A stretch of DNA of 64,000 nucleotides from Sulfobacillus benefaciens (GTDB taxonomy: Bacteria > Bacillota > Sulfobacillia > Sulfobacillales > Sulfobacillaceae), in assembly GCA_003023725.1 (NCBI GenBank), contig PXYT01000009.1:1-64000 (forward strand), given 5' to 3'. Made by a program: the position numbers and the translations under genes. The notes under the pieces were generated by a model that saw only the letters and a list, made by a program, of their open reading frames with translations, had not been told where the DNA came from and did no database searches. This document shows positions 1-64,000 of this stretch, piece by piece; within the stretch, counting starts at the first letter, position 1, and every line of letters begins with the position of its first letter.

Positions 1-16
1 TGTCCCCGCAACCAAT

Positions 17-92
<76 letters not shown>

Positions 93-96
93 TTTT

Positions 97-507
97 TTAA
101 TTTCCAGATGTTTTCATGAGATATATAAAGACACTGACTCCCATCACAATCATCAGAACTCCTGTAATTAAGGGGAACTGAATGTTAGACAGGCTTTTGC
201 CTTGGTGGAGCCGAATATAATTGCGACGAAATTGCCACGTGCCGAAGACATTGATAATCAGGCCGCCGGCTACAAGAAGAAGGCCCAATATACCATGCTG
301 GACTCGACGATGAGCGGTGAGCTGCAAAAACAAATTAAATTTCGAAACCACAAAACCAAAAGCCATCAACGATATTCCTGTACGAAGCCAGGACAGAAAT
401 GTTCTTTCATTCGCCAACACTTCCCGCGGATCAGGATCCTTAGCGATAGCAAATCCTCCTCTCGAACCGTTCCCTGCATCGTAATGCAAGGAAAGGCGGG
501 TGAGCAA
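97..507 (-). CDS. DUF202 (YidH-like) membrane protein
   Basis: A short inner-membrane protein of the DUF202 family, whose biochemical role is unknown. The family signature DPREVLANERTFLSWLRTG lies near the N-terminus and is followed by three hydrophobic segments, matching the usual length of about 110-135 residues. The longest reading starts at a TTG at 507 without a good Shine-Dalgarno. The best ribosome site on this strand, AGGAGG at 455-460, lies inside this reading and is followed seven bases later by an ATC codon (447-445) that would give 116 residues beginning just before the family core, so a non-standard AUC start is possible. The 5' end overlaps the divergent methyltransferase gene. 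Family assignment is firm; the start is not. Confidence 0.8.
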   Translation of the reverse strand: MLTRLSLHYDAGNGSRGGFAIAKDPDPREVLANERTFLSWLRTGISLMAFGFVVSKFNLFLQLTAHRRVQHGILGLLLVAGGLIINVFGTWQFRRNYIRLHQGKSLSNIQFPLITGVLMIVMGVSVFIYLMKTSGN

Positions 508-1329
508 CTAACGTGGTTGGGTCAAAGAGGGTTTGTCGGCCGGTTTCAACTGGTCTATTGGGATCCTCCTTTTTTTTCCGGAAAAGAACGTGCCGCCCCA
601 AATGGCTCCTTTAGTGACCAGTGGCCTTCCTTACAGGAATATTTAAATTTTATCAGGGAGCATTTTGCCCGAATTGTGCCATTTCTTTCTCCAACTGGGT
701 TTGTGGTTCTCCACTGTGACTATCATGCCAGTCATTATCTAAAAATATTGGGTGATGAGCTGATGGGTTACGAAAATTTTCGTAACGAGGTGATTTGGCA
801 TTACACCGGACGCCGTCAAAAAGCCATAGTCCGTATTAACAGCAAACATGACTCGCTGTTGATTTGGGCCAAATCGGATGAAGCACGGATGAACCCAATC
901 TTTGACAACTGGGATCGGGACTATTACATTCGTATGAAAAAACAACAGGTGCATGTTGACGAAGATGGCCGCGAATGGATTTGGGGCCATAAGGGGAAGG
1001 GGCAGTCTCACGCATACCGTATCTATCTCGAAGAGGTACTTGCTCAGGGACGTGCCGTTGACAGCGTGTGGGATATCCCCATTATCAACACCTCCGCTCG
1101 CGAACGGGTTGGGTATCCCACCCAGAAGCCTGTAAAACTGCTAGAACGTGTGGTGTCGTTACTCACTCAACCCGGAGAATGGGTCCTGGATGTGATGGCG
1201 GGATCGGGGACTACGGGAGTTGCGGCTTGGCCCCTGGAACGGCGTGTGTGTCTAGGAGACAGCAATCCCGAGGCCGTAGCGATAACGGTTTCGCGTTTAA
1301 AAAACCTCAGCGTGAACGAAAATGTTTGA
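484..1329 (+). CDS. Site-specific DNA methyltransferase (N6-adenine/N4-cytosine, beta-class order)
   Basis: S-adenosylmethionine-dependent modification methylase of the N6_N4_Mtase family acting on DNA bases. The catalytic motif DPPF (residues 27-30 from this start) precedes the cofactor motif AGSGTTG (about residues 239-245), the beta-class order, and a conserved YPTQKP segment lies between them. An open frame extends upstream to 202, but that part overlaps the opposite-strand DUF202 gene and looks non-coding; ATG at 484 leaves the short leader typical of the family, though its Shine-Dalgarno is weak. No restriction endonuclease or specificity subunit is next to it, so it looks like an orphan methylase, and decayed DNA follows. 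Target site cannot be predicted. Confidence 0.85.
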   Translation: MQGKAGEQLTWLGQRGFVGRFQLVYWDPPFFSGKERAAPNGSFSDQWPSLQEYLNFIREHFARIVPFLSPTGFVVLHCDYHASHYLKILGDELMGYENFRNEVIWHYTGRRQKAIVRINSKHDSLLIWAKSDEARMNPIFDNWDRDYYIRMKKQQVHVDEDGREWIWGHKGKGQSHAYRIYLEEVLAQGRAVDSVWDIPIINTSARERVGYPTQKPVKLLERVVSLLTQPGEWVLDVMAGSGTTGVAAWPLERRVCLGDSNPEAVAITVSRLKNLSVNENV

Positions 1330-2399
1330 TTCCGTCCAGTGCGTTTTGGAATAGGCGGACCCCTCCCGATTTGAGCCCCTGCATGAACGGCTGACTCAAT
1401 TTTCTCGCAAGGTACTTTGCGTCATCTACTCTCGGACAGGCGTACACGTGCCTGTGCTCGTTCATAATGAGAGGCTCGTTGAAACCGGGTGTATCTCTTT
1501 AGTTTTACTCTGGCTATTTGCTTAGGTGGTCTTGTCCCGCGGCTGGCGAACGACCGCCAAAAAATCGTCATCCGTTGGATGGCCCGTGGGTGCATCTTGG
1601 ATGATTCGTTTAGCGTATCGGAATCCTGCTCCCACGTTAGCCTTCATTAAGCGTAGATTGTGCTGAGCATATGCGCTCTCCTTCTCCTGTACATATCTTA
1701 GTGTCATCCCTCTGAGATAGAGGACAGCGAAGAATACGTGGGTGGACGTACGTATCTAGTCGTGTGGTTTGCTGTGCGAGTAAGGCAGCGGCCTCGGCCT
1801 TGGATTGTCCGACGGATCGGCACCCCCTTTATTGAATATTTCGTTTTCAACCTGCACTCCCCGAATCAGGACCTCTCAGTACCCTTCTCTCTTCCACCAT
1901 GCTTCTCACGGAGACGATTCAGACGTATTCTTTGCCGTATTGAGCATTATGTAGTGCTGGATTGTTCATTACACTTGCTCTCTGGGTATTCAGCCATCCC
2001 ATGCGGACTGCCGCCTGTGTCACGATGGGGCTGATTCAAAAGGCCTTTGCCCTAAGATTTGTCTCCATTTGACTCCGAAAACACGGAGAAAGATGACCTG
2101 CTATTTCCCGTAGTTTCGGTAAAATGGGCACACTTTAGGGACGGCATCACCGCCCAGGTGCTTTTTGAGTCAGTCTCCTTATTTTCGATCAGAGCTGGCA
2201 CTTTGGCTATGGTCGCCCCGCCCTGGCCAGGATCTTGAGGCTTTGTGATCGCTTGCGACCCGTGTAATGACATCCCCTCTATGCTATGTCTCATCAAAGA
2301 TAAAGCGCAGCGTCGGCATGTTAGCAAAATAATAGGATGGTTCGCTTAAAAGACCCGAAACGATTCCAAGGAACGCAGAAAATTCGGAATTCACCCGGC
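1330..2399. other. About 1.07 kb with no convincing gene
   Basis: Only short, mutually overlapping frames occur here, none with a good ribosome site or a recognisable domain. A minus-strand frame at 1522-1707 (61 residues, charged and not repetitive) could be the relic of a gene but is not recognised. A small inverted repeat ACAGGC/GCCTGT lies near 1437-1456. The stretch sits between an orphan methylase and the oxidase operon and looks like decayed accessory DNA. Confidence 0.5.
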
Positions 2400-2591
2400 T
2401 CAACCATAGCCAGAGGGAGCTCCGAACACCGATCCCCAATTCTGTCGTGAATGTGATCCGATAGCGTGTATACCGACAATGACACACGACGGCTGCCAGT
2501 CGAAGGGGAACATGAAGAGTGAGCCAAGCAACAACGCTGTGAACGCCGATTTCCCGAAGAACACTATTTGATTAGCTTTCTTGTCGGCCAT
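2400..2591 (-). CDS. Small hypothetical membrane protein, possibly the broken start of a longer gene
   Basis: The ATG at 2591 is preceded on this strand by a strong Shine-Dalgarno, GAGGGGAG, six bases upstream. The 63-residue product begins MADKKANQ and has one hydrophobic segment near residues 13-30. Another minus-strand frame (2284-2487) overlaps its end and encodes a further hydrophobic segment, so the two may be halves of one membrane protein split by a frameshift. No family is recognised. Confidence is low because such short frames arise by chance; the ribosome site is the main argument. Confidence 0.3.
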   Translation of the reverse strand: MADKKANQIVFFGKSAFTALLLGSLFMFPFDWQPSCVIVGIHAIGSHSRQNWGSVFGAPSGYG

Positions 2592-2696
2592 GGCACACTC
2601 CCCTCGACCACGGAATGGCCCGCTTACCGTCAGGGGTGATCCGTTAAAGGTTGGCGCGAAGGCCCGGTTCCCCCGCGATGATTTAAGGTGAAAACG

Positions 2697-2715
2697 ACCG
2701 CGTAAGCGGTTTTTT
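2697..2715 (+). terminator. Candidate rho-independent terminator
   Basis: A tight hairpin ACCGC-GTAA-GCGGT is followed by a run of T on the plus strand; AAAA lies just upstream, so it may also act on the minus strand. It separates the decayed region from the oxidase operon. Confidence 0.5.
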
Positions 2716-2851
2716 GTTTGATCCGAATAAAATTTCTCAGTTTTACACATACCAGGTCGTAACTAGATCAGAAAGCATGGTGGTCTCGAATGACGGCTAC
2801 ACCGTGTCCAGGAAAATGGGGACCACGACTCATGGCCGAGGAGGACAGAGA

Positions 2852-3169
2852 ATGAAGAGAAAGAAAGAAAGATTCCTGTGGCGAACCATACTGGCAACAG
2901 GCATGGTCTTGGCAATGGGATGGCCGGTTCAGGTGATGGCGCAACGCACATCGTCGACAGCCCGGATATCCGAATCCAGGATTGTCATCCGCGCGGACAG
3001 TGCGGCAACCTATGCCGTTCAGGGCGGACACGTCGTGCGTTTGGTTCCCTCCACCAGCGGTCGAGGACGAACACTATTCACCATTGACGTTCAAAAAGGA
3101 TCCCACCTCTTTCGGGTCGTTGTCGACCCAGTAACCGATGAGGTTCTTGACGTAGCGAAAATACATTAG
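2852..3169 (+). CDS. Secreted PepSY-like small protein
   Basis: A 105-residue protein with a clear signal peptide: basic MKRKKER start, hydrophobic core to about residue 25 and a likely cleavage after VMAQ. The mature part is about 75 residues with a beta-rich pattern, and its end (VVVDPVTDEVLDV) resembles a PepSY repeat. The ATG at 2852 has GAGGAGGA six bases upstream; an in-frame ATG at 2714 lacks such a site. It is the first gene of the oxidase cluster, 58 bases before the cupredoxin gene, suggesting an extracytoplasmic role near the oxidase such as assembly or metal handling. That role is inference. Confidence 0.6.
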   Translation: MKRKKERFLWRTILATGMVLAMGWPVQVMAQRTSSTARISESRIVIRADSAATYAVQGGHVVRLVPSTSGRGRTLFTIDVQKGSHLFRVVVDPVTDEVLDVAKIH

Positions 3170-3227
3170 GCCAGAGGGAATTGAATGCACCGGAAGACCA
3201 GTTTTGTAAAAGATAAGGAGATGACAT

Positions 3228-3857
3228 GTGGACAATCAGGAACCTTCAGGTGTGGTGGAGCAACTATGGGGCAGGCGACAGATAATTTGGGGAGGAATTG
3301 GACTTGGTGCCATAGCCTTGATTTCGCTGTTTGCCAAGCCCGATATCGTAGGCCTAACGCGCAGACTCGCTGGATCACCGGTTAGTTCGGGGAAAATTAA
3401 CTTGTATCAATTTGACTATTACTTCATTCCCAATTACATGACGTGGAGAGTAGGCGACCGGCTCGAGGTGACTTTGCAAAATCAAAGTCACACGCACTGG
3501 CATGAATGGACTATCGGAAGAAAGCTCAATCTCGCCTTCTTTCAGGGATTTGGGTCCATGAATGCAGACGCCTGGGCCATCGATTTTTGGGATGGTGTCG
3601 ATGTGACCCTAAGTGATCCTTACAAAGTAGACAACTTTGTTCCCCACGAGGCTCACGTGACCTACGTCGGACCCAAAGCCCCTTACCAAATTGCGTCGGG
3701 CGGCGATTTTAGCCCAACTTTGCAGCCGGGAGGCAGTCTGAAACTGACGTTTACGGTACCCAATAAACCGGGAATCTGGCGATTCGGCTGCTTTGTTCAG
3801 GAGTTTATTCATTATCGCGACGGCATGAAAGGTCTCATCGAGATCTTGCCTGCATAA
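3228..3857 (+). CDS. Membrane-anchored cupredoxin (type 1-like copper protein)
   Basis: A 209-residue protein with an uncleaved-looking N-terminal membrane segment (about residues 20-37) and a C-terminal cupredoxin fold facing outside. Likely copper ligands are a histidine in SHTHWHEW (His88, His90 or His92) and Cys188, His195 and Met200, spaced C-x6-H-x4-M. The C-to-H spacing is longer than in azurin (four) or plastocyanin (two). GTG at 3228 is preceded by AAGGAG at seven bases. It lies directly before oxidase subunit II, so it may donate electrons to the CuA site or be a bound subunit; sulfocyanin-like carriers play this part in acidophiles. The partner is inferred. Confidence 0.75.
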   Translation: MDNQEPSGVVEQLWGRRQIIWGGIGLGAIALISLFAKPDIVGLTRRLAGSPVSSGKINLYQFDYYFIPNYMTWRVGDRLEVTLQNQSHTHWHEWTIGRKLNLAFFQGFGSMNADAWAIDFWDGVDVTLSDPYKVDNFVPHEAHVTYVGPKAPYQIASGGDFSPTLQPGGSLKLTFTVPNKPGIWRFGCFVQEFIHYRDGMKGLIEILPA

Positions 3858-3885
3858 CACTGTTCATGCATCGAAAGGAGGGGAA

Positions 3886-4704
3886 ATGGCATTGGCAGAA
3901 GCCACTGTTTTTGCGGTGATATGGGCCATCGTGACCGCAATTGCTGAAATTGTGTTCCGCAGGATTAAAGACCATTCGATGTACTACACCATATCCAGTC
4001 AGGGTCATATTGCGCTGAGTGCCTTTAACTTTTTGTCGTCATGGCTTATCCCTATCTTTACATTTATGGCTGTAATGGTCATCTTCGCCTTAGTCCGCTT
4101 TCGTGCTCCGGACAATACCCCCAGGCCAAGCCCTGTTCAGACCCTCCGCAACAAGTGGTACATTCTGCTCTGGGTGGGAGTCAGCTTTGCGTTAAATATC
4201 ATGTTCTGGTTGCATCCGACTGCTGTGGACCTGGAAACAATGTTTGCCAACTGGAAACAACAGCAAAACCAGCATCCTCTAATCGTCAATGTCACAGCGA
4301 GACAGTGGGAATGGATTTTCAGCTACCCGCAATATGGGATCACGCAGGCGGTCAATGCCCAGGGACTTGATGAGTTGGAGTTGCCGGTGGGCCGCCCGGT
4401 GGAATTCTTTTTGCGCAGTAAAGACCCGTTTCACAGTTACGACATCTATGCTGATGTGATTCACAGTTTTTGGATTCCGGCATTCGGAATTAAAGAGGAT
4501 GTGATTCCTGGAGAAACGCGAACCGAGTTTCTTGTTCCTGACCACGTAGCAAATTATGAGACGAGTCCTTTGGTCCGTGTCCAGTGTGCGGAGGTCTGCG
4601 GACCTGGACACCCCTACATGGAAGCTCCACTATCGATTGTGACCGCGAAGCAGTTTAGCCAATGGATCGCACATCAAAAATCTCTTCAAGCACAGGGCGC
4701 ATAA
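3886..4704 (+). CDS. coxB: Heme-copper oxidase subunit II with CuA site
   Basis: Subunit II of a cytochrome c oxidase, which takes electrons into the binuclear CuA centre outside the membrane. Hydrophobic segments lie near residues 5-25, 50-70 and 85-105. The C-terminal domain keeps the CuA ligand set: His in DVIHSFWIPAF, then CAEVCGPGHPYM with the C-x3-C pair, the following His and the Met. Retention of CuA argues for a cytochrome c or blue-copper donor rather than quinol. There is one more N-terminal hydrophobic stretch than the common two-helix form. AAAGGAGGGG precedes the ATG. Next gene is subunit I. Confidence 0.93.
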   Translation: MALAEATVFAVIWAIVTAIAEIVFRRIKDHSMYYTISSQGHIALSAFNFLSSWLIPIFTFMAVMVIFALVRFRAPDNTPRPSPVQTLRNKWYILLWVGVSFALNIMFWLHPTAVDLETMFANWKQQQNQHPLIVNVTARQWEWIFSYPQYGITQAVNAQGLDELELPVGRPVEFFLRSKDPFHSYDIYADVIHSFWIPAFGIKEDVIPGETRTEFLVPDHVANYETSPLVRVQCAEVCGPGHPYMEAPLSIVTAKQFSQWIAHQKSLQAQGA

Positions 4705-4743
4705 CCCCGACACAATGAGATTTTGAGGGAGGCAAATTGAACA

Positions 4744-6612
4744 ATGAGAGATATGGCACAAGCTGAACCTCGTAATCATCTCGAACCAAAAGTACTGCGT
4801 ATGGCTCCCGTCCTGCGGGGATTCTTTTGGGCTGCCGTAGGATTTGCTACCGGCAATCTCCTGACACTCGCCGTCGATCCCTTTCGGGGACATCCCTGGG
4901 TCACGGAACCTTCGGCAGTTGTTGGATGGGTGGGTGCGCTCATGGGCTGGTTGTTGGGGGTGGGAGGATATGAGGAAATAATTTTACCATTGTTTGGATT
5001 CCCTAGCACCTGGGTGGAGCCTCAAGACTGGCGGCGATATTTTGGGTTGAGTACCAATCACAAGGTGATTGGCATCCAGTATCTTTTCTCGTCCAGCGCA
5101 ATCTTTTTGATAGCGGGATTGGACGCTATGGCCATACGCTATGAGTTGATGCAGCCCTCTATGCATTTCTTTACTTATTCTGGTCAGTATTTGACCGCCG
5201 TGGGTGTTCATGGATCTCTCATGATGTTCGGAGTAGGTACCGTGGCCATGATCTCCGGACTGGGTAATTATTTTGTGCCTCTCATGATCGGGGCTAAACG
5301 GACGGTATTTTCACGGCTGTCGGGTTTGGGGCACTGGCTGTTGCCGGCCGGGGCACTGACGCTGATTGCCAGCCCGCTGTTGGGTTACTGGGATACAGGC
5401 TGGCGAGGGTATGAGCCTTTAGCCATGCAAGACCCCGGGGGCATGGTATTTTACTATCTCGGTATTTTTGCCATGACGCTGTCGACCATCTTTACGTCTC
5501 TCAATCTGGCTACGACGATTATATTTTACCGGGCACGGGGAATGACATGGGCGCGCATACCCCTGTTTGTGTGGGGAATTTTGACCGTGTCACTGCTTAA
5601 TCTGATTTGGCAACCTGAGATCGAAATGACCTTTGTAATGGCGTTACTATCGAAGCTGGTACCATGGAATTTTTTTGACGCAATCGGGAGCGTCGAGACC
5701 TACTTGAGTATGTTCTGGCTGTTTGGCCATCCTGAAGTCTATATCATCGTCCTGCCCGCCTTGGCTCTGTGGAACGAAATGATTCCGGTTATGGCGCAAA
5801 AAAATCTGTTTGCGCGAGATTGGGCCGTTATCGGCTTGATCTTTGTGATGATGCTAAGCGGGTTGGTGTGGGCGCATCACATGTTTACGAACATGCGTAA
5901 CAGCGAGATGTTCCCTTTTGCCTTCTTTACGGAAATGATTTCTATTCCGACGGGATTTTCCTTTATGGCAGCAATTGGAACATTATGGAAAGCCAAATTA
6001 CGGCTGACGACACCATCTCTTCTGATCCTCATGAGTCTTTTCAACTTCATGATTGGGGGGCTGACTGGTGTTTATCTGGCCGATCCACCGGTGAATCTGC
6101 AGGTTCATGATACCTTTTTCGTCGTGGCCCACTTTCACTATACGATAATCGGCGGGATGATCTTTACATGGATTGCCGCAATGTATTATTGGCTGCCGAA
6201 ATTGTCCGGACGCATGTACAACGAAACTTGGGGAAAGATATTGGCGGTGTGGATATTTATTGGTTTCAACGGAACATTTGGTCAAATGTTCCTTTTGGGA
6301 TTGCAAGGCATGAACCGGTGGGTTCCAGCCTATCCACCCTACCTCAAGTCAATGAACTACGAGGTCTCCTTATTCGCTTTTTTTCTGGGCGTCGGTTTTA
6401 TCGGCCATGCGATTCATATCATCTGGGCTTGGCGCAAAGGGCCTCTATCTTCTGAGAATCCGTGGCATGCGAGGACGTTGGAGTGGATGACGTCGTCGCC
6501 TCCACCGGAAGAGAACTTCGCGGCGGAACTTGAGGTAGTGCGGGGATTTTACCGTTACGATCATGATAACCCGTCGGCTTATTTTGTGAAAGACAAATCC
6601 GAATCGACTTAA
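4744..6612 (+). CDS. coxA: Heme-copper oxidase subunit I
   Basis: Catalytic subunit that reduces oxygen to water and pumps protons. Metal ligands are all present: His156 (GVHGSLMMFG) and His465 for the low-spin heme, His463 for the oxygen-reactive heme, and His329, His378 and His379 for CuB. Tyr333 in GHPEVY is the residue that cross-links to the CuB histidine, and Glu331 marks an A1-like helix VI. Helix VIII reads IPTGFSFM, so the lysine of the K proton channel is replaced by Ser406. About 100 N-terminal residues with two further hydrophobic segments precede the usual first helix. Length is 622 residues. GAGGGAGG lies eleven bases before the ATG. Confidence 0.95.
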   Translation: MRDMAQAEPRNHLEPKVLRMAPVLRGFFWAAVGFATGNLLTLAVDPFRGHPWVTEPSAVVGWVGALMGWLLGVGGYEEIILPLFGFPSTWVEPQDWRRYFGLSTNHKVIGIQYLFSSSAIFLIAGLDAMAIRYELMQPSMHFFTYSGQYLTAVGVHGSLMMFGVGTVAMISGLGNYFVPLMIGAKRTVFSRLSGLGHWLLPAGALTLIASPLLGYWDTGWRGYEPLAMQDPGGMVFYYLGIFAMTLSTIFTSLNLATTIIFYRARGMTWARIPLFVWGILTVSLLNLIWQPEIEMTFVMALLSKLVPWNFFDAIGSVETYLSMFWLFGHPEVYIIVLPALALWNEMIPVMAQKNLFARDWAVIGLIFVMMLSGLVWAHHMFTNMRNSEMFPFAFFTEMISIPTGFSFMAAIGTLWKAKLRLTTPSLLILMSLFNFMIGGLTGVYLADPPVNLQVHDTFFVVAHFHYTIIGGMIFTWIAAMYYWLPKLSGRMYNETWGKILAVWIFIGFNGTFGQMFLLGLQGMNRWVPAYPPYLKSMNYEVSLFAFFLGVGFIGHAIHIIWAWRKGPLSSENPWHARTLEWMTSSPPPEENFAAELEVVRGFYRYDHDNPSAYFVKDKSEST

Positions 6613-6675
6613 CGGACGTAACCAACTTGAGTCACTTAAATGATGGTCGAAAAACCATGAGGTAGGAGGAAGGCA

Positions 6676-7221
6676 ATGGCGGCGACTTATTCAAAGGACC
6701 GGGAACTCGCGGCATACCGCTGGGGATTTCGCATTCTGTTGGTTAGCCAGGCGGTGCCCTTCATTCTGATCTTTGCCGACTGGTATATGTTTAACGGATA
6801 TTATGTCAGCCCTCGCGCCAATCAGTGGCTAGGGGCCACGCAGGCCCTCTTTAGCATCGCATCCGGCTGGGTGGCTTGGCGTGCTCTTTTAGCCATCCGA
6901 CACGATAGGCTCATGGATATGGTTCAGGGGTTTCGTCGTGCGGCCGTGTTGGGATTGGTCCAGTTGCTTCTTCTCGCTTATCAGTGGGGAACCCGGTTCA
7001 TTCCCCCGGGAACACGGTACGGGGAAGTGTATTACACTTTGACCGGCGTATCGGGATTTTACGAGGTGATCGGCGTCTTTGTGTTGATAGCTATTAGTTT
7101 TCGTGCCGTTCGGGTGAAATTTACCTCGGATTACCATTGGGATGTGGATGCAGCCCTGTATTTCTGGATTTTTCAATTAACAGGCGGGTTGCTGGCTTAT
7201 CTGGCACTTTATTGGATTTGA
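6676..7221 (+). CDS. coxC: Heme-copper oxidase subunit III-like protein
   Basis: A 181-residue polytopic protein with about five membrane segments. The segment YYTLTGVSGFYEVIGVFVL corresponds to the conserved subunit III helix that follows the FTLTG motif, although the usual His-Gly-His pattern is changed to SGFYE. The end LYFWIFQLTGGLLAYLALYW matches the closing helix region. The size suits the short bacterial form of subunit III. It follows subunit I by 63 bases with a GGTAGGAGGAAGG ribosome site and belongs to the same operon. Confidence 0.8.
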   Translation: MAATYSKDRELAAYRWGFRILLVSQAVPFILIFADWYMFNGYYVSPRANQWLGATQALFSIASGWVAWRALLAIRHDRLMDMVQGFRRAAVLGLVQLLLLAYQWGTRFIPPGTRYGEVYYTLTGVSGFYEVIGVFVLIAISFRAVRVKFTSDYHWDVDAALYFWIFQLTGGLLAYLALYWI

Positions 7222-7249
7222 CAACAGCGATGAACAAGGAGATGTGGTC

Positions 7250-7462
7250 ATGGGGTTTTTTCCGCAGTTACCGGTACAGATCCCGTTTAGTCCAGGCATT
7301 GCTCACTGGTGGGACCCTTTTTGGTGGCTTTTTCAGATTGTGGTGATGACGACATTGTTAATAACTTTTCGCAAGGTGGCATTACGTGTGGACGATCAAT
7401 TTGATGATCCCAAGGCTAAACCGCCATCCAGGGAGAGGTCTTCCGGAGGACCAGACTCATGA
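7250..7462 (+). CDS. Small single-span protein of the oxidase operon
   Basis: A 70-residue protein with an aromatic-rich segment (HWWDPFWWLF) leading into one membrane helix and then a basic, hydrophilic tail. ATG at 7250 sits seven bases after AAGGAGA; a GTG at 7244 is too close to that site. Its last codons overlap the next gene in an ATGA arrangement, so the two are probably translationally coupled. Position suggests a small subunit (subunit IV-like) of the oxidase; no family is recognised from sequence. Confidence 0.6.
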   Translation: MGFFPQLPVQIPFSPGIAHWWDPFWWLFQIVVMTTLLITFRKVALRVDDQFDDPKAKPPSRERSSGGPDS

Positions 7463-8310
7463 GTCTCTGGGAGGAAAACTGGATTCCCCGGGCAAAAATG
7501 CATTTCCCCAAGTCGCGAACCCGAACCCCAGTGGACCGCACCCGGGTCTCCTTGCGGTTTATAGGGGTGCTGTTTTACGTGACGGGCAGTGTCGCCTTAA
7601 TGGGGCATTCATGGCGAAGCACGTTTGTCGTGCCGCTTCTATGGGTGTGGGGTGAATGGTTGATTAGCATGTTCATGATGATACACGGCACCTTTACACG
7701 TTTGTCGAAGGGAACGTGGGCCTCGGCGTTGTTGGGACAGACTGCTGCTCTGCTTTCGCTATGGTCCGGCAGTCCCAGGCTAGCATGGTTCAGCTTCGAT
7801 ATTTTCAGTTTAGTTGGTCTTCTCACCTTGCAATATCGGAACCGCCGACGAAGTGCATCCATTGCCGTGAGCTTGCTGGCAGCTATGAGTCCGGTTGCGG
7901 GTATGTTAATTGGTCACCACGCTATGCATCTGGGTGACCAAATCGTCATGATCGTCATTCCCTCCTTGTGGGCACAGGCCCACATTCAGCATCTTTATTT
8001 GTTCTGGCACAGTCAATACTGCCAAAAAGTTCGGATGTCATTCCCGTTGCAAGAAGAGAAACTTAAAAGCCGTGGACTGATCTGGTCGGTTTTGACGGCT
8101 TTATTGAGTCTCGTTCCCTATTACCTCGGTCCGCCCAAGGGATCCTATTTAGCGGGAAGTTTACTTATGAGTATCGGGTATCTGGGCGCAACTGGTCTGG
8201 GCATCATTTCCTCCTCGTCCCGAAGGCCCAGTCGTCTCACGTGGCGACAGTACATTTCCGAAGCGTATTTGGTGGGCATTGTCACGCTATTTGTCAGTCA
8301 ATATGGTTGA
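7459..8310 (+). CDS. Polytopic membrane protein of the oxidase operon, unknown function
   Basis: A 283-residue protein with roughly eight hydrophobic segments after a basic N-terminus. It shares an ATGA overlap with the preceding small gene and ends the oxidase cluster. Several histidines lie in or near membrane segments (for example GHHAMHLGD near residue 155 and HIQHLYLFWHSQ near residue 178), which could bind heme or copper, so a role in oxidase assembly or as an accessory subunit is conceivable. No family is recognised and the role is inference from position only. Confidence 0.6.
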   Translation: MSLWEENWIPRAKMHFPKSRTRTPVDRTRVSLRFIGVLFYVTGSVALMGHSWRSTFVVPLLWVWGEWLISMFMMIHGTFTRLSKGTWASALLGQTAALLSLWSGSPRLAWFSFDIFSLVGLLTLQYRNRRRSASIAVSLLAAMSPVAGMLIGHHAMHLGDQIVMIVIPSLWAQAHIQHLYLFWHSQYCQKVRMSFPLQEEKLKSRGLIWSVLTALLSLVPYYLGPPKGSYLAGSLLMSIGYLGATGLGIISSSSRRPSRLTWRQYISEAYLVGIVTLFVSQYG

Positions 8311-8844
8311 AGACCATAGCTGACGAAAAATGACGACAGCCCAATAACCCCACGGGCATTGTCCTGACAATTTCTGAGCTTGCCCAATATGCCACATGTA
8401 TGAGAAACGTTGGTGCATCCTTGGCGCTCTAACTTCCGGAGTGGTTGGTTTTTGATCAGTAGAGGATTACCGGTGCTGTTCGTGTCAGCCTCGCCATGTG
8501 GCCGTGGGCCAATTTGCCAACTTGACCTTGGGGGAGATTGTTTGAAGAGCCTTGTGTGCCTTTGAGTCCCCAGCCGGTTGCCAATCCAAGGAAATAGGAC
8601 AGGACCGTCCCCATAGTGGATTTTTCCAATGCGTTTATCATCTCGCTGACATTTCGGTTTCGACAGATCCGTTCTTTGTTTGCCATATGCCTGTCGTTTC
8701 GCGATTTTCCTTGGTAGAGCCTACCATAGAGATGGAATTCACTAAAACCGGATAAAGAGAGCGTGAGCGAATCAAACTAAGACGAAAAATTTCCGGCAAC
8801 CCGGCTGGGGAGAACATCGAGCAGATCCTAAAGGAGGGGCAGAG
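8311..8844. other. Intergenic stretch after the oxidase operon
   Basis: No strong terminator or recognised RNA was seen. The only candidate gene is the small minus-strand frame listed separately at 8456-8686. The last bases hold the ribosome site AAAGGAGGGG of the next gene. Confidence 0.5.
8456..8686 (-). CDS. Small hypothetical protein (weakly supported)
   Basis: A 76-residue frame with one hydrophobic segment (MGTVLSYFLGLATGWGLKG, about residues 25-43) and a hydrophilic tail ending in a basic stretch. No convincing Shine-Dalgarno precedes the ATG at 8686; an internal ATG at about residue 16 is an alternative start. It stands alone, opposite to its neighbours. It may be a real single-span protein or chance. 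Confidence 0.25.
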   Translation of the reverse strand: MANKERICRNRNVSEMINALEKSTMGTVLSYFLGLATGWGLKGTQGSSNNLPQGQVGKLAHGHMARLTRTAPVILY

Positions 8845-9216
8845 ATGAATTGGAGAGGAGCCATCATACGGTTTGTGACGGTTTGGGTTCTCATGGAGAT
8901 CTTTCGCCATACGTTCACTTTAACTCAATTTCCGGGAATTTCTTGGCTGGATGGGGCCATTCTCGCAGTTGTCTGTGCCGTCATAGGTTATTTGGCTGAC
9001 GAGATGTTTGGTGGGTATCTTTCTGCACCAGGCCGGGGATTTGTTGGATTCATCGTGACAACTGCCGTGTTGGTCATTTACTTTACCCGTTATGTCAACG
9101 CCATGCATACTTTTTATGTGTTTGACGCCATTGTGATCGGTGCTATTGTAGGTTTGGCGGACGCGGGTGTGGGGACTTATTTAAGGAACAAAGGGCGGCA
9201 AACCGATCAGGAATGA
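8845..9216 (+). CDS. DUF2512-like small membrane protein
   Basis: A 123-residue protein with four hydrophobic segments, resembling the YndM/DUF2512 family of Firmicutes (conserved ADEMF and a late FDAIVIGAIVG region). Function in the family is unknown. AAAGGAGGGG lies ten bases before the ATG. Its end overlaps the end of the opposite-strand DUF2231 gene by ten bases. Family assignment is from general resemblance only. Confidence 0.6.
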   Translation: MNWRGAIIRFVTVWVLMEIFRHTFTLTQFPGISWLDGAILAVVCAVIGYLADEMFGGYLSAPGRGFVGFIVTTAVLVIYFTRYVNAMHTFYVFDAIVIGAIVGLADAGVGTYLRNKGRQTDQE

Positions 9217-9650
9217 ACGATAACTCCTCCTGCCGTACCGGTTGCGACGATGAGAAGACTCGCTAGTACCCAAATCCATGTGGTAATATCCTGCGGGGCA
9301 TCCCGATTCTGTGTAAGAGTTAGGTATAGAACGCAACCCATCCAGATACTGGCTAGCCGAAGATGCCAGGTTAACAGGCTATCGAATTGTGAAACCTGGG
9401 GTTGAGCTGTCATAAGACCGGAAAAGATAGCCAGCAGTCCAAAGGCGATACTCAGCCACAAACCCAACTGAATCAACGCTGACGGGACCTTCTGGGTGAA
9501 GGCGCGGGCGAGGGCTGTCAGCAAAAATAGTACAATGGGAAAATGAATGATGGCTGGATGAAGGTGCTCCTGGATATTTTGGACGATGGTTACGAACACG
9601 ATTCTCATCATCTCCCCGTTACCGGATGCGATTTGCGGTTGAAAGTTCAT
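9207..9650 (-). CDS. DUF2231-like membrane protein
   Basis: A 147-residue protein with four membrane segments. The motif HLHPAIIHFPI near the start is the hallmark of DUF2231 membrane proteins, whose role is unknown and which often occur near redox and cytochrome genes. ATG at 9650 has no clear ribosome site; internal ATGs at 9611 and 9608, next to GGGGAG, are alternatives that still precede the family motif. It converges on and overlaps the DUF2512-like gene at its 3' end. Confidence 0.7.
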   Translation of the reverse strand: MNFQPQIASGNGEMMRIVFVTIVQNIQEHLHPAIIHFPIVLFLLTALARAFTQKVPSALIQLGLWLSIAFGLLAIFSGLMTAQPQVSQFDSLLTWHLRLASIWMGCVLYLTLTQNRDAPQDITTWIWVLASLLIVATGTAGGVIVHS

Positions 9651-9900
9651 AAAGAGTCAGACAGTGTCTCCCCTTAAAAATCGGATAGATTCTTCAATTG
9701 AGATCCTGGTCATATATACGGAAGACCCGGGAGAGTTAGACATCGGTTATTGATACGAACATGATAAACATTGACCCGCATGATTAGACATTTGGCCTCG
9801 GGGACCCTTGACAGAGAGACGGATTTATTTGATAATTAGTGAGAAAATTCACAAGGTTGAAGCGTGTTTATGCTGGCTTTCATCCGGAAAGGGGGATATG

Positions 9901-10590
9901 ATGAGAAATCTGCTGATCGCTCCGTCTATTTTGTCTGCGAATTTTGCTAATTTGGGCCATGAGGTGCAGGATGTCGTGGAAGGTGGCGCCAACTGGATCC
10001 ATGTGGATGTGATGGATGGACAGTTTGTGCCCAACATTACCATAGGTCCTGTGGTCGTAGAGTCCTTGCGTAAGGATACCACCGCACCTTTGGATGTTCA
10101 TCTCATGATTGTGAAGCCTGAACAGTACATCCCGGATTTCTTGAAAGCGGGAGCAGACAGCATCTCGATACATTATGAGGCCACCCCCCATGTTCAGCGT
10201 GCACTGGATCTGATACGCAGTGCCGGTAAAAAGGCAGGGCTGGCCCTCACGCCTTCCACCCCGATTCAAGCGGTGGAGAATGTGTTGTCTGATGTAGACT
10301 ATGTACTGGTTATGACCGTTAATCCAGGGTTCGGGGGCCAGAAATTTATTCCTTCGATGACCGAAAAGGTTCGCAGCCTTCGACGGTTGCTGGATGCCTC
10401 GAAATATACACAGGTAGCCATTGAAGTTGATGGGGGCATTAACGCAGACACGGCGCGGGAAGTGAGCCTTGCAGGCGCTGAGATCTTTGTTGTGGGGAGT
10501 GCCATTTTTGGAAAACCTGACCGCAAAGCGGCCATGGAGAAAATCCGGAAACAAATTGAACAGGGAATGCAGCCAGTTCACGCGCGTTAG
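9901..10590 (+). CDS. rpe: Ribulose-phosphate 3-epimerase
   Basis: Interconverts ribulose 5-phosphate and xylulose 5-phosphate in the Calvin and pentose phosphate cycles. The TIM-barrel signatures are intact: IAPSILSANF at the start, HVDVMDGQFVPN, LDVHLMI, VNPGFGGQKF for phosphate binding and EVDGGI near the end. The 229-residue length is normal. Of two adjacent ATGs, the one at 9901 has the better spacing from AAAGGGGG. The gene is followed within 70 bases by cbbX, which points to a role in carbon fixation. Confidence 0.95.
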   Translation: MRNLLIAPSILSANFANLGHEVQDVVEGGANWIHVDVMDGQFVPNITIGPVVVESLRKDTTAPLDVHLMIVKPEQYIPDFLKAGADSISIHYEATPHVQRALDLIRSAGKKAGLALTPSTPIQAVENVLSDVDYVLVMTVNPGFGGQKFIPSMTEKVRSLRRLLDASKYTQVAIEVDGGINADTAREVSLAGAEIFVVGSAIFGKPDRKAAMEKIRKQIEQGMQPVHAR

Positions 10591-10657
10591 GCATTCTCGG
10601 CAGCACGGATTACGACGCACAAAATACGGGTGTTAAGGAGGGGAGACGTCCGAGCCT

Positions 10658-11596
10658 TTGGATCGGGCGAAGCAAACGATGACACAAGATGCGACGCATA
10701 TCGAAGAGAAAAGCTTTTTAGATTTTGATACCGTCTTGAAGGAATCCAAAGTGATGGACATTTTGGCTCAGTTAGATCGCGAATTAATCGGTCTAAAGCC
10801 TGTGAAGACTCGTATTCGCGAAATTGCAGCCTTGCTGATCGTGGATAAAATGCGAAAACAACTGGAATTGGCTTCACAAACCCCCTCTCTGCACATGTCC
10901 TTTACGGGGAATCCTGGAACTGGCAAGACGACTGTCGCTATGCGGATGGCCGAGATACTCAATCGCCTGGGTTACGTCCGTAAAGGCCACTTGGTGGCGG
11001 TAACCCGTGATGATCTTGTGGGCCAGTACATCGGACACACGGCACCAAAAACGAAGGAAGTATTGAAGAGAGCCATGGGTGGCGTGTTGTTTATCGACGA
11101 GGCATATTATCTCTATCGTGAAGAAAACGAACGAGACTATGGCCAGGAAACTATTGAAATCTTGCTGCAGGTAATGGAAAATCAGCGGGACGACCTGGTG
11201 GTGATTCTGGCTGGCTATAAAGATCGTATGGACAGGTTTTTTAAATCAAACCCGGGTATGCGTTCACGTATTGCCCACCATATTGACTTTCCGGATTATG
11301 GGCCCGAGGAACTGTTGTTAATAGCGGAATTGATGCTGGCAGAACAACACTACCGCTTCAGCCCTGAGGCTCGGGAGGCGTTTCGAACCTACCTGGATCG
11401 AAGAATGGCCATGCCAAATTTCGCTAATGCCCGAAGTGTCCGCAATGCTTTAGACCGGTCCCGATTAAGACAGGCTAACCGACTATTTGCCAAGGGTGGG
11501 CGTCTGAGCAAGGATGACTTGATGACTATTGAGGCCGAAGACATCTTAGCGAGCCGCGTGTTCGCGGGCTCCCCAGATCAGGACTCGGAGTCCTAA
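10658..11596 (+). CDS. cbbX: CbbX, AAA-type Rubisco activase
   Basis: Hexameric AAA+ ATPase that removes inhibitory sugar phosphates from form I Rubisco. Walker A is GNPGTGKT, Walker B is [10 protein letters not shown], sensor 1 is VVILAGY and the arginine finger region is NPGMRSRI, all in the CbbX arrangement; length is 312 residues. The start is a TTG at 10658, about thirteen bases after AAGGAGGGGAG; the next ATG (10679) is farther from that site. Pairing with rpe implies a cbb function, yet no Rubisco genes lie in the window, so they must be elsewhere if the organism fixes CO2. Confidence 0.93.
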
Positions 11597-12024
11597 AGGC
11601 TCAAGCTGCAATCTATGTCTGCAACAGGATTTGGACCTTAAATTTCTCAGTTCGTTCTGTTAAGCTATATGTCATAGAACACCGAACGAGTTGTCCGTGT
11701 TGATGTTACGTAACCGGGTCTGTTTCGCCCGATGAACCGGATCGGCCCGGCGGGGAATGGCGACTTTGGTGGCGTGGAAAGGAAACAATTCCTGGAGGAT
11801 TCTCGACTGGACACGTTGCCGTCCAGTAAGCCAATGTCATCATTATTCCCGGGCCGGGGGAAATCCGGGCGTCTCTGGCCTTCTCTTTCGGTAAAGGATC
11901 ATCTACGGTTTCTTTAGGCAAGCGAGGAATCAGGAACGGTATAGGCCGTGGGTAAAGAGTGAGTGGCACCGTGATTTGTCACGGGAGTCAAGCGGTGGAA
12001 CACCAGTATCCCGTTCCCCGGCCA
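11597..12024. other. Intergenic stretch before the rpmG promoter
   Basis: No gene is supported. Two small perfect inverted repeats are visible: ACTGGAC/GTCCAGT at 11806-11827 and CCGTGA-TTTG-TCACGG near 11969-11984. Neither is followed by a T run. No known RNA gene was recognised. Confidence 0.5.
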
Positions 12025-12053
12025 TTGACATGTTATAGGTAATATGATAAAAT
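12025..12053 (+). promoter_or_regulatory. Sigma-A type promoter of the rpmG-secE-nusG operon
   Basis: TTGACA at 12025-12030 and TAAAAT at 12048-12053 are separated by exactly 17 bases, 27 bases before the rpmG start. The same architecture occurs before the L7Ae-like gene (23620) and rplM (54583). Confidence 0.8.
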
Positions 12054-12080
12054 CCATGCGCATGAGTGGGAGGTAGGAGC

Positions 12081-12230
12081 ATGCGGACAATTATTACTTT
12101 AGCGTGTTCAGATTGCAAACGGCGCAATTACACGACAAGCAAGAACAAGAAAAATGATCCCAATCGGCTTGAACGCCGCAAGTATTGTCGGTGGTGTCGC
12201 ACCCATACCATTCACCGTGAGACTCGGTAG
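12081..12230 (+). CDS. rpmG: Ribosomal protein bL33
   Basis: A 49-residue 50S subunit protein. It keeps two CxxC pairs (CSDC near residues 9-12 and CRWC near 37-40), so it is the zinc-binding form. GGGAGGTAGGAG precedes the ATG closely. It heads the secE-nusG-rplK-rplA group, the standard arrangement in Firmicutes. Confidence 0.95.
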
Positions 12231-12247
12231 GTTTTGGTTTCACAGAA

Positions 12248-12472
12248 ATGGGGAAAATGATGGAAGCCAAGGGAAAAGTAACAGCATCCAATCGCGACCG
12301 TTCTCGCAAATATCTGCGTGAGGTCCGGTCCGAACTGAAAAAGGTTGTATGGCCAACACCTCGGCAAACGTTGTCATATACGGGTTTCGTGGTGTCCTTT
12401 TCACTCGTGATAGCGCTGATCATTTCAGGGCTTGATGTGGTGTTTAATTTTGGACTCAATTTTATTCGCTAG
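12248..12472 (+). CDS. secE: Preprotein translocase subunit SecE
   Basis: Small essential partner of SecY in the protein-export channel. The 74-residue protein has a basic N-terminal part with the family motif LREVRSELKKVVWPTP and one C-terminal membrane helix. It starts 17 bases after rpmG with a weak ribosome site; later ATGs at 12257 and 12260 are possible starts. nusG follows, as is usual. Confidence 0.95.
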   Translation: MGKMMEAKGKVTASNRDRSRKYLREVRSELKKVVWPTPRQTLSYTGFVVSFSLVIALIISGLDVVFNFGLNFIR

Positions 12473-12499
12473 TACAAGCGCCTTGGAGTCCTTACCTGA

Positions 12500-12520
12500 C
12501 GCCAGCTTGGCGCATTTTTT
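12500..12520 (+). terminator. Weak hairpin with T run between secE and nusG
   Basis: CGCCA-GCT-TGGCG is followed by CA and six T. The five-base stem suggests partial termination or attenuation that would reduce transcription into nusG and the L11-L1 genes. Confidence 0.4.
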
Positions 12521-12542
12521 GTTTGGGAAGGCGGCTGGTACG

Positions 12543-13073
12543 GTGGAGAAGAACTGGTATGTGATTCACACGTACTCGGGCTACGAGAATAAAGTCAAGG
12601 CTAATCTCGAGAAACGTGTGGAATCGATGAATATGGAGGACAAGATATTTCGAGTCATTGTACCCATGGAAGAGGAACTGGAAGTGAAAGACGGCAAGAA
12701 AAAACTTGTCAAAAAGAAAGTTTTTCCGGGGTACGTTATGGTGGAAATGATTATGACCGATGATTCGTGGTATGTTGTGCGGAACACTCCCGGAGTAACC
12801 GGATTTGTCGGTTCTGGAGCTCGACCGATTCCTCTGTTAGAGCACGAAGTCCACATGATTTTGGGAAGTGATCTTTCGGGAGTTCCGGAACTACCCAAAA
12901 TCAATTTGTCGATTGGCCAGGAGGTAACGGTTCGCGACGGACCGTTTGAAGGTTTTTCAGGCCGTATCGAGGAAATATTCCAAGACCGGGGGAAAGTTCG
13001 ATTGACCGTGTCCATGTTCGGACGGGAGACCCCGTTGGAAGTGGACTTTGGTCAAGTCGCAGAAATGGAGTAA
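12543..13073 (+). CDS. nusG: Transcription elongation/antitermination factor NusG
   Basis: Binds RNA polymerase and modulates pausing and Rho-dependent termination. The NGN domain begins NWYVIHTYSGYENKV and contains the FPGYVMVEM and TPGVTGFVG motifs; the C-terminal KOW domain has VRDGPFEGFSGRIEEI. GTG at 12543 gives a normal 176-residue protein; the frame remains open upstream into secE but without family sequence. It is followed by rplK. Confidence 0.96.
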   Translation: MEKNWYVIHTYSGYENKVKANLEKRVESMNMEDKIFRVIVPMEEELEVKDGKKKLVKKKVFPGYVMVEMIMTDDSWYVVRNTPGVTGFVGSGARPIPLLEHEVHMILGSDLSGVPELPKINLSIGQEVTVRDGPFEGFSGRIEEIFQDRGKVRLTVSMFGRETPLEVDFGQVAEME

Positions 13074-13089
13074 GAAATGAGGGGAAACA

Positions 13090-13515
13090 GTGCCAAAGAA
13101 GGTTAGTACCGTGATTAAACTTCAAATTCCAGCAGGGAAAGCAACACCCGCGCCTCCGGTGGGCCCGGCTCTAGGGCAGCACGGAGTAAACATCATGGCT
13201 TTTGTCAAGGATTACAACGAACGTACTCAAGGACAAGTTGGGATGATTATCCCCGTAGAGATTACTGTCTACGAAGATCGTTCTTTTACATTCGTGACCA
13301 AGACACCGCCCGCTCCGGTATTAATTAAGAAGGCATTAGGCTTGGAAAAAGCGTCGGCTAATCCCAATACGAGCAAAGTGGGAAAATTGACGCGTGAACA
13401 GGTTCGGCAAATTGCCGAAGCGAAAATGCCTGATTTAAATGCCACTTCGATTGAAGCGGCGATGCGGATGATCGAGGGGACTGCCCGGAGTATGGGCGTG
13501 GAAGTTACTGATTAA
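13090..13515 (+). CDS. rplK: Ribosomal protein uL11
   Basis: Part of the GTPase-associated region of the 50S subunit. The proline-rich [13 protein letters not shown] segment (residues 20-32) that contacts 23S rRNA and is the thiostrepton site is intact. The 141-residue length is standard. It starts at GTG with GAGGGG upstream and is followed by rplA. Confidence 0.96.
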
Positions 13516-13562
13516 AAGATTGGTGGGAGGCACTTGCCGCTTAACCACAAGGAGGCTTTGGA

Positions 13563-14270
13563 ATGCACAAGGGGAAACGTTATGCGGAGTTAGCGGCCAA
13601 GGTTGATAAAGGACGTCTTTATGATGCCCGGGAGGCCTTGGAATTGGTTAAGGAGATTGCACGAGCCAAATTTGATGAAACGGTGGAGGTTGCTGTCCGC
13701 TTAGGTGTGGATCCGCGCCATTCTGATCAGGTCGTGAGAGGAGCTGTCGTGCTTCCGCACGGTATCGGCAAGACGCAAACCGTTGCTGTTTTTGCAAAAG
13801 GCGATAAGGCGCGGGAAGCGGAACAGGCTGGAGCAGATTTTGTCGGCGATGAGGACTTGGCAGAGCGTGTTCAGTCCGGATGGACTGGTTTCGATGTTGC
13901 CGTGGCGACGCCGGATATCATGGCGCTTGTGGGACGGCTAGGAAAAATTTTGGGTCCTAAAGGGCTGATGCCAAATCCGAAGACGGGCACTGTGACGTTT
14001 GATGTGGCAAATGCTGTTAAGGAAATTAAGGCGGGTAAGATTGAGTTTCGGACCGAAAAAGCCGGAATCGTTCATGGACCTATTGGCAAAGCCAGTTTTT
14101 CCACCGAGGCTTTGCAAGAAAATCTTGCGGTGCTCGTGGATGCATTGAATAAGGCACGCCCATCCGCGGCTAAGGGCGTTTATTTGAAGACCATAACGAT
14201 TTCTACGACCATGGGACCTGGTATCCGTGTCAACCCTCTCTCGGTGCAGCGGACCGTTCAAGCAGTTTAA
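13563..14270 (+). CDS. rplA: Ribosomal protein uL1
   Basis: L1-stalk protein of the 50S subunit; in many bacteria it also represses its own operon by binding the mRNA. Characteristic segments [14 protein letters not shown] and [16 protein letters not shown] are present. The 235-residue length is normal. CACAAGGAGG lies just before the ATG. A strong terminator follows within 17 bases. Confidence 0.96.
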
Positions 14271-14286
14271 GGGGGATGGAGAGGAC

Positions 14287-14320
14287 AAAACTGCAACGCG
14301 GTTGAAGGCGTTGCAGTTTT
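14287..14320 (+). terminator. Strong rho-independent terminator after rplA
   Basis: A perfect 13-base inverted repeat (AAAACTGCAACGC/GCGTTGCAGTTTT) encloses an eight-base loop and ends in T. The A run at its other end makes it usable on both strands. The T end also provides the -35 box of the next promoter. Confidence 0.9.
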
Positions 14321-14380
14321 GCATGCATCATAACTTTTGGTATAATATAGTATAAAGATACTATTCTAAAGACTAGTATC
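14319..14380 (+). promoter_or_regulatory. Promoter with three-half-site operator
   Basis: TTGCAT (14319-14324) and TATAAT (14341-14346) are 16 bases apart. Downstream lie three copies of one half-site: TAGTAT at 14348-14353, GATACTA at 14357-14363 and TAGTATC at 14374-14380. Adjacent copies are in inverted orientation, so the middle one can pair with either neighbour. The arrangement covers the start point and suggests repression of the small gene at 14496. Confidence 0.6.
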
Positions 14381-14495
14381 GTAATAGTTGCACTTAGAAG
14401 GAATTCAAATTGGCGATAAAATTTCAAGAATCTTCTTAACTCAATGGGATCAGGGAGTCAATTGTTGAAACTTGAGCTTCGAGGAGGCGGTCCGA

Positions 14496-14672
14496 ATGCG
14501 TAATCTCCTAAGACTTTGTCTTTCGTTAGGCTCTATTTTAGCCATTGTTGCAGGAGGAAAGATGGAGCATCTCCACAATTTGACGAAAGGAATGCTGCTC
14601 GTGTCTGTCGGCATAATTGTTCTAAGCATTGCTACGGGTGCAAATACCATGGTGGACCGCCGAGAAATTTAA
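14496..14672 (+). CDS. Small two-span membrane protein, unknown
   Basis: A 58-residue protein with two hydrophobic segments (about residues 8-21 and 32-50) and a charged turn between them. ATG at 14496 lies eight bases after GAGGAGG, a strong site; the frame is also open from 14472 but without such support. It has its own candidate promoter and operator and is followed by a long hairpin. No family is recognised. It interrupts the usual rplA-rplJ order. Regulated expression of a tiny membrane protein is inference. Confidence 0.6.
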   Translation: MRNLLRLCLSLGSILAIVAGGKMEHLHNLTKGMLLVSVGIIVLSIATGANTMVDRREI

Positions 14673-14688
14673 AAGTTGCCGAGACAAT

Positions 14689-14742
14689 GCGGCATATCGC
14701 AAGGGAGGGGCTCTACACGGCCTCTCCTTTGCGATATGCCGC
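14689..14742 (+). ncRNA. 22-bp hairpin, possible small RNA or 3' stabiliser
   Basis: Arms 14689-14710 and 14721-14742 are complementary along all 22 positions around a ten-base loop. Two of the pairs are G-U in plus-strand RNA and would be C-A mismatches in minus-strand RNA, so the functional RNA is the plus strand. No T run follows, which argues against an ordinary terminator. A second perfect hairpin (GAACAA/TTGTTC, 14748-14764) follows directly. Confidence 0.45.
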
Positions 14743-14764
14743 CCAGGGAACAAAGCTCTTGTTC

Positions 14765-15149
14765 GGCTTCTTCCTTTGATAAACAATAAATACGATCGCG
14801 TTGCGTCAAAGAAAAGGTCTTTGAATCATATGGTAGGCGGCATGTCCTCATCCGGAATACGACCCGACAAACGGTTTTGGCGTTGTAAGAGTTCACGCCG
14901 GCAGCGAGAAATCGGTCGGTGGAAGCGACTGTCGGAACGGGTCGATAAGTCGAAGTACACGGGGCCTTTGGTGGCGCTTTGATATGGGGAAGCTAAATCG
15001 CGAATTACGTGCGACGGCCGGTTGACGAAAGGTATCACGGACTTTTTTGGCAAAGCCGATTGCCGAGACTTTGGGGTTTTCATTACAGCGCTTTTTGTGG
15101 CGTAACGGTTCCTATTTCGAGTACTTTTTCTATGAGTCATATCGCTGTC
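14765..15149. other. Intergenic stretch before the rplJ leader
   Basis: Frames on both strands are short, overlap one another and lack ribosome sites or recognisable domains. Nothing can be called here. Confidence 0.5.
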
Positions 15150-15328
15150 TTGATTTTCCGTTGGGTTCGTGCTACATTGAACCACGAACCCAAGACAGTG
15201 GGGGCCATAATGGCTTAAAGATCCCGCTCAGGTAGAATTTTGGATACGTTTTAGCAAACAAGTCCTTGATCCTCTCACCATTCTTGGGTGGAGGTTTTTT
15301 TTGATTCTTTATGCTAGGAGGTGATGGA
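15150..15328 (+). promoter_or_regulatory. rplJ-rplL promoter and L10 leader region
   Basis: TTGATT (15150-15155) and TACATT (15173-15178), 17 bases apart, form a candidate promoter. A perfect 11-base inverted repeat TTGGGTTCGTG/CACGAACCCAA (15161-15171/15183-15193) overlaps it, and CTGTCTTG (15146-15153) is complementary to CAAGACAG (15191-15198). The following about 140 bases to the rplJ start, ending in a terminator-like hairpin, occupy the place of the L10 leader that ribosomal protein L10-L12 binds to control its own genes in Firmicutes. Promoter and leader roles are inferred from position and structure. Confidence 0.5.
15271..15302 (+). terminator. Attenuator hairpin before rplJ
   Basis: CCTCTCACC and GGGTGGAGG can pair with small imperfections and are followed directly by eight T. 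Placed 27 bases before the rplJ start, it fits the conditional terminator of an L10 leader. Confidence 0.65.
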
Positions 15329-15847
15329 GTGCCAACACCGCAAAAAGCTCGTATCATTGAGGACACTCGTAGAGAACTTGAAGACGCACCGGCCGCGGTT
15401 TTAGCCAATTACCGGGGCCTGACCGTTCAGCAGCTGAGTCAGTTGCGTGAGAATTTGCGTAAGGGCGGAGTCACATTCCGTGTGATTAAAAACACGCTCA
15501 TTAAGCGAGCCGCTGATGAAGTGGGTATTAGTGGGTTGGAGACGTATCTTGAAGGCCCGACCGCCGTGGCGTTTTCTCATGATGATCCCGTGGCAGCGGC
15601 GAAGCTCCTGTCACAGGCCATTCGCGAATTTCGTAAAATTGAGATCAAAGCTGGGATACTCGGAAAAAAAGCCATCTCTGCCGACGACGTGCGGGAGCTT
15701 GCCGATTTGCCTTCCCGCGACGTAATGCTCGGGAAGTTGGCGGGAACTTTAAATGCTCCCATTCAGCAATTGGTGTGGGTGTTAAACGCTCCCATAACAA
15801 ATCTGGCACGCGCTTTGGACCAGGTGCGTCAGCAACGGGAAGCTTGA
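15329..15847 (+). CDS. rplJ: Ribosomal protein uL10
   Basis: Base of the L7/L12 stalk; with L7/L12 it represses its own translation or transcription. The family pattern is clear (ANYRGLTVQQLSQLR and FRVIKNTLIKRA). GTG at 15329 lies after AGGAGGTGA with good spacing; an in-frame ATG at 15311 is upstream of that site. Length 172 residues is normal. rplL follows after 27 bases. Confidence 0.95.
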   Translation: MPTPQKARIIEDTRRELEDAPAAVLANYRGLTVQQLSQLRENLRKGGVTFRVIKNTLIKRAADEVGISGLETYLEGPTAVAFSHDDPVAAAKLLSQAIREFRKIEIKAGILGKKAISADDVRELADLPSRDVMLGKLAGTLNAPIQQLVWVLNAPITNLARALDQVRQQREA

Positions 15848-15874
15848 ATACTGACGAAATAAGGAGGAAAAGTT

Positions 15875-16264
15875 GTGGCAAAAGTAGAAGAAATCATTGC
15901 AAGCGTCAAAGAGATGAATGTGTTAGAATTATCGCAGTTGGTTAAGGCGTTAGAAGAGGAGTTTGGTGTAACAGCAGCAGCTCCCGTGGCTGTTGCAGCG
16001 GCAACGGCAAACGGTGGTGGATCAGCGGCTCCAGTGCAGGAAGAAGTGGAACAAACAGAGTTTGATGTTGTTCTCACCGCCGCCGGTGATAAGAAGGTTC
16101 AGGTCATTAAGGCAGTCCGCGAACTGACGGGATTGTCGCTAACGGAAGCTAAAGCCCTGGTAGATGGAGCCCCAAAGGCCGTTAAGGAGAAGATTTCGAA
16201 AGCGGATGCCGAAGCAGCCAAAGCGAAATTGGAGGAAGCAGGAGCGACTGCTCAAATCAAATAA
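15875..16264 (+). CDS. rplL: Ribosomal protein bL12 (L7/L12)
   Basis: Stalk protein that recruits translational GTPases. The 129-residue protein has the N-terminal dimerisation helices, an Ala/Val/Gly-rich hinge (about residues 37-55) and the conserved C-terminal domain beginning [18 protein letters not shown] with [17 protein letters not shown]. It starts at GTG with AAGGAGG upstream. Confidence 0.97.
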
Positions 16265-16289
16265 AGCTCAGACGAGCCGGCTGTAAAAT

Positions 16290-16334
16290 AGCCCTCCCTA
16301 AGGTGAAGAATGACTGTTGACCTTAGGGTGGGCT
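16290..16334 (+). terminator. Hairpin between rplL and rpoB
   Basis: A 15-base inverted repeat with one mismatch (16290-16304 and 16320-16334) around a 15-base loop is followed by a loose T-rich stretch. It may be a partial terminator that sets the ratio of stalk protein to RNA polymerase, a common feature of this junction. Confidence 0.6.
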
Positions 16335-16452
16335 TGTGATATTATTTTTAATTGCCATATTTTATAAGCCAATTCATACCAACGACGATGACGCAGGGTA
16401 GTATTCGCGCCACCTTTTGGGACTTAAATCAGGAACAAGGAGCTGACTGTGA

Positions 16453-19400
16453 ATGGCTTATTCTCTCCAAACCGAGCACCCACGGCGGGTGTCATTTGCG
16501 CGAATCAATGAAGTGCTCGACATGCCCAACCTGATTGAGATACAGCAAAACTCTTATCAGTGGTTCTTGCGAGAAGGCTTGCGCGAAATGTTTCGGGATA
16601 TTTCTCCCATCCAGGATTTTACCGGCAATCTCATTTTAGAGTTTGTTGATTACAATTTGAAGACCCCAAAGTACTCTGTGGAAGAGTGTAAAGCGCGGGA
16701 TGTAACCTATGCCGCTCCGCTGCATGTACGTGTTCGGCTCATTAACAAAGAGACCGGTGAAGTTAAGGAACAGGATGTCTTTATGGGGGATTTCCCTCTG
16801 ATGACGAATAAGGGCACCTTTATCATCAATGGAGCGGAACGGGTCATTGTCAGTCAGTTGGTTCGGTCGCCCGGGGTGTATTTTGGTGAACAAATAGATC
16901 CCACGGGCAAAAAGCTCTATTTTGCGACGATGATTCCGAATCGCGGGGCATGGCTGGAGTTCGAATCGGATGCGAATGATGTTTTGTCCGTCCGGATAGA
17001 CCGGACACGCAAACTCCCCGCAACCATTCTTATGCGGGCGTTGGGATTGGGAACTGACGCTCAAATTCTTGATGCGGTTGGGGACGACGAGCGTATACGG
17101 ACTACGTTGTCCAAAGATGTGGCCAAGACGCAGGAAGAGGCTCTTATTGAGATCTATAAGCGCTTACGACCCGGTGAACCTCCCACCGTGGAAAGCGCCC
17201 AGAGTCTGTTGCAGTCCCTGTTTTTTGATGCCAAGCGCTATGATTTGGCCAGTGTTGGACGCTACAAATTTAACAAAAAGCTTTCCTTGCGACGCCGAAT
17301 TGTAGGGGCGACTGCACTCGAGACTATAGTGCACCCAGAAACAGGAGAAATTCTTGTTCACGAAGGCGATCATATTAGTCGGGAACAGGCATCGGTGCTG
17401 GACGAAGCGCAAATCAAAACCGTTCGAGTTGCGCTGCCTAACGGAGAAGAAGTCATGGTGGTCTCCAATGGTCAGCCCGACATGGGATTAAAAACGGTGA
17501 CACGGGAAGATATTATCGCGACGTTCAATTACTTGACCAATTTATTTGAGGGAATCGGAACAACCGACGACATTGACCACCTAGGCAACCGCCGTCTTCG
17601 TTCGGTGGGCGAACTATTGCAGAACCAGTTCCGTGTGGGGTTGAGCCGTATGGAACGAGTGGTACGGGAGCGAATGACTATTCAAGACATCGAGTCTATT
17701 ACGCCTCAGGCTCTGATCAATATCCGCCCGGTTGTGGCGGCAGTCAAAGAGTTTTTTGGTTCGTCGCAGTTGTCTCAGTTCATGGATCAAACGAATCCCC
17801 TGGCGGAGTTGACGCACAAACGCCGTCTATCGGCCTTGGGGCCCGGAGGGTTGTCTCGTGAGCGCGCAGGATTTGAAGTGCGGGATGTTCACCATTCTCA
17901 CTACGGAAGAATGTGTCCGATTGAGACCCCGGAAGGACCCAACATTGGACTGATTGGATCGTTGTCGACTTTTGCGCGAATTAATCCCTATGGATTTATT
18001 GAAACACCATATCGGAGGGTCGATAAAGAACGTGGCGTGGTCACCGATGAAATTGCCTATCTCACCGCCGATGAAGAAGATGACATCGTTATTGCACAGG
18101 CCAACGAACCTTTGAGTGAAGACGGGCATTTTCTGGCTAGTCGTGTGACCGTACGTTCGCGACACGAAATCGGAGAAGAAAGTCCCGACCGTGTCGACTA
18201 TATGGACGTGTCTCCAAAACAAGTGGTGTCGATTGCGACGGCCTTAATTCCTTTTCTCGAGCATGATGATGCCAACAGAGCTTTAATGGGCGCCAACATG
18301 CAGCGCCAGGCCGTTCCGCTTTTGGTTACGGACTCGCCGATTGTGGGAACGGGGATGGAGGCTAAGGCAGCACGGGATTCGGGTGTTGCGAGCATTAGTG
18401 AAAAAGACGGCATTGTGGACCGGGTTCAGGCCGATAAGATTGTGATTCGCAATGATGATCACACCGTGTCGACCTATAATCTGTTGAAGTTTACCCGTTC
18501 AAACCAGGGCACGTGTATTAACCAAAAACCTATCGTGCATAAGGGAGAAAGGGTTGCAGCGGGACAGATTATTGCCGACGGGCCATCCACTGATCATGGC
18601 GAACTGGCATTGGGGCGCAATGTTCTGGTCGCTTTTATGCCATGGGAAGGATACAACTACGAGGATGCCATTTTGCTGAGCGAAAAACTCGTAAAGGAAG
18701 ATGTGTTCACCTCGATCCACATTGAAGAGTATGAGTGTGACGCTCGGGACACGAAACTCGGCCCTGAAGAAATTACCCGGGATATCCCCAACGTAGGGGA
18801 GGAAGTGCTTAAGGATCTGGATGACAGGGGAATTATCCGCATTGGTGCGGAAGTACGTCCTGGGGATGTCCTTGTCGGTAAAGTTACGCCTAAGGGTGAA
18901 ACCGAGCTGACAGCAGAAGAGCGGCTTCTCAGGGCTATTTTTGGAGAGAAGGCGCGCGAGGTTCGCGACACATCATTACGGGTACCCCATGGCGAATCCG
19001 GTATTGTCGTGGATGTCAAGGTTTTTACACGGGACCAAGGTGATGAATTGTCTCCTGGCGTTAACGAGTTGGTACAGGTTTACATCGCTCAAAAGAGAAA
19101 GATATCTGAAGGCGACAAAATGGCTGGCCGTCACGGAAACAAAGGGGTCATTTCCCGCATCCTGCCGGAAGAAGATATGCCTTTTCTTCCTGATGGCACA
19201 CCGGTGGAAATTGTCTTGAATCCTTTGGGAGTTCCTAGTCGGATGAATATTGGCCAGGTGCTGGAAACTCACTTGGGATGGGCTGCAAAGGCTCTTGGTA
19301 TGAAAGTGGCGACCCCGGTATTCGATGGCGTTAAAGAGGAAGATTTGCAACGCTTGTTTCGGGAGGCCCACTTGCCCGCATCCGGCAAGACTGTGATGTA

Positions 19401-20103
19401 TGACGGAAGAACAGGGGAGCCTTTTGACAATGAAATTACGGTCGGGATTGTCTATATGTTGAAATTGGCTCACCTGGTTGATGACAAGATCCATGCACGG
19501 TCTACCGGTCCCTATTCGCTCGTCACGCAGCAACCTTTAGGCGGCAAAGCGCAATTTGGCGGACAGCGGTTTGGAGAAATGGAGGTTTGGGCTTTGGAGG
19601 CTTATGGAGCAGCCTATACCTTGCAGGAACTCCTGACAGTGAAGTCCGATGATGTTGTCGGCCGTGTTAAGACTTATGAAGCGATTGTCAAAGGAGAAAA
19701 TGTTCCGGAGCCGGGAGTACCTGAGTCGTTCAAGGTATTAATCAAAGAACTGCAATCCTTGGGACTGGACGTCAAGATTTTGAACGAACTGGACGAAGAA
19801 ATTGAGATTCGTGAACTTGACGATGAGCCCGTCAGTGAAGCGAAGACTTTTGATCTGCTTCCAGAGGGAATTGACGAAACAGAGGGTCAAGAGCTTCATC
19901 GGTTAATGGAGGATGCCGAAGGAGGCGCGCGAAAGGAATTTGAACCGGGCAGCGGCATGAATTTCGACAAGGAAGCGGAAAATGCGTACGCCATTCTTCG
20001 TCGTGGCTCGGAAGATACGTCTTTTGATGAGCCTCTCGACGACGAGACTGAGGATGAGGATTCAGACGATTTGGATGACGGCGATGACGGCGAGGACTAC
20101 TAA
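16453..20103 (+). CDS. rpoB: RNA polymerase beta subunit
   Basis: A 1216-residue catalytic core subunit of RNA polymerase. The rifampicin region, from about residue 437, reads [20 protein letters not shown] followed by [11 protein letters not shown], with no known resistance substitution visible. The [13 protein letters not shown] segment and the C-terminal [20 protein letters not shown] region are intact. The last 25 residues are almost wholly Asp and Glu, an acidic tail longer than in Bacillus. AAGGAG lies ten bases before the ATG. rpoC follows after 20 bases. Confidence 0.98.
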
Positions 20104-20123
20104 TCCGGGAGGGATCCAATTCG

Positions 20124-23100
20124 ATGCTAGACGTTACCCATTTTGATTCCATGCGGATTGCTCTGGCGTCTCCGGAACAAATCCGGGAATGGTCCAAGGG
20201 TGAAGTGAAGAAACCGGAAACAATCAATTACCGGACGTTAAAGCCGGAGCGCGAAGGTCTTTTCTGTGAAAAGATCTTTGGACCGACCAAGGATTGGGAG
20301 TGTCACTGCGGAAAATACAAACGGGTCCGTTATAAAGGTGTTGTTTGTGACCGGTGTGGTGTTGAGGTAACACGCTCCAAAGTGAGGCGTGAACGCATGG
20401 GCCATATTGAACTGGCTGCGCCGGTATCCCATATATGGTATTTTAAAGGGATCCCTTCGCGAATGGGACTGATTCTTGACATGTCTCCCAGATCGTTGGA
20501 AAAGGTTCTCTACTTTGCGGCTTATGTGGTCATTGAGCCGGGGACGACCCCTCTTATGAAGAAACAGTTGTTGGTCGAATCCGAGTACCGTGAGTATCGG
20601 GAGAAGTACGGCGGTCATTTCCGGGCGGGAATGGGGGCCGAGGCTATCAAGGACTTGCTGTTGGAACTGGACCTGGAGGAATTGGCACAAGAATTGCGCG
20701 GGGAATTGAACAGCTCCTCGGGACAGCGCCGGGTACGGGCAATCCGTCGGCTCGAAGTCGTCGAAGCATTTAGGCAATCCGGAAATCGTCCGGAATGGAT
20801 GATTTTAGACGTAATTCCCGTGATTCCTCCGGATTTACGGCCCATGGTACAGCTGGATGGCGGACGGTTTGCGACGTCGGACCTCAACGATCTCTACCGG
20901 CGCGTCATCAACCGCAACAATCGGCTGAAGAGGCTTTTGGATCTAGGGGCTCCGGATATTATTGTCCGTAATGAGAAGCGGATGTTACAGGAAGCGGTTG
21001 ATGCCCTGATTGACAACGGGCGCAGGGGACGACCTGTAACGGGACCCGGGAACAGGCCCTTAAAGTCGCTTTCGGACATGCTGAAAGGAAAACAAGGCCG
21101 TTTTCGTCAGAATCTGTTAGGTAAACGTGTCGATTACTCGGGCCGGTCTGTTATTGTCGTAGGCCCTAAACTGAAGATGCACCAGTGCGGATTGCCCAAA
21201 GAGATGGCTCTCGAACTCTTTAAGCCGTTTGTTATGAAGAAACTGGTGAATGAGGGTTATGCGCATAATATTAAATCGGCAAAGCGCATGGTGGAACGTG
21301 TTCGTCCGGAGGTCTGGGATGTTCTGGAAGACGTCATCAAAGAGCATCCGGTACTCTTGAACCGCGCACCGACGTTGCACCGTTTGGGTATTCAGGCTTT
21401 CGAGCCGGTTTTAGTCGAAGGACGCGCCATTCAAATCCATCCTCTCGTTTGTACTGCATACAATGCGGACTTCGACGGGGACCAAATGGCTGTGCACGTG
21501 CCTTTGTCTGCCGAAGCTCAATCCGAAGCCAGGGTTCTTATGTTGTCGACTCAGAACATCCTTAATCCTAAAGACGGCCAACCTGTGGTCACGCCAACCC
21601 AGGACATGGTATTGGGGTCGTATTATCTCACGATGGAAAAAGAAAATGCCCAAGGAGAAGGGATGGTTCTGGCCGATCTCCAAGAAGGGGAGATGGCCTA
21701 CGCACAGGGGGTTCTTGATCTGCACGCTCGGATCACCATGCGTTATGACGGACAACGCCGAACTTCAACTTTAGGACGGTTTTTGTACAATGATGCGCTG
21801 CCCGCGGAACTGCGGTTTATTGACCAAACTATTGGCCGAAAGCAGCTGGCCGTTATCGTTGCGGATATGTTCCGGATGCACGGTAATGACGTCACGGCGC
21901 AGACTCTTGACCGAATTAAAGCCCTAGGGTTTCAGTATGCGACCAAAGCCGGAGTGACGATTTCCGTTTCCGATATTGTGATTCCGGAGGCTAAGAAGCA
22001 AATACTCGAAGAAGCCGAACAAGACGTGCTGCAAGTCACCCGGCAGTACCGCCGCGGTTTAATTACAGCCGATGAGCGCTATGAGCGGGTTATAGGCATC
22101 TGGACCCGGGCCAAAGAGCGCGTTACCCAGGCGCTGATGGAGACGCTGGACCGCAACAATTCGGTTTATATGATGGCTACCTCAGGAGCCCGGGGAAACG
22201 TTCAGCAAATCTCACAGCTCGCTGGGATGAGAGGATTAATGGCAGATCCTTCTGGACGGATTATCGAGTTGCCTATCCGGGCTAATTTCCGGGAAGGGTT
22301 AACCGTTTTGGAGTACTTCACGTCTACACATGGTGCCCGAAAAGGATTGGCAGACACCGCTTTGCGGACTGCGGACTCTGGTTACTTAACGAGACGCCTC
22401 GTAGATGTCGCCCAGGACGTTATTGTCAGGGAAGTGGATTGCGGCACTACTCAGGGAACAGTGGTGCGGGAAATCCGGGACGGCGGACAAGTTATCGAAA
22501 ACTTTTATGAGCGGCTGGTTGGGCGGATAGTGCCCGAAGATGTGCATCATCCTAAAACGGGAGAGATTATTGCTCACAGTAACGAACTGCTCGTCGAAGA
22601 TACGGCACAGGCCATTATTGATGCGGGAATTACAGAATTGCGTGTTCGATCAGTGCTAACCTGTCAGTCACGTTTCGGGGTTTGTGTGGCTTGTTATGGA
22701 CGGAATTTGGCTAAAGGCGGCATTGTCGAGGTTGGAGAAGCTGTGGGAATTATTGCAGCGCAAAGTATCGGGGAACCCGGAACCCAGCTAACAATGCGGA
22801 CCTTCCACATGGGGGGAGTGGCTGGAGACGACATTACCCAGGGCCTTCCCCGAGTCGAGGAGCTTTTTGAAGCACGAAAGCCGAAAGGCCAGGCGATTAT
22901 CGCAGAGGTTTCGGGAACTGTGCGTATGGGGGAGAATAAAGGGCGTCGGGAAATAACCGTGGTCAATGACGATGAACACGAGTCCCAATCTTATATTGTG
23001 CCCTTTGGTTCACGTATCCGGGTTCACGAGGGCGATCAAGTCCAGATCGGTGAAGAACTGACCGAAGGATCGGTAAACCCTCACGACTTATTACGGATTA

Positions 23101-23597
23101 TGGGTCTGACCGGCGTCCAAAATTACCTGTTACAGGAAGTGCAGCGTGTTTACCGTGTCCAAGGGGTTGATATTAACGACAAGCATATCGAAGTGATGGT
23201 CCGCCAAATGATGCGCAAGGTGAAGGTTGAAGAGGCGGGAGACACCTCGCTTTTGCCGGGGGCATTGGTTGATCGTTTTGACTTCGAGGATCAAAATGCG
23301 GATGTCTTGATGCGGGGCGGCACACCGGCCGTGGCCAAACCCGTAGTCTTAGGCATCACAAAGGCATCGTTGGCGACGGATTCCTTCCTGTCGGCGGCAT
23401 CCTTCCAGGAAACGACGCGTGTCTTAACCGAAGCGTCCATCAAGGCCAAGAGAGATCCTCTTCTCGGCCTCAAGGAGAATGTGATTATTGGAAAACTGGT
23501 TCCAGCAGGGACTGGCATGTCCCGCTACCGGAATGTCATTATTCACGGGGCCGAAGAACCATCCGACAAGTCGATTGAGAACGAGTTGATTAAATAG
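20124..23597 (+). CDS. rpoC: RNA polymerase beta-prime subunit
   Basis: A 1157-residue core subunit carrying the active-site magnesium. The triad motif NADFDGD lies at residues 447-453. The N-terminal zinc ribbon (CHCGKY...CDRCG) and the second zinc site ([13 protein letters not shown]) are complete. The length is close to the Firmicute form without the large Gram-negative insertion. GGGAGG precedes the ATG. A perfect palindromic terminator follows the stop codon. Confidence 0.98.
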
Positions 23598-23604
23598 GGC
23601 TTTG

Positions 23605-23634
23605 AAGGGGGCGTGTCAATTGACACGCCCCCTT
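23605..23634 (+). terminator. rpoBC terminator, a perfect 30-base palindrome
   Basis: AAGGGGGCGTGTCAA and its exact complement TTGACACGCCCCCTT abut without a loop, so the RNA hairpin would open at the tip. There is no long T run. The right arm begins with the -35 box TTGACA of the next promoter. Confidence 0.7.
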
Positions 23635-23648
23635 GCCGGTGATAAAAT
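23620..23648 (+). promoter_or_regulatory. Promoter of the L7Ae-rpsL-rpsG-fusA-tuf unit
   Basis: TTGACA (23620-23625) and TAAAAT (23643-23648) are 17 bases apart, 44 bases before the first start codon. The -35 box is embedded in the rpoBC terminator palindrome. Confidence 0.75.
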
Positions 23649-23691
23649 ACCCAAGTGTGTCTAAGCCTGTAAGGGCCGGGAGGACAGACCA

Positions 23692-23958
23692 ATGGATACT
23701 GAGGGATTAAAAAATCGACGTCGGCGTGTTGTGGGTGTGCGGGAAACCTTGAAACGGATTGCTCATGGAACGGCAATAGGCGTTTTTGTAGCTAAGGACG
23801 CAGACCCCCGGGTTGTCGAGGATGTCGTCTCCCAGAGCAAGGAGCGCGGCGTGCCGCTGGAATATGTGGATTCGATGGACGAACTGGGTCGGCTGTGCGG
23901 AATAGAAGTCGGTGCTGCGTGTGCTGCGCTTCTGCCCGAGAACCGCCTGGTTACGTGA
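23692..23958 (+). CDS. L7Ae/YbxF-type ribosomal protein
   Basis: An 88-residue member of the L7Ae/L30e/S12e family, bacterial kink-turn RNA binders known in Firmicutes as YbxF (L7Ae-like). Typical features are the basic N-terminal helix, [25 protein letters not shown] and the closing [14 protein letters not shown]. It lies immediately before rpsL, the normal place for this gene in Firmicutes. GGGAGGA precedes the ATG. Confidence 0.88.
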
Positions 23959-23974
23959 AAGGAGGTGGGAATTA

Positions 23975-24367
23975 ATGCCGACAATCAATCAGTTGGTTCG
24001 CCACGGACGGAAAAAGGCCAGCAAGAAGTCAGCGGCTCCGGCGCTAAGAGGCAATCCTCAAAAGCGTGGAGTTTGTATTAGCGTAAAGACAGTGACGCCG
24101 AAAAAACCCAACTCAGCACTGAGGAAGGTCGCACGAGTACGTTTAACCAACGGTGAAGAAGTGACGGCCTACATTCCGGGTATTGGCCACAATCTTCAAG
24201 AGCACTCAGTCGTTTTGGTACGCGGAGGCCGTGTCAGAGATTTGCCGGGTGTGCGGTACCATGTCATCAGGGGAACTTTAGACGCGGGCGGCGTGCAAAA
24301 ACGTTCGCAGGGGCGGTCGAAGTATGGTGCCAAAAAGAATCAACCCGCAGGTAAAAGCAAGAAGTAG
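23975..24367 (+). CDS. rpsL: Ribosomal protein uS12 with Arg88
   Basis: Decoding-site protein of the 30S subunit. The 130-residue protein has the conserved [17 protein letters not shown] loop with Lys43, and the loop [13 protein letters not shown], in which residue 88 is arginine; most bacteria have lysine there, and Lys88 to Arg is a known streptomycin-resistance change. ATG at 23975 follows AAAGGAGGTGGG; the frame stays open upstream into the L7Ae-like gene without family sequence. Confidence 0.97.
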
Positions 24368-24391
24368 AGAGCGTAGTAAAGGAGGGAAAAC

Positions 24392-24862
24392 ATGCCCAGA
24401 CGTGGGACGGCCGGAGTACGCGAATTGACCCCGGATGCTGTGTACAACAGCCCGCAAGTTGCTGCACTTATCAATAAAGTGATGATGAGCGGCAAAAAAA
24501 GTTTAGCCGAACACATAGTGTATCGTGCATTCGATATCATAGCCGAAAAAAGTCAAAAAGATGTGATGGAAGTCTTTGAAGGGGCTATGAAGAATGCTAC
24601 GCCTCTTCTCGAGGTGAGACCCCGCCGGGTAGGGGGAGCGACCTATCAGGTTCCGATCGAAGTACGGCCTCAAAGGCGCATGTCGTTGGCTATTCGGTGG
24701 GTGGTACAGTACGCAAGAGCCCGGCATGAACGCACGATGGAGGAGCGGCTTGCCAATGAAATTTTGGATGCTTTTCAAAACGGTGGCGGCGCGGTGAAAA
24801 AGCGGGACGAGACTCACCGCATGGCTGAAGCGAACAAAGCGTTTGCACATTACCGCTGGTAA
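24392..24862 (+). CDS. rpsG: Ribosomal protein uS7
   Basis: Primary 16S rRNA-binding protein of the 30S head. The 156-residue protein begins [14 protein letters not shown] and carries [17 protein letters not shown] and [30 protein letters not shown] precedes the ATG. It lies between rpsL and fusA as expected. Confidence 0.97.
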
Positions 24863-24915
24863 AGAGATTTTAGCATTGTCGAAGGCCAAGTAGGTAAGAA
24901 GGGAGTTTCCCAGTT

Positions 24916-26991
24916 ATGGCTCGAGCGTTTCCTTTAGAACGAACCCGAAACATCGGGATCATGGCCCACATTGATGCGGGGAAAACGACGACAACTGAGC
25001 GCATCTTATTCTATACGCATCGAACCTACAAGATTGGTGAGGTTCATGAAGGAACGGCCACAATGGACTGGATGGTCCAGGAGCAGGAACGGGGCATTAC
25101 CATTACCTCTGCTGCCACAACGACCACATGGCGAGACTACCGCATTAACATCATAGACACGCCCGGCCACGTGGACTTTACGGTTGAAGTAGAACGTTCC
25201 CTGCGAGTTTTGGATGGGGCCATTGCCGTTTTTGACGCCAAGGGCGGCGTAGAACCTCAGTCGGAAACGGTTTGGCGCCAAGCGGATAAATATCGTGTGC
25301 CGCGGATTGCGTACGTTAATAAGATGGATATTGTCGGCGCGGATTTTGCCAACACGGTCAATCAAATCCATACCCGCCTCGGTGCCAATCCGGTGGCGAT
25401 TCAATGGCCCTGGGGTGTCGAGGATCAGTTTAAGGGGATCGTCGACCTTATTAAGATGCAGGCCTATGTGTACGAAGACGAATTAGGTACGCGGGGAGAA
25501 TACGTCGATATTCCGGAAGATTTAAGGGATATTGCAGCCGAACACCGTCAGATCTTGTTGGAGGCGGCAGCAGACGTTGATGATGAATTGATGGAAAAGT
25601 ATCTTGACGGAGAGGAATTGACCGAAGACGAAATTCGGACGGCTCTGCGCAAAGGCACACTGCAAAGTCAGCTGGTTCCGGTCCTTTGTGGGTCGTCTTA
25701 CCGCAATAAGGGTGTTCAACCGTTGCTGGATGCGGTAGTCGATTATCTGCCTTCGCCTTTGGACGTCGGTGCTGTACTTGGGCACGATCCGGTCACCGGT
25801 GAACCCGCTTCTCGTGATGTTTCCGACGAGGCCCCCTTCTCTGCCCTGGCTTTTAAGATTATGTCTGACCCTTTTGTGGGAAAATTGGCGTTCTTTCGAG
25901 TTTATTCCGGCACGCTGTCAGCCGGGTCCTATGTATACAATGTGACGAAAGGCCGTAGGGAGCGCATTGGACGCATACTTCAAATGCACGCCAATCACCG
26001 GGAAGAAATCGATGCCGTGTATGCAGGGGATATTGCGGCAGCTGTTGGACTGAAAGAGACAACAACGGGAGATACCTTGAGCACGGAACAGCAACCGATT
26101 CTGCTTGAATCCATGGTATTTCCGGAACCTGTCATCTCAGTGGCTATTGAACCCAAAACAAAAGCTGACCAGGACAAGATGGGCACGGCTTTGTCGAGAC
26201 TGGCCGAAGAAGATCCAACATTTCGGATGTTTACCGACCAGGAGACCGGTCAGACGATTATTGCAGGGATGGGTGAACTGCACCTCGAAATTATCGTGGA
26301 TCGTCTGCTCCGTGAATTCAAGGTGCAAGCGAACGTGGGTAAACCCCAAGTTGCCTACAAAGAAACCTTGCGTAAGACTGTTGAAGCGGAAGGTAAATTC
26401 ATTCGGCAAAGCGGTGGCCGTGGACAGTATGGTCATGTCTGGTTAAGAGTTGAACCCCTTGAGCCAGGGCAGGGCTTTGAGTTTGTCAACAAGATTGTGG
26501 GGGGAGTTGTGCCCCGCGAATATGTTCCAGCTGTCGAAGCCGGCGTTAGAGAAGCTATGCAGTCCGGCATACTGGCCGGATACCCTGTATTGGACGTTCG
26601 TGTTACACTATTTGACGGTTCTTACCACGAAGTCGATTCAAGTGAGATGGCGTTCAAGATAGCTGGATCAATGGGCTTCAAAGCGGCATCGCAAAAAGCA
26701 GATCCCGTGTTGTTGGAGCCTATCATGGCGGTTGAAGTCGTGGTACCGGACGACTACATGGGTGATGTCATCGGCGACCTCAATGCTCGGCGGGGTCGGA
26801 TCGAGGGGATGGAACCTCGTCCGGGCGGGGTACAAGCAATTCGGGGCTTTGTCCCCTTGGCCGAGATGTTTGGTTACGCGACCGACCTGCGTTCGCGCTC
26901 TCAGGGCCGCGGTACGTATACGATGCAATTCGCCCACTATGAAGAAGCTCCTAAACATGTTACCGAACAGGTGATCAAGGCTAGGCACTAA
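24916..26991 (+). CDS. fusA: Translation elongation factor G
   Basis: Ribosomal translocase GTPase of 691 residues. The G1 motif is [15 protein letters not shown], the switch region contains [13 protein letters not shown]3 is DTPGHVDFT and G4 is NKMD. Domain IV with the [16 protein letters not shown] segment is intact, so it is a normal translocation factor rather than a resistance paralogue. Confidence 0.98.
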
Positions 26992-27031
26992 GGCCCTGCC
27001 TCACTTAGAGAACTTAAGGAGGATTTAAGCA

Positions 27032-28234
27032 ATGGCAAAAAAGAAGTACGAGCGAACAAAGCCCCACATTAACGTGGGTACAATTGGGCACGTTGACCAT
27101 GGTAAGACGACTTTGACAGCAGCTATCACCCGGGTATTGTCGACCCTGGGCCAGGCCGAATTTACCGCGTACGACCAGATTGACCGGGCTCCGGAGGAAC
27201 GGGAGCGAGGGATTACCATTGCCACCGCACATGTTGAGTATGAAACTGACAAGCGGCATTACGCGCACGTGGATTGTCCGGGACACGCCGACTATGTCAA
27301 AAACATGATTACCGGTGCGGCGCAGATGGACGGAGCTATTTTGGTGGTGTCCGCAGCCGACGGACCAATGCCCCAGACGCGGGAGCACATTCTCTTGGCG
27401 CGACAGGTGGGAGTCCCCAATATCGTCGTGTTCTTGAACAAGAGCGACATGGTCGATGACCCGGAATTAATGGAACTGGTTGAAATTGAGGTTCGAGAAC
27501 TCCTCAGCAGTTACGAGTTCCCCGGCGATGATATTCCGGTGGTGGCCGGTTCGGCGTTAAAGGCCTTGGAGTGCGGCTGCGGCAAACGTGACTGTGAGTG
27601 GTGTGGCAAGATTTGGGACTTAATGGATGCTGTCGACGACTACATTCCCACACCGGAGCGAGACACCAACCGCCCATTCCTGATGCCGGTAGAGGACACG
27701 ATGTCCATCACAGGTCGTGGAACGGTGGTTACGGGCCGTGTCGAACGTGGAACAATTAAGGTCGGCGAAGAAGTAGAGATCGTAGGTTTGGTTGAAACTG
27801 CCAAAAAGACCGTTGTGACCGGCGTCGAAATGTTCCGAAAGACACTCGACCAAGCCGTGGCTGGTGACAATATTGGGTGTTTATTGCGCGGTGTCGATAA
27901 GACCGAGGTAGAGCGGGGACAGGTGTTGGCAAAGCCTGGGAGCATTCATCCTCACACCAAATATAAAGCCGAGGTTTACGTGCTGACCAAAGAAGAAGGA
28001 GGACGGCACACTCCGTTCTTCAATGGCTATCGACCGCAATTTTATTTCCGCACCACGGATGTGACTGGGGTTGTCAAACTCCCTGAAGGCGTAGAAATGG
28101 TCATGCCGGGAGACAACATTCAGATGGAAGTCGAACTCATAGCACCGATCGCTATGGAGGAAGGTCTTCGCTTCGCTATTCGCGAAGGAGGGCGAACCGT
28201 GGGCGCTGGTGTAGTGACCCAAATACTGGCATAA
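27032..28234 (+). CDS. tuf: Translation elongation factor Tu with a four-cysteine insert
   Basis: Delivers aminoacyl-tRNA to the ribosome. GTPase motifs [21 protein letters not shown] and NKSD are present. At residues 181-191 the loop after SALKALE carries C-x-C-x4-C-x2-C (Cys181, 183, 188, 191), where most EF-Tu proteins have a short acidic loop; the set could bind zinc or form disulfides. A similar insert is believed to occur in some clostridial EF-Tu proteins. The rest, to 400 residues, is standard. AAGGAGG precedes the ATG. Confidence 0.97.
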
Positions 28235-28252
28235 GGCAAGGGGGAACGGACA

Positions 28253-28561
28253 GTGGCCCAGCAAAAAATCAGGATACGACTAAAGGGTTATGACTATGAA
28301 GTGGTAGATAAATCCGCAGCGACAATTGTGGAGACGGCGCGGCGCAATGGCGCCGCCGTCTCTGGTCCCGTGCCGCTGCCTACGGAGAAAAAGGTGTATA
28401 CCGTTCTTACTGCACCTAACGGGGAGAAGGACATTCGCGAGCAGTTTGAGCGCCGCATTCACAAGCGTTTAATCGACATCATGGATCCGAGTCAGAAGAC
28501 GGTTAACGCGCTCATGCGTCTGGATCTCCCAGCCGGAGTGGATATCGAGATTAAGCTGTAG
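28253..28561 (+). CDS. rpsJ: Ribosomal protein uS10
   Basis: A 102-residue 30S protein, also the NusE component of antitermination complexes. Family segments [17 protein letters not shown] and THRRLIDI-type sequence (here [18 protein letters not shown]) are present. It starts at GTG only 18 bases after tuf, so the S10 operon seems to be read together with the str genes. Confidence 0.96.
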
Positions 28562-28574
28562 GCGGGAGGATGTT

Positions 28575-29225
28575 ATGAAAGGAATTATTGGCATTAAGGT
28601 GGGCATGACTCAGGTGTTTGATGACGAAGGCCGTGCCGTGCCGGTCACGGTAATTCAGGCGGAACCCAACAAGGTATTGAGACTGCGGACAATGGAGAAG
28701 GACGGCTATGAAGCGGTTCAGCTCGGCATGGGATTCATTAAGCCCCACAAGGTTGCAAAACCGCAGCGGATAGACTTTCAAAGGATTGGTGTAGAGCCTG
28801 TGAGGCATGTGCGTGAATTTCGTCTGCCGGGTGCGGTTGAGCTGCAACCCGGTTCGGAAATTCGCGTAGAGGATGTTTTCAATGCGGGAGATATTGTTGA
28901 TGTGACCGGAACCAGCAAGGGTAAGGGTTTCGCGGGCGTGATCAAGCGTTGGGGATTTCGGCGAGGACCGACAACTCATGGATCCAAGTACCATAGGCGG
29001 GTGGGTTCACTCGGCGCGCGAACATCAGGGGGTGGCGGCCGGGTTCATCCGGGCCGTAAAATGCCTGGTCATAAAGGGCATGCGCGCGTTACGGTTTTGC
29101 GGTTGCGGATTGAGAGAGTGGATGCGGACCGTAACTTGTTGCTTGTCCGTGGCGCGATTCCAGGGCCAAAAGGATCCTTGGTCATGGTACGGGACTCTGT
29201 GCGAAAACGGAAGGGGGCGATGTAG
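28575..29225 (+). CDS. rplC: Ribosomal protein uL3
   Basis: A 216-residue 50S assembly initiator near the peptidyl-transferase centre. It opens GIIGIKVGMTQVFDDEGRA and has the typical GTSKGKGFAGVIKRWGF and GRKMPGHKGH segments. GGGAGGATG lies just before the ATG. Second gene of the S10 operon. Confidence 0.97.
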   Translation: MKGIIGIKVGMTQVFDDEGRAVPVTVIQAEPNKVLRLRTMEKDGYEAVQLGMGFIKPHKVAKPQRIDFQRIGVEPVRHVREFRLPGAVELQPGSEIRVEDVFNAGDIVDVTGTSKGKGFAGVIKRWGFRRGPTTHGSKYHRRVGSLGARTSGGGGRVHPGRKMPGHKGHARVTVLRLRIERVDADRNLLLVRGAIPGPKGSLVMVRDSVRKRKGAM

Positions 29226-29227
29226 GT

Positions 29228-29854
29228 ATGCCGACGGTGAATGTATACGACCTCGAAGGGCAGATTGTCGGCGAATTGCAGCTTTCCGACAAGGTGTTTG
29301 GCTCACCGATAAATCACGCTTTGTTGCATCAGGCGATTGTGACGTTTGAGGCTAATCAGCGTGCAGGTACTGCTGACACCAAAACACGCTCACAAGTGCG
29401 TGGTGGCGGGCGGAAGCCTTGGCGACAAAAGGGAACCGGACGGGCCCGGGCAGGTACAATTCGTGCTCCGCACTGGCGTCACGGGGGAGTGGTGTTTGGC
29501 CCGCATCCCCGCGATTTTTCGATGAAATTTCCTCGCAAAATGCGACGGGCTGCGCTTCGGCAGGCTCTGAGCGCGAAGCTTGCTTCTGATGAGTTGCGGG
29601 TGGTTAAGGAGCTAACCATACCCGAGATTAAGACCAAGCATGTTCTCAAGGCTCTCGATACGCTCGGAGTGGGGCGGAATGTGCTGTTTATTACGTCTCG
29701 CCCGAATGAGAACTGGAAACTGGCAGCGAGGAATTTTGGCCACGTGCACACCATCACGACGGACAATTTGAATGCCTATAACCTGCTTCGTTATCATCAG
29801 ATTGTATTGGATACGGATGCGGTAGCACGTGTGGAAGAGGTGTTTGGTCGATGA
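29228..29854 (+). CDS. rplD: Ribosomal protein uL4
   Basis: A 208-residue 50S protein lining the exit tunnel. The loop RSQVRGGGRKPWRQKGTGRA and HWRHGGVVFGPHPRDFS are the hallmark sequences. It begins two bases after rplC and overlaps rplW by an ATGA. Confidence 0.96.
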   Translation: MPTVNVYDLEGQIVGELQLSDKVFGSPINHALLHQAIVTFEANQRAGTADTKTRSQVRGGGRKPWRQKGTGRARAGTIRAPHWRHGGVVFGPHPRDFSMKFPRKMRRAALRQALSAKLASDELRVVKELTIPEIKTKHVLKALDTLGVGRNVLFITSRPNENWKLAARNFGHVHTITTDNLNAYNLLRYHQIVLDTDAVARVEEVFGR

Positions 29855-30138
29855 AAACGGCGTATGACATTATTATCCGGCCAATCGTGACGGAGGAAGC
29901 CACTGACCAGATGGTCTTCAACAAGTATACTTTTGAGGTATCTCCCCGTGCGAATAAAATTGAAATCCGCCACGCGGTGGAGGAAATTTTCAAGGTGCGC
30001 GTCGTCAAAGTCAACACGTTGTGGCGTCCAAGCAAGGAGAAACGCCGGGGCGCGGTTGTGGGGCACACTAGCCGGCGCAAAAAAGCGGTGGTAACGCTGG
30101 CACCGGGGGACAGCATCGACATTCTTGAAGGTGTCTGA
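29851..30138 (+). CDS. rplW: Ribosomal protein uL23
   Basis: A 95-residue protein at the tunnel exit that docks trigger factor and SRP. It has IIRPIVTEEAT near the start and the NKYTFEVSPRANKIEIRHAV core. It overlaps rplD by four bases. Confidence 0.95.
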   Translation: MKTAYDIIIRPIVTEEATDQMVFNKYTFEVSPRANKIEIRHAVEEIFKVRVVKVNTLWRPSKEKRRGAVVGHTSRRKKAVVTLAPGDSIDILEGV

Positions 30139-30157
30139 CATTTAAGGAGGCTGGATT

Positions 30158-30994
30158 ATGGGGGTACGCAAACTGAAACCAACGTCTCCTGGAGTGCGGC
30201 ATATGACAGTGTCGACCTTTGAGGAGATTACCAAGACCGATCCGGAAAAAAGTCTTGTAGAGGGCAGAAGCCGGAAGGCCGGTCGTAACAATTACGGGAG
30301 AATTACCACTCGTCACCGGGGCGGCGGAACCAAAAGACTGTATCGGAAAATTGATTTTAAACGGACCAAGGAAGGTGTGCCAGCCACAGTTGAAGCTATC
30401 GAGTATGACCCCTTCCGCACAGCTCGGATTGCTTTGCTGAAATATGCCGACAACACCCTGGCGTATATTTTGGCTCCCGTAGGCCTTAAGGTTGGAGACA
30501 CAGTGATGTCCGGCCCCACGGCGGACATCAAACCAGGAAACTCTCTGAAGTTGCAGGATGTCCCGGTGGGAACCATCGTGCATAACGTAGAGCTCACGCC
30601 CGGAAAAGGAGCGCAACTAGCCCGGTCGGCCGGGACTTCCGCTCAATTGGCGGCTAAAGAAGGTAAGCACGCGTTGTTAAGGCTTCCGTCCGGGGAATTG
30701 CGCAGAGTACCCGTGGCGGCAAGAGCTACGGTTGGCCAGGTTGGCAACGTCGAGCATGAAAACATTGTATTGGGCAAGGCAGGACGTAGGCGGCATATGG
30801 GATGGCGGCCGACGGTGCGTGGGACCGCCATGAACCCGGTGGATCATCCTCATGGCGGTGGTGAGGGTAAATCACCCGTTGGACATAAACACCCAATGAC
30901 CCCCTGGGGCAAACCCGCCCTCGGAAAGAAGACACGGAAAAAGCACAAACCGTCTGATCGGATGATTGTGCGACGTCGAAAAGCAGGGAGGTAG
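30158..30994 (+). CDS. rplB: Ribosomal protein uL2
   Basis: A 278-residue protein needed for subunit joining and peptidyl transfer. Characteristic segments are [19 protein letters not shown], the [21 protein letters not shown] loop with the critical histidine, and the basic tail. AAGGAGG precedes the ATG. Confidence 0.97.
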
Positions 30995-30997
30995 GAT

Positions 30998-31282
30998 ATG
31001 AGTCGGTCAACCAAAAAAGGTCCGTACGTTGACGCAAAACTGATGAAAAAAATTGACGCCCTAAATACCAAGAACGAGAAGCGAGTGATTAGGACTTGGG
31101 CTCGCGCCTCCACTGTGGTGCCGAACATGGTCGGACACACCATTGCGATTCACGACGGAAGGCGACACGTGCCCATATACATTTCAGAAGAGATGGTGGG
31201 GCATAAGCTCGGCGAATTTGCTCCGACCCGGACCTTCAAAGGTCATGGAAACAAAACTGAGCGGTCTACGGCTCTGAAATAA
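30998..31282 (+). CDS. rpsS: Ribosomal protein uS19
   Basis: A 94-residue 30S head protein. It opens [14 protein letters not shown] and contains [26 protein letters not shown]. It follows rplB by three bases. Confidence 0.96.
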
Positions 31283-31297
31283 GGAGATGGCATCTAT

Positions 31298-31651
31298 ATG
31301 GCAGACGTAGTAGAGTCGCGCGCCCATGTGCGCCATGTCCGCATTGCTCCACGTAAAGTCCGGATAGTTGTGGACCTGATACGGGGCAAGAGCATACGGG
31401 ACGCCGAGGCAATTTTGCGACACACCCCCAAACGGGCGTCGGTTATCGTGGCGAAGGTGTTAAAGAGCGCCGTGGCTAATGCGCAACATAATTACGACAT
31501 GGACCCCCAGGATCTCTATGTGCATGCTGTCTGGGTTGATGGGGGCCCGACGCTCAAGAGAATTCATCCGCGAAGCCGGGGTCAGGCATTTTCGATTTTC
31601 AAGCGGACAAGTCACATTTCCGTTGTGCTGCGGCCCAGACAGAATAACTAG
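31298..31651 (+). CDS. rplV: Ribosomal protein uL22
   Basis: A 117-residue tunnel protein with [18 protein letters not shown] and the [18 protein letters not shown] loop end region. AAGGAG precedes the ATG at 31298. Confidence 0.95.
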
Positions 31652-31660
31652 GAGGGAATT

Positions 31661-32338
31661 ATGGGGCAAAAAATTCATCCAAAGGGTCTGCGACTCGGAA
31701 TTGTCAAGGACTGGGATTCGAGATGGTATGGTGGTCGTAAAGACACTCCCGAGCTGTTGGGGGAGGATCTGGCGATTCGGCGGTTTATTAAGAAGCGTCA
31801 TCACTCCGCGGGAATTGCACGTGTTGAAATTGAGCGGGGATCCGCGAAGAAACTCAGAGTAAGTGTGCATACGGGAAAACCCGGAATGGTTATTGGCAAG
31901 GGTGGCGTCGGGGTTGATGCTTTGCGCAAGGACCTCGAGAAATTGACAAGTAAGAACGTGAATCTGAACATTCTCGAGGTGAAGGTGCCGGATGCCGACG
32001 CCCAGTTGGTAGCCGAGAATGTAGCCGGACAGTTGGAACGGCGGATTGCGTTCAAGCGGGCCATGAAGCAGGCTATTACCCGGACCATGCGCGCCAGCGG
32101 GGTAAAAGGCATTAAAATTATGGTGAGCGGTCGTTTGGGCGGTGCGGAAATTGCGCGGCGTGAGTGGTCTTGGGACGGATCCATTCCTCTTCACACCTTG
32201 CGTGCTGATATCGACTACGGGTTTGCCGAGGCACGGACGACATACGGCATAATCGGAGTGAAAGTGTGGATCTTTAAAGGCGAGGTTCTGCCAGCCGCAA
32301 AAAAGCGCGTTCTTGCGACTCAAGAGGGAGGTCGGTAA
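31661..32338 (+). CDS. rpsC: Ribosomal protein uS3
   Basis: A 225-residue 30S protein with a KH domain ([19 protein letters not shown]) and the C-terminal [20 protein letters not shown] segment. GGAGGG precedes the ATG. Confidence 0.96.
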
Positions 32339-32340
32339 TA

Positions 32341-32775
32341 TTGTTGCAGCCGAAGCGTACCAAGTATCGCAAAATGCATCGGGGTCGTATGAAAGGGACG
32401 GCGCATCGAGGTAATAGGGTGGTTTTCGGTGAGTATGGGCTTCAGGCTTTAGAGCCTGCGTGGATTACGGATCGGCAGATCGAGGCTGCCCGTGTCGCCC
32501 TAACGCGTTACATCCGCCGTGGCGGGAAGGTTTGGATCACCATTTTCCCAGATAAGCCCGTGACAAAGAAACCTGCGGAAACCCGGCAAGGTAGTGGTAA
32601 AGGTAACGTGGAATTTTGGGTCGCGGTTGTTAAGCCGCAACGAATCATGTTCGAACTGGCTGGTGTGCCGGAGGACGTGGCTCGTGAGGCGATGCGGCTA
32701 GCGGCTCACAAGTTGCCAATCAGGACGCGGTTCGTTAAACGCGAGGAGTCGGGGGAGAGTGCGCATGAAGCCTAA
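32341..32775 (+). CDS. rplP: Ribosomal protein uL16
   Basis: A 144-residue 50S protein that organises the tRNA sites. It begins [18 protein letters not shown] and has [19 protein letters not shown]. Start is TTG directly followed by a second TTG; the first restores the usual Met-Leu opening of the family. It overlaps rpmC by eleven bases. Confidence 0.95.
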
Positions 32776-32968
32776 AGAGATCCGGGAGCTTAACCAGGAG
32801 GAGCTACAAGCTAAATTGCGAGCATTAAAAGAAGAGCTTTTCCGACTTAGGTTTCAACTTGCGACGGCCCAATTAGAAAATCCCATGCGTGTTCGCCAGG
32901 TACGGAAAGATATAGCGCGAGTACACACTGTCATCCGTGAGCGAGAGCTCCGGCAGGACGCGAAATAG
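32765..32968 (+). CDS. rpmC: Ribosomal protein uL29
   Basis: A 67-residue two-helix protein of the tunnel exit with [19 protein letters not shown] and the [17 protein letters not shown] helix. ATG at 32765 lies seven bases after GGGGGAG; a GTG at 32759 in the same frame is too close to that site. Confidence 0.93.
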
Positions 32969-32981
32969 GGGGCAAAGCGAC

Positions 32982-33245
32982 ATGGAACAGGTAGGGGTCA
33001 AGAGAAAAGTCCGGGAAGGCACCGTTGTCAGTGACAAAATGAACAAGACTGTTGTGGTGGCAGTGGAGTCTTTGGTGCGCCATCCGATTTACGGTCGGAC
33101 CATGCGGCGGACCAAACGGTACAAGGCTCATGATGAAGAGAACGAATGTCGGACGGGTGACGTGGTGCGTATCGAAGAAACGAGACCACTATCCAAAGAA
33201 AAACGATGGCGTGTGATTGAGATAATTCGTCGAGGCGAGAAGTAG
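32982..33245 (+). CDS. rpsQ: Ribosomal protein uS17
   Basis: An 87-residue 30S protein with [19 protein letters not shown] and [22 protein letters not shown] at 32982 follows a GGGGGC site; the frame is open upstream into rpmC without family sequence. Confidence 0.95.
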
Positions 33246-33297
33246 AGGCCTGATGTGCCTCGTATGAAAATGGTACGGGAAGGAGGGAGGGTCCGTT

Positions 33298-33669
33298 ATG
33301 ATACAACCACAAACACGGCTGGTAGTGGCCGATAATACCGGGGCAAAGGAAATTATGTGTATTCGGGTTCTGGGGGGATCATTTCGCCGTTACGGAAATA
33401 TTGGCGACGTCATTGTGGCAGCTGTGAAACAGGCAACGCCCGGGGGCGTGGTCAAAAAAGGAGACGTTGTGAAGGCCGTTATTGTGAGAACAAAAACGGG
33501 ACGCCGACGAAATGACGGGTCGTACATTAAGTTCGACGAAAATGCGGCAGTCATTCTCCGCGGCGACGAAAAGGAGCCGCGAGGAACACGTATTTTTGGA
33601 CCGGTGGCCCGCGAGTTGCGAGAGCACGATTTTATGAAAATCATTTCCCTAGCACCTGAGGTTTTATAA
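33298..33669 (+). CDS. rplN: Ribosomal protein uL14
   Basis: A 123-residue 50S interface protein, with [20 protein letters not shown] at the start and [20 protein letters not shown] at the end. GGAAGGAGGGAGGG is an unusually long ribosome site just before the ATG. Confidence 0.97.
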
Positions 33670-33701
33670 TTCAAGAGAGGCAAATGGAAGGAGGGACTAG
33701 G

Positions 33702-34013
33702 GTGCACGTCAAGAAAGGTGATTTGGTTAAGGTTCTAGCAGGAAAAGACAAAGGGAAGCAGGGAAAGATTATCCGGTCGATACCTAAGGAAGATCGTGTC
33801 GTGGTCGAGAAGGTTAATTTGATGAAAAAGCACCAAAAGCCTACGCAACAATATCCGCAAGGCGGGATTATCGCAATGGAGGCTCCCTTGCACGTGTCAA
33901 ATGTCATGGTGATTTGTCCGTCCTGTAAAAAGCCTACGAGGACGGGACACAAATTCTTGGACAATGGCAAGAAGGTGCGGCAGTGCAAGCACTGTGGTGC
34001 GGCAATCGATTAA
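33702..34013 (+). CDS. rplX: Ribosomal protein uL24
   Basis: A 103-residue assembly initiator with the KOW motif [19 protein letters not shown] and a C-terminal zinc-ribbon-like part (CPSC and CKHC). GTG at 33702 follows GGAAGGAGGG; an in-frame ATG at 33684 lies inside that site and is unlikely. Confidence 0.93.
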
Positions 34014-34041
34014 TTCCGGGAGAAGGAACAGGGGGTTAACA

Positions 34042-34596
34042 ATGGCTGTGGTGTCGGAGTTGAGGAATCGGTACGACAAAGAAGTGGTGCCGAAACTTCA
34101 AGAACGCTTTAAATACAAGAATCCCATGGTTGTGCCCAAAGTCGTTAAGGTTGTTATTAACATGGGTGTGGGAGATTCCATAGGCAATCCGAAATTGCTA
34201 GAGGCCGCAGTGAACGATTTAGCAACGATAACGGGCCAGCATCCTCTTGTAACGCGGGCGCGAAAGTCTATTGCGTCGTTCAAGGTCCGTGAAGGAATGC
34301 CTATCGGAGTCAAAGTCACACTTCGGGGCCAGAGGATGTATGACTTTGTCGAAAAGTTGTTTTTCATGGCTTTGCCCCGGGTTCGAGATTTTCGTGGCGT
34401 GTCGACCAAAGGTTTTGATGGACGAGGAAATTACACCTTAGGTATCCGCGAGCAAATAATTTTTCCTGAAATTGAGTACGACAAAGTGGAAAAAGTCCGC
34501 GGTATGGACGTCACGCTCGTGACCAGCGCGCAAACCGACGAAGAAGCCAAAGAATTATTAACTTTGTTGGGCATGCCATTCACGCCACAACGGTAG
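34042..34596 (+). CDS. rplE: Ribosomal protein uL5
   Basis: A 184-residue protein that binds 5S rRNA and contacts S13. It has [35 protein letters not shown] and [17 protein letters not shown]. The ATG at 34042 gives the standard length; the frame is open upstream in rplX. Confidence 0.96.
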
Positions 34597-34606
34597 GAGG
34601 GATTAT

Positions 34607-34792
34607 ATGGCGAAGAAATCGCTTATTGCAAAGGCCAAACGCACACCCAAGTATAAAGTGCGAGGGTATCATCGGTGCCAGATTTGTGGCCGGCCTCACG
34701 GATACATTCGGGACTTTGGTCTATGCCGCCTGTGCTTTCGGCAGTTAGCACACCAAGGCGAAATTCCCGGTGTCCGTAAAGCCAGCTGGTAA
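34607..34792 (+). CDS. rpsZ: Ribosomal protein uS14, zinc form
   Basis: A 61-residue type Z S14 with CQIC and CRLC pairs (C-x2-C-x12-C-x2-C), the zinc-binding version. AGGAGGG precedes the ATG. It lies between rplE and rpsH as in Bacillus. Confidence 0.96.
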
Positions 34793-34808
34793 GGAGAGGA
34801 GGATCGCA

Positions 34809-35201
34809 GTGACTGATCCCATTGCAGATATGTTAACCCGTATTCGGAACGCAAATGTGGTATACCGAGATCACGTCGATGTTCCGGACTCGAAGATAAA
34901 GCGTGCTCTGGCACACATCTTGAAACAAGAAGGATTTGTTCGTGACTACGAGTTGGTGGAGGACGGCAAGCACGGAATGATTCGTCTTCATTTGAAGTAT
35001 GGCCCAAATCGTGAACGGGTGATATCCGGGTTGAAGAGGATTAGCCGACCGGGCCTGCGCGTATACGCAGGGCATGATGAACTGCCCCGTGTCTTAGGGG
35101 GATTGGGGATTGCCGTACTGTCCACCTCTCATGGCGTCATGACTGAAAAGCAGGCTCGGGAATTCCGCGTGGGCGGAGAAGTGCTTTGCTACGTGTGGTA
35201 G
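34809..35201 (+). CDS. rpsH: Ribosomal protein uS8
   Basis: A 130-residue 30S protein; in other bacteria it represses the spc operon. It begins [15 protein letters not shown] and ends with the [19 protein letters not shown] segment. GTG at 34809 follows AGGAGAGGAGG. Confidence 0.96.
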
Positions 35202-35229
35202 TCCAGATGACGAGGAGGAGTATCCGAAC

Positions 35230-35769
35230 ATGTCACGGATAGGTAAGAGAACCATACCCATTCCTGGGAGTGTGACCGTTAATATCGATGGCAGTTCTGT
35301 ACATGTGAAAGGGCCGAATGGCGAACTTCAGAGAACCCTGAGGCCCGAAGTGACACTGTCCATGGAGGGCAATGAGATTCGGGTGCTTCCGGTGGATGAC
35401 AGTCCCTTTGCCCGGGCACAATGGGGCTTGTCCCGAACTCTGGTAGCGAATATGGTTGAAGGGGTCTCCAATGGTTTTCAGCGGAATCTAGAGATGTCGG
35501 GTGTGGGATATCGAGCTTCGAAGCAAGGGCAGAACCTGGTGCTGGCTGTTGGCTTCTCGCATACCGTGACCATCGAGCCCCCTTCGGGCGTGGTCTTTGA
35601 GGTACCCAATCCCACCAATATTGTCGTGAAGGGGTATGACAAAGAGACTGTAGGTGCCGTAGCAGCCCGCATTCGGGGTGTCCGCCCGCCAGAACCGTAC
35701 AAGGGCAAGGGCATTCATTATCAGGGTGAGAGAATCATTCGCAAGGTTGGCAAGACTGGAAAGAAATGA
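35230..35769 (+). CDS. rplF: Ribosomal protein uL6
   Basis: A 179-residue 50S protein with [14 protein letters not shown] at the start and the [19 protein letters not shown] signature at the end. GAGGAG precedes the ATG. Confidence 0.97.
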
Positions 35770-35779
35770 GGGATAGGAC

Positions 35780-36145
35780 GTGTATACTCGTTTTGACAGG
35801 AACGCGGCCCGTAAGCGTCGGCACCTGCGTATAAGGACTAAGGTTAAAGGAACGACGGAAAGGCCGCGCCTTAATGTCTACCGTTCCAATTTGAACATTT
35901 ATGCACAAGTGATCGATGACACCAAAGGGCACACGATTGCCTCGGCCTCTACTCTGGAAAAGGTATTTGAAAATATGGAAGGCCGCTTGACCGTGAATAA
36001 GTCTCGAGAAGTAGGACGATTAGTGGCAGAACGGGCCATTGCCCGGGGTGTAAAAAAAGTGGTCTTTGATCGTGGTGGATATCGTTACCATGGACGGGTC
36101 CAGGCATTGGCCGATGCAGCCCGTGAAGCCGGGCTCGAATTTTAG
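35780..36145 (+). CDS. rplR: Ribosomal protein uL18
   Basis: A 121-residue 5S rRNA-binding protein, with [18 protein letters not shown] and [20 protein letters not shown]. It starts at GTG eleven bases after rplF. Confidence 0.95.
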
Positions 36146-36162
36146 GAGACAGGAGGTACGTT

Positions 36163-36696
36163 ATGGCAAGACCAGCAACCCAAAATCAGGATTCACGGGG
36201 CACAAGCGAGTTTAAGGAAAAGGTCGTGGCGATTAACCGTGTTGCCAAGGTGGTCAAGGGTGGGCGGCGGTTTAGCTTTAGCGCCCTAGTCGTCGTTGGT
36301 GACGAAAATGGACGCGTCGGCGTGGGATTAGGAAAAGCCGCGGAAATCCCCGACGCCATCCGTAAGGGTGTCGAGGATGCCAAAAAGTCTATGATCACGG
36401 TTCCCAGATTAGGGAGCACAATACCTCATCAGGTTACGGGGGTATTCGGGGCCGGGCGAGTGTTGCTGAAGCCGGCCGGACCCGGAACCGGCGTGATTGC
36501 CGGCGGAGCGGTGAGAGCTGTGTTGGAAGCCGCAGGTGTCCGGGACGTGTTAACGAAATCCTTGGGCACGGCTAATCCTAATAACGTAGTCGCTGCTACA
36601 ATGGAAGGGCTGAAGCAGTTGAAGAAGGCCGAACACGTAGCGAAACTTCGCGGGCGTTCCGTGCGGGAAATATTGTGGGGGGCTCACCATGGCTAA
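36163..36696 (+). CDS. rpsE: Ribosomal protein uS5
   Basis: A 177-residue 30S fidelity protein. The [18 protein letters not shown] loop, site of spectinomycin resistance changes, looks wild type. GGGKA-type sequences and [19 protein letters not shown] follow. It overlaps rpmD by eight bases. Confidence 0.96.
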
Positions 36697-36892
36697 ACTG
36701 CGTATTACGTTAGTGAAAAGCGCTATTGGTTACGCTCAGGATCAAAAAGATACAGCCAGCCGGTTGGGTCTTCGCAAAATGTGGCGTACAGTGGAATTTG
36801 AAGACAACGCATCCATTCGAGGAATGATTCACAAGATTCGCCATCTCGTGAGGGTGGAGGAAATTCCAGCTGGGAAGGAGGATGCTCAATGA
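36689..36892 (+). CDS. rpmD: Ribosomal protein uL30
   Basis: A 67-residue 50S protein of the short bacterial type, with [19 protein letters not shown] and [19 protein letters not shown]. It overlaps both neighbours slightly. Confidence 0.94.
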
Positions 36893-37326
36893 GGCTGCAT
36901 GACATCAAATCCTCCCCAGGGAGCCGTTCCAAAAGGACCCGGAGGGGACGGGGCTTAGGGTCGGGGTTGGGCAAAACGGCAGGCCGTGGCCATAAGGGAC
37001 AAAAAGCACGGTCCGGCGGGAGTATTCGTCCCGGTTTTGAAGGAGGACAGATGCCCTTACAGCGTCGTCTGCCCAAGCGCGGTTTTGTCAATCCTTTTCG
37101 AGTAGAGTATGAAATTGTCAATGTCGGCGACCTCAATCAATTTGAAGCTAACACGGTGGTTACGGTGGGACTGTTAAAGGAGCGCCGACTGGTGCGACGC
37201 AACAAGCCTGTGAAAGTTTTGGGGGAAGGAGCGTTGGACCGGCCTTTGACAGTTCAGGTTAATGCCTTTTCTAAGTCGGCAAAGGAAAAGATTGAGGCAG
37301 TTTCTGGACGAGCCGAGGTGATTTGA
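36889..37326 (+). CDS. rplO: Ribosomal protein uL15
   Basis: A 145-residue 50S protein beginning [13 protein letters not shown] and with [20 protein letters not shown] and [17 protein letters not shown]. It overlaps rpmD by four bases. Confidence 0.95.
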
Positions 37327-37327
37327 C

Positions 37328-38608
37328 GTGGCACAAAATATGATGAATGCGTTCCGGTCATCGGATTTGAACAAGCGAATACTGTTTACCTTCTTGATGC
37401 TGGTCGTGTTTCGTGTGGGCGCCCATGTGCCAATTCCGGGCGTCCACGCATCCGTGATTCAAAGTCTATTCGTTCATGGTGCCACGATTTTTGCGTTGCT
37501 GAATTTGTTCTCCGGGGGTGCCACGGCAACTTTATCAATCTTTGCGCTAAGCATTATTCCTTATATCAATGCCAGTATTATCATGCAGTTGATGACGGTG
37601 GTCATTCCAACTGTCGAGGAATGGTCGAAAGAGGGCGAAGAGGGCCAGAAAAAGATGACAAAGGTGACCCGGTGGCTGTCATTGGGGCTAGGAGCACTAC
37701 AGTCGCTGGGCATTGCGTATTACCTTTTTAATTATTCGTCCCACGGCGAATTCGCTTACGTTCACCATACCATTGGCAGTTTGCTTTTAACGGCGTTATT
37801 ATTGTTGACTGGCTCCACCATTCTAATGTGGGTAGGAGAAGAAATAACCGACAAAGGTATTGGCAATGGGATATCTTTGCTCGTGTTTTTCGGGATCATT
37901 TCGCGACTGCCTTTTGGAATCGAACAGCTCTTTAAGTATATTCAAGCGGGTATCATCAGTTGGCCTAAGATTGTCGTCTTTCTCATCATTGCTGTGTTAA
38001 TCATTGCGGCTGTTGTGTTTGTGAATGAGGGACAGAGAAAAATTCCGGTCCAATATCCCAAACGCGTCGTCGGTCGACGGATGTATCAGGGGCAATCGAC
38101 GCATTTGCCCATCCGAGTCAATCAGGCTGGGGTCATCCCCGTAATTTTTGCCATTTCGTTGCTGATCCTCCCTTATACCATCGGTCAGTTTTTTAAAGGT
38201 GGATGGGTTACGGTACTCGAGCATTATTTTGGGTTCACATCGCCACTCTATATCGTCGCGGAATTTGTTTTGGTTGTGGCATTTACCTTTTTCTATACCC
38301 AAGTAGTATTTAAGGTGGATGACGTGGCTGACAACTTGAAAAAAGGCGGAGGATATATTCCCGGTATAAGACCTGGTCGGCCCACAGCGGAATATCTTGG
38401 ACGTGTGAGTAGCCGTCTTACATTGGTTGGAGCAATTTTCTTGGGCGTTGTGGCCATTCTTCCTAGTTTCGTGACTATGGGCATGGGAGTCAACGGTCTG
38501 TATTTTGGGGGAACCTCGTTGCTTATTATCGTGGGTGTGGCACTTGACACGTTAAAGCAGATGCAGGCACAGATGCTCATGAAACAATATCAAGGATTCA
38601 TGAAATGA
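37328..38608 (+). CDS. secY: Preprotein translocase channel SecY
   Basis: A 426-residue, ten-helix pore of the Sec system. Typical segments are the plug-side FRVGAHVPIPGV, the GIGNGISLLVF helix and the cytosolic loop KKGGGYIPGIRPGRPTAEYL. GTG at 37328 is two bases after rplO, with GAGGTGA inside the rplO end. It pairs with SecE encoded at 12248. Confidence 0.97.
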   Translation: MAQNMMNAFRSSDLNKRILFTFLMLVVFRVGAHVPIPGVHASVIQSLFVHGATIFALLNLFSGGATATLSIFALSIIPYINASIIMQLMTVVIPTVEEWSKEGEEGQKKMTKVTRWLSLGLGALQSLGIAYYLFNYSSHGEFAYVHHTIGSLLLTALLLLTGSTILMWVGEEITDKGIGNGISLLVFFGIISRLPFGIEQLFKYIQAGIISWPKIVVFLIIAVLIIAAVVFVNEGQRKIPVQYPKRVVGRRMYQGQSTHLPIRVNQAGVIPVIFAISLLILPYTIGQFFKGGWVTVLEHYFGFTSPLYIVAEFVLVVAFTFFYTQVVFKVDDVADNLKKGGGYIPGIRPGRPTAEYLGRVSSRLTLVGAIFLGVVAILPSFVTMGMGVNGLYFGGTSLLIIVGVALDTLKQMQAQMLMKQYQGFMK

Positions 38609-38621
38609 GGTGAGACCGCTA

Positions 38622-39275
38622 GTGAATCTGGTTTTATTAGGAGCGCCGGGAGCGGGAAAAGGTACACAGGCGAAATATATTGCTGAATACTATCATATCC
38701 CTCACATCTCGACGGGAGACATTTTCCGGCGCCATTTGAGCGAAGGGACTCCGTTAGGGCAACAGGCTCGGACGTACATGGCAGAAGGTAAACTGGTGCC
38801 AGACGATATCACTGATGCCATGGTGGACGAGAGGTTGCGCCTTCCCGACGCGATTCGCGGTTTCATCTTAGACGGATTCCCCCGGAATGTGAATCAAGGT
38901 ACAGCTCTCGAGGTGATGTTGGCTGACAGAGAACGGCATCTTGATGCAGTCATTTACATTAATGTGCCTCGTGATGTATTGATCGAACGCCTGGTAGGGC
39001 GCCGGGTATGCCCGCAGTGCGGGGCAACGTACCATGTGCGATTTGATCCACCCAAAGTTGACGGGATTTGTAACGTGTGCCGTAGTAGCTTGGTTCAACG
39101 ACCGGATGATCGTCTCGAGACCGTTGCCACGCGCCTGTCTGTGTACAGCGAGGAAACCGCTCCGTTGACCGCGTTTTATCAAGAACGCGGAAATCTTTTG
39201 GAGATTGATGGAACAAAATCGGTTCAGAGCGTTTACGAGGCTATTATTCAACGGTTGGGGGCACGGCATGATTGA
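38622..39275 (+). CDS. adk: Adenylate kinase, zinc-lid type
   Basis: Interconverts ATP plus AMP with two ADP. The P-loop GAPGAGKGTQAKY is at the start; the LID carries CPQC and CNVC pairs, so it is the zinc form common in Gram-positive bacteria. Length 217 residues. GTG at 38622 is seven bases after GAGGTGA; an in-frame GTG at 38610 lies inside that site. It overlaps map by eight bases. Confidence 0.96.
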   Translation: MNLVLLGAPGAGKGTQAKYIAEYYHIPHISTGDIFRRHLSEGTPLGQQARTYMAEGKLVPDDITDAMVDERLRLPDAIRGFILDGFPRNVNQGTALEVMLADRERHLDAVIYINVPRDVLIERLVGRRVCPQCGATYHVRFDPPKVDGICNVCRSSLVQRPDDRLETVATRLSVYSEETAPLTAFYQERGNLLEIDGTKSVQSVYEAIIQRLGARHD

Positions 39276-40020
39276 ATTGAAGAGCGCACGCGACAAGGAG
39301 AAAATGCGAAGGGCCGGTCTCATCGTTGCCGAAGTGCTGCAAGTTCTCAAAAAAGCCGTGAAACCCGGTATGATGACCAAAGAACTGGACCATATTGCCG
39401 ATTACGAGATACGGAGCCGTGGGGCTGTTCCGGTCTTCAAGGGCTACCATGGATACCCTGCCAGTGTTTGTGTTTCGGTGAATCATGAAGTCGTTCACGG
39501 TATACCGGGGCCCCGGAGACTGAAGGAACATGACTTGGTAAGCGTGGATTTAGGGGCTGTCATCGATTCCTTTGTGGGTGACGCCGCATTGTCCTTGTTT
39601 GTGGGAGAGCCCCCGGACGAAAGGGCTGCGTTACTGCTAAAGGTTACGGAAGAGTCTTTGTATGCAGGGATCCAGGCAGCTCAAAGCGGAGGCCATCTCG
39701 GCGACATCTCGCATACGGTACAACAATATGTTGAGCGTCACGGATTTTCTGTGGTGCGGGACTATGTTGGCCATGGAATTGGGCATCAGATGCACGAGGA
39801 TCCGCAAGTCCCGAATTACGGTCTTCCGGGTCGTGGTATATTACTAAAACCCGGGCTAGCACTGGCCATTGAGCCGATGGTTAATGCGGGAGACTATGAA
39901 GTTGACGTATTAGATGACGGGTGGACCGTTGTCACGCGTGATGGGTCATTATCGGCTCATTTCGAGCATACCATCTTTATCACCGAAACAGGGCCGGAAA
40001 TATTGACTCGAATTGATTGA
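39268..40020 (+). CDS. map: Methionine aminopeptidase type I
   Basis: Removes the initiator methionine. The metal-binding residues are in the expected segments: VSVDLGAVIDSFVGDAALS (two Asp), GHGIGHQMHEDP (His), LAIEPMVN (Glu) and HFEHTIFIT (Glu). Length 250 residues. ATG at 39268 overlaps the end of adk. Confidence 0.96.
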   Translation: MIELKSARDKEKMRRAGLIVAEVLQVLKKAVKPGMMTKELDHIADYEIRSRGAVPVFKGYHGYPASVCVSVNHEVVHGIPGPRRLKEHDLVSVDLGAVIDSFVGDAALSLFVGEPPDERAALLLKVTEESLYAGIQAAQSGGHLGDISHTVQQYVERHGFSVVRDYVGHGIGHQMHEDPQVPNYGLPGRGILLKPGLALAIEPMVNAGDYEVDVLDDGWTVVTRDGSLSAHFEHTIFITETGPEILTRID

Positions 40021-40135
40021 CAAATTCCGTTATAATAGATCGGATGTATTCCACAGGTTTGTTTCTCTGTGAACAGGGAAACATAGGGGAACGACGAAGA
40101 GATTTTAGGAAGGAAGAAAGAAAGGAGGGACAGCT

Positions 40136-40354
40136 GTGGCAAAAGAAGACGCGATTGAGGTCGAGGGTACCGTGATTGAACCGTTGCCGAATGCGATGTT
40201 TCGTGTTGAATTAGCCAACGGTCACAGAGTACTCGCGCACATCTCCGGGAAAATTCGCATGCATTTTATTAAGATCCTGCCGGGAGACAAGGTTACGGTT
40301 CAGTTATCGCCTTATGACCTGACTCGCGGGCGAATTACTTATCGTTACAAGTAA
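40136..40354 (+). CDS. infA: Translation initiation factor IF-1
   Basis: A 72-residue OB-fold protein that occupies the A site during initiation; [20 protein letters not shown] and the end [12 protein letters not shown] are the family sequences. It starts at GTG after AAGGAGGG. The 115-base gap before it holds a TATAAT at 40031-40036 but no well-placed -35 box, so an internal promoter is uncertain. Confidence 0.96.
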
Positions 40355-40380
40355 TGAACAGGGGCAAAGGAGGTTAGGCA

Positions 40381-40494
40381 ATGAAGGTACGGGCGTCCGT
40401 GAAGCCCATTTGTGAGAAGTGCAAAGTGATTAAGCGTCATGGGCGGGTTCTGGTTATCTGTGAAAATCCCAAGCACAAGCAGGCCCAGGGATAA
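40381..40494 (+). CDS. rpmJ: Ribosomal protein bL36
   Basis: A 37-residue 50S protein beginning [15 protein letters not shown]. Zinc ligands C-x2-C followed by C-x4-H are retained, so it is the zinc-binding form. AAAGGAGG precedes the ATG. Confidence 0.95.
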
Positions 40495-40526
40495 ACATCA
40501 ACAACAAGAAGAAGGGAGCTTAAAGC

Positions 40527-40898
40527 GTGGCACGAATTGCAGGAATTGATTTACCCCGCGACAAGCGAATTGAGGCTGCACTGCCATACATTTATGGTAT
40601 AGGGTGGTCTGCGTCTCGAAAAATTTTGGCTAGGACGCAAGTTGACCCCGGTACACGAGTGCGGGATTTAACAGAAGATGAAGTGGCCCGCATTCGTGAG
40701 GTGGTCGACCGTGAATACCGAGTTGAAGGAGATCTTCGTCGAGAAGTGCAGATGAATATCAAACGGTTGATCGACATCGGCACTTATCGGGGCTTGCGTC
40801 ATCGGCGGGGTTTGCCTGTCCGGGGACAGAGAACCAAAACCAACGCACGCACCCGGAAAGGTCCGCGGCGAACGGTGGGGGCCAAACGCAAGAAGTAA
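40527..40898 (+). CDS. rpsM: Ribosomal protein uS13
   Basis: A 123-residue 30S head protein with [20 protein letters not shown] and the basic tail [19 protein letters not shown]. It starts at GTG after AAGGGAG. Confidence 0.96.
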
Positions 40899-40937
40899 CA
40901 CCCCAAATTCATTTCTCAGGAGGGACCGGAAGGACAA

Positions 40938-41333
40938 ATGCCAAGCAGTCGTCATAGAACCAGAACCCGTCGCCGTGACAGGCGCCATGTCGATAGGGGC
41001 ACCGCGCATATTCGGTCGACTTTTAATAACACTATCGTTACGATTACCGATACACAGGGCAATGCGCTCTCGTGGGCCTCATCTGGCCAGGCAGGATTTA
41101 AAGGCTCTCGAAAGAGCACACCTTTTGCCGCGCAAATGGCGGCCGAAACGGCTGCCAAAGCAGCCATGGAGTATGGGCTTAAGGAAGTTGAGGTCTTGGT
41201 CAAGGGACCGGGATCGGGTCGAGAAGCGGCAATTCGTGCACTTCAGGGAGCTGGGCTTGAGGTTAGTATGATCAAAGATGTTACACCTATTCCTCATAAT
41301 GGATGTCGTCCGCCGAAACGGCGACGAGTATAA
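40938..41333 (+). CDS. rpsK: Ribosomal protein uS11
   Basis: A 131-residue platform protein with [32 protein letters not shown] and the closing [19 protein letters not shown] precedes the ATG. Confidence 0.96.
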
Positions 41334-41357
41334 GAGAGAAAGGAAGGAGGCGGCCAA

Positions 41358-41984
41358 ATGGCACGTTACACGGGACCAGTATGCCGGTTGTGCCGGCGTG
41401 AAGGCGTTAAATTATATCTCAAAGGAGACAAGTGCTTTACTGACAAATGTCCGGTAATGCGTCGTCCTTATGCTCCGGGACAGCACGGCCAGGGACGCCG
41501 TAAACTTTCGGAGTACGGGGTGCAACTGCGGGAAAAACAAAAAGCCCGCAGGACCTATGGTATCATGGAGGGTCAGTTCTCACGGTACTTTGGGAAGGCT
41601 TCGGCAAAGAAGGGTGTCACTGGTGAGCTTTTGTTTCAACTTTTAGAGCGTCGCTTGGATAATGTGGTGTACCGTATGGGGTTTGCCTCCTCTCGTGCAG
41701 AGGCCAGACAACTAGTACGTCACAACCACTTTGCGGTCAATGGCCGTCGAGTGAATATACCGTCGTATTCGGTGAAACCCGGTGATGTCGTCGAAGTGCG
41801 CGAAGTAAGCCGTCAAAAACCACGATTCAAAGCCTTGATGGAAGCACCGCTTCGCACCATTCCGGCCTGGCTGGATGTTCAGCGGGATCAGTGGCGTGGT
41901 GCAGTGGTAAGAATGCCCAACCGTGATGAAATTGATACACCCGTCCAGGAACAGCTTATTATCGAGTGGTACTCTCGTGTATAA
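41358..41984 (+). CDS. rpsD: Ribosomal protein uS4, cysteine form
   Basis: A 208-residue 30S assembly initiator. The N-terminal part has CRLC and CFTDKC (four cysteines), the zinc-type S4. The S4 RNA-binding domain ([20 protein letters not shown]) is intact. AAAGGAAGGAGG precedes the ATG. Confidence 0.96.
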
Positions 41985-42018
41985 ACCATTTGTGATCTGA
42001 GAGGGGGGAGCCTGCTTT

Positions 42019-42987
42019 ATGCGAGCGGGCGCAGAAAACATGACCGAGGTTGAAAAACCGGAAATTCGACGGATTGACGATGGGACCGACCCAAAGTACG
42101 GGGCATTTACTGTCGAGCCGTTAAATAGGGGATATGGTATTACTCTGGGTAACTCTCTGCGAAGAATTCTGTTGTCGTCTTTGCCGGGCACGGCTGTAAC
42201 CTCGGTTCGGATAGACGGAGTATTGCATGAGTTTTCCGTCATTCCGGGTGTGGGTGAAGACACGGCCGACATTATTCTCAACTTGAAACGTCTGGCGTTA
42301 CGGTTATGGGCCGACGAGCCTCACATCCTCCGAATCGAGAAAGATGGTCCGGGAGAAGTTGTAGCTGGCGACATCATCGCTGATGCTGATGTCGACATCC
42401 TGGAACCGGACCAGCACATCGCCTACGTGGATGAGGGGCATTCGTTACGGATGGAACTGACCATCGAACGGGGAAGAGGATATGTGTCCGCGGAAAAGAA
42501 CAAAAGGCCTGACCAGGCTATTGGAGTCATACCTGTCGATTCAATCTTTAGCCCCGTCACCAAGGTTAATTGGCGAGTTGAGGATACCCGCGTTGGCCAC
42601 ATTACCGATTATGACCGCTTGACGATTGAAGTGTGGACGGATGGGTCTCTAAGCCCGGAGGAGGCCATATCTCGCGGGGCCAAAATCCTTTCAGATCATT
42701 TACGGTTGTTCATGGAACTCACGGACTCTGTTTCCGGAGTAGAGATTGGCGTTCAGCGGGACGAGGACTCCCGGGACCGCTTGTTAGAAATGCCGATTGA
42801 AGAGCTGGATTTATCGGTACGGTCCTTTAATTGTTTAAAACGGGCCGGGATTAACACGGTGGGGGAACTAACGAACAAGTCTGACGAAGATATGATGAAA
42901 GTCCGTAATTTGGGTAAAAAATCGTTGGAAGAGGTCAAGGAGAAATTAGTGGCGCTGGGCCTAGGGCTCAGACCGTCAGAAGAGTAA
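42019..42987 (+). CDS. rpoA: RNA polymerase alpha subunit
   Basis: A 322-residue protein that nucleates polymerase assembly and contacts activators and UP elements. The N-terminal domain has [20 protein letters not shown], and the C-terminal domain [20 protein letters not shown] with [19 protein letters not shown] at 42019 follows GAGGGGGGAG; an ATG at 42040 is an alternative. rplQ follows. Confidence 0.97.
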
Positions 42988-43008
42988 CTGGGATGGAGGC
43001 TGTGTTTT

Positions 43009-43353
43009 ATGCCAGGAATGCATCGAAAGCTGGGGCGCATTGGTGGTCATCGACGGGCAATGCTTCGTAATTTGGTAACCTCCACACTGCGCGAGGAAAG
43101 AATTGAGACCACCGTTACGCGGGCCAAAGAAGTGAACCGGGTCGTTGAACACATGATTACTTTGGCCAAAAAGGGTGATCTAGCTGCGCGCCGACAGGCA
43201 CTGGCCTACGTATGGGACGAAGATGTGGTGACGAAGTTATTCACGGCTATTGGACCCCGCTACCAAGACCGTACGGGGGGTTATACCCGAATTATGAGAA
43301 CAGGATTTCGCCGAGGGGATGCGGCCCCCATGGCGATATTGGAATTGGTCTGA
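43009..43353 (+). CDS. rplQ: Ribosomal protein bL17
   Basis: A 114-residue 50S protein with the family opening [20 protein letters not shown] and closing [19 protein letters not shown]. It ends the alpha operon, but the ECF transporter gene starts only five bases later. Confidence 0.96.
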
Positions 43354-43358
43354 GGCCG

Positions 43359-44150
43359 ATGAATATCATATTCAACCACGTAGTGGTTCAGTATGATACG
43401 GCATCCTCTCCGGCACTCGGCCCCGTGAACATGGTCATTCACGGGGGCGAGTGTGTTTTGATCTCGGGGCCCAACGGTGGCGGAAAGACGACCTTGGCGC
43501 GCGTGTTGGCCGGGGTTCTTTTACCCGTAGCGGGTGACGTGTGCTTGAGCGACGGTCGGACTCGCCGCGAGTGGCCTGCAAACATGGTGGGATGGCTCCA
43601 ACAGGAACCCGAACATCAAATTGTCGGGGCTAATGTTGCGGAGGATGTTATGCTCAGTTCGTTGTGGCACGCGGAATCTCACCGGGAGGCCCTGCGGCGC
43701 ACCAAGGCAGCCCTTGTGAGGACACAATTGGTACGGATGGGAAGACGATCGTGGGAAAGCCTCTCAGGTGGAGAAATCCATGCCGCCGCAGTGGCGGCCA
43801 TCATAGCACAACATGCTCAAATTCTCATGGTGGACGAGCCGGAAACGATGTTAGATGCATCATCAGGGCGACGTATTGCGGACATATTGGAACAAAGCAA
43901 ACGGGACGGGACTACCCTCATAATCATTAGCCACAATTCCCGCTGGGTTGAGCTTGCCGATCGCTATTTTTGGATTGCGGAAGGATTGATCCGTGAACTG
44001 GCGCAGGCTGAAATGCAAGAATTGCTAACTGATGATTGGCAGCGTTTTTGCCAGGGGTTAACACAACTGACGGACGCGATGGAACCGATGACGAGAGAGA
44101 ATGATTTGTGTGATCCCCGCAGACTCGGACAGTACTTATGGCCATCGTAA
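43359..44150 (+). CDS. ecfA1: Energy-coupling factor transporter ATPase 1
   Basis: One of two ATPases driving a vitamin or metal uptake transporter of the ECF type. Walker A is GPNGGGKT (residues 37-44), the Q-loop follows in WLQQEPEHQIVG, the signature is LSGGE and Walker B is ILMVDEPE. The frame is open upstream inside rplQ, but ATG at 43359 begins the family sequence. No substrate-binding S component is adjacent, as is usual for the shared group II modules found after rplQ in Firmicutes. Confidence 0.9.
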   Translation: MNIIFNHVVVQYDTASSPALGPVNMVIHGGECVLISGPNGGGKTTLARVLAGVLLPVAGDVCLSDGRTRREWPANMVGWLQQEPEHQIVGANVAEDVMLSSLWHAESHREALRRTKAALVRTQLVRMGRRSWESLSGGEIHAAAVAAIIAQHAQILMVDEPETMLDASSGRRIADILEQSKRDGTTLIIISHNSRWVELADRYFWIAEGLIRELAQAEMQELLTDDWQRFCQGLTQLTDAMEPMTRENDLCDPRRLGQYLWPS

Positions 44151-44917
44151 TTGAAAATGTTGTATTGCCGTACTCCGGTCTGCGGATTCCTTCGTGGCGT
44201 GCGCCGGACCGAGGGCTGTACGGAGTGGTGGGGCCCAACGGCTCAGGAAAGAGTCAGTTTTTTTCTTTGTTGTATGGGGGGCTAAAGGTTCCCACGGGTA
44301 CGGTGTCCGTTACTGCGCGTGTTGGTTGTGTTATGCAGCATCCTGAACATCAATTAACCGAATCCTCTGTGGCAGAGGAGCTTCTCTGGGCTTTTGGAGG
44401 AACAAAACACACTGATCCCCGTTGGCGTCGACGAGTGGACCAGACTGTGGCACGGTGGCAGTTGGAACCTATTTGGAACCAGTCACCATGGACTCTGAGT
44501 ACCGGTCAAAAACGGCGGGTAGTCCTTGCTGTTTATGACCTCCTCGATCCCGAGGTTTTGCTAATGGATGAACCGACGGAGGGGCTTGACCGGTTTTGGC
44601 GTACCAATCTCAAGAACTGGTTGATTTCAGAAAAGTCGGCTCGTCTGATCTTGATAATCAGCCACGATTGGACGTGGTTGCTGTCCTTCATTGAAACCGG
44701 ATTTTGGTGTGAGAGGGTATTGGATTCGACCGCTGCCGATTTGGGACGGTTGTGGTATTGCCACAACCAGCCTGCAAGCAGTCCTCTAGAAGAACTTTGG
44801 CGTGAACTTCTCAGCCGCAATGCTCCTGTGTCATTTCGCGGATGGATTGATTCTGAGCGCGCCTTGCAACAGGTGGTGAAACTGTGGAATCAAGTGCAGC
44901 ACCGGCAAATCCCTTAG
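44138..44917 (+). CDS. ecfA2: Energy-coupling factor transporter ATPase 2
   Basis: Second ECF ATPase, 259 residues, overlapping ecfA1 by 13 bases. Walker A is GPNGSGKS, the Q-loop region is CVMQHPEHQL, the signature is LSTGQKRR and Walker B is VLLMDEPTEGLD. Sequence is more diverged than that of ecfA1, with a short N-terminal domain. It is expected to pair with EcfA1 on EcfT. Confidence 0.88.
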   Translation: MAIVIENVVLPYSGLRIPSWRAPDRGLYGVVGPNGSGKSQFFSLLYGGLKVPTGTVSVTARVGCVMQHPEHQLTESSVAEELLWAFGGTKHTDPRWRRRVDQTVARWQLEPIWNQSPWTLSTGQKRRVVLAVYDLLDPEVLLMDEPTEGLDRFWRTNLKNWLISEKSARLILIISHDWTWLLSFIETGFWCERVLDSTAADLGRLWYCHNQPASSPLEELWRELLSRNAPVSFRGWIDSERALQQVVKLWNQVQHRQIP

Positions 44918-45579
44918 TCATGCTCCAGGTGCTTTTTTTGGGACTGATTATTATCTTTATCACCAACAGGGTCTGGCTGTTCGGTGCGGAAGCTGCCGCT
45001 CTCACCGCAGTTCAATGGCGTTACCACATTCGGATGACCCGAACGGAAGCTCTTGGTCTCATAATAGGTCCGGGACTTTGGGCTCTATTGGCGTACGTCA
45101 ACCATCGCTCTGGCGACGTATCCGGTGCTTTGTGGGACGGCTTCCGATTTGGCGGAGCCCTGTGGCTCAGTATCATCATAGTGCATCTCTCGGCTCCCGC
45201 CGACATGATCCAGCAACTGGAACGAACCTTGAAAAAATGGTTGGGACCACGAACCATTATTGGTCAAATGTCATTGATAGCACTGTTGGTGATGCGCTAT
45301 ATTCCCGCATTGCGGGTTACGGCAAAACGCGTCAACACGGATGTACGAATGAGACGTCATTTGGCCGGACATGAAGGAACTTGGAAAGACACACTGCGTT
45401 TCTTGACGCCGTTGGTTATGATCAGTATATTGCGGAGCGAGCGCATTGCGGAATCGATCTGGGCACGGGGGTGGCGTCCCAATATTATTCCAGTTACGGC
45501 CGGTTGGAGTAAGCGGGACAGCGTGATCACAGCCGGAGTGTGGATAGTGTTTCTACTAACTTGGAAAGTGTTGATCTAA
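44884..45579 (+). CDS. ecfT: Energy-coupling factor transporter T component
   Basis: Membrane scaffold linking the two ATPases to exchangeable S components. The 231-residue protein has several hydrophobic segments and the ATPase-coupling motif IWARGWRP near the end; a first Ala-Arg-Gly copy is degenerate (RRHLAGHEG). GTG at 44884 overlaps ecfA2 by 34 bases. truA follows after one base, the common Firmicute order. Confidence 0.85.
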   Translation: MESSAAPANPLVMLQVLFLGLIIIFITNRVWLFGAEAAALTAVQWRYHIRMTRTEALGLIIGPGLWALLAYVNHRSGDVSGALWDGFRFGGALWLSIIIVHLSAPADMIQQLERTLKKWLGPRTIIGQMSLIALLVMRYIPALRVTAKRVNTDVRMRRHLAGHEGTWKDTLRFLTPLVMISILRSERIAESIWARGWRPNIIPVTAGWSKRDSVITAGVWIVFLLTWKVLI

Positions 45580-45580
45580 G

Positions 45581-46333
45581 ATGTACTTGCGCCTTTTGGT
45601 TTCGTATGACGGAACAGATTTCGCGGGATTTCAAAAGCAGGCGCGTCAGCGCACAGTCCAGGGCGAATTAGAACGTCACTTACAGCACTTGCTGGGTCCC
45701 GGGAAAGTTCTCGGGGCTAGCCGGACAGATGCTGGAGTCCATGCTCTGGGCCAGATCGTGGTGTGGACTGGACTCGTACCTGTACCCCAAGACAAGGTGG
45801 CTAAGGTACTCAATCGGCGTCTCCCGCCCGATATCGCGGTGCGTGAGGTGGGGTGGGTGCCTGAAACATTCCGGCCCATTCAAGATGCTCAAGCAAAATA
45901 CTATAGTTACCGTCTGTGGAGAGGCAAATCGGTACCGTGGCCAGGGACTGCACGGTACGTGACGGTTACTGAGTCGTCGTTGTCGTGGGCGATATTAACA
46001 CAGGCAGCTCGTGCCATACGAGGACGCCACGATTTTGTGGCTTTCCGATCGGAAGGTTCCTCGGCAAAAACGACGACCCGTCACGTATTTGTGAGTCGCT
46101 GGGTTATGGAGGACGAGGGCCGTATCTGGCGCTATGATATTGCTGCCGACGGCTTTTTGTACCATATGGTGCGAAGATTGGTGGGCACCATGATATTTTG
46201 TGCTCAAATGCGTGATTTGTCCTTATTGCACGAAGGGCTTCAAAATCCGCAGGGTGTCAAAATGGGATTTGTTGCTCCGGCTAAAGGGTTGCTTCTGGAA
46301 CGGATTGATTATGGCGATGCATGGCACGAGTGA
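45581..46333 (+). CDS. truA: tRNA pseudouridine(38-40) synthase
   Basis: Converts uridines 38-40 of tRNA anticodon arms to pseudouridine. The catalytic aspartate is Asp50 in GASRTDAGVHA; YDGTDFAGFQKQ opens the protein and FLYHMVRRLVGTM is the second conserved segment. Length 250 residues. It follows ecfT directly. Confidence 0.96.
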   Translation: MYLRLLVSYDGTDFAGFQKQARQRTVQGELERHLQHLLGPGKVLGASRTDAGVHALGQIVVWTGLVPVPQDKVAKVLNRRLPPDIAVREVGWVPETFRPIQDAQAKYYSYRLWRGKSVPWPGTARYVTVTESSLSWAILTQAARAIRGRHDFVAFRSEGSSAKTTTRHVFVSRWVMEDEGRIWRYDIAADGFLYHMVRRLVGTMIFCAQMRDLSLLHEGLQNPQGVKMGFVAPAKGLLLERIDYGDAWHE

Positions 46334-46344
46334 GGAGGAGACTG

Positions 46345-47256
46345 GTGTTTAGGCAGCTTATTTTAGGCGTCGGAAACAATTGGTTGGTGGCACACACCAT
46401 GCAGCAATATGGAATGCAGCTTGGAGCTAGGCGATTTGTCGCAGGCGCGAACTTGGATGATGCAATTGGGGTCGTCCGAGACCTTAACGAAAAAGGCATA
46501 GACGCAACCCTCGACCACCTGGGAGAATCCGTCACACAGTTACGCCAAGCGGAGGTAGCGCGTGACAGTTACCTAAATATGCTAGATGTCATTCATGCGC
46601 AGGGCGTGCGATCTCATGTGTCTTTAAAATTGACCATGATGGGCCTGGCGATTAATTTAGATGCGGCCCGTGACAATCTAAGACAGATTGTGGAGAGAGC
46701 ATCTGACTACAACAACTTTGTCCGGATTGACATGGAGGATTCGCGTTTTGTATCCGATACGCTGGCCTTGTTTCAAGAAACGTGGGAGCGGTATCCTGAC
46801 AGCGTCGGGGCCGTTTTACAGGCATATCTCTATCGGACTATGGACGATTTGACGAGGTTGTCCGAGACAAGGAAGAATCTTCGCATCGTCAAGGGGGCAT
46901 ACATGGAACCGGCGACCGTCGCATTTCCGTCTAAGCCCGATGTCGATGACAACTACGTTCGTCTAGTTAAATATAGTTTGTCAAAAGGAAATTTCACGGC
47001 GGTTGCAACCCATGATGAAACGATCATCGGTCAGGTCCTGCGATACGTGAAAGAACACCAGATTCCCCGAGACGCTTTTGAATTTCAAATGCTTTATGGG
47101 GTAAAACAGTCGGTGTTGGAAGAACTGGCGCTAGATGGGTACCGGACCCGCGTTTACGTGCCTTGGGGTCACGATTGGTACGCTTATTATTTACGGCGTA
47201 TTGCCGAACGTCCGGCGAACCTTCTTTTCTTTGCTCGCAATCTAATGAAACGCTAG
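46345..47256 (+). CDS. Proline dehydrogenase
   Basis: FAD enzyme that oxidises proline to pyrroline-5-carboxylate and feeds electrons to the respiratory chain. The 303-residue monofunctional form has VSLKLTMMGLAI, VRIDMEDSRF, LQAYLYRTMDDL, RIVKGAYME, FEFQMLYGV and the YVPWGHDWYAYYLRRIAERP end typical of the PRODH barrel. GTG at 46345 follows GAGGAGGAG. It lies twelve bases after truA, at the far end of the ribosomal superoperon. No P5C dehydrogenase is adjacent. Confidence 0.9.
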   Translation: MFRQLILGVGNNWLVAHTMQQYGMQLGARRFVAGANLDDAIGVVRDLNEKGIDATLDHLGESVTQLRQAEVARDSYLNMLDVIHAQGVRSHVSLKLTMMGLAINLDAARDNLRQIVERASDYNNFVRIDMEDSRFVSDTLALFQETWERYPDSVGAVLQAYLYRTMDDLTRLSETRKNLRIVKGAYMEPATVAFPSKPDVDDNYVRLVKYSLSKGNFTAVATHDETIIGQVLRYVKEHQIPRDAFEFQMLYGVKQSVLEELALDGYRTRVYVPWGHDWYAYYLRRIAERPANLLFFARNLMKR

Positions 47257-47295
47257 AACAGGGCAAGAACACCACAGCACAGAGACATCGCACAT

Positions 47296-47324
47296 TTGAC
47301 TTTTTAATTTGTTAGTACTAAGAT
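47296..47324 (+). promoter_or_regulatory. marR promoter with overlapping palindrome
   Basis: TTGACT (47296-47301) and TAAGAT (47319-47324) are 17 bases apart. The perfect palindrome TTAGTACTAA (47312-47321) overlaps the -10 box, the usual position of a MarR autoregulatory operator. Confidence 0.6.
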
Positions 47325-47373
47325 TATTTAATGTTTATAGTCAACAACATGAATTATCAAGAGGGTGAATTAG

Positions 47374-47802
47374 TTGGGTGATCGGGAACGGTATATCGAA
47401 AAACTGGACCAGATATTTTCTCGGGTCGGCCGCAGAATGCGTCAGCGAATGTCGCAGGAAACTCTTACCCTGGGTCAATATTCCTTGCTTAAACTGCTTA
47501 GTGATTGGGGATCAATGACGGTGGGAGAAGTGGCGGAGCAGCTCGATTTATCCCTGGCCAGTGCCAGTGCCATGATTGACCGATTAGTAAATCAGAGCTT
47601 GATCGATCGGTTTCGGTCGGAATCGGATCGCCGTGTTGTCTCTGTCCAATTGTCGTCTTTGGGGCGTATGCAGATTGCAGAACTGCAGAAACAGAGACGA
47701 GAATTTCTCGATCACCTCTTTTCGCGAATGACGGAGGTCGATTTGAAAACATTGTTAGAGCTCATTGAGCGCGTGGAAGAATCCAGCGAACGGGACGAGT
47801 GA
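47374..47802 (+). CDS. MarR-family transcriptional regulator
   Basis: A 142-residue winged-helix repressor. The recognition-helix region reads MTVGEVAEQLDLSLASASAM and the wing has RFRSESDRRVVSVQLSSLG. TTG at 47374 is the only start close to the GAGGGTGA site. It heads a multidrug-efflux-like group (47969-51783), which it probably represses in response to a small ligand; a palindrome in its own promoter supports autoregulation. Confidence 0.88.
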   Translation: MGDRERYIEKLDQIFSRVGRRMRQRMSQETLTLGQYSLLKLLSDWGSMTVGEVAEQLDLSLASASAMIDRLVNQSLIDRFRSESDRRVVSVQLSSLGRMQIAELQKQRREFLDHLFSRMTEVDLKTLLELIERVEESSERDE

Positions 47803-47968
47803 CGTTCTGAAAGGTGAACCGAAGCAATTTCGGTTGTCTAGACTGCCTTGATGGATCCGCGCAGGATGTCATAGTCAAAGGTTGGATTCGATCTCATCTT
47901 TGCCGTCAGCAGGGTGAGGGCCCTGGTCGCATGAAGCGGGGCTACAACGCAAAGGGAGACGATTTTTA

Positions 47969-48784
47969 ATGGCACTATTGATTGCAGGTATCATTGAAGC
48001 TTTGGTTGGCGTGGCCTTAGGACTATATCTGCTGATTGGTCAGCCATCAATCAATGGCATTTGGGGTTGGGGGCTTATTGGTATCGGCATGCTTACGGGA
48101 ATACTATCCATGTTGTTGGGGAGACAGAGCCGGTCGTCACCTGGAGAAGACCATTTGGAACCGAGTTTGGATTCATCGCGAGGAGAGCCCCAGGCGCCAG
48201 CGTACTCACTGCCGGAGCACCAGTTTGATTTGGGGGGAGTGAATGCCGTGAGCACACAACTACCGGACCGCATCGGGTATCTTCAAACACAAATCTCACG
48301 GACTCGGTGGCGTTATAAGGCAAAAGATATTCATACACGGGCCGTGGAGGTGGCAGAGATCGTGATGAAAAATCATGCTGACGGTGAGCCCCGTTCCTAT
48401 GATGAAAGGCCGCGTCAATTCCGGAGGTTACTGGAACTGTTCATTCTGTCGCAAGGTTATGAGGCATGGGCCAACGGAGTTGAACCGTCGTTCCAAGTGG
48501 AACGGTATCGCAGAATGCTAAGCAAACAGGACATTGCCGAACGCATGGTGGATCTCACCACGGAGGCGGACTTGCTATGGCAGGAGATTAACAGAGGCGG
48601 CATAATGGCCGATCTTCCGGATGATGACGCACACAGACAGGCGATAGATGTGCGGATTCGGCTCGAACACATGACCTCGGCACAGGATCGTCTCGAGGAG
48701 ATTGAAATTCTGCAGCGAGGATATGCCAGTTTGTTCGAACAATGGGAGCACGACAACCGGGATTCGGAAACAGAAGGAAGGTGA
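47969..48784 (+). CDS. Membrane-anchored protein of unknown function in the efflux operon
   Basis: A 271-residue protein with two N-terminal membrane helices (about residues 3-23 and 30-50), a Pro/Ser-rich linker and a long charged, mostly helical C-terminal domain rich in Arg and Glu. No family is recognised. It lies between the MarR gene and the first membrane fusion protein, with four bases to the next gene, so it is probably co-transcribed with the pump genes. AAAGGGAG lies fourteen bases before the ATG. Confidence 0.65.
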   Translation: MALLIAGIIEALVGVALGLYLLIGQPSINGIWGWGLIGIGMLTGILSMLLGRQSRSSPGEDHLEPSLDSSRGEPQAPAYSLPEHQFDLGGVNAVSTQLPDRIGYLQTQISRTRWRYKAKDIHTRAVEVAEIVMKNHADGEPRSYDERPRQFRRLLELFILSQGYEAWANGVEPSFQVERYRRMLSKQDIAERMVDLTTEADLLWQEINRGGIMADLPDDDAHRQAIDVRIRLEHMTSAQDRLEEIEILQRGYASLFEQWEHDNRDSETEGR

Positions 48785-48788
48785 GTCA

Positions 48789-49409
48789 ATGCCCCGGTGG
48801 ATTTTTGGTTTGGTGGCAATACTGGGTGTGTTGACATTGGGCAGTATTGCCGGATTTTACGCGTTTAACCAGGCTCGTTACGTAGAATCGCCTTATGCGT
48901 TTGTTACGGCTCCCTATGCGTGGGTTTCCGCTTCCAGCCCAGGGATTGTGAAGCAAGTATTGGTGCAGAACGGACAACATGTAAAAGCGAAAGAGGAAGT
49001 AGCGCGTATCACGACTTATGCGGGAAAAACCCTTTCCGTTTTGGCGCCCCGGACTGGGACGGTCGGTTCCATGGACGTGGCACCTGGGGCCAGTGTCGGC
49101 GCCGGGCAAGATTTGATGGCCGTTGTTCAACTGGCACACAGTCAAATTATGGCTGAAATTCCCGAGTCGCGTGCTCGCAAAGTGGCTCTAGGGCAGGTAG
49201 TAAACGTGACATTAAGTGCATTGCCTGGCACAACACTGACGGGGCGTGTTACGCATGTTGGCTCATCCACCTTAAGTACTTTGTCTCCGCTGCTCCAAGT
49301 CGGCAGCTTTGCGAAAGAACGAGAATGGATACCGGTCACGATTTCAGTGAATCCGGCAGGGAACCAATTAATTGCTGGAGAAAACGCGTCGGTTCGTATT
49401 CACATTTAA
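48789..49409 (+). CDS. Short HlyD/EmrA-like membrane fusion protein (first copy)
   Basis: A 206-residue protein anchored by one N-terminal helix (about residues 5-25). Two lipoyl-type half motifs, around SPGIVKQVLVQNGQHVKAKE and APRTGTVGSMDVAPGASVG, are joined almost directly, so the long coiled-coil hairpin of Gram-negative EmrA is missing. The beta-barrel end includes MAEIPESRARKVALGQVV. This compact form suits a single-membrane cell. It precedes the MFS pump gene. Confidence 0.8.
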   Translation: MPRWIFGLVAILGVLTLGSIAGFYAFNQARYVESPYAFVTAPYAWVSASSPGIVKQVLVQNGQHVKAKEEVARITTYAGKTLSVLAPRTGTVGSMDVAPGASVGAGQDLMAVVQLAHSQIMAEIPESRARKVALGQVVNVTLSALPGTTLTGRVTHVGSSTLSTLSPLLQVGSFAKEREWIPVTISVNPAGNQLIAGENASVRIHI

Positions 49410-49446
49410 ACGCGTTCCCCACATTCTAGGAGGAAGGTATTCTGTA

Positions 49447-50991
49447 ATGGCTCAACAAGATTCATCAACCATCACAAACAACTGGGGAGTCGCACTCGCT
49501 GTTCTCATTACCGGTGGGTTTATGGCGATTCTAGACACCTCAATCGTAAATATTGCCATTCCTAAGCTGGAAAGCGTATTTTCGGTCAATACGGCCCAAG
49601 TGCAATGGGTTGTGACCATCTATATGCTAACTTTGGGTGTCGTTGTGCCATTGGCGGGATATCTAGGAGAGCGGTTCGGATACCGTCGCATTTACGTGGT
49701 GTCGTTAGCTATCTTTACCGTGGGTTCGGCACTGTCCGGGCTGTCATGGAGTCTTTCTATTCTCACCATGTTTCGGGTCCTGCAAGCCTTGGGCGGAGGA
49801 CTCATCATGCCCATTACGATGGCCATGGTTTATCGCATGGTTCCCAGACAGCGCATTGGAACAGCCATGGGTTTCTGGGGGCTGGGTATTATTGTGGCTC
49901 CGGCTATTGGTCCAGCCTTGGGAGGATGGTTGGTACAATACGTGGATTGGCGTCTGATTTTCTATATCAATGTGCCGATAGGAATCGTGGGTGCGTTGTT
50001 GGCATTGGCCTATGTACCCAAATTTCCAAGGGGAGTGACCGGCCCGTTTGATTTTATGGGATTTATGTTGTCAGCCCTTGGCCTCTTCGGGTTGCTTCTC
50101 GCGTTATCGGAAGGGCAAACCTGGGGATGGGGATCAGAGGCCATTGTCCTTCTTCTCACCTCTTCTATTCTTCTTCTCATCTTATTTACTTTATGGGAAC
50201 TTACGGTGAAGCATCCCTTGCTTAACCTGCGGGTGTTTGCCCATGGTTCTTTTGCAATGGCCAATATTTTGGTCATCGTGATTACGGTGTCGATGTATTC
50301 GGGAGTTTTCTATGTGCCGCTATTTTTGCAAACGGTGGCTGGTTATGGTGCTTTGAAAACCGGATTGATGATGATGCCGGCGGCATTAGCCTCAGCCGTT
50401 ATGATGCCATTATCCGGGCGATTGTACGACCGAATCGGGGCAAGGCCAGTCGTCTTGGTCGGGCTGGTGATCTTGGCGTATACGACATTTTTGCTGCATG
50501 GACTATCGACCACCACCCCAGTTTCGGACGTGGTGCTGTGGCTGACCTTTAGGGGTTTGGGGATGGGCATGGCTATGATGCCAGCCACTACGGCTGGCAT
50601 GTCTGCGGTGCCAACTGCGCTGGTGGGCAGCGGATCCGCGATTAACAATATTATGCAGCGTGTTGCCGGATCTTTTGGTCTTGCTTTCATGACGGCAGTT
50701 TTGCAATCACAGGCTACGCTCCATGCGACCACTTTGGCGGCGTCCTATACCCCGGCATCCCAACCTGCAATGCAGTTCATGCATCAGTTATCTGGTTACT
50801 TGCATCAGCACGGTATTCTAATTAGCCAAACAGTTTCGATGACTACCAGCGAACTGTATCACTTGATTCAGGAGCAGGCATTTGTGATGGGGATTGACGA
50901 TATTTTCGTCCTGGGGGCAGCCATCACCTTGCTGGGAGCCCTGTTGTCCTTATTTCTCAGGACATACCGTCATCAGCGAGCTCAAGGATAA
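49447..50991 (+). CDS. MFS drug efflux transporter, DHA2 (EmrB/QacA) family
   Basis: A 514-residue proton antiporter with 14 predicted helices. Family motifs include LDTSIVNIAIPKL in helix 1 (motif D1), GERFGYRRIY between helices 2 and 3 and RVLQALGGGLIMPI in helix 4, with the conserved arginine. ATG at 49447 follows AGGAAGG; an in-frame ATG at 49372 lies within the previous gene. Flanked by membrane fusion protein genes on both sides, it should export hydrophobic compounds. Confidence 0.92.
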   Translation: MAQQDSSTITNNWGVALAVLITGGFMAILDTSIVNIAIPKLESVFSVNTAQVQWVVTIYMLTLGVVVPLAGYLGERFGYRRIYVVSLAIFTVGSALSGLSWSLSILTMFRVLQALGGGLIMPITMAMVYRMVPRQRIGTAMGFWGLGIIVAPAIGPALGGWLVQYVDWRLIFYINVPIGIVGALLALAYVPKFPRGVTGPFDFMGFMLSALGLFGLLLALSEGQTWGWGSEAIVLLLTSSILLLILFTLWELTVKHPLLNLRVFAHGSFAMANILVIVITVSMYSGVFYVPLFLQTVAGYGALKTGLMMMPAALASAVMMPLSGRLYDRIGARPVVLVGLVILAYTTFLLHGLSTTTPVSDVVLWLTFRGLGMGMAMMPATTAGMSAVPTALVGSGSAINNIMQRVAGSFGLAFMTAVLQSQATLHATTLAASYTPASQPAMQFMHQLSGYLHQHGILISQTVSMTTSELYHLIQEQAFVMGIDDIFVLGAAITLLGALLSLFLRTYRHQRAQG

Positions 50992-51081
50992 CCGAAGACG
51001 GATGACATTCGTTAAATTCTCATCGTGCATTTCCATCGTGCATTTCAAACCCGTTTGGGTGACTAAAAGGAGCGAACACTT

Positions 51082-51783
51082 GTGAAACAGAGCCGATTAA
51101 TTCTTATCAACATTCTCATTATCGTAGCGCTGATTTTGGTCGGAGGAATCATTGCCTATTACTGGACACAAAGTTATGATTACGTGTCCACGCAAGATGC
51201 GTCAATTTCCGCGTCGAGCATTCCTGTGGCGGCGACTCAGACGGGGACTGTGGAAGCGTTGGGGCTTCACATCGGGCAGAAGGTTACGAAGGGCCAGGTG
51301 GTTGGAAAGGAGCTGGTATTGACGTCTTCCTCGTCCGCTTCCGCCAACGGAAAAGCAAAATCCACCACCAGCACTGCGGCTCCATCGGCTACCGTCAATA
51401 TCGAAGCCCCCGCCAATGGTGTCGTGGCCAATGTTTCGGTGAATAACGGGCAAATGGTCTCGGCGGGGACACCGGTGTTCACACTGGTTCAGCTATCGCG
51501 CGTCAACGTGATCGCCAATATTCCCGAAAGTAAAATTCGCAATGTATCCGTGGGCCAAAGTGCGACTATTTATGTGGATGCCCACCCTGGTGTAGCTTTT
51601 TCCGGTACCGTCAAGGCGATTCAACCTACGACACAATCCTTCTTTTCGCTCATTCCCACGGCTGCCACTTCTGGGACCTACACCAAAGTGACTCAGCGGG
51701 TTCCGGTGACTTTGTCCATAGATGCAGCCGGATATACCTTACTGCCGGGGGAAAACGCGGAAGTGAGGATCACGGTACACTAA
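51082..51783 (+). CDS. Short HlyD/EmrA-like membrane fusion protein (second copy)
   Basis: A 233-residue protein with an N-terminal anchor (residues 7-28) and two lipoyl half motifs separated by a Ser/Ala/Thr-rich low-complexity linker (about residues 75-100) instead of a helical hairpin. The barrel part, IANIPESKIRNVSVGQSATI, is clearly related to that of the first copy at 48789. GTG at 51082 follows AAAGGAGCG. A pump gene with two different fusion proteins is uncommon. Confidence 0.8.
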   Translation: MKQSRLILINILIIVALILVGGIIAYYWTQSYDYVSTQDASISASSIPVAATQTGTVEALGLHIGQKVTKGQVVGKELVLTSSSSASANGKAKSTTSTAAPSATVNIEAPANGVVANVSVNNGQMVSAGTPVFTLVQLSRVNVIANIPESKIRNVSVGQSATIYVDAHPGVAFSGTVKAIQPTTQSFFSLIPTAATSGTYTKVTQRVPVTLSIDAAGYTLLPGENAEVRITVH

Positions 51784-51823
51784 ACTCGGTCCGTGTATAA
51801 TAAGGGAAAAAGGAGGCGCCAGG

Positions 51824-52681
51824 ATGCGAGTACTGCTGACGGGTGGAACCGGCTATGTGGGGCAAGCGGTTCAAAGGGCCTTGATTCACCATGGCCATGA
51901 TGTCACGGTCTTGGCCCGTCATTCGCACGGGTTGCTTCCCGGAGTTCAGTTTGAGAAGGGAGATATCCGACACGTAGACTTAGGTGCTTTGTTGGCAGAC
52001 ATAAACGTTGTGGTTCATCTCGTGGGGATCATCGAAGAGCACCCGGCAACGGGTGTCACCTTCGACGTTATGCACTATCAGGTGACGAAGCGGCTGGTAG
52101 ACGCCATGACTCAGCATGGTTTAGGACGGTTGATTCACATGTCAGCCCTAGGAACACGGGCGAGTGCACGAAGTCACTATCACCAGAGTAAGTGGAAAGC
52201 TGAAGAGTTTGTTCGGCATAGTAACATCGAGTCGGTTATTTTGCGTCCCTCTTTGTTGTTTGGGGGAGGGGCGCCCTTTTTTATGATGGTTAGGAATCAA
52301 TGCCGTTTGCCCGTCGTTCCCGTTCCAGCAGACGGGGAAACATTGCTTCAGCCTGTTGCCCGCGCCGATGTTGCGGAGCTTATAGCGCGTCTAGTTACAA
52401 CCGAGCAGTATTGGGGCCAAACATGGGAAGTTGGCGGAACGAAACGGTTCACCATGAACGAATTGTACCGGCACGTTGCCGCAACCCAGGGACGCCGTCA
52501 TGTTCCCCTGTTGCATGTTCCTTTAGGGATTTTGTTTCCTATGGCCCGGCTAGGTGAAAATCTGCCTGGCTTTCCCATAACTGTCGATCAATTGATGATG
52601 TTGAACGAGCCTAACATTACTGACGACACCCGGTGGCATCAAGTGGTGGAAGAAGTGACACCCTTAGACCGTGATTTTTAA
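51824..52681 (+). CDS. NAD(P)-binding protein, atypical SDR / NDUFA9-like
   Basis: A 285-residue Rossmann protein opening with GGTGYVGQAVQRAL, followed by VVHLVGIIEEHP and the SALGTRASARSHYHQSKWKAE stretch in which Tyr-x3-Lys lies in the usual place. This pattern matches the NDUFA9/YwnB-like group of atypical short-chain dehydrogenases. Substrate is unknown. A TATAAT lies at 51795, and AAAAGGAGG precedes the ATG. Its stop codon overlaps that of the convergent methyltransferase gene. Confidence 0.8.
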   Translation: MRVLLTGGTGYVGQAVQRALIHHGHDVTVLARHSHGLLPGVQFEKGDIRHVDLGALLADINVVVHLVGIIEEHPATGVTFDVMHYQVTKRLVDAMTQHGLGRLIHMSALGTRASARSHYHQSKWKAEEFVRHSNIESVILRPSLLFGGGAPFFMMVRNQCRLPVVPVPADGETLLQPVARADVAELIARLVTTEQYWGQTWEVGGTKRFTMNELYRHVAATQGRRHVPLLHVPLGILFPMARLGENLPGFPITVDQLMMLNEPNITDDTRWHQVVEEVTPLDRDF

Positions 52682-53526
52682 TCGGGCCGATGGCCCACGA
52701 CACGGAAACCGGAAATGCTTTGTAATATCCATTCGCCTTGGGTAGCCTGCAAATCCTCGAGAGCTGTTTGCCACTGGAATTCCGTCAGCAGATTGTGAGA
52801 GAATAGCTCGGGCAAAACTTGCTCAATTCTTTCACGTTCAAACTGATGGCTTATATCATTGGGATCCTGGACAGAAAATTGGACGACAGGATGAATTTGC
52901 ACCGAATCTACGATTAGTCCGGCCTGATGCACAAATGACGAGATTTTTCTGCCGATGAACCGATCCCCTCCTCGTAAGGACTGTAGAGTTTGGAAAGCCT
53001 TAATGACGAGTTGCCAGGAATCTGGCAGAGTGGGAAATTCGACGGTAAAACCGTCATCGACATCTTCGATGAAAACCGCAGCCCCCGGTTTCAAGACACG
53101 GTGAATTTCGCGAGATAGAAGAAGTGGCTTGTCGAGGTGCTGAAATAAAAAGCGGGCAGTTACCCCATCCAGCGATTGATCCGAAAAGGGGAGGCGATAG
53201 GCGTCGGCTGCCATGAACGTCACGGGATCTTCGTGTCCATAAACTGACCGAACCAGTGCCCGTGCATGTGTTATGACATGGTTGTCGATGTCAACGCCGA
53301 CCACGTGTACTCCAAGAGCTTGAGCCATCTCGAGGGCCATGACTCCATAACCTGTGCCGAGATCGGCAATGGTTTGCCCTCGTTCAAAAGGTAACGCAGC
53401 AATCGCTTGCCGGCGGACAGGCGCCGTGTAGAGCGTTTGCCGCAAGAGCCATTGTTCCGACGGCGAAAGGCGGTTCAGCAGATCCCAACACAGAGCATCC
53501 AATTGCTCTACAAAGGAGAAAGTCAC
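52678..53526 (-). CDS. SAM-dependent methyltransferase
   Basis: A class I methyltransferase of 282 residues. The cofactor motif ADLGTGYGVMALEMA is followed by VVGVDIDNHV (acidic ribose contact), then AADAYRLPF and LFQHLDKPLLLSREIHRVLK, as in UbiE/Methyltransf_11 proteins. An N-terminal helical part of about 60 residues precedes the fold. GTG at 53526 lies seven bases after GAGGTG; the frame extends to 53619 without a ribosome site. Substrate cannot be deduced. Confidence 0.82.
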   Translation of the reverse strand: MTFSFVEQLDALCWDLLNRLSPSEQWLLRQTLYTAPVRRQAIAALPFERGQTIADLGTGYGVMALEMAQALGVHVVGVDIDNHVITHARALVRSVYGHEDPVTFMAADAYRLPFSDQSLDGVTARFLFQHLDKPLLLSREIHRVLKPGAAVFIEDVDDGFTVEFPTLPDSWQLVIKAFQTLQSLRGGDRFIGRKISSFVHQAGLIVDSVQIHPVVQFSVQDPNDISHQFERERIEQVLPELFSHNLLTEFQWQTALEDLQATQGEWILQSISGFRVVGHRPD

Positions 53527-53672
53527 GTATCCACACCTCAGATCGATTCCGATCATTGTCGCAAGGCTCCGGATCCCCATCATCCTTCTTTTCCCATAAA
53601 CGAAGATCCTAGCCGCCACAAGTCCTGTACCTAAGCATATCGTCTCGGATGATGTTTCACAAAAATTAAGCG

Positions 53673-54095
53673 TTAAATAGCCTTACGCCTTTGGTGTTCC
53701 AGGAGATGATCCAGTTGGTAATGTCCATAATAATCGAGCCACGAGTGGAACCGTTGGCCGCAATAGGGACAAGTACGAAACGCCCGGCTGGGAAACAACT
53801 GCTTTGCCCGCTCTTCATCACTCGGGGCAACCAAAGCACCATTGACGGCAATGGCCAACAGCGCCAGACCTTGTTGGTAAAGCAGATCCGTATAACCGTG
53901 GGCATCAATCACACTCAGTTCCCAGTACACTTCTCGAGAGTCGAAGATGCGATATTGCGACAATCTGCGCCCCCGTATCCATTCCACTTGCAGATGGTGA
54001 TGCACCATTTCCGCTAAACTGGGACTGGTTAACGACGCGTCGACGAGCGTATTGATTAATTTCCGAAGATAATAGGTTTGCAGTGGCTTGCGCAT
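53673..54095 (-). CDS. Small protein with a C2H2 zinc finger
   Basis: A 140-residue protein whose last part has Cys109, Cys112, His125 and His130, that is C-x2-C-x12-H-x4-H, the spacing of a classical C2H2 finger, with Phe116 in the expected core position. The N-terminal hundred residues are mixed helix and strand and match no family known to me. ATG at 54095 follows AAAGGAG by seven bases; an upstream ATG at 54191 lacks a site. C2H2 fingers are rare in bacteria; nucleic-acid or protein binding is possible. Confidence 0.65.
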   Translation of the reverse strand: MRKPLQTYYLRKLINTLVDASLTSPSLAEMVHHHLQVEWIRGRRLSQYRIFDSREVYWELSVIDAHGYTDLLYQQGLALLAIAVNGALVAPSDEERAKQLFPSRAFRTCPYCGQRFHSWLDYYGHYQLDHLLEHQRRKAI

Positions 54096-54582
54096 GTCTT
54101 TGACTCCTTTCACACAATTCTTTGGGGAACGACTTAGGGGGATGCATAACCTCCCCTGTCTATGCAAATTCGGCATGTCGCTGATCTGCAAAACATGCTT
54201 CTCATTCGATTAAGAAGAATTTTAGATTGGTTGCCATAATACGTGGTCATTACGCATGCTCCAGGTTCCGAGTTACGCCGGGAAATCTCGGATCGGTTGC
54301 GCAAATGCCACATGATTCACCTATTGGCAGGTGTTTAAAGGCTTTACAACGGAAGATGTCTTAATTCGTTCACCGATTTTCATCATGTGTTCGTATAACG
54401 CTGACAGCCTTAGTTGATATTGTTGTTGACTGGGTATTCATATTATATCGCAATCGATACTTTGCTTGCACGAAATTTAACCGATAAGATGGCTATGGGA
54501 TGAAAAGGCCTCTTATGTGAATGACGAAGAACGCGGTCGTACTGATGTGAGACCAGAAAACGGGAGAGGGCGTTAAATCTTC
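54096..54582. other. Intergenic stretch between divergent genes
   Basis: No gene is supported. An imperfect palindrome, CTTCTCA...TTAAGAAG, lies near 54197-54216, upstream of the minus-strand zinc-finger gene. The plus-strand promoter of rplM begins at 54583. Confidence 0.5.
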
Positions 54583-54611
54583 TTGACATGATGAGCCACG
54601 ACCCGTAGAAT
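54583..54611 (+). promoter_or_regulatory. Promoter of rplM-rpsI
   Basis: TTGACA (54583-54588) and TAGAAT (54606-54611) are 17 bases apart, leaving a leader of about 48 bases before the rplM start. It has the same box spacing as the promoters at 12025 and 23620. Confidence 0.75.
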
Positions 54612-54665
54612 ATTACTGTTCGGTTGCCGGCAGCGTTGTCGGCACACAAGGCAGGAGGGAATCTG

Positions 54666-55100
54666 ATGTCCACTTATATGGCCCGGTCCCAAGATGTGAA
54701 GCGCACATGGTATGTGATCGATGCCGCCGGATTGCCGTTAGGGCGTGTGGCAACGGCCGTGGCAACAATACTGCGCGGTAAGCATAAGCCTACCTATACG
54801 CCTCACGTAGATACGGGAGATTATGTAATTGTTATTAACGCTGCCCATGTGGTACTGACCGGCCGGAAACTTGACCAAAAAATTTACTTTCATCATTCGG
54901 GTTATTTTGGCGGATTAAAGCGAACGGTCTACCGCCAACTTATGAAGAAAAAACCGGCTTTTGCAATGGAAAAGGCCATTCGCGGCATGTTGCCTCATAA
55001 TCCTTTAGGGCGTGCGATGTTCAGGAAACTGAAGGTGTATGCTAATGCCGATCATCCGCACAGCGCTCAACAACCGCAAGTATGGGAGGTTAAAGTCTGA
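54666..55100 (+). CDS. rplM: Ribosomal protein uL13
   Basis: A 144-residue early-assembly 50S protein, with [38 protein letters not shown] and [22 protein letters not shown] at 54666 is seven bases after AGGAGGG; an in-frame ATG at 54624 lacks a site. It overlaps rpsI by one base. Confidence 0.97.
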
Positions 55101-55492
55101 TGGCAGTCGCGCAGTTTTGGGGAACAGGCCGTCGCAAGAACGCTGTAGCACGGGTAAGGTTGGTTCCGGGAACAGGCCGCATTTTAATCAATGGACGGGC
55201 TTTTGAGGAGTATTTCCCGATGCAGACCTTGCAAACACTCATCATGGCTCCTTTGAACTCTGTTGATTTGGAAGGCCGTTTCGATGTCCTTGTCCGGGTT
55301 GCCGGAGGAGGCGTATCGGGCCAAGCTGGTGCGGTAAGGCATGGTATTGCGCGAGCTCTCTTGAATGTTGACCATAATTTTCGCACTCCGCTCAAACAGC
55401 GGGGATTTTTGAAGCGTGACTCCCGAATGAAGGAACGACGAAAGTATGGATTGAAGAAGGCCCGGAAGGCACCGCAATTTTCAAAACGATAA
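55100..55492 (+). CDS. rpsI: Ribosomal protein uS9
   Basis: A 130-residue 30S protein with [38 protein letters not shown] and the basic end [16 protein letters not shown], whose last Lys-Arg contacts P-site tRNA. It starts at the stop codon of rplM. Confidence 0.97.
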
Positions 55493-55494
55493 AG

Positions 55495-55514
55495 AGCCTG
55501 CAGAGGCTTTTTAT
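55495..55514 (+). terminator. Terminator after rpsI
   Basis: AGCCT-GCAG-AGGCT followed by TTTT and a T-rich stretch, three bases after the rpsI stop codon. Confidence 0.75.
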
Positions 55515-55580
55515 TTTTGAGCTCAATATATAAAGAAAGATCAAAGGAAGCAGCTCCAATGGGGGTGCTTCTTATTCATT

Positions 55581-56041
55581 GCGCGTCAGCCATGGGGGGT
55601 CTCTACGGTGAAAGTCCGCGACGGCGAGGCGGGATTTGGAGAAATCGCAGACCATGAATCGCGTACGCGGCCTGCTGCGGGACGAGTTGCGGCACAGAAC
55701 AAAGTCATACGTCCCAAAAGAACAGGGGGAAATGCATCGGGTGCATGAGAGGAAGGAGACCGCTCTTATCCGGGGTGATTTGCTCGAGATGACGGCAGGG
55801 CCGGGCAACCGTCGCCGGTGGGTGCCAGTGAACGTGCACGAATCAGCCGACGCCGTAATAGGCAGGAGCGGCTCGCCTATTGAAGGACCAAATGGGAAGA
55901 AAGGATGAATGGAGCGCGTAGGCATGACACGAATTCGTGCAGAAACTGACCGCTGAGGGCTGAGTGCGCTGTCGGCACCGCCTCAGACTTTATCCTGGGA
56001 AGACGACCTCATGAATCGGTATTTGATCAAGAGCCGCATAA
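55581..56041 (+). mobile_element. Decayed group II intron lacking its reverse transcriptase
   Basis: From GCGCG at 55581 the DNA follows the domain I pattern of bacterial group II introns: CATGGGGGG, GTCTCTACGGTGAAAGTCC, then ACAAAGTCATACGTCCC, CTTATCCGGGGTGATTTG and, before the place of the intron ORF, AATCAGCCGACGCCGTAATA with GAAGGACC. The consensus 5' end GUGYG is altered to GCGCG. The intron-encoded protein is missing, and only a stub resembling the start of domain V (GAGCCGCAT near 56031) can be suggested, so the 3' limit is uncertain. It lies just after the rpsI terminator. Splicing is unlikely. Confidence 0.6.
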
Positions 56042-56754
56042 AATTCCCCACGGGGGAGGAATTTTTCGTTATAAAAAGTCTTCCAACAGAACTGTTAGGG
56101 GAGTAAGTGGTGTGCATCGGCTTCAAACAAAATCGACCGCTAAGATGGCCGATCATCGTCCCGGCGATCATTGGTAAATATGGTGCCTCCCTTCGGAAAT
56201 TCCCAATTGTTCGTCAGGATGAGGCTTTGTGCTTAATAGCTATTGGCGACTGCTAGAAATAACAACGCCGCCCCGCGCGGTCAAAAGCCAAATATTTTCA
56301 TTCTTGGAGGATAATTAAATCTACCCGCTGCAATTCTACGTCCGCTCTAGCATCCTCGTTGGTAACGTTTCGGTTAGACGAATCATCAATCCCGTGAGCT
56401 GGAAACATCAAACCGTGTGACCCGGTTCACAGTCCGCCATGCCGAGAAGCCTGCCAACAGGGGTTTTATGCAGTCCCACCCTTTCATAAACCACGAGATG
56501 TAGTGTTATGGCGAACTTGAGGGCAGAACCATGGGAAATGGCTAATGGCTCGATACCTCAATAACCCTCTCGACGTGGCATCGTTTGAACAGGACGTAGT
56601 CAAGAGCCTTGCGGGAAATGTCCTTATCGGTCAATCTTCAAGAACCACCATAGGCGGATCCGCTTGCACAATAGTGAGAGAGAGGAGGAGAGGGCGTCTC
56701 ATCCTCTCCTCCTTCGCTTTCAGTGCATTCTATGACTTTGCGCAGACCATTTTG
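56042..56754. other. Intergenic stretch after the intron relic
   Basis: No gene is supported. A hairpin AAAATTCC...GGAATTTTT at about 56038-56065, with a T run, resembles a terminator. A second GC-rich hairpin, GAGAGGAGGAGAGG/CCTCTCCTCCTTC (about 56680-56715), lies beyond the stop codon of the minus-strand regulator gene and may end its transcript. Confidence 0.45.
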
Positions 56755-58077
56755 TTAGTTCATGGCTTCAACTACTTCCGGTGTCGATATCACCGGCAAT
56801 TTCGGTGCAAACTTTCGCGGTTCGGATGACTCATAAACCGGATCCGTCAGATGTGTCCATAATTGTTGCAAAGCGGTAGTATCACCGAGGTGGCCCTGGA
56901 CGATATAGTATTCGCATTCCAACTCGCGTTGTTTGTACACGGGAGTCATGGTCAGTGCCTGACTCAGGTATTCCCGTGCTGATTCGAACTCTCCTCGGGA
57001 AACAGCCCGGCGTGCTAATGCCCGTAAAGCCAGGATTTTTGTATCATGCCACGGCCAGCTGTCGGGAGTTCCCAAAATGCGATGGGCATACTGATCCAGC
57101 ATTTTATCGGAAGCCGGGATACGCAATAAAGATTCCAAGATGACAGCCTGGCCTTCCTGAAAGTGGACCCGGTCAAAGACGGCAAGCGAAGATTGCAACA
57201 GTTCGCGGGCGTCGTCTACCCGTCCAATATCAATGAGTACTTGCGCCACATCGGCCTGTAAGGTTGCGCGTTCTTCCGCTCCCCGGATTTCATTGAGCAA
57301 CATCATTGCTTCATCCACAGCTTTCGATGCCTCGACACTGTGTCCCAGACGCCACTCAGCCGCAGCAATCCGTGACAGCAGTTCTGCGCGACGGCACGCG
57401 CTGAGTTGTTTTTGGTCTAAAGCCATACGATATAGTTCTAAAGAGGAGACCCATTGTCTCTGGCTGTAACAAAAGTCTCCGTAGTGTTGAGCAGCTTCGG
57501 CACGTATATTGGGCCCTTCCCGCGTATCAAGACGTTCGGCATACTCCAAAGCCTGTTGAAAAGAATTCATGGCCTTATGAAAGGATCCGTGACGCGCTGC
57601 AGCCATTCCGAGAGTATTGGCAATTTCTATGGCCTGTACGGGATGATCATCCGGATGGATGAGGCTCAGACTCTCTTCCAAATGAGCTAAAGCAGCGTCC
57701 AAATTGCCTTGGGACATTTCTAATTTACCCATGGTGGCTTTAATGCGAGCTAAAATATCTTCCCGCCCGGTTCGTTCCGCAAGGGTCAAGGCCTCTTGGA
57801 GTCCCAACATACCGTCCTCAAGCCGTCCGCTGTTCCACAGCGCTTGCGCCGCTTTTAGTAAAACCTCAATGGTTCGCATATCGTCGCCATTCTCAAGAAA
57901 ATACCCCAATGGTTTGCCGAGTCGGCTGGCGATAATTTCTAGCGCTTTGTGGGATGGATGAATACGGCCCAATTCAACCTGACTCACATAACTTTTAGTC
58001 AGTTCATCACCGGCTAGCTGCTCTTGGGTTAACCCTAATTTTTTTCTCAGGTCACGAATTTTGGTCCCAACCATCAT
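56755..58077 (-). CDS. XRE-type HTH regulator with C-terminal TPR repeats
   Basis: A 440-residue protein: a Cro/C1-type helix-turn-helix (residues about 5-60, with LRKKLGLTQEQLAGDELTKS and the recognition stretch SYVSQVELGRIHPSH) followed by about 350 residues of TPR-like helical repeats (for example DAALAHLEESLSLIHPDDHP and ESAREYLSQALTMTP). This layout resembles RRNPP-type regulators, which often respond to peptides, though a dedicated peptide gene is not visible here. AGGAGGGA precedes the start. Direct repeats upstream may be its operator. The cell-wall amidase gene is divergent. Confidence 0.85.
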   Translation of the reverse strand: MMVGTKIRDLRKKLGLTQEQLAGDELTKSYVSQVELGRIHPSHKALEIIASRLGKPLGYFLENGDDMRTIEVLLKAAQALWNSGRLEDGMLGLQEALTLAERTGREDILARIKATMGKLEMSQGNLDAALAHLEESLSLIHPDDHPVQAIEIANTLGMAAARHGSFHKAMNSFQQALEYAERLDTREGPNIRAEAAQHYGDFCYSQRQWVSSLELYRMALDQKQLSACRRAELLSRIAAAEWRLGHSVEASKAVDEAMMLLNEIRGAEERATLQADVAQVLIDIGRVDDARELLQSSLAVFDRVHFQEGQAVILESLLRIPASDKMLDQYAHRILGTPDSWPWHDTKILALRALARRAVSRGEFESAREYLSQALTMTPVYKQRELECEYYIVQGHLGDTTALQQLWTHLTDPVYESSEPRKFAPKLPVISTPEVVEAMN

Positions 58078-58394
58078 ACATCCCTCCTATAAATTAATGT
58101 ACCATAAGTTAACCAAATGTACATCGCTAGTCGTGTAAAAAATTTAATAATCGGCTTTTAGGTCAAATAACCAAATTATCTATATCTGATTTTATAGCGA
58201 ACCCACTAAACCAATGACGCAATTACCTGCCGCAATTATTATAGCCTCATGGTACTACTTGATGGATACACGAGTAGCGGCATCGTATATACCGAGATTG
58301 GCGGCACATACTCTTGCGGGAATTTATCCACACTATGAAATCAAAATATTCACCGATTACGACATTTTTTTGGGTCTGAAAGGGGGGGAAGCGT
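58078..58394. promoter_or_regulatory. Divergent control region with ATGTAC direct repeats
   Basis: ATGTAC occurs at 58097-58102 and at 58117-58122, exactly 20 bases apart, close to two helical turns, and only about 20-45 bases from the regulator start. The rest of the region is A/T rich and holds no gene. The repeats are candidate binding sites of the HTH-TPR protein. Confidence 0.45.
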
Positions 58395-59138
58395 GTGAGT
58401 CACGGATTCCCGGGCCGCTTAAGAAAATGGGGATGGCGGGCAACCGTCATTGCCGTGGCGGAGCTGACGATGGCAGTGAGTGCGCCAAAAACAATCGGGC
58501 CTATCGATCCCGGACTATCCGGGGCGTTGTTGCGCGGGCGTAGGGTGGTGATCGATCCGGGCCATGGAGGAAAGGATTCTGGCGCCAGAGGACTCATAGC
58601 CCACGAAGATCAGATTAATCTGGCCATTGCCCTCGATTTAAGACAATGGCTTAATGATGCGGGAGCCGATGTCAAGATGACGTGGGATAAACCGGGACAA
58701 ATTCTTCCATCCCAGAAGTACCGCGTGCAGCATCGCGTGAACTGGATTAACCGGACCGGAGGACAGGCCCTGATTGATATTCATTGCAACTCCGCCGAAA
58801 AGCGCTGGCGGGGCCCCCAGACCTTTTATTGGGCAGGGAAAGGCTCCTACTATCTGGCTTACGATGTTCAGGGGGAATTACAATATTTTACGCATACCAG
58901 GCGCCCAGTGACACGTATTGATCAGTATGTTCTGCGTTATGCCCGCATGCCTGCGATTAACGTGGAAGTGGGGTTCATTTCGAATCCCCGGGAAGAAAAA
59001 TTGCTGATGAATCCGCAATATCAAAGACTATTGTCATGGTACATTTTTTTAGGAATCGACCAGTGGTTTCTCAAGGGCCGGTGGCCGGAACATCTGTTAC
59101 ACAGTCCGCCGCCTGCACATTTTCTAGTTCGGGATTAG
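58395..59138 (+). CDS. N-acetylmuramoyl-L-alanine amidase (Amidase_3, CwlD-like)
   Basis: Zinc amidase that cuts the bond between muramic acid and the peptide stem. The N-terminal helix (about residues 14-30) is a signal or anchor. Zinc ligands and catalytic residues are in place: VVIDPGHGGKDSGA (His), AHEDQIN (Glu), LIDIHCNSAE (His) and NVEVGFISN (Glu). The single-domain 247-residue form resembles CwlD, which makes muramic-delta-lactam in the spore cortex, so a sporulation role is possible. GTG at 58395 follows an AGGGGGGG site. Confidence 0.85.
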   Translation: MSHGFPGRLRKWGWRATVIAVAELTMAVSAPKTIGPIDPGLSGALLRGRRVVIDPGHGGKDSGARGLIAHEDQINLAIALDLRQWLNDAGADVKMTWDKPGQILPSQKYRVQHRVNWINRTGGQALIDIHCNSAEKRWRGPQTFYWAGKGSYYLAYDVQGELQYFTHTRRPVTRIDQYVLRYARMPAINVEVGFISNPREEKLLMNPQYQRLLSWYIFLGIDQWFLKGRWPEHLLHSPPPAHFLVRD

Positions 59139-59178
59139 CTCTCCTTCGGTATAATAGAGGATAGCGAAAGGAGACATT

Positions 59179-60078
59179 ATGAAACTCAAAACAATCCGCA
59201 TTATCGGTGTGCCGCTTGACTATGGGGCCGATCGTCGTGGTGTTGACATGGGGCCCAGTGCTATCCGCTATGCGGGACTCCATGAGAAAATTCGGCAGGT
59301 CGGCCATCAAGTCATCGACATCGGGAATTTGCCGGTACCCGTTCCTGAAACCCGTGCCCAAACCCATCAAGGTCTTAAATATGCCGATGAGATTGTCAGA
59401 GTGAGCCGGGTGCTGGCCCGTGCCGTGGAGAAAACCCTGGATGACGGGCAGTATCCATTGGTTCTGGGGGGTGATCACAGTATTGCGATCGGCACGATTA
59501 GCGGGCTGTTGCGCAAATTCGCGCGAGTCGGTTTATTGTGGTTTGACGCTCACGGGGATTACAACACGGATCAGACGTCGCCGTCCGGAAATGTTCACGG
59601 CATGCCTGTTGCCACGGTGGTCGGACTCGGGCATCCGGTGTTGAAAATTCCTTTGCAGGACCGCTTTGTTGATCCACACAAAATTGTCTATGTGGGGGTG
59701 CGGACCCTTGATGCCGAGGAAGCGCACCGGCTGCGCGAATCGGGAGCAACTGTCTTTTCCATGCACGAAATTGACCGCTACGGAATGCACGATGTGATGG
59801 CCAAGGCGATGGATATCGTAACAGACCAAACTGATGCGGTTCACTTAAGTTTTGACATTGATGCGGTGGATCCCTTATATGCTCCCGGCTCCGGCACCCC
59901 TTACAGTGGGGGCTTAACCGAACGGGAAGCGCATCTGGCACTGGAACTGCTGGCGGAAAGTGATATTGTCTCGTCGATGGAAATGGTCGAAGTGAATCCT
60001 ATTTTGGATGAACGTAACCGGACCGGGAAATTGGCCGCGAATTTGATTGCCTCGGCCCTGGGCCACCGCATTATCTGA
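59179..60078 (+). CDS. rocF: Arginase
   Basis: Manganese enzyme that hydrolyses arginine to ornithine and urea. The 299-residue protein opens with GVPLDYGADRRGVDMGPSAI and carries the metal-binding segments GGDHSIAIG, WFDAHGDYNT and SFDIDAVDPLYAPGSGTP. It is close to the Bacillus RocF form. AAAGGAG precedes the ATG, and a TATAAT lies at 59150-59155 without a good -35 box. Urea could feed ammonia production, useful in acid. Confidence 0.93.
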   Translation: MKLKTIRIIGVPLDYGADRRGVDMGPSAIRYAGLHEKIRQVGHQVIDIGNLPVPVPETRAQTHQGLKYADEIVRVSRVLARAVEKTLDDGQYPLVLGGDHSIAIGTISGLLRKFARVGLLWFDAHGDYNTDQTSPSGNVHGMPVATVVGLGHPVLKIPLQDRFVDPHKIVYVGVRTLDAEEAHRLRESGATVFSMHEIDRYGMHDVMAKAMDIVTDQTDAVHLSFDIDAVDPLYAPGSGTPYSGGLTEREAHLALELLAESDIVSSMEMVEVNPILDERNRTGKLAANLIASALGHRII

Positions 60079-60167
60079 TTGTTCTCGGATTTTCGTATCA
60101 CAGCGGCATTTTCTAAAGGACATGAAGTCGCACGCCAAATCAACCGACCTGTGGGAGGAAAACTAAC

Positions 60168-61301
60168 ATGGCTAATTGGAATGAGAGTGTAGTGACATAT
60201 CGCCGGGAACTCCATCAGATTCCGGAGCTTGGATTTCAGGAAAAGCAGACCAGTCAATTCCTCATTGATACTTTGCATCATTTGGGATTGGATCCGGTGC
60301 GCATTGCGGATACCGGGGTCATGGTTGATGTGGTGGGAAACCGTCCGGGCCCCTGTGTCGCTGTTCGTGCTGACATGGACGGCTTGCCACTTGAAGAGGA
60401 TACCGGGCTGCCGTTTTGCTCCCGGCATCCTGGGGTGATGCACGCTTGTGGGCATGACGGCCACATGGCTATTGCCCTCGCCCTGGCCTCTAGACTTCAG
60501 GACCAGCGGGACTTTCCCGGTAAGGTACGGGTTTTCTTTCAGCCAGCCGAAGAAAAACCACCCGGGGGAGCACCTAAAATGATTGCTGGAGGTTGTCTTG
60601 AGGGCGTGGATGAAGTTTTGGGCCTCCATTTGTGGGCAGGTGATCCCGTTGGCACAGTGGGAATTCGCTCGGGCCCTCTCATGGCTAATGCGGACCAATT
60701 TACTATTCGTATTCAAGGGAAAGGCGGGCATGGATCCGAACCGGCGGATACGAAAGATGCGATTCTCATTGCCTCTATGATTGTCATGAATCTTCAGACC
60801 ATTGTTTCGCGTCGTTTGAATGCGTTTGATACCGCCGTTGTGAGTTGTGGAACTATCCGGGGAGGGGCCACCTTTAACATCATTGCGGAAACTGCCGAAA
60901 TTACGGGGACGGTCCGTACGCTGTCAAAGACGATTCAGGATCGCATCATCCATGAAATCCAGCACATAGCGCATGCCACCGCGCAATTATACGATGCCGA
61001 AGCCACAGTAACTTATCAGTATGGCTATCCCGCCGTCGTAAACCACGAAGCCAGTGTGAATCGCATAGAGGAGGCTATCCGCTCGGTCGTCGATGTATTC
61101 CATCCCGATCCGGCTATGGGTGGAGAAGACTTTGCCTACTATTTACAGGAAAAATCTGGGGCCTTTTTCTTTTTGGGATGTCGTCCCGAGGGTGAAAGCT
61201 TTCCGCATCACTCTCCGCATTTTCAAATCAATGAAAACGCATTACCTCTCGGAGTTGACGTGCTGTTTCGTTGCGCCATGAATTTTCTTGAGGGTCGCTG
61301 A
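60168..61301 (+). CDS. M20 family amidohydrolase (N-acyl-amino acid deacylase type)
   Basis: A 377-residue metallopeptidase-like hydrolase of the M20D group (hippuricase, N-acetyl-amino acid or IAA-amino acid hydrolases). Motifs are VRADMDGLPLEEDTGLPF, HACGHDGHMAIALALA, FQPAEEKPPGGAPKM (catalytic Glu) and MGGEDFAYYL. The middle dimerisation domain is present. Between arginase and ornithine carbamoyltransferase, it may release ornithine or arginine from an acyl derivative, but substrate range in this group is broad. GGGAGG precedes the ATG. Confidence 0.88.
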   Translation: MANWNESVVTYRRELHQIPELGFQEKQTSQFLIDTLHHLGLDPVRIADTGVMVDVVGNRPGPCVAVRADMDGLPLEEDTGLPFCSRHPGVMHACGHDGHMAIALALASRLQDQRDFPGKVRVFFQPAEEKPPGGAPKMIAGGCLEGVDEVLGLHLWAGDPVGTVGIRSGPLMANADQFTIRIQGKGGHGSEPADTKDAILIASMIVMNLQTIVSRRLNAFDTAVVSCGTIRGGATFNIIAETAEITGTVRTLSKTIQDRIIHEIQHIAHATAQLYDAEATVTYQYGYPAVVNHEASVNRIEEAIRSVVDVFHPDPAMGGEDFAYYLQEKSGAFFFLGCRPEGESFPHHSPHFQINENALPLGVDVLFRCAMNFLEGR

Positions 61302-61451
61302 AGGTTAAGGGGATTCGAAATCTCCCACTCCATGTTTATGAAGTGGATGGTAAAACATCCAAGACCGGCGAAAAAGACCTTTATAGAATACAAGCTGCCT
61401 TATCGCATAAAGCCGCAGCGATTTTACTGGTGCATATTCATGGATAGTTAT

Positions 61452-61465
61452 TGCATAATTATCCT
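61452..61465 (+). promoter_or_regulatory. Candidate ARG box before argF
   Basis: TGCATAATTATCCT agrees with the ArgR/AhrC operator consensus TGAATAATTATTCA at ten of fourteen positions and lies 37 bases before the argF start. A second, poorer candidate (TGCATATTCA) lies about 20 bases upstream. Confidence 0.4.
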
Positions 61466-61501
61466 AAACAATGTATTATTGTTCATCAGGAGGCGGTAGT
61501 T

Positions 61502-62461
61502 GTGGTAGAGCGGTTGTTGGCGAATGAGGTCCGATTACAAGGTCGATCGGTTGTGTCGCTAAAGGATTGGAGTCCCACGGAAATCAAGCAGGTGTTAATG
61601 ACAGCTAAATGGATGAAAGCGAATCCTAAAGTCGCGGAAATCCAATATGCCCTAAAGGGAAAATCCGTGGCAATGATTTTTGAACTCCCGTCCACCCGTA
61701 CGCGAGTATCTTTTCAAGTCGCCATTCAGAGCTTAGGAGCGGCTCCTGTGATTCTGGATTGGCAAGACAGTCAATTGGGTCGGGGAGAGCCCATTGAGGA
61801 TACGGCCCGTGTTCTTTCTCGTTACGTTGAGGCGCTAGTTGTCCGGGCGCGAAACCACCAAATGGTTCAGACCTTGCAAAAATGGGCCACGATTCCGGTT
61901 TTTAATGCGCTGACCGATGCGGCCCATCCGTTTCAGGTATTAGCAGATGCCTTAACGATTTGGGAGCACGTTGGATATCTGTCAGGAGCCAAACTGGCTT
62001 ATGTTGGCGACGGTAACAACATGGCTAACTCTTACATGATTATCGGAGCCAAATTAGGTATGCATGTCCGCGTTGCATGCCCCGTGGAATGGAGCCCGGC
62101 TGCGGACGTGGTTGCTTATGCCCAGCAAGAGGCCGAAATGACCGGCGGTTCGATTCAAGTGATGACCGATCCAGAACAAGCTGTGTTTGGGGCGGAAGCG
62201 GTGGCCACGGATGTCTTTGTGTCGATGGGTAATGAGGATAGCGATGCGAAACGGAGTCAATTGGCACCTTATCAAGTGAATGCCCAGTTGATGGCAAAAG
62301 CTAAACCCACGGCTATATTTCTTCATTGTTTGCCAGCTCATCGGGGTGAGGAAGTGACTGAAGAAGTGTTGGAAGGCCGTCAGTCCGTCGTGTTTGACGA
62401 AGCTGAAAACCGCCTGCACGTTCAAAAGAGCGTGCTGTACCATACCTTGTCCGAATTTTGA
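61502..62461 (+). CDS. argF: Ornithine carbamoyltransferase
   Basis: Joins ornithine and carbamoyl phosphate to citrulline. The carbamoyl-phosphate site FELPSTRTRVSF, the HPFQVLADALTIWEH segment and the ornithine-site HCLPAHRGEEVTEEV are all present, which distinguishes it from aspartate transcarbamylase. GTG at 61502 lies eight bases after AGGAGG and gives a normal 319 residues; the frame remains open to 61451. With arginase upstream, it can work in arginine synthesis or in recycling of ornithine. Confidence 0.95.
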   Translation: MVERLLANEVRLQGRSVVSLKDWSPTEIKQVLMTAKWMKANPKVAEIQYALKGKSVAMIFELPSTRTRVSFQVAIQSLGAAPVILDWQDSQLGRGEPIEDTARVLSRYVEALVVRARNHQMVQTLQKWATIPVFNALTDAAHPFQVLADALTIWEHVGYLSGAKLAYVGDGNNMANSYMIIGAKLGMHVRVACPVEWSPAADVVAYAQQEAEMTGGSIQVMTDPEQAVFGAEAVATDVFVSMGNEDSDAKRSQLAPYQVNAQLMAKAKPTAIFLHCLPAHRGEEVTEEVLEGRQSVVFDEAENRLHVQKSVLYHTLSEF

Positions 62462-62540
62462 ATGCCATGTCGCCCATGGTCGACAAAGAACAGCCCGAAA
62501 ATCCACAACAGGCGTTGATGCTCATCTCAAACAACGAGAC

Positions 62541-62572
62541 AAAACCGGTCCGTCGGCGGACTGGTTTTTGTA
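62541..62572 (+). terminator. Terminator after argF
   Basis: Stem AAAACCGGTCCG/CGGACTGGTTTT with one G-U pair and a TCGG loop, followed by a T-rich stretch. Confidence 0.85.
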
Positions 62573-62690
62573 TTTTATTGGGTTTCACGGGGCCCATGCT
62601 TTTGTTGGTCATGTCGCGATCCCTTGGGACAGCTTGAATCAGGGCTTTTCAGCGCGGTACTGTGGGAATGTTCGGGGAAGTGGTAGACTG

Positions 62691-62708
62691 TTCTCATAGG
62701 TATGAGAA
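62691..62708 (+). promoter_or_regulatory. Fur-family operator
   Basis: A perfect inverted repeat TTCTCATA-GG-TATGAGAA lies 13 bases before the start of the Fur-family gene, so it probably mediates autoregulation. Confidence 0.6.
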
Positions 62709-62721
62709 TGAGGTGATGCAT

Positions 62722-63198
62722 ATGGTCCACCTGTCTTCCATCTACCGCAAACTGGAGGAAGGCGCCAAACGGCTGACTCCCCAGCGAGAATTGGTGATCC
62801 GGATCTTTGCCGAACACCCCGGAGAGCATTTGTCGGCCGAAGAGGTGCATCAACTCGTGAAAAGTCATTTTCAGGATATTGGACTGGCGACAGTATATCG
62901 GTCGTTGGAATTGTTGACGGATCTGGAAATTTTAACCCGCATCAGCTTTGACGATGGCCGGGCACGCTACGAATTCAATCAGGAGGAAACCCATCGTCAT
63001 CATCATCTGGTTTGTGTTCACTGCGGCCATGTTGATGAATACGCTGAGGATTTGTTGGATCCGCTGGAAGATCGGATTCTGTACGAACGAGGATTTCAAG
63101 TTTTGGATCATGAGTTGAAGTTTTATGGATTGTGCCGAAATTGTGCCGGCAAACTGGGGAAAACTGGGGGGCCAGTGAGAGAAACGAGAGGAGATTAG
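62722..63198 (+). CDS. Fur-family metalloregulator
   Basis: A 158-residue repressor of the Fur/PerR/Zur family. The winged helix contains RLTPQRELVIRIF and IGLATVYRSLELLTDLEIL; the metal region has ETHRHHHLVCVHCGHVDEY and a second CRNC pair, the structural zinc site. Sequence alone does not settle whether it senses iron, peroxide or zinc. ATG at 62722 has GAGGTGA five bases upstream; an ATG at 62716 is too close. It is followed within six bases by the Spx/ArsC-like gene, so the two may share a transcript and a link to redox or metal stress. Confidence 0.9.
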   Translation: MVHLSSIYRKLEEGAKRLTPQRELVIRIFAEHPGEHLSAEEVHQLVKSHFQDIGLATVYRSLELLTDLEILTRISFDDGRARYEFNQEETHRHHHLVCVHCGHVDEYAEDLLDPLEDRILYERGFQVLDHELKFYGLCRNCAGKLGKTGGPVRETRGD

Positions 63199-63203
63199 AA
63201 TCA

Positions 63204-63557
63204 TTGACAACGGTTCTGTACTGCTATAAGCGGTGAACGACCTGTGCCAAAGCGCGAGCGTGGCTCCGCACCCAGGGGATAGACTTTCGTGAACATGATT
63301 TGATAACCGAACCCTTGTCGGTATCCCAGATAGAGGCATTGGCAGAAAAAGTCGGAGGAACTACAAAATTATTGTCCCGGACCAGCCCTTCTTACCGAGA
63401 ATTGCGGAGCGCCGTGCATTCCGAGGCCGAATGGCTCGATCATATGGCAGCGGAACCCCGTTTGATTAAACGGCCGATATGGGTCATCGGTCATGATGTT
63501 GTTGTAGGCTTCTCGGAAGGACATTGGCAAGAACTTTGGGAGCAAAAGAGTCGTTAA
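63204..63557 (+). CDS. Spx/ArsC-like thioredoxin-fold protein with in-frame TGA at the catalytic cysteine (candidate selenoprotein)
   Basis: Read through the TGA at 63234-63236, the frame gives 117 residues that align along their whole length with the Spx/ArsC/YffB family: VLYCYKR, then the TGA codon, then TTCAKARAWL, followed by EPLSVSQIEALAEKV, LLSRTSPSYRELR and LIKRPIWVIG. The TGA falls on the first cysteine of the family CXXC motif, giving UXXC if read as selenocysteine. TTG at 63204 follows GAGAGGAG. A possible stem-loop starts four bases after the TGA. The alternatives are a recent nonsense mutation of a cysteine codon, or use of only the part from 63300. Function would be disulfide or arsenate reduction, or Spx-like regulation. 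Confidence 0.65.
63241..63276 (+). promoter_or_regulatory. Possible SECIS-like stem-loop
   Basis: CCUG (63241-63244) pairs with CAGG (63273-63276), GCCA (63246-63249) with UGGC (63261-63264), and GC/GC closes a GCGA loop at 63254-63257, about 18 bases after the TGA. Bulges interrupt the lower stem. Position suits a bacterial selenocysteine insertion element; the fold is only inspected by eye. Confidence 0.35.
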
Positions 63558-63653
63558 CCTGTTAGACCATCAGTGCCGGCTCGATCTTGTTGACGACTCG
63601 GCAGGGAAGATGGCTGGGCTGGACAATGGGAACATAGAGGGGGAAACAGGGTA

Positions 63654-64000
63654 TTGGATGTGGTAATTTTAGGAGCTGGCAGTCTTGGGCAGACGTTTGC
63701 CGTGCTACTGGCACGACACCAAGCTTCCGTTATCCTGGTGGGGACCCCGGAAAGCGTGAACCGTCTGGTTCAGAAGGGCATTGTTTTGGACGGCAAAGAC
63801 CAGGCCCAAGTTCCGGTCTATGACATGCCCGCCTCCATAAAGGACGTGAAGCCGGGTCAGATTGTTGCCAGCACAGAACTGGCTGAGGATATTTCCATCG
63901 GTGGGGTGATCGCCTGCACTAAAGCGCATCAGTTGCGTGATGCCTTGGACCGGATATCCTCATTGCGTCCGCAGTTGGTCATTGGGTTTCAAAATGGGCT
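63654..64000 (+). CDS. panE: 2-Dehydropantoate 2-reductase, N-terminal part
   Basis: NADPH-dependent ketopantoate reductase of the ApbA/PanE family, a step in pantothenate and coenzyme A synthesis. The start VVILGAGSLGQTFAVLLAR is the dinucleotide-binding motif; CTKAHQL and the final FQNG match conserved substrate-side segments. The gene runs off the window after about 115 residues. TTG at 63654 follows GAGGGGGA; a GTG at 63660 is an alternative. Other members of the family reduce related keto acids, so the exact substrate is not certain. Confidence 0.8.
   Translation, partial: MDVVILGAGSLGQTFAVLLARHQASVILVGTPESVNRLVQKGIVLDGKDQAQVPVYDMPASIKDVKPGQIVASTELAEDISIGGVIACTKAHQLRDALDRISSLRPQLVIGFQNG

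Follow-up and report, generated by a model that had tools for sequence, protein, structure and literature searches.

Proteins of COG1393 that contain selenocysteine (Sec) have been described before, from the Sargasso Sea as an arsenate reductase in 2005 (PMC1088965) and as ArsC-like in 2006 (PMC1794560). A 2026 review of the prokaryotic selenoproteome lists Sec-containing ArsC-like forms under the models NF041106 and TIGR00014, and mentions neither Spx nor Sulfobacillus (PMC13188914). In open-access papers that combine Sulfobacillus with selenocysteine, the only selenoproteins named are formate dehydrogenase and PrxU; an earlier sighting elsewhere is possible. Here we analysed a window, the whole 64-kb stretch of Sulfobacillus benefaciens DNA, with a gene that apparently represents a distinct, uncurated, fur-linked Spx/MgsR-type subfamily of the known Sec-containing ArsC-like proteins. 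The preliminary description had regarded a Fur-linked protein of this kind in this lineage as probably new. Sec-containing COG1393 and ArsC-like proteins as such are already in the three publications cited above, and the part of the claim that stands is the fur-linked Spx/MgsR-type subfamily, which was not found there.

The gene is a 117-amino-acid frame with an Spx/MgsR/ArsC fold whose sole interruption is one TGA codon (Table 1). Its translation reads LTTVLYCYKR-U-TTCAKARAWLRTQG...QKSR*, where U is the first residue of a U-T-T-C motif, and this confirms the starting observation of the preliminary description, an open frame broken once, at the first Cys codon of CXXC. The TTG start codon is separated from the fur stop by 5 nt. 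All that a standard gene caller would give at this locus is an 85-amino-acid ORF from TTG 63300, as had been anticipated when the gene was expected to be missed or begun at that position.

Table 1. Features of the selenoprotein locus (window coordinates) and of other UGA-containing genes in the same genome (contig coordinates).
Feature	Position	Strand	Remark
fur, Fur family ferric uptake regulator	62662..63198	+	directly 5' of selenoprotein gene; Pfam FUR 124 bits
AGGAG Shine-Dalgarno-like site	63189..63193	+	10 nt 5' of TTG start; read from sequence
Predicted selenoprotein gene, Spx/MgsR/ArsC family	63204..63557	+	117 aa; predicted Sec at residue 11; TTG start
UGA codon, predicted Sec	63234..63236	+	first position of UXXC; same codon in 38 genomes
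TGT, Cys14	63243..63245	+	potential resolving cysteine of U-T-T-C; Ser/Ala in 13/38 members
SECIS-like hairpin	63252..63269	+	GCG(C)GAGC-GUG-GCUCCGC; apical GUG loop 63260-63262
SelD with in-frame UGA	G000, C84:19770-20705		own genome
Formate dehydrogenase alpha subunit (FdhA) with in-frame UGA	G000, C81:17792-19651		own genome
Second formate dehydrogenase alpha subunit (FdhA) with in-frame UGA	G000, C46:30759-32621		own genome

A protein search over 61 related genomes, 42 of them in the Sulfobacillus order, identified 38 genomes whose homologue has a TGA in frame: 36 of the 42 order members and two genomes elsewhere in the class (G047, G048). The TGA occupies an identical alignment position in all 38 homologues, a recurrence that far exceeds chance, and the carriers include S. 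benefaciens and complete isolate chromosomes such as that of Sulfobacillus thermotolerans Kr1. Cys codons are absent from this position in all 42 order genomes; TGC or TGT aligns with it in homologues from Bacilli, Clostridia and Burkholderiales. Sec11, Ser61, Glu84-Pro85, Arg90-Pro91 and Gly102 are invariant among the 38 members. Ratios of dN/dS 3' of the UGA were 0.06-0.30 in 13 usable genome pairs (the pair L027/L032 was left out because of an indel), which points to purifying selection on this part of the sequence. The flanks had been called fully conserved; they are conserved on both sides, except that residue 14, the second Cys, varies across the 38 members (25 Cys, 9 Ser and 4 Ala).

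These patterns bear on the possibility that the TGA is a true stop, left by pseudogene formation or sequencing error, and that at most the 85-amino-acid ORF is made. Such a reading would fit with a gene caller listing just that ORF. Counter to this, the same TGA recurs in 38 genomes from many assemblies, complete chromosomes among them, both flanks are conserved with purifying selection 3' of the UGA, and the codon is accompanied by a covarying hairpin and by full Sec machinery in the genome. We consider a true stop extremely improbable. We reject a pseudogene or a sequencing error on the conservation of the TGA in 38 of 61 genomes. The preliminary description had likewise argued against an old pseudogene, and the comparison of relatives that it proposed shows a TGA that is not unique to one assembly and is conserved throughout the order.

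Six of the 42 order members lack the gene, three of which (G007, G030, G033) are just 59-63% complete. Two more (G010, G019), which belong to a single genus, have neither selA nor selD above cut-off; in G035 the sel genes are present and the Spx-like selenoprotein gene was not found. Across the 61 genomes, the UGA protein occurs in none of the 11 that are without selA and selD above cut-off (Fisher 3e-6, for genomes that are not independent). No tRNA-Sec above the Rfam cut-off was found in seven gene-carrying drafts (G006, G013, G024, G026, G028, G036, G048), and no selA in three (G023, G028, G036), presumably owing to assembly gaps or filter losses.

The S. benefaciens genome itself encodes the full set of selA, selB, selC and selD, for which the preliminary description had proposed a search. 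SelB (contig C82, 358 bits), SelA (contig C66, 556 bits) and SelD (contig C84, 358 bits) are joined by a tRNA-Sec with anticodon UCA (contig C72, 68.9 bits; tRNA-SeC tca in ARAGORN). SelD is of the Sec type, with its own UGA in the active site. Alternatively, an unusual tRNA could read the UGA as Cys or Trp rather than as Sec, and homologues do have Cys at this position. Arguing against this are the complete SelABCD set with tRNA-Sec, the UGA codons that SelD and FdhA carry as in known selenoproteins, and a hairpin that accompanies UGA forms only. In addition, TGA is the ordinary stop of 14 of the 47 long ORFs in the 64-kb window, a count that speaks against its general reassignment, which we reject. 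Decoding as Cys or Trp is, in our judgement, very unlikely.

The hairpin is a stem-loop directly 3' of the UGA with a G in its small apical loop, as expected of a SelB-dependent selenoprotein and as described for bacterial Sec stem-loops (PMC1088965). The stem has a one-base bulge in the window genus, and the window sequence alone folds no more stably than shuffles (z = 0.38). Because single-sequence folding energy is uninformative here, our assessment of the hairpin relies on covariation and on how Cys homologues compare. The 45 nt from the UGA onward align without gaps among the Sec genes, and the RNAalifold consensus is a single stem with a GUG loop in which three pairs are changed on both sides. 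In a pair count over the aligned Sec genes, 82.6% of stem cells are paired. Doubly changed paired cells number 22, against 6.6 ± 1.9 in shuffles, and the covariation score is 0.253, against 0.124 in shuffles; sliding the partner strand lowers all three measures. The choice of Arg or Lys at residue 18 tracks the nucleotides of residues 21-22, for example GCGAGC-GUG-GCUCGC versus GCGAAAGC-GUG-GCUUUCGC.

Comparison with Cys homologues separates the two forms. The Ala that precedes Trp is encoded by GCG in 38 of 38 Sec genes versus 6 of 43 Cys homologues (Fisher 4e-17), and the GCG share among the remaining Ala codons of the Sec genes is just 41%. Hairpins of at least 6 bp were found in 53 of 63 UGA homologues versus 4 of 49 Cys homologues (Mann-Whitney 8e-16; the sequences are related and the p value is indicative only). 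Distant UGA homologues, from other families of the class, Chloroflexota, Syntrophaceae and Rokubacteria, have a hairpin at about equal distance from the UGA, and retain it despite changed residues (RAALS, KAVLS, RAELS, KQLLG, REFLL). It is likewise retained where the encoded residues differ in L158, L160, L165, L166, L169 and L170.

Given the machinery, the conserved TGA and a SECIS-like hairpin with compensatory changes, the selenoprotein reading first put forward in the preliminary description holds, and we regard 63204-63557 as almost certainly a genuine selenoprotein gene. This confidence covers the selenoprotein claim, not the choice of target. The sequence establishes the gene, its UGA, the hairpin and the Sec machinery; Sec insertion, co-transcription with fur and redox chemistry are what we infer. 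The product, which belongs to the Spx/MgsR/ArsC superfamily and has a thioredoxin fold, would be translated right after fur, apparently from one mRNA. SelB with Sec-tRNA(UCA) would bind the hairpin 15-33 nt 3' of the UGA, and via SelB selenocysteine would be inserted at residue 11, in place of the redox-active N-terminal Cys of CXXC. The Sec11 selenolate most likely attacks an oxidant or substrate. It would then be recycled by Cys14 in UXXC members, including the window protein, or by an external low-molecular-weight thiol or redoxin in UXXS and UXXA members.

With Cys placed at residue 11, the TIGR01617 (Spx/MgsR) model of NCBIfam gives the protein 83.1 bits, above the cut-off of 75.05, and Pfam ArsC gives it 51.8 bits. 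In the DNA search, TIGR01617 exceeds its cut-off in 5 of 43 genomes, with most others somewhat below. All Spx-specific models stay below cut-off (NF002459, 59 of 123 bits; NF009210, 41 of 159; NF009885, 37 of 152), as do the NF041106 ArsC family (seleno)protein model (26.5 bits, cut-off 85) and the arsenate reductase equivalog TIGR00014 (39.7 bits, cut-off 106); among NCBIfam selenoprotein models, none passes its cut-off with this protein. The AlphaFold2 model of the 117 residues (pLDDT 94.9) is Spx/ArsC-like. Its best Foldseek matches are B. subtilis Spx with alpha-CTD, and glutaredoxin matches are weaker than those to Spx and ArsC. VIA-align ties PA3664 YffB (Z 17.8, rmsd 1.6, 111 residues) with Spx (Z 17.2, rmsd 1.9, 115 residues). 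Since a TIGR01617 search of the S. benefaciens genome gave no other match, the selenoprotein is apparently the sole Spx-family protein encoded there. Eight short TIGR01617-like matches with an internal TGA in other genomes (G003:C2:68158, G004:C1:321883, G036:C27:578, G037:C221:831, G038:C13:28839, G040:C131:19889, G042:C12:7761, G016:C51:11083) may be UXX-star glutaredoxin-type selenoproteins or ordinary stops.

What the protein acts on is a separate matter. Membership of the Pfam ArsC family, and the fact that these acidophiles live with arsenic (PMC7409299), would suit an arsenate reductase proper. With a score so far under the arsC equivalog cut-off, and with fur as the conserved neighbour, we think this function unlikely.

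We lean towards a reductase-type role in iron and redox stress ahead of an RNA polymerase target, with a small remainder for other functions. An Spx-type regulator binding the alpha-CTD of RNA polymerase, in which Sec11-Cys14 would be a more sensitive redox switch, is possible and clearly the less probable of the two. It would agree with the TIGR01617 score, with the top Foldseek matches to Spx bound to alpha-CTD, with the absence of a second TIGR01617 protein in the genome and with the adjoining regulator gene. The site that we take to be equivalent to Spx Gly52, an alpha-CTD contact, is Gly in the window protein and in 31 of 38 members; in 7 members it is Asp, Ser or Thr. Further against a regulator are scores below cut-off with each of the three Spx-specific models and the equally good fold match to YffB/PA3664. 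In the manner of single-Cys ArsC, a Sec that lacks a resolving Cys can function as a mono-selenol together with an external thiol; it cannot form the intramolecular bridge of Spx. Judged from the alignment, loss of the resolving Cys in a third of members would favour a mono-selenol reductase. We therefore rank a reductase-type role first on the combined state of Cys14 and the Gly52 equivalent.

The best NCBIfam match of the upstream gene is a Fur equivalog model (172.5 bits, cut-off 220). In 34 of the 36 order members that carry the selenoprotein gene, fur lies immediately 5' on the same strand, and its end is usually 10-50 nt from the UGA among order members; no upstream fur was matched in genus g9 (L022, L023) or in distant members. 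As the gene is near-universal in the order and tied to fur, a core role in iron/redox physiology is probable. An Spx-like mode of action would make the protein a transcription regulator that depends on selenium. More speculative, and in our view rather doubtful, is a Sec-based, RNA polymerase-binding Spx-type factor, with or without the resolving Cys, that is co-expressed with Fur for iron-redox sensing in iron-oxidising acidophiles.

The family tree has too few columns and was used solely for close Sec/Cys pairs of the wider class; it put proteobacterial YffB-like rows inside the window genus, which we take as long-branch attraction. Sec and Cys forms occur within one taxonomic family in f24 (L157/L160) and in f40 (L159, L162, L163, L164), and in both the long hairpin is confined to Sec forms. 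Because the two forms share a family, we interpret the catalytic residue as having switched between Sec and Cys more than once. These exchanges, with the hairpin in step, offer a natural experiment on the gain and loss of Sec. Separately, one Cys-type homologue (L152, G086:C26:2118-2453) has an in-frame TAG shortly after CXXC; its genome also holds a UGA copy (L153), and L152 is possibly a decaying duplicate. UXXC and UXXS Spx/ArsC-type proteins were also seen in Chloroflexota, Syntrophaceae/Smithella, Rokuibacteriota and one further bacterium (L093, L096, L098, L101, L111, L119, L127, L129, L130, L136, L147, L150). Most share the same hairpin type, and those tested stay under the NF041106 cut-off.

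Looking across known systems, the locus adds a conserved selenoprotein subfamily whose genes are split or missed by standard annotation. Like the Sec-containing COG1393 ArsC-like proteins, its members have a predicted Sec at the N-terminal catalytic position and a hairpin 3' of the UGA; unlike these and NF041106 proteins, they are of Spx/MgsR-type sequence with a KARAWL motif, are fur-linked and belong to Sulfobacillus-type hosts. With Spx/MgsR of Bacillus they share the fold, the position of CXXC, the KARAWL motif and, in most members, Gly at the Gly52 position, and they differ in the predicted Sec for the first Cys, in the second Cys lost from a third of members and in scores below the Spx-specific cut-offs. 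The YffB/PA3664-type reductase of the ArsC family (PDB 1rw1) has the same fold, but Cys where Sec is predicted here, and 29% identity.
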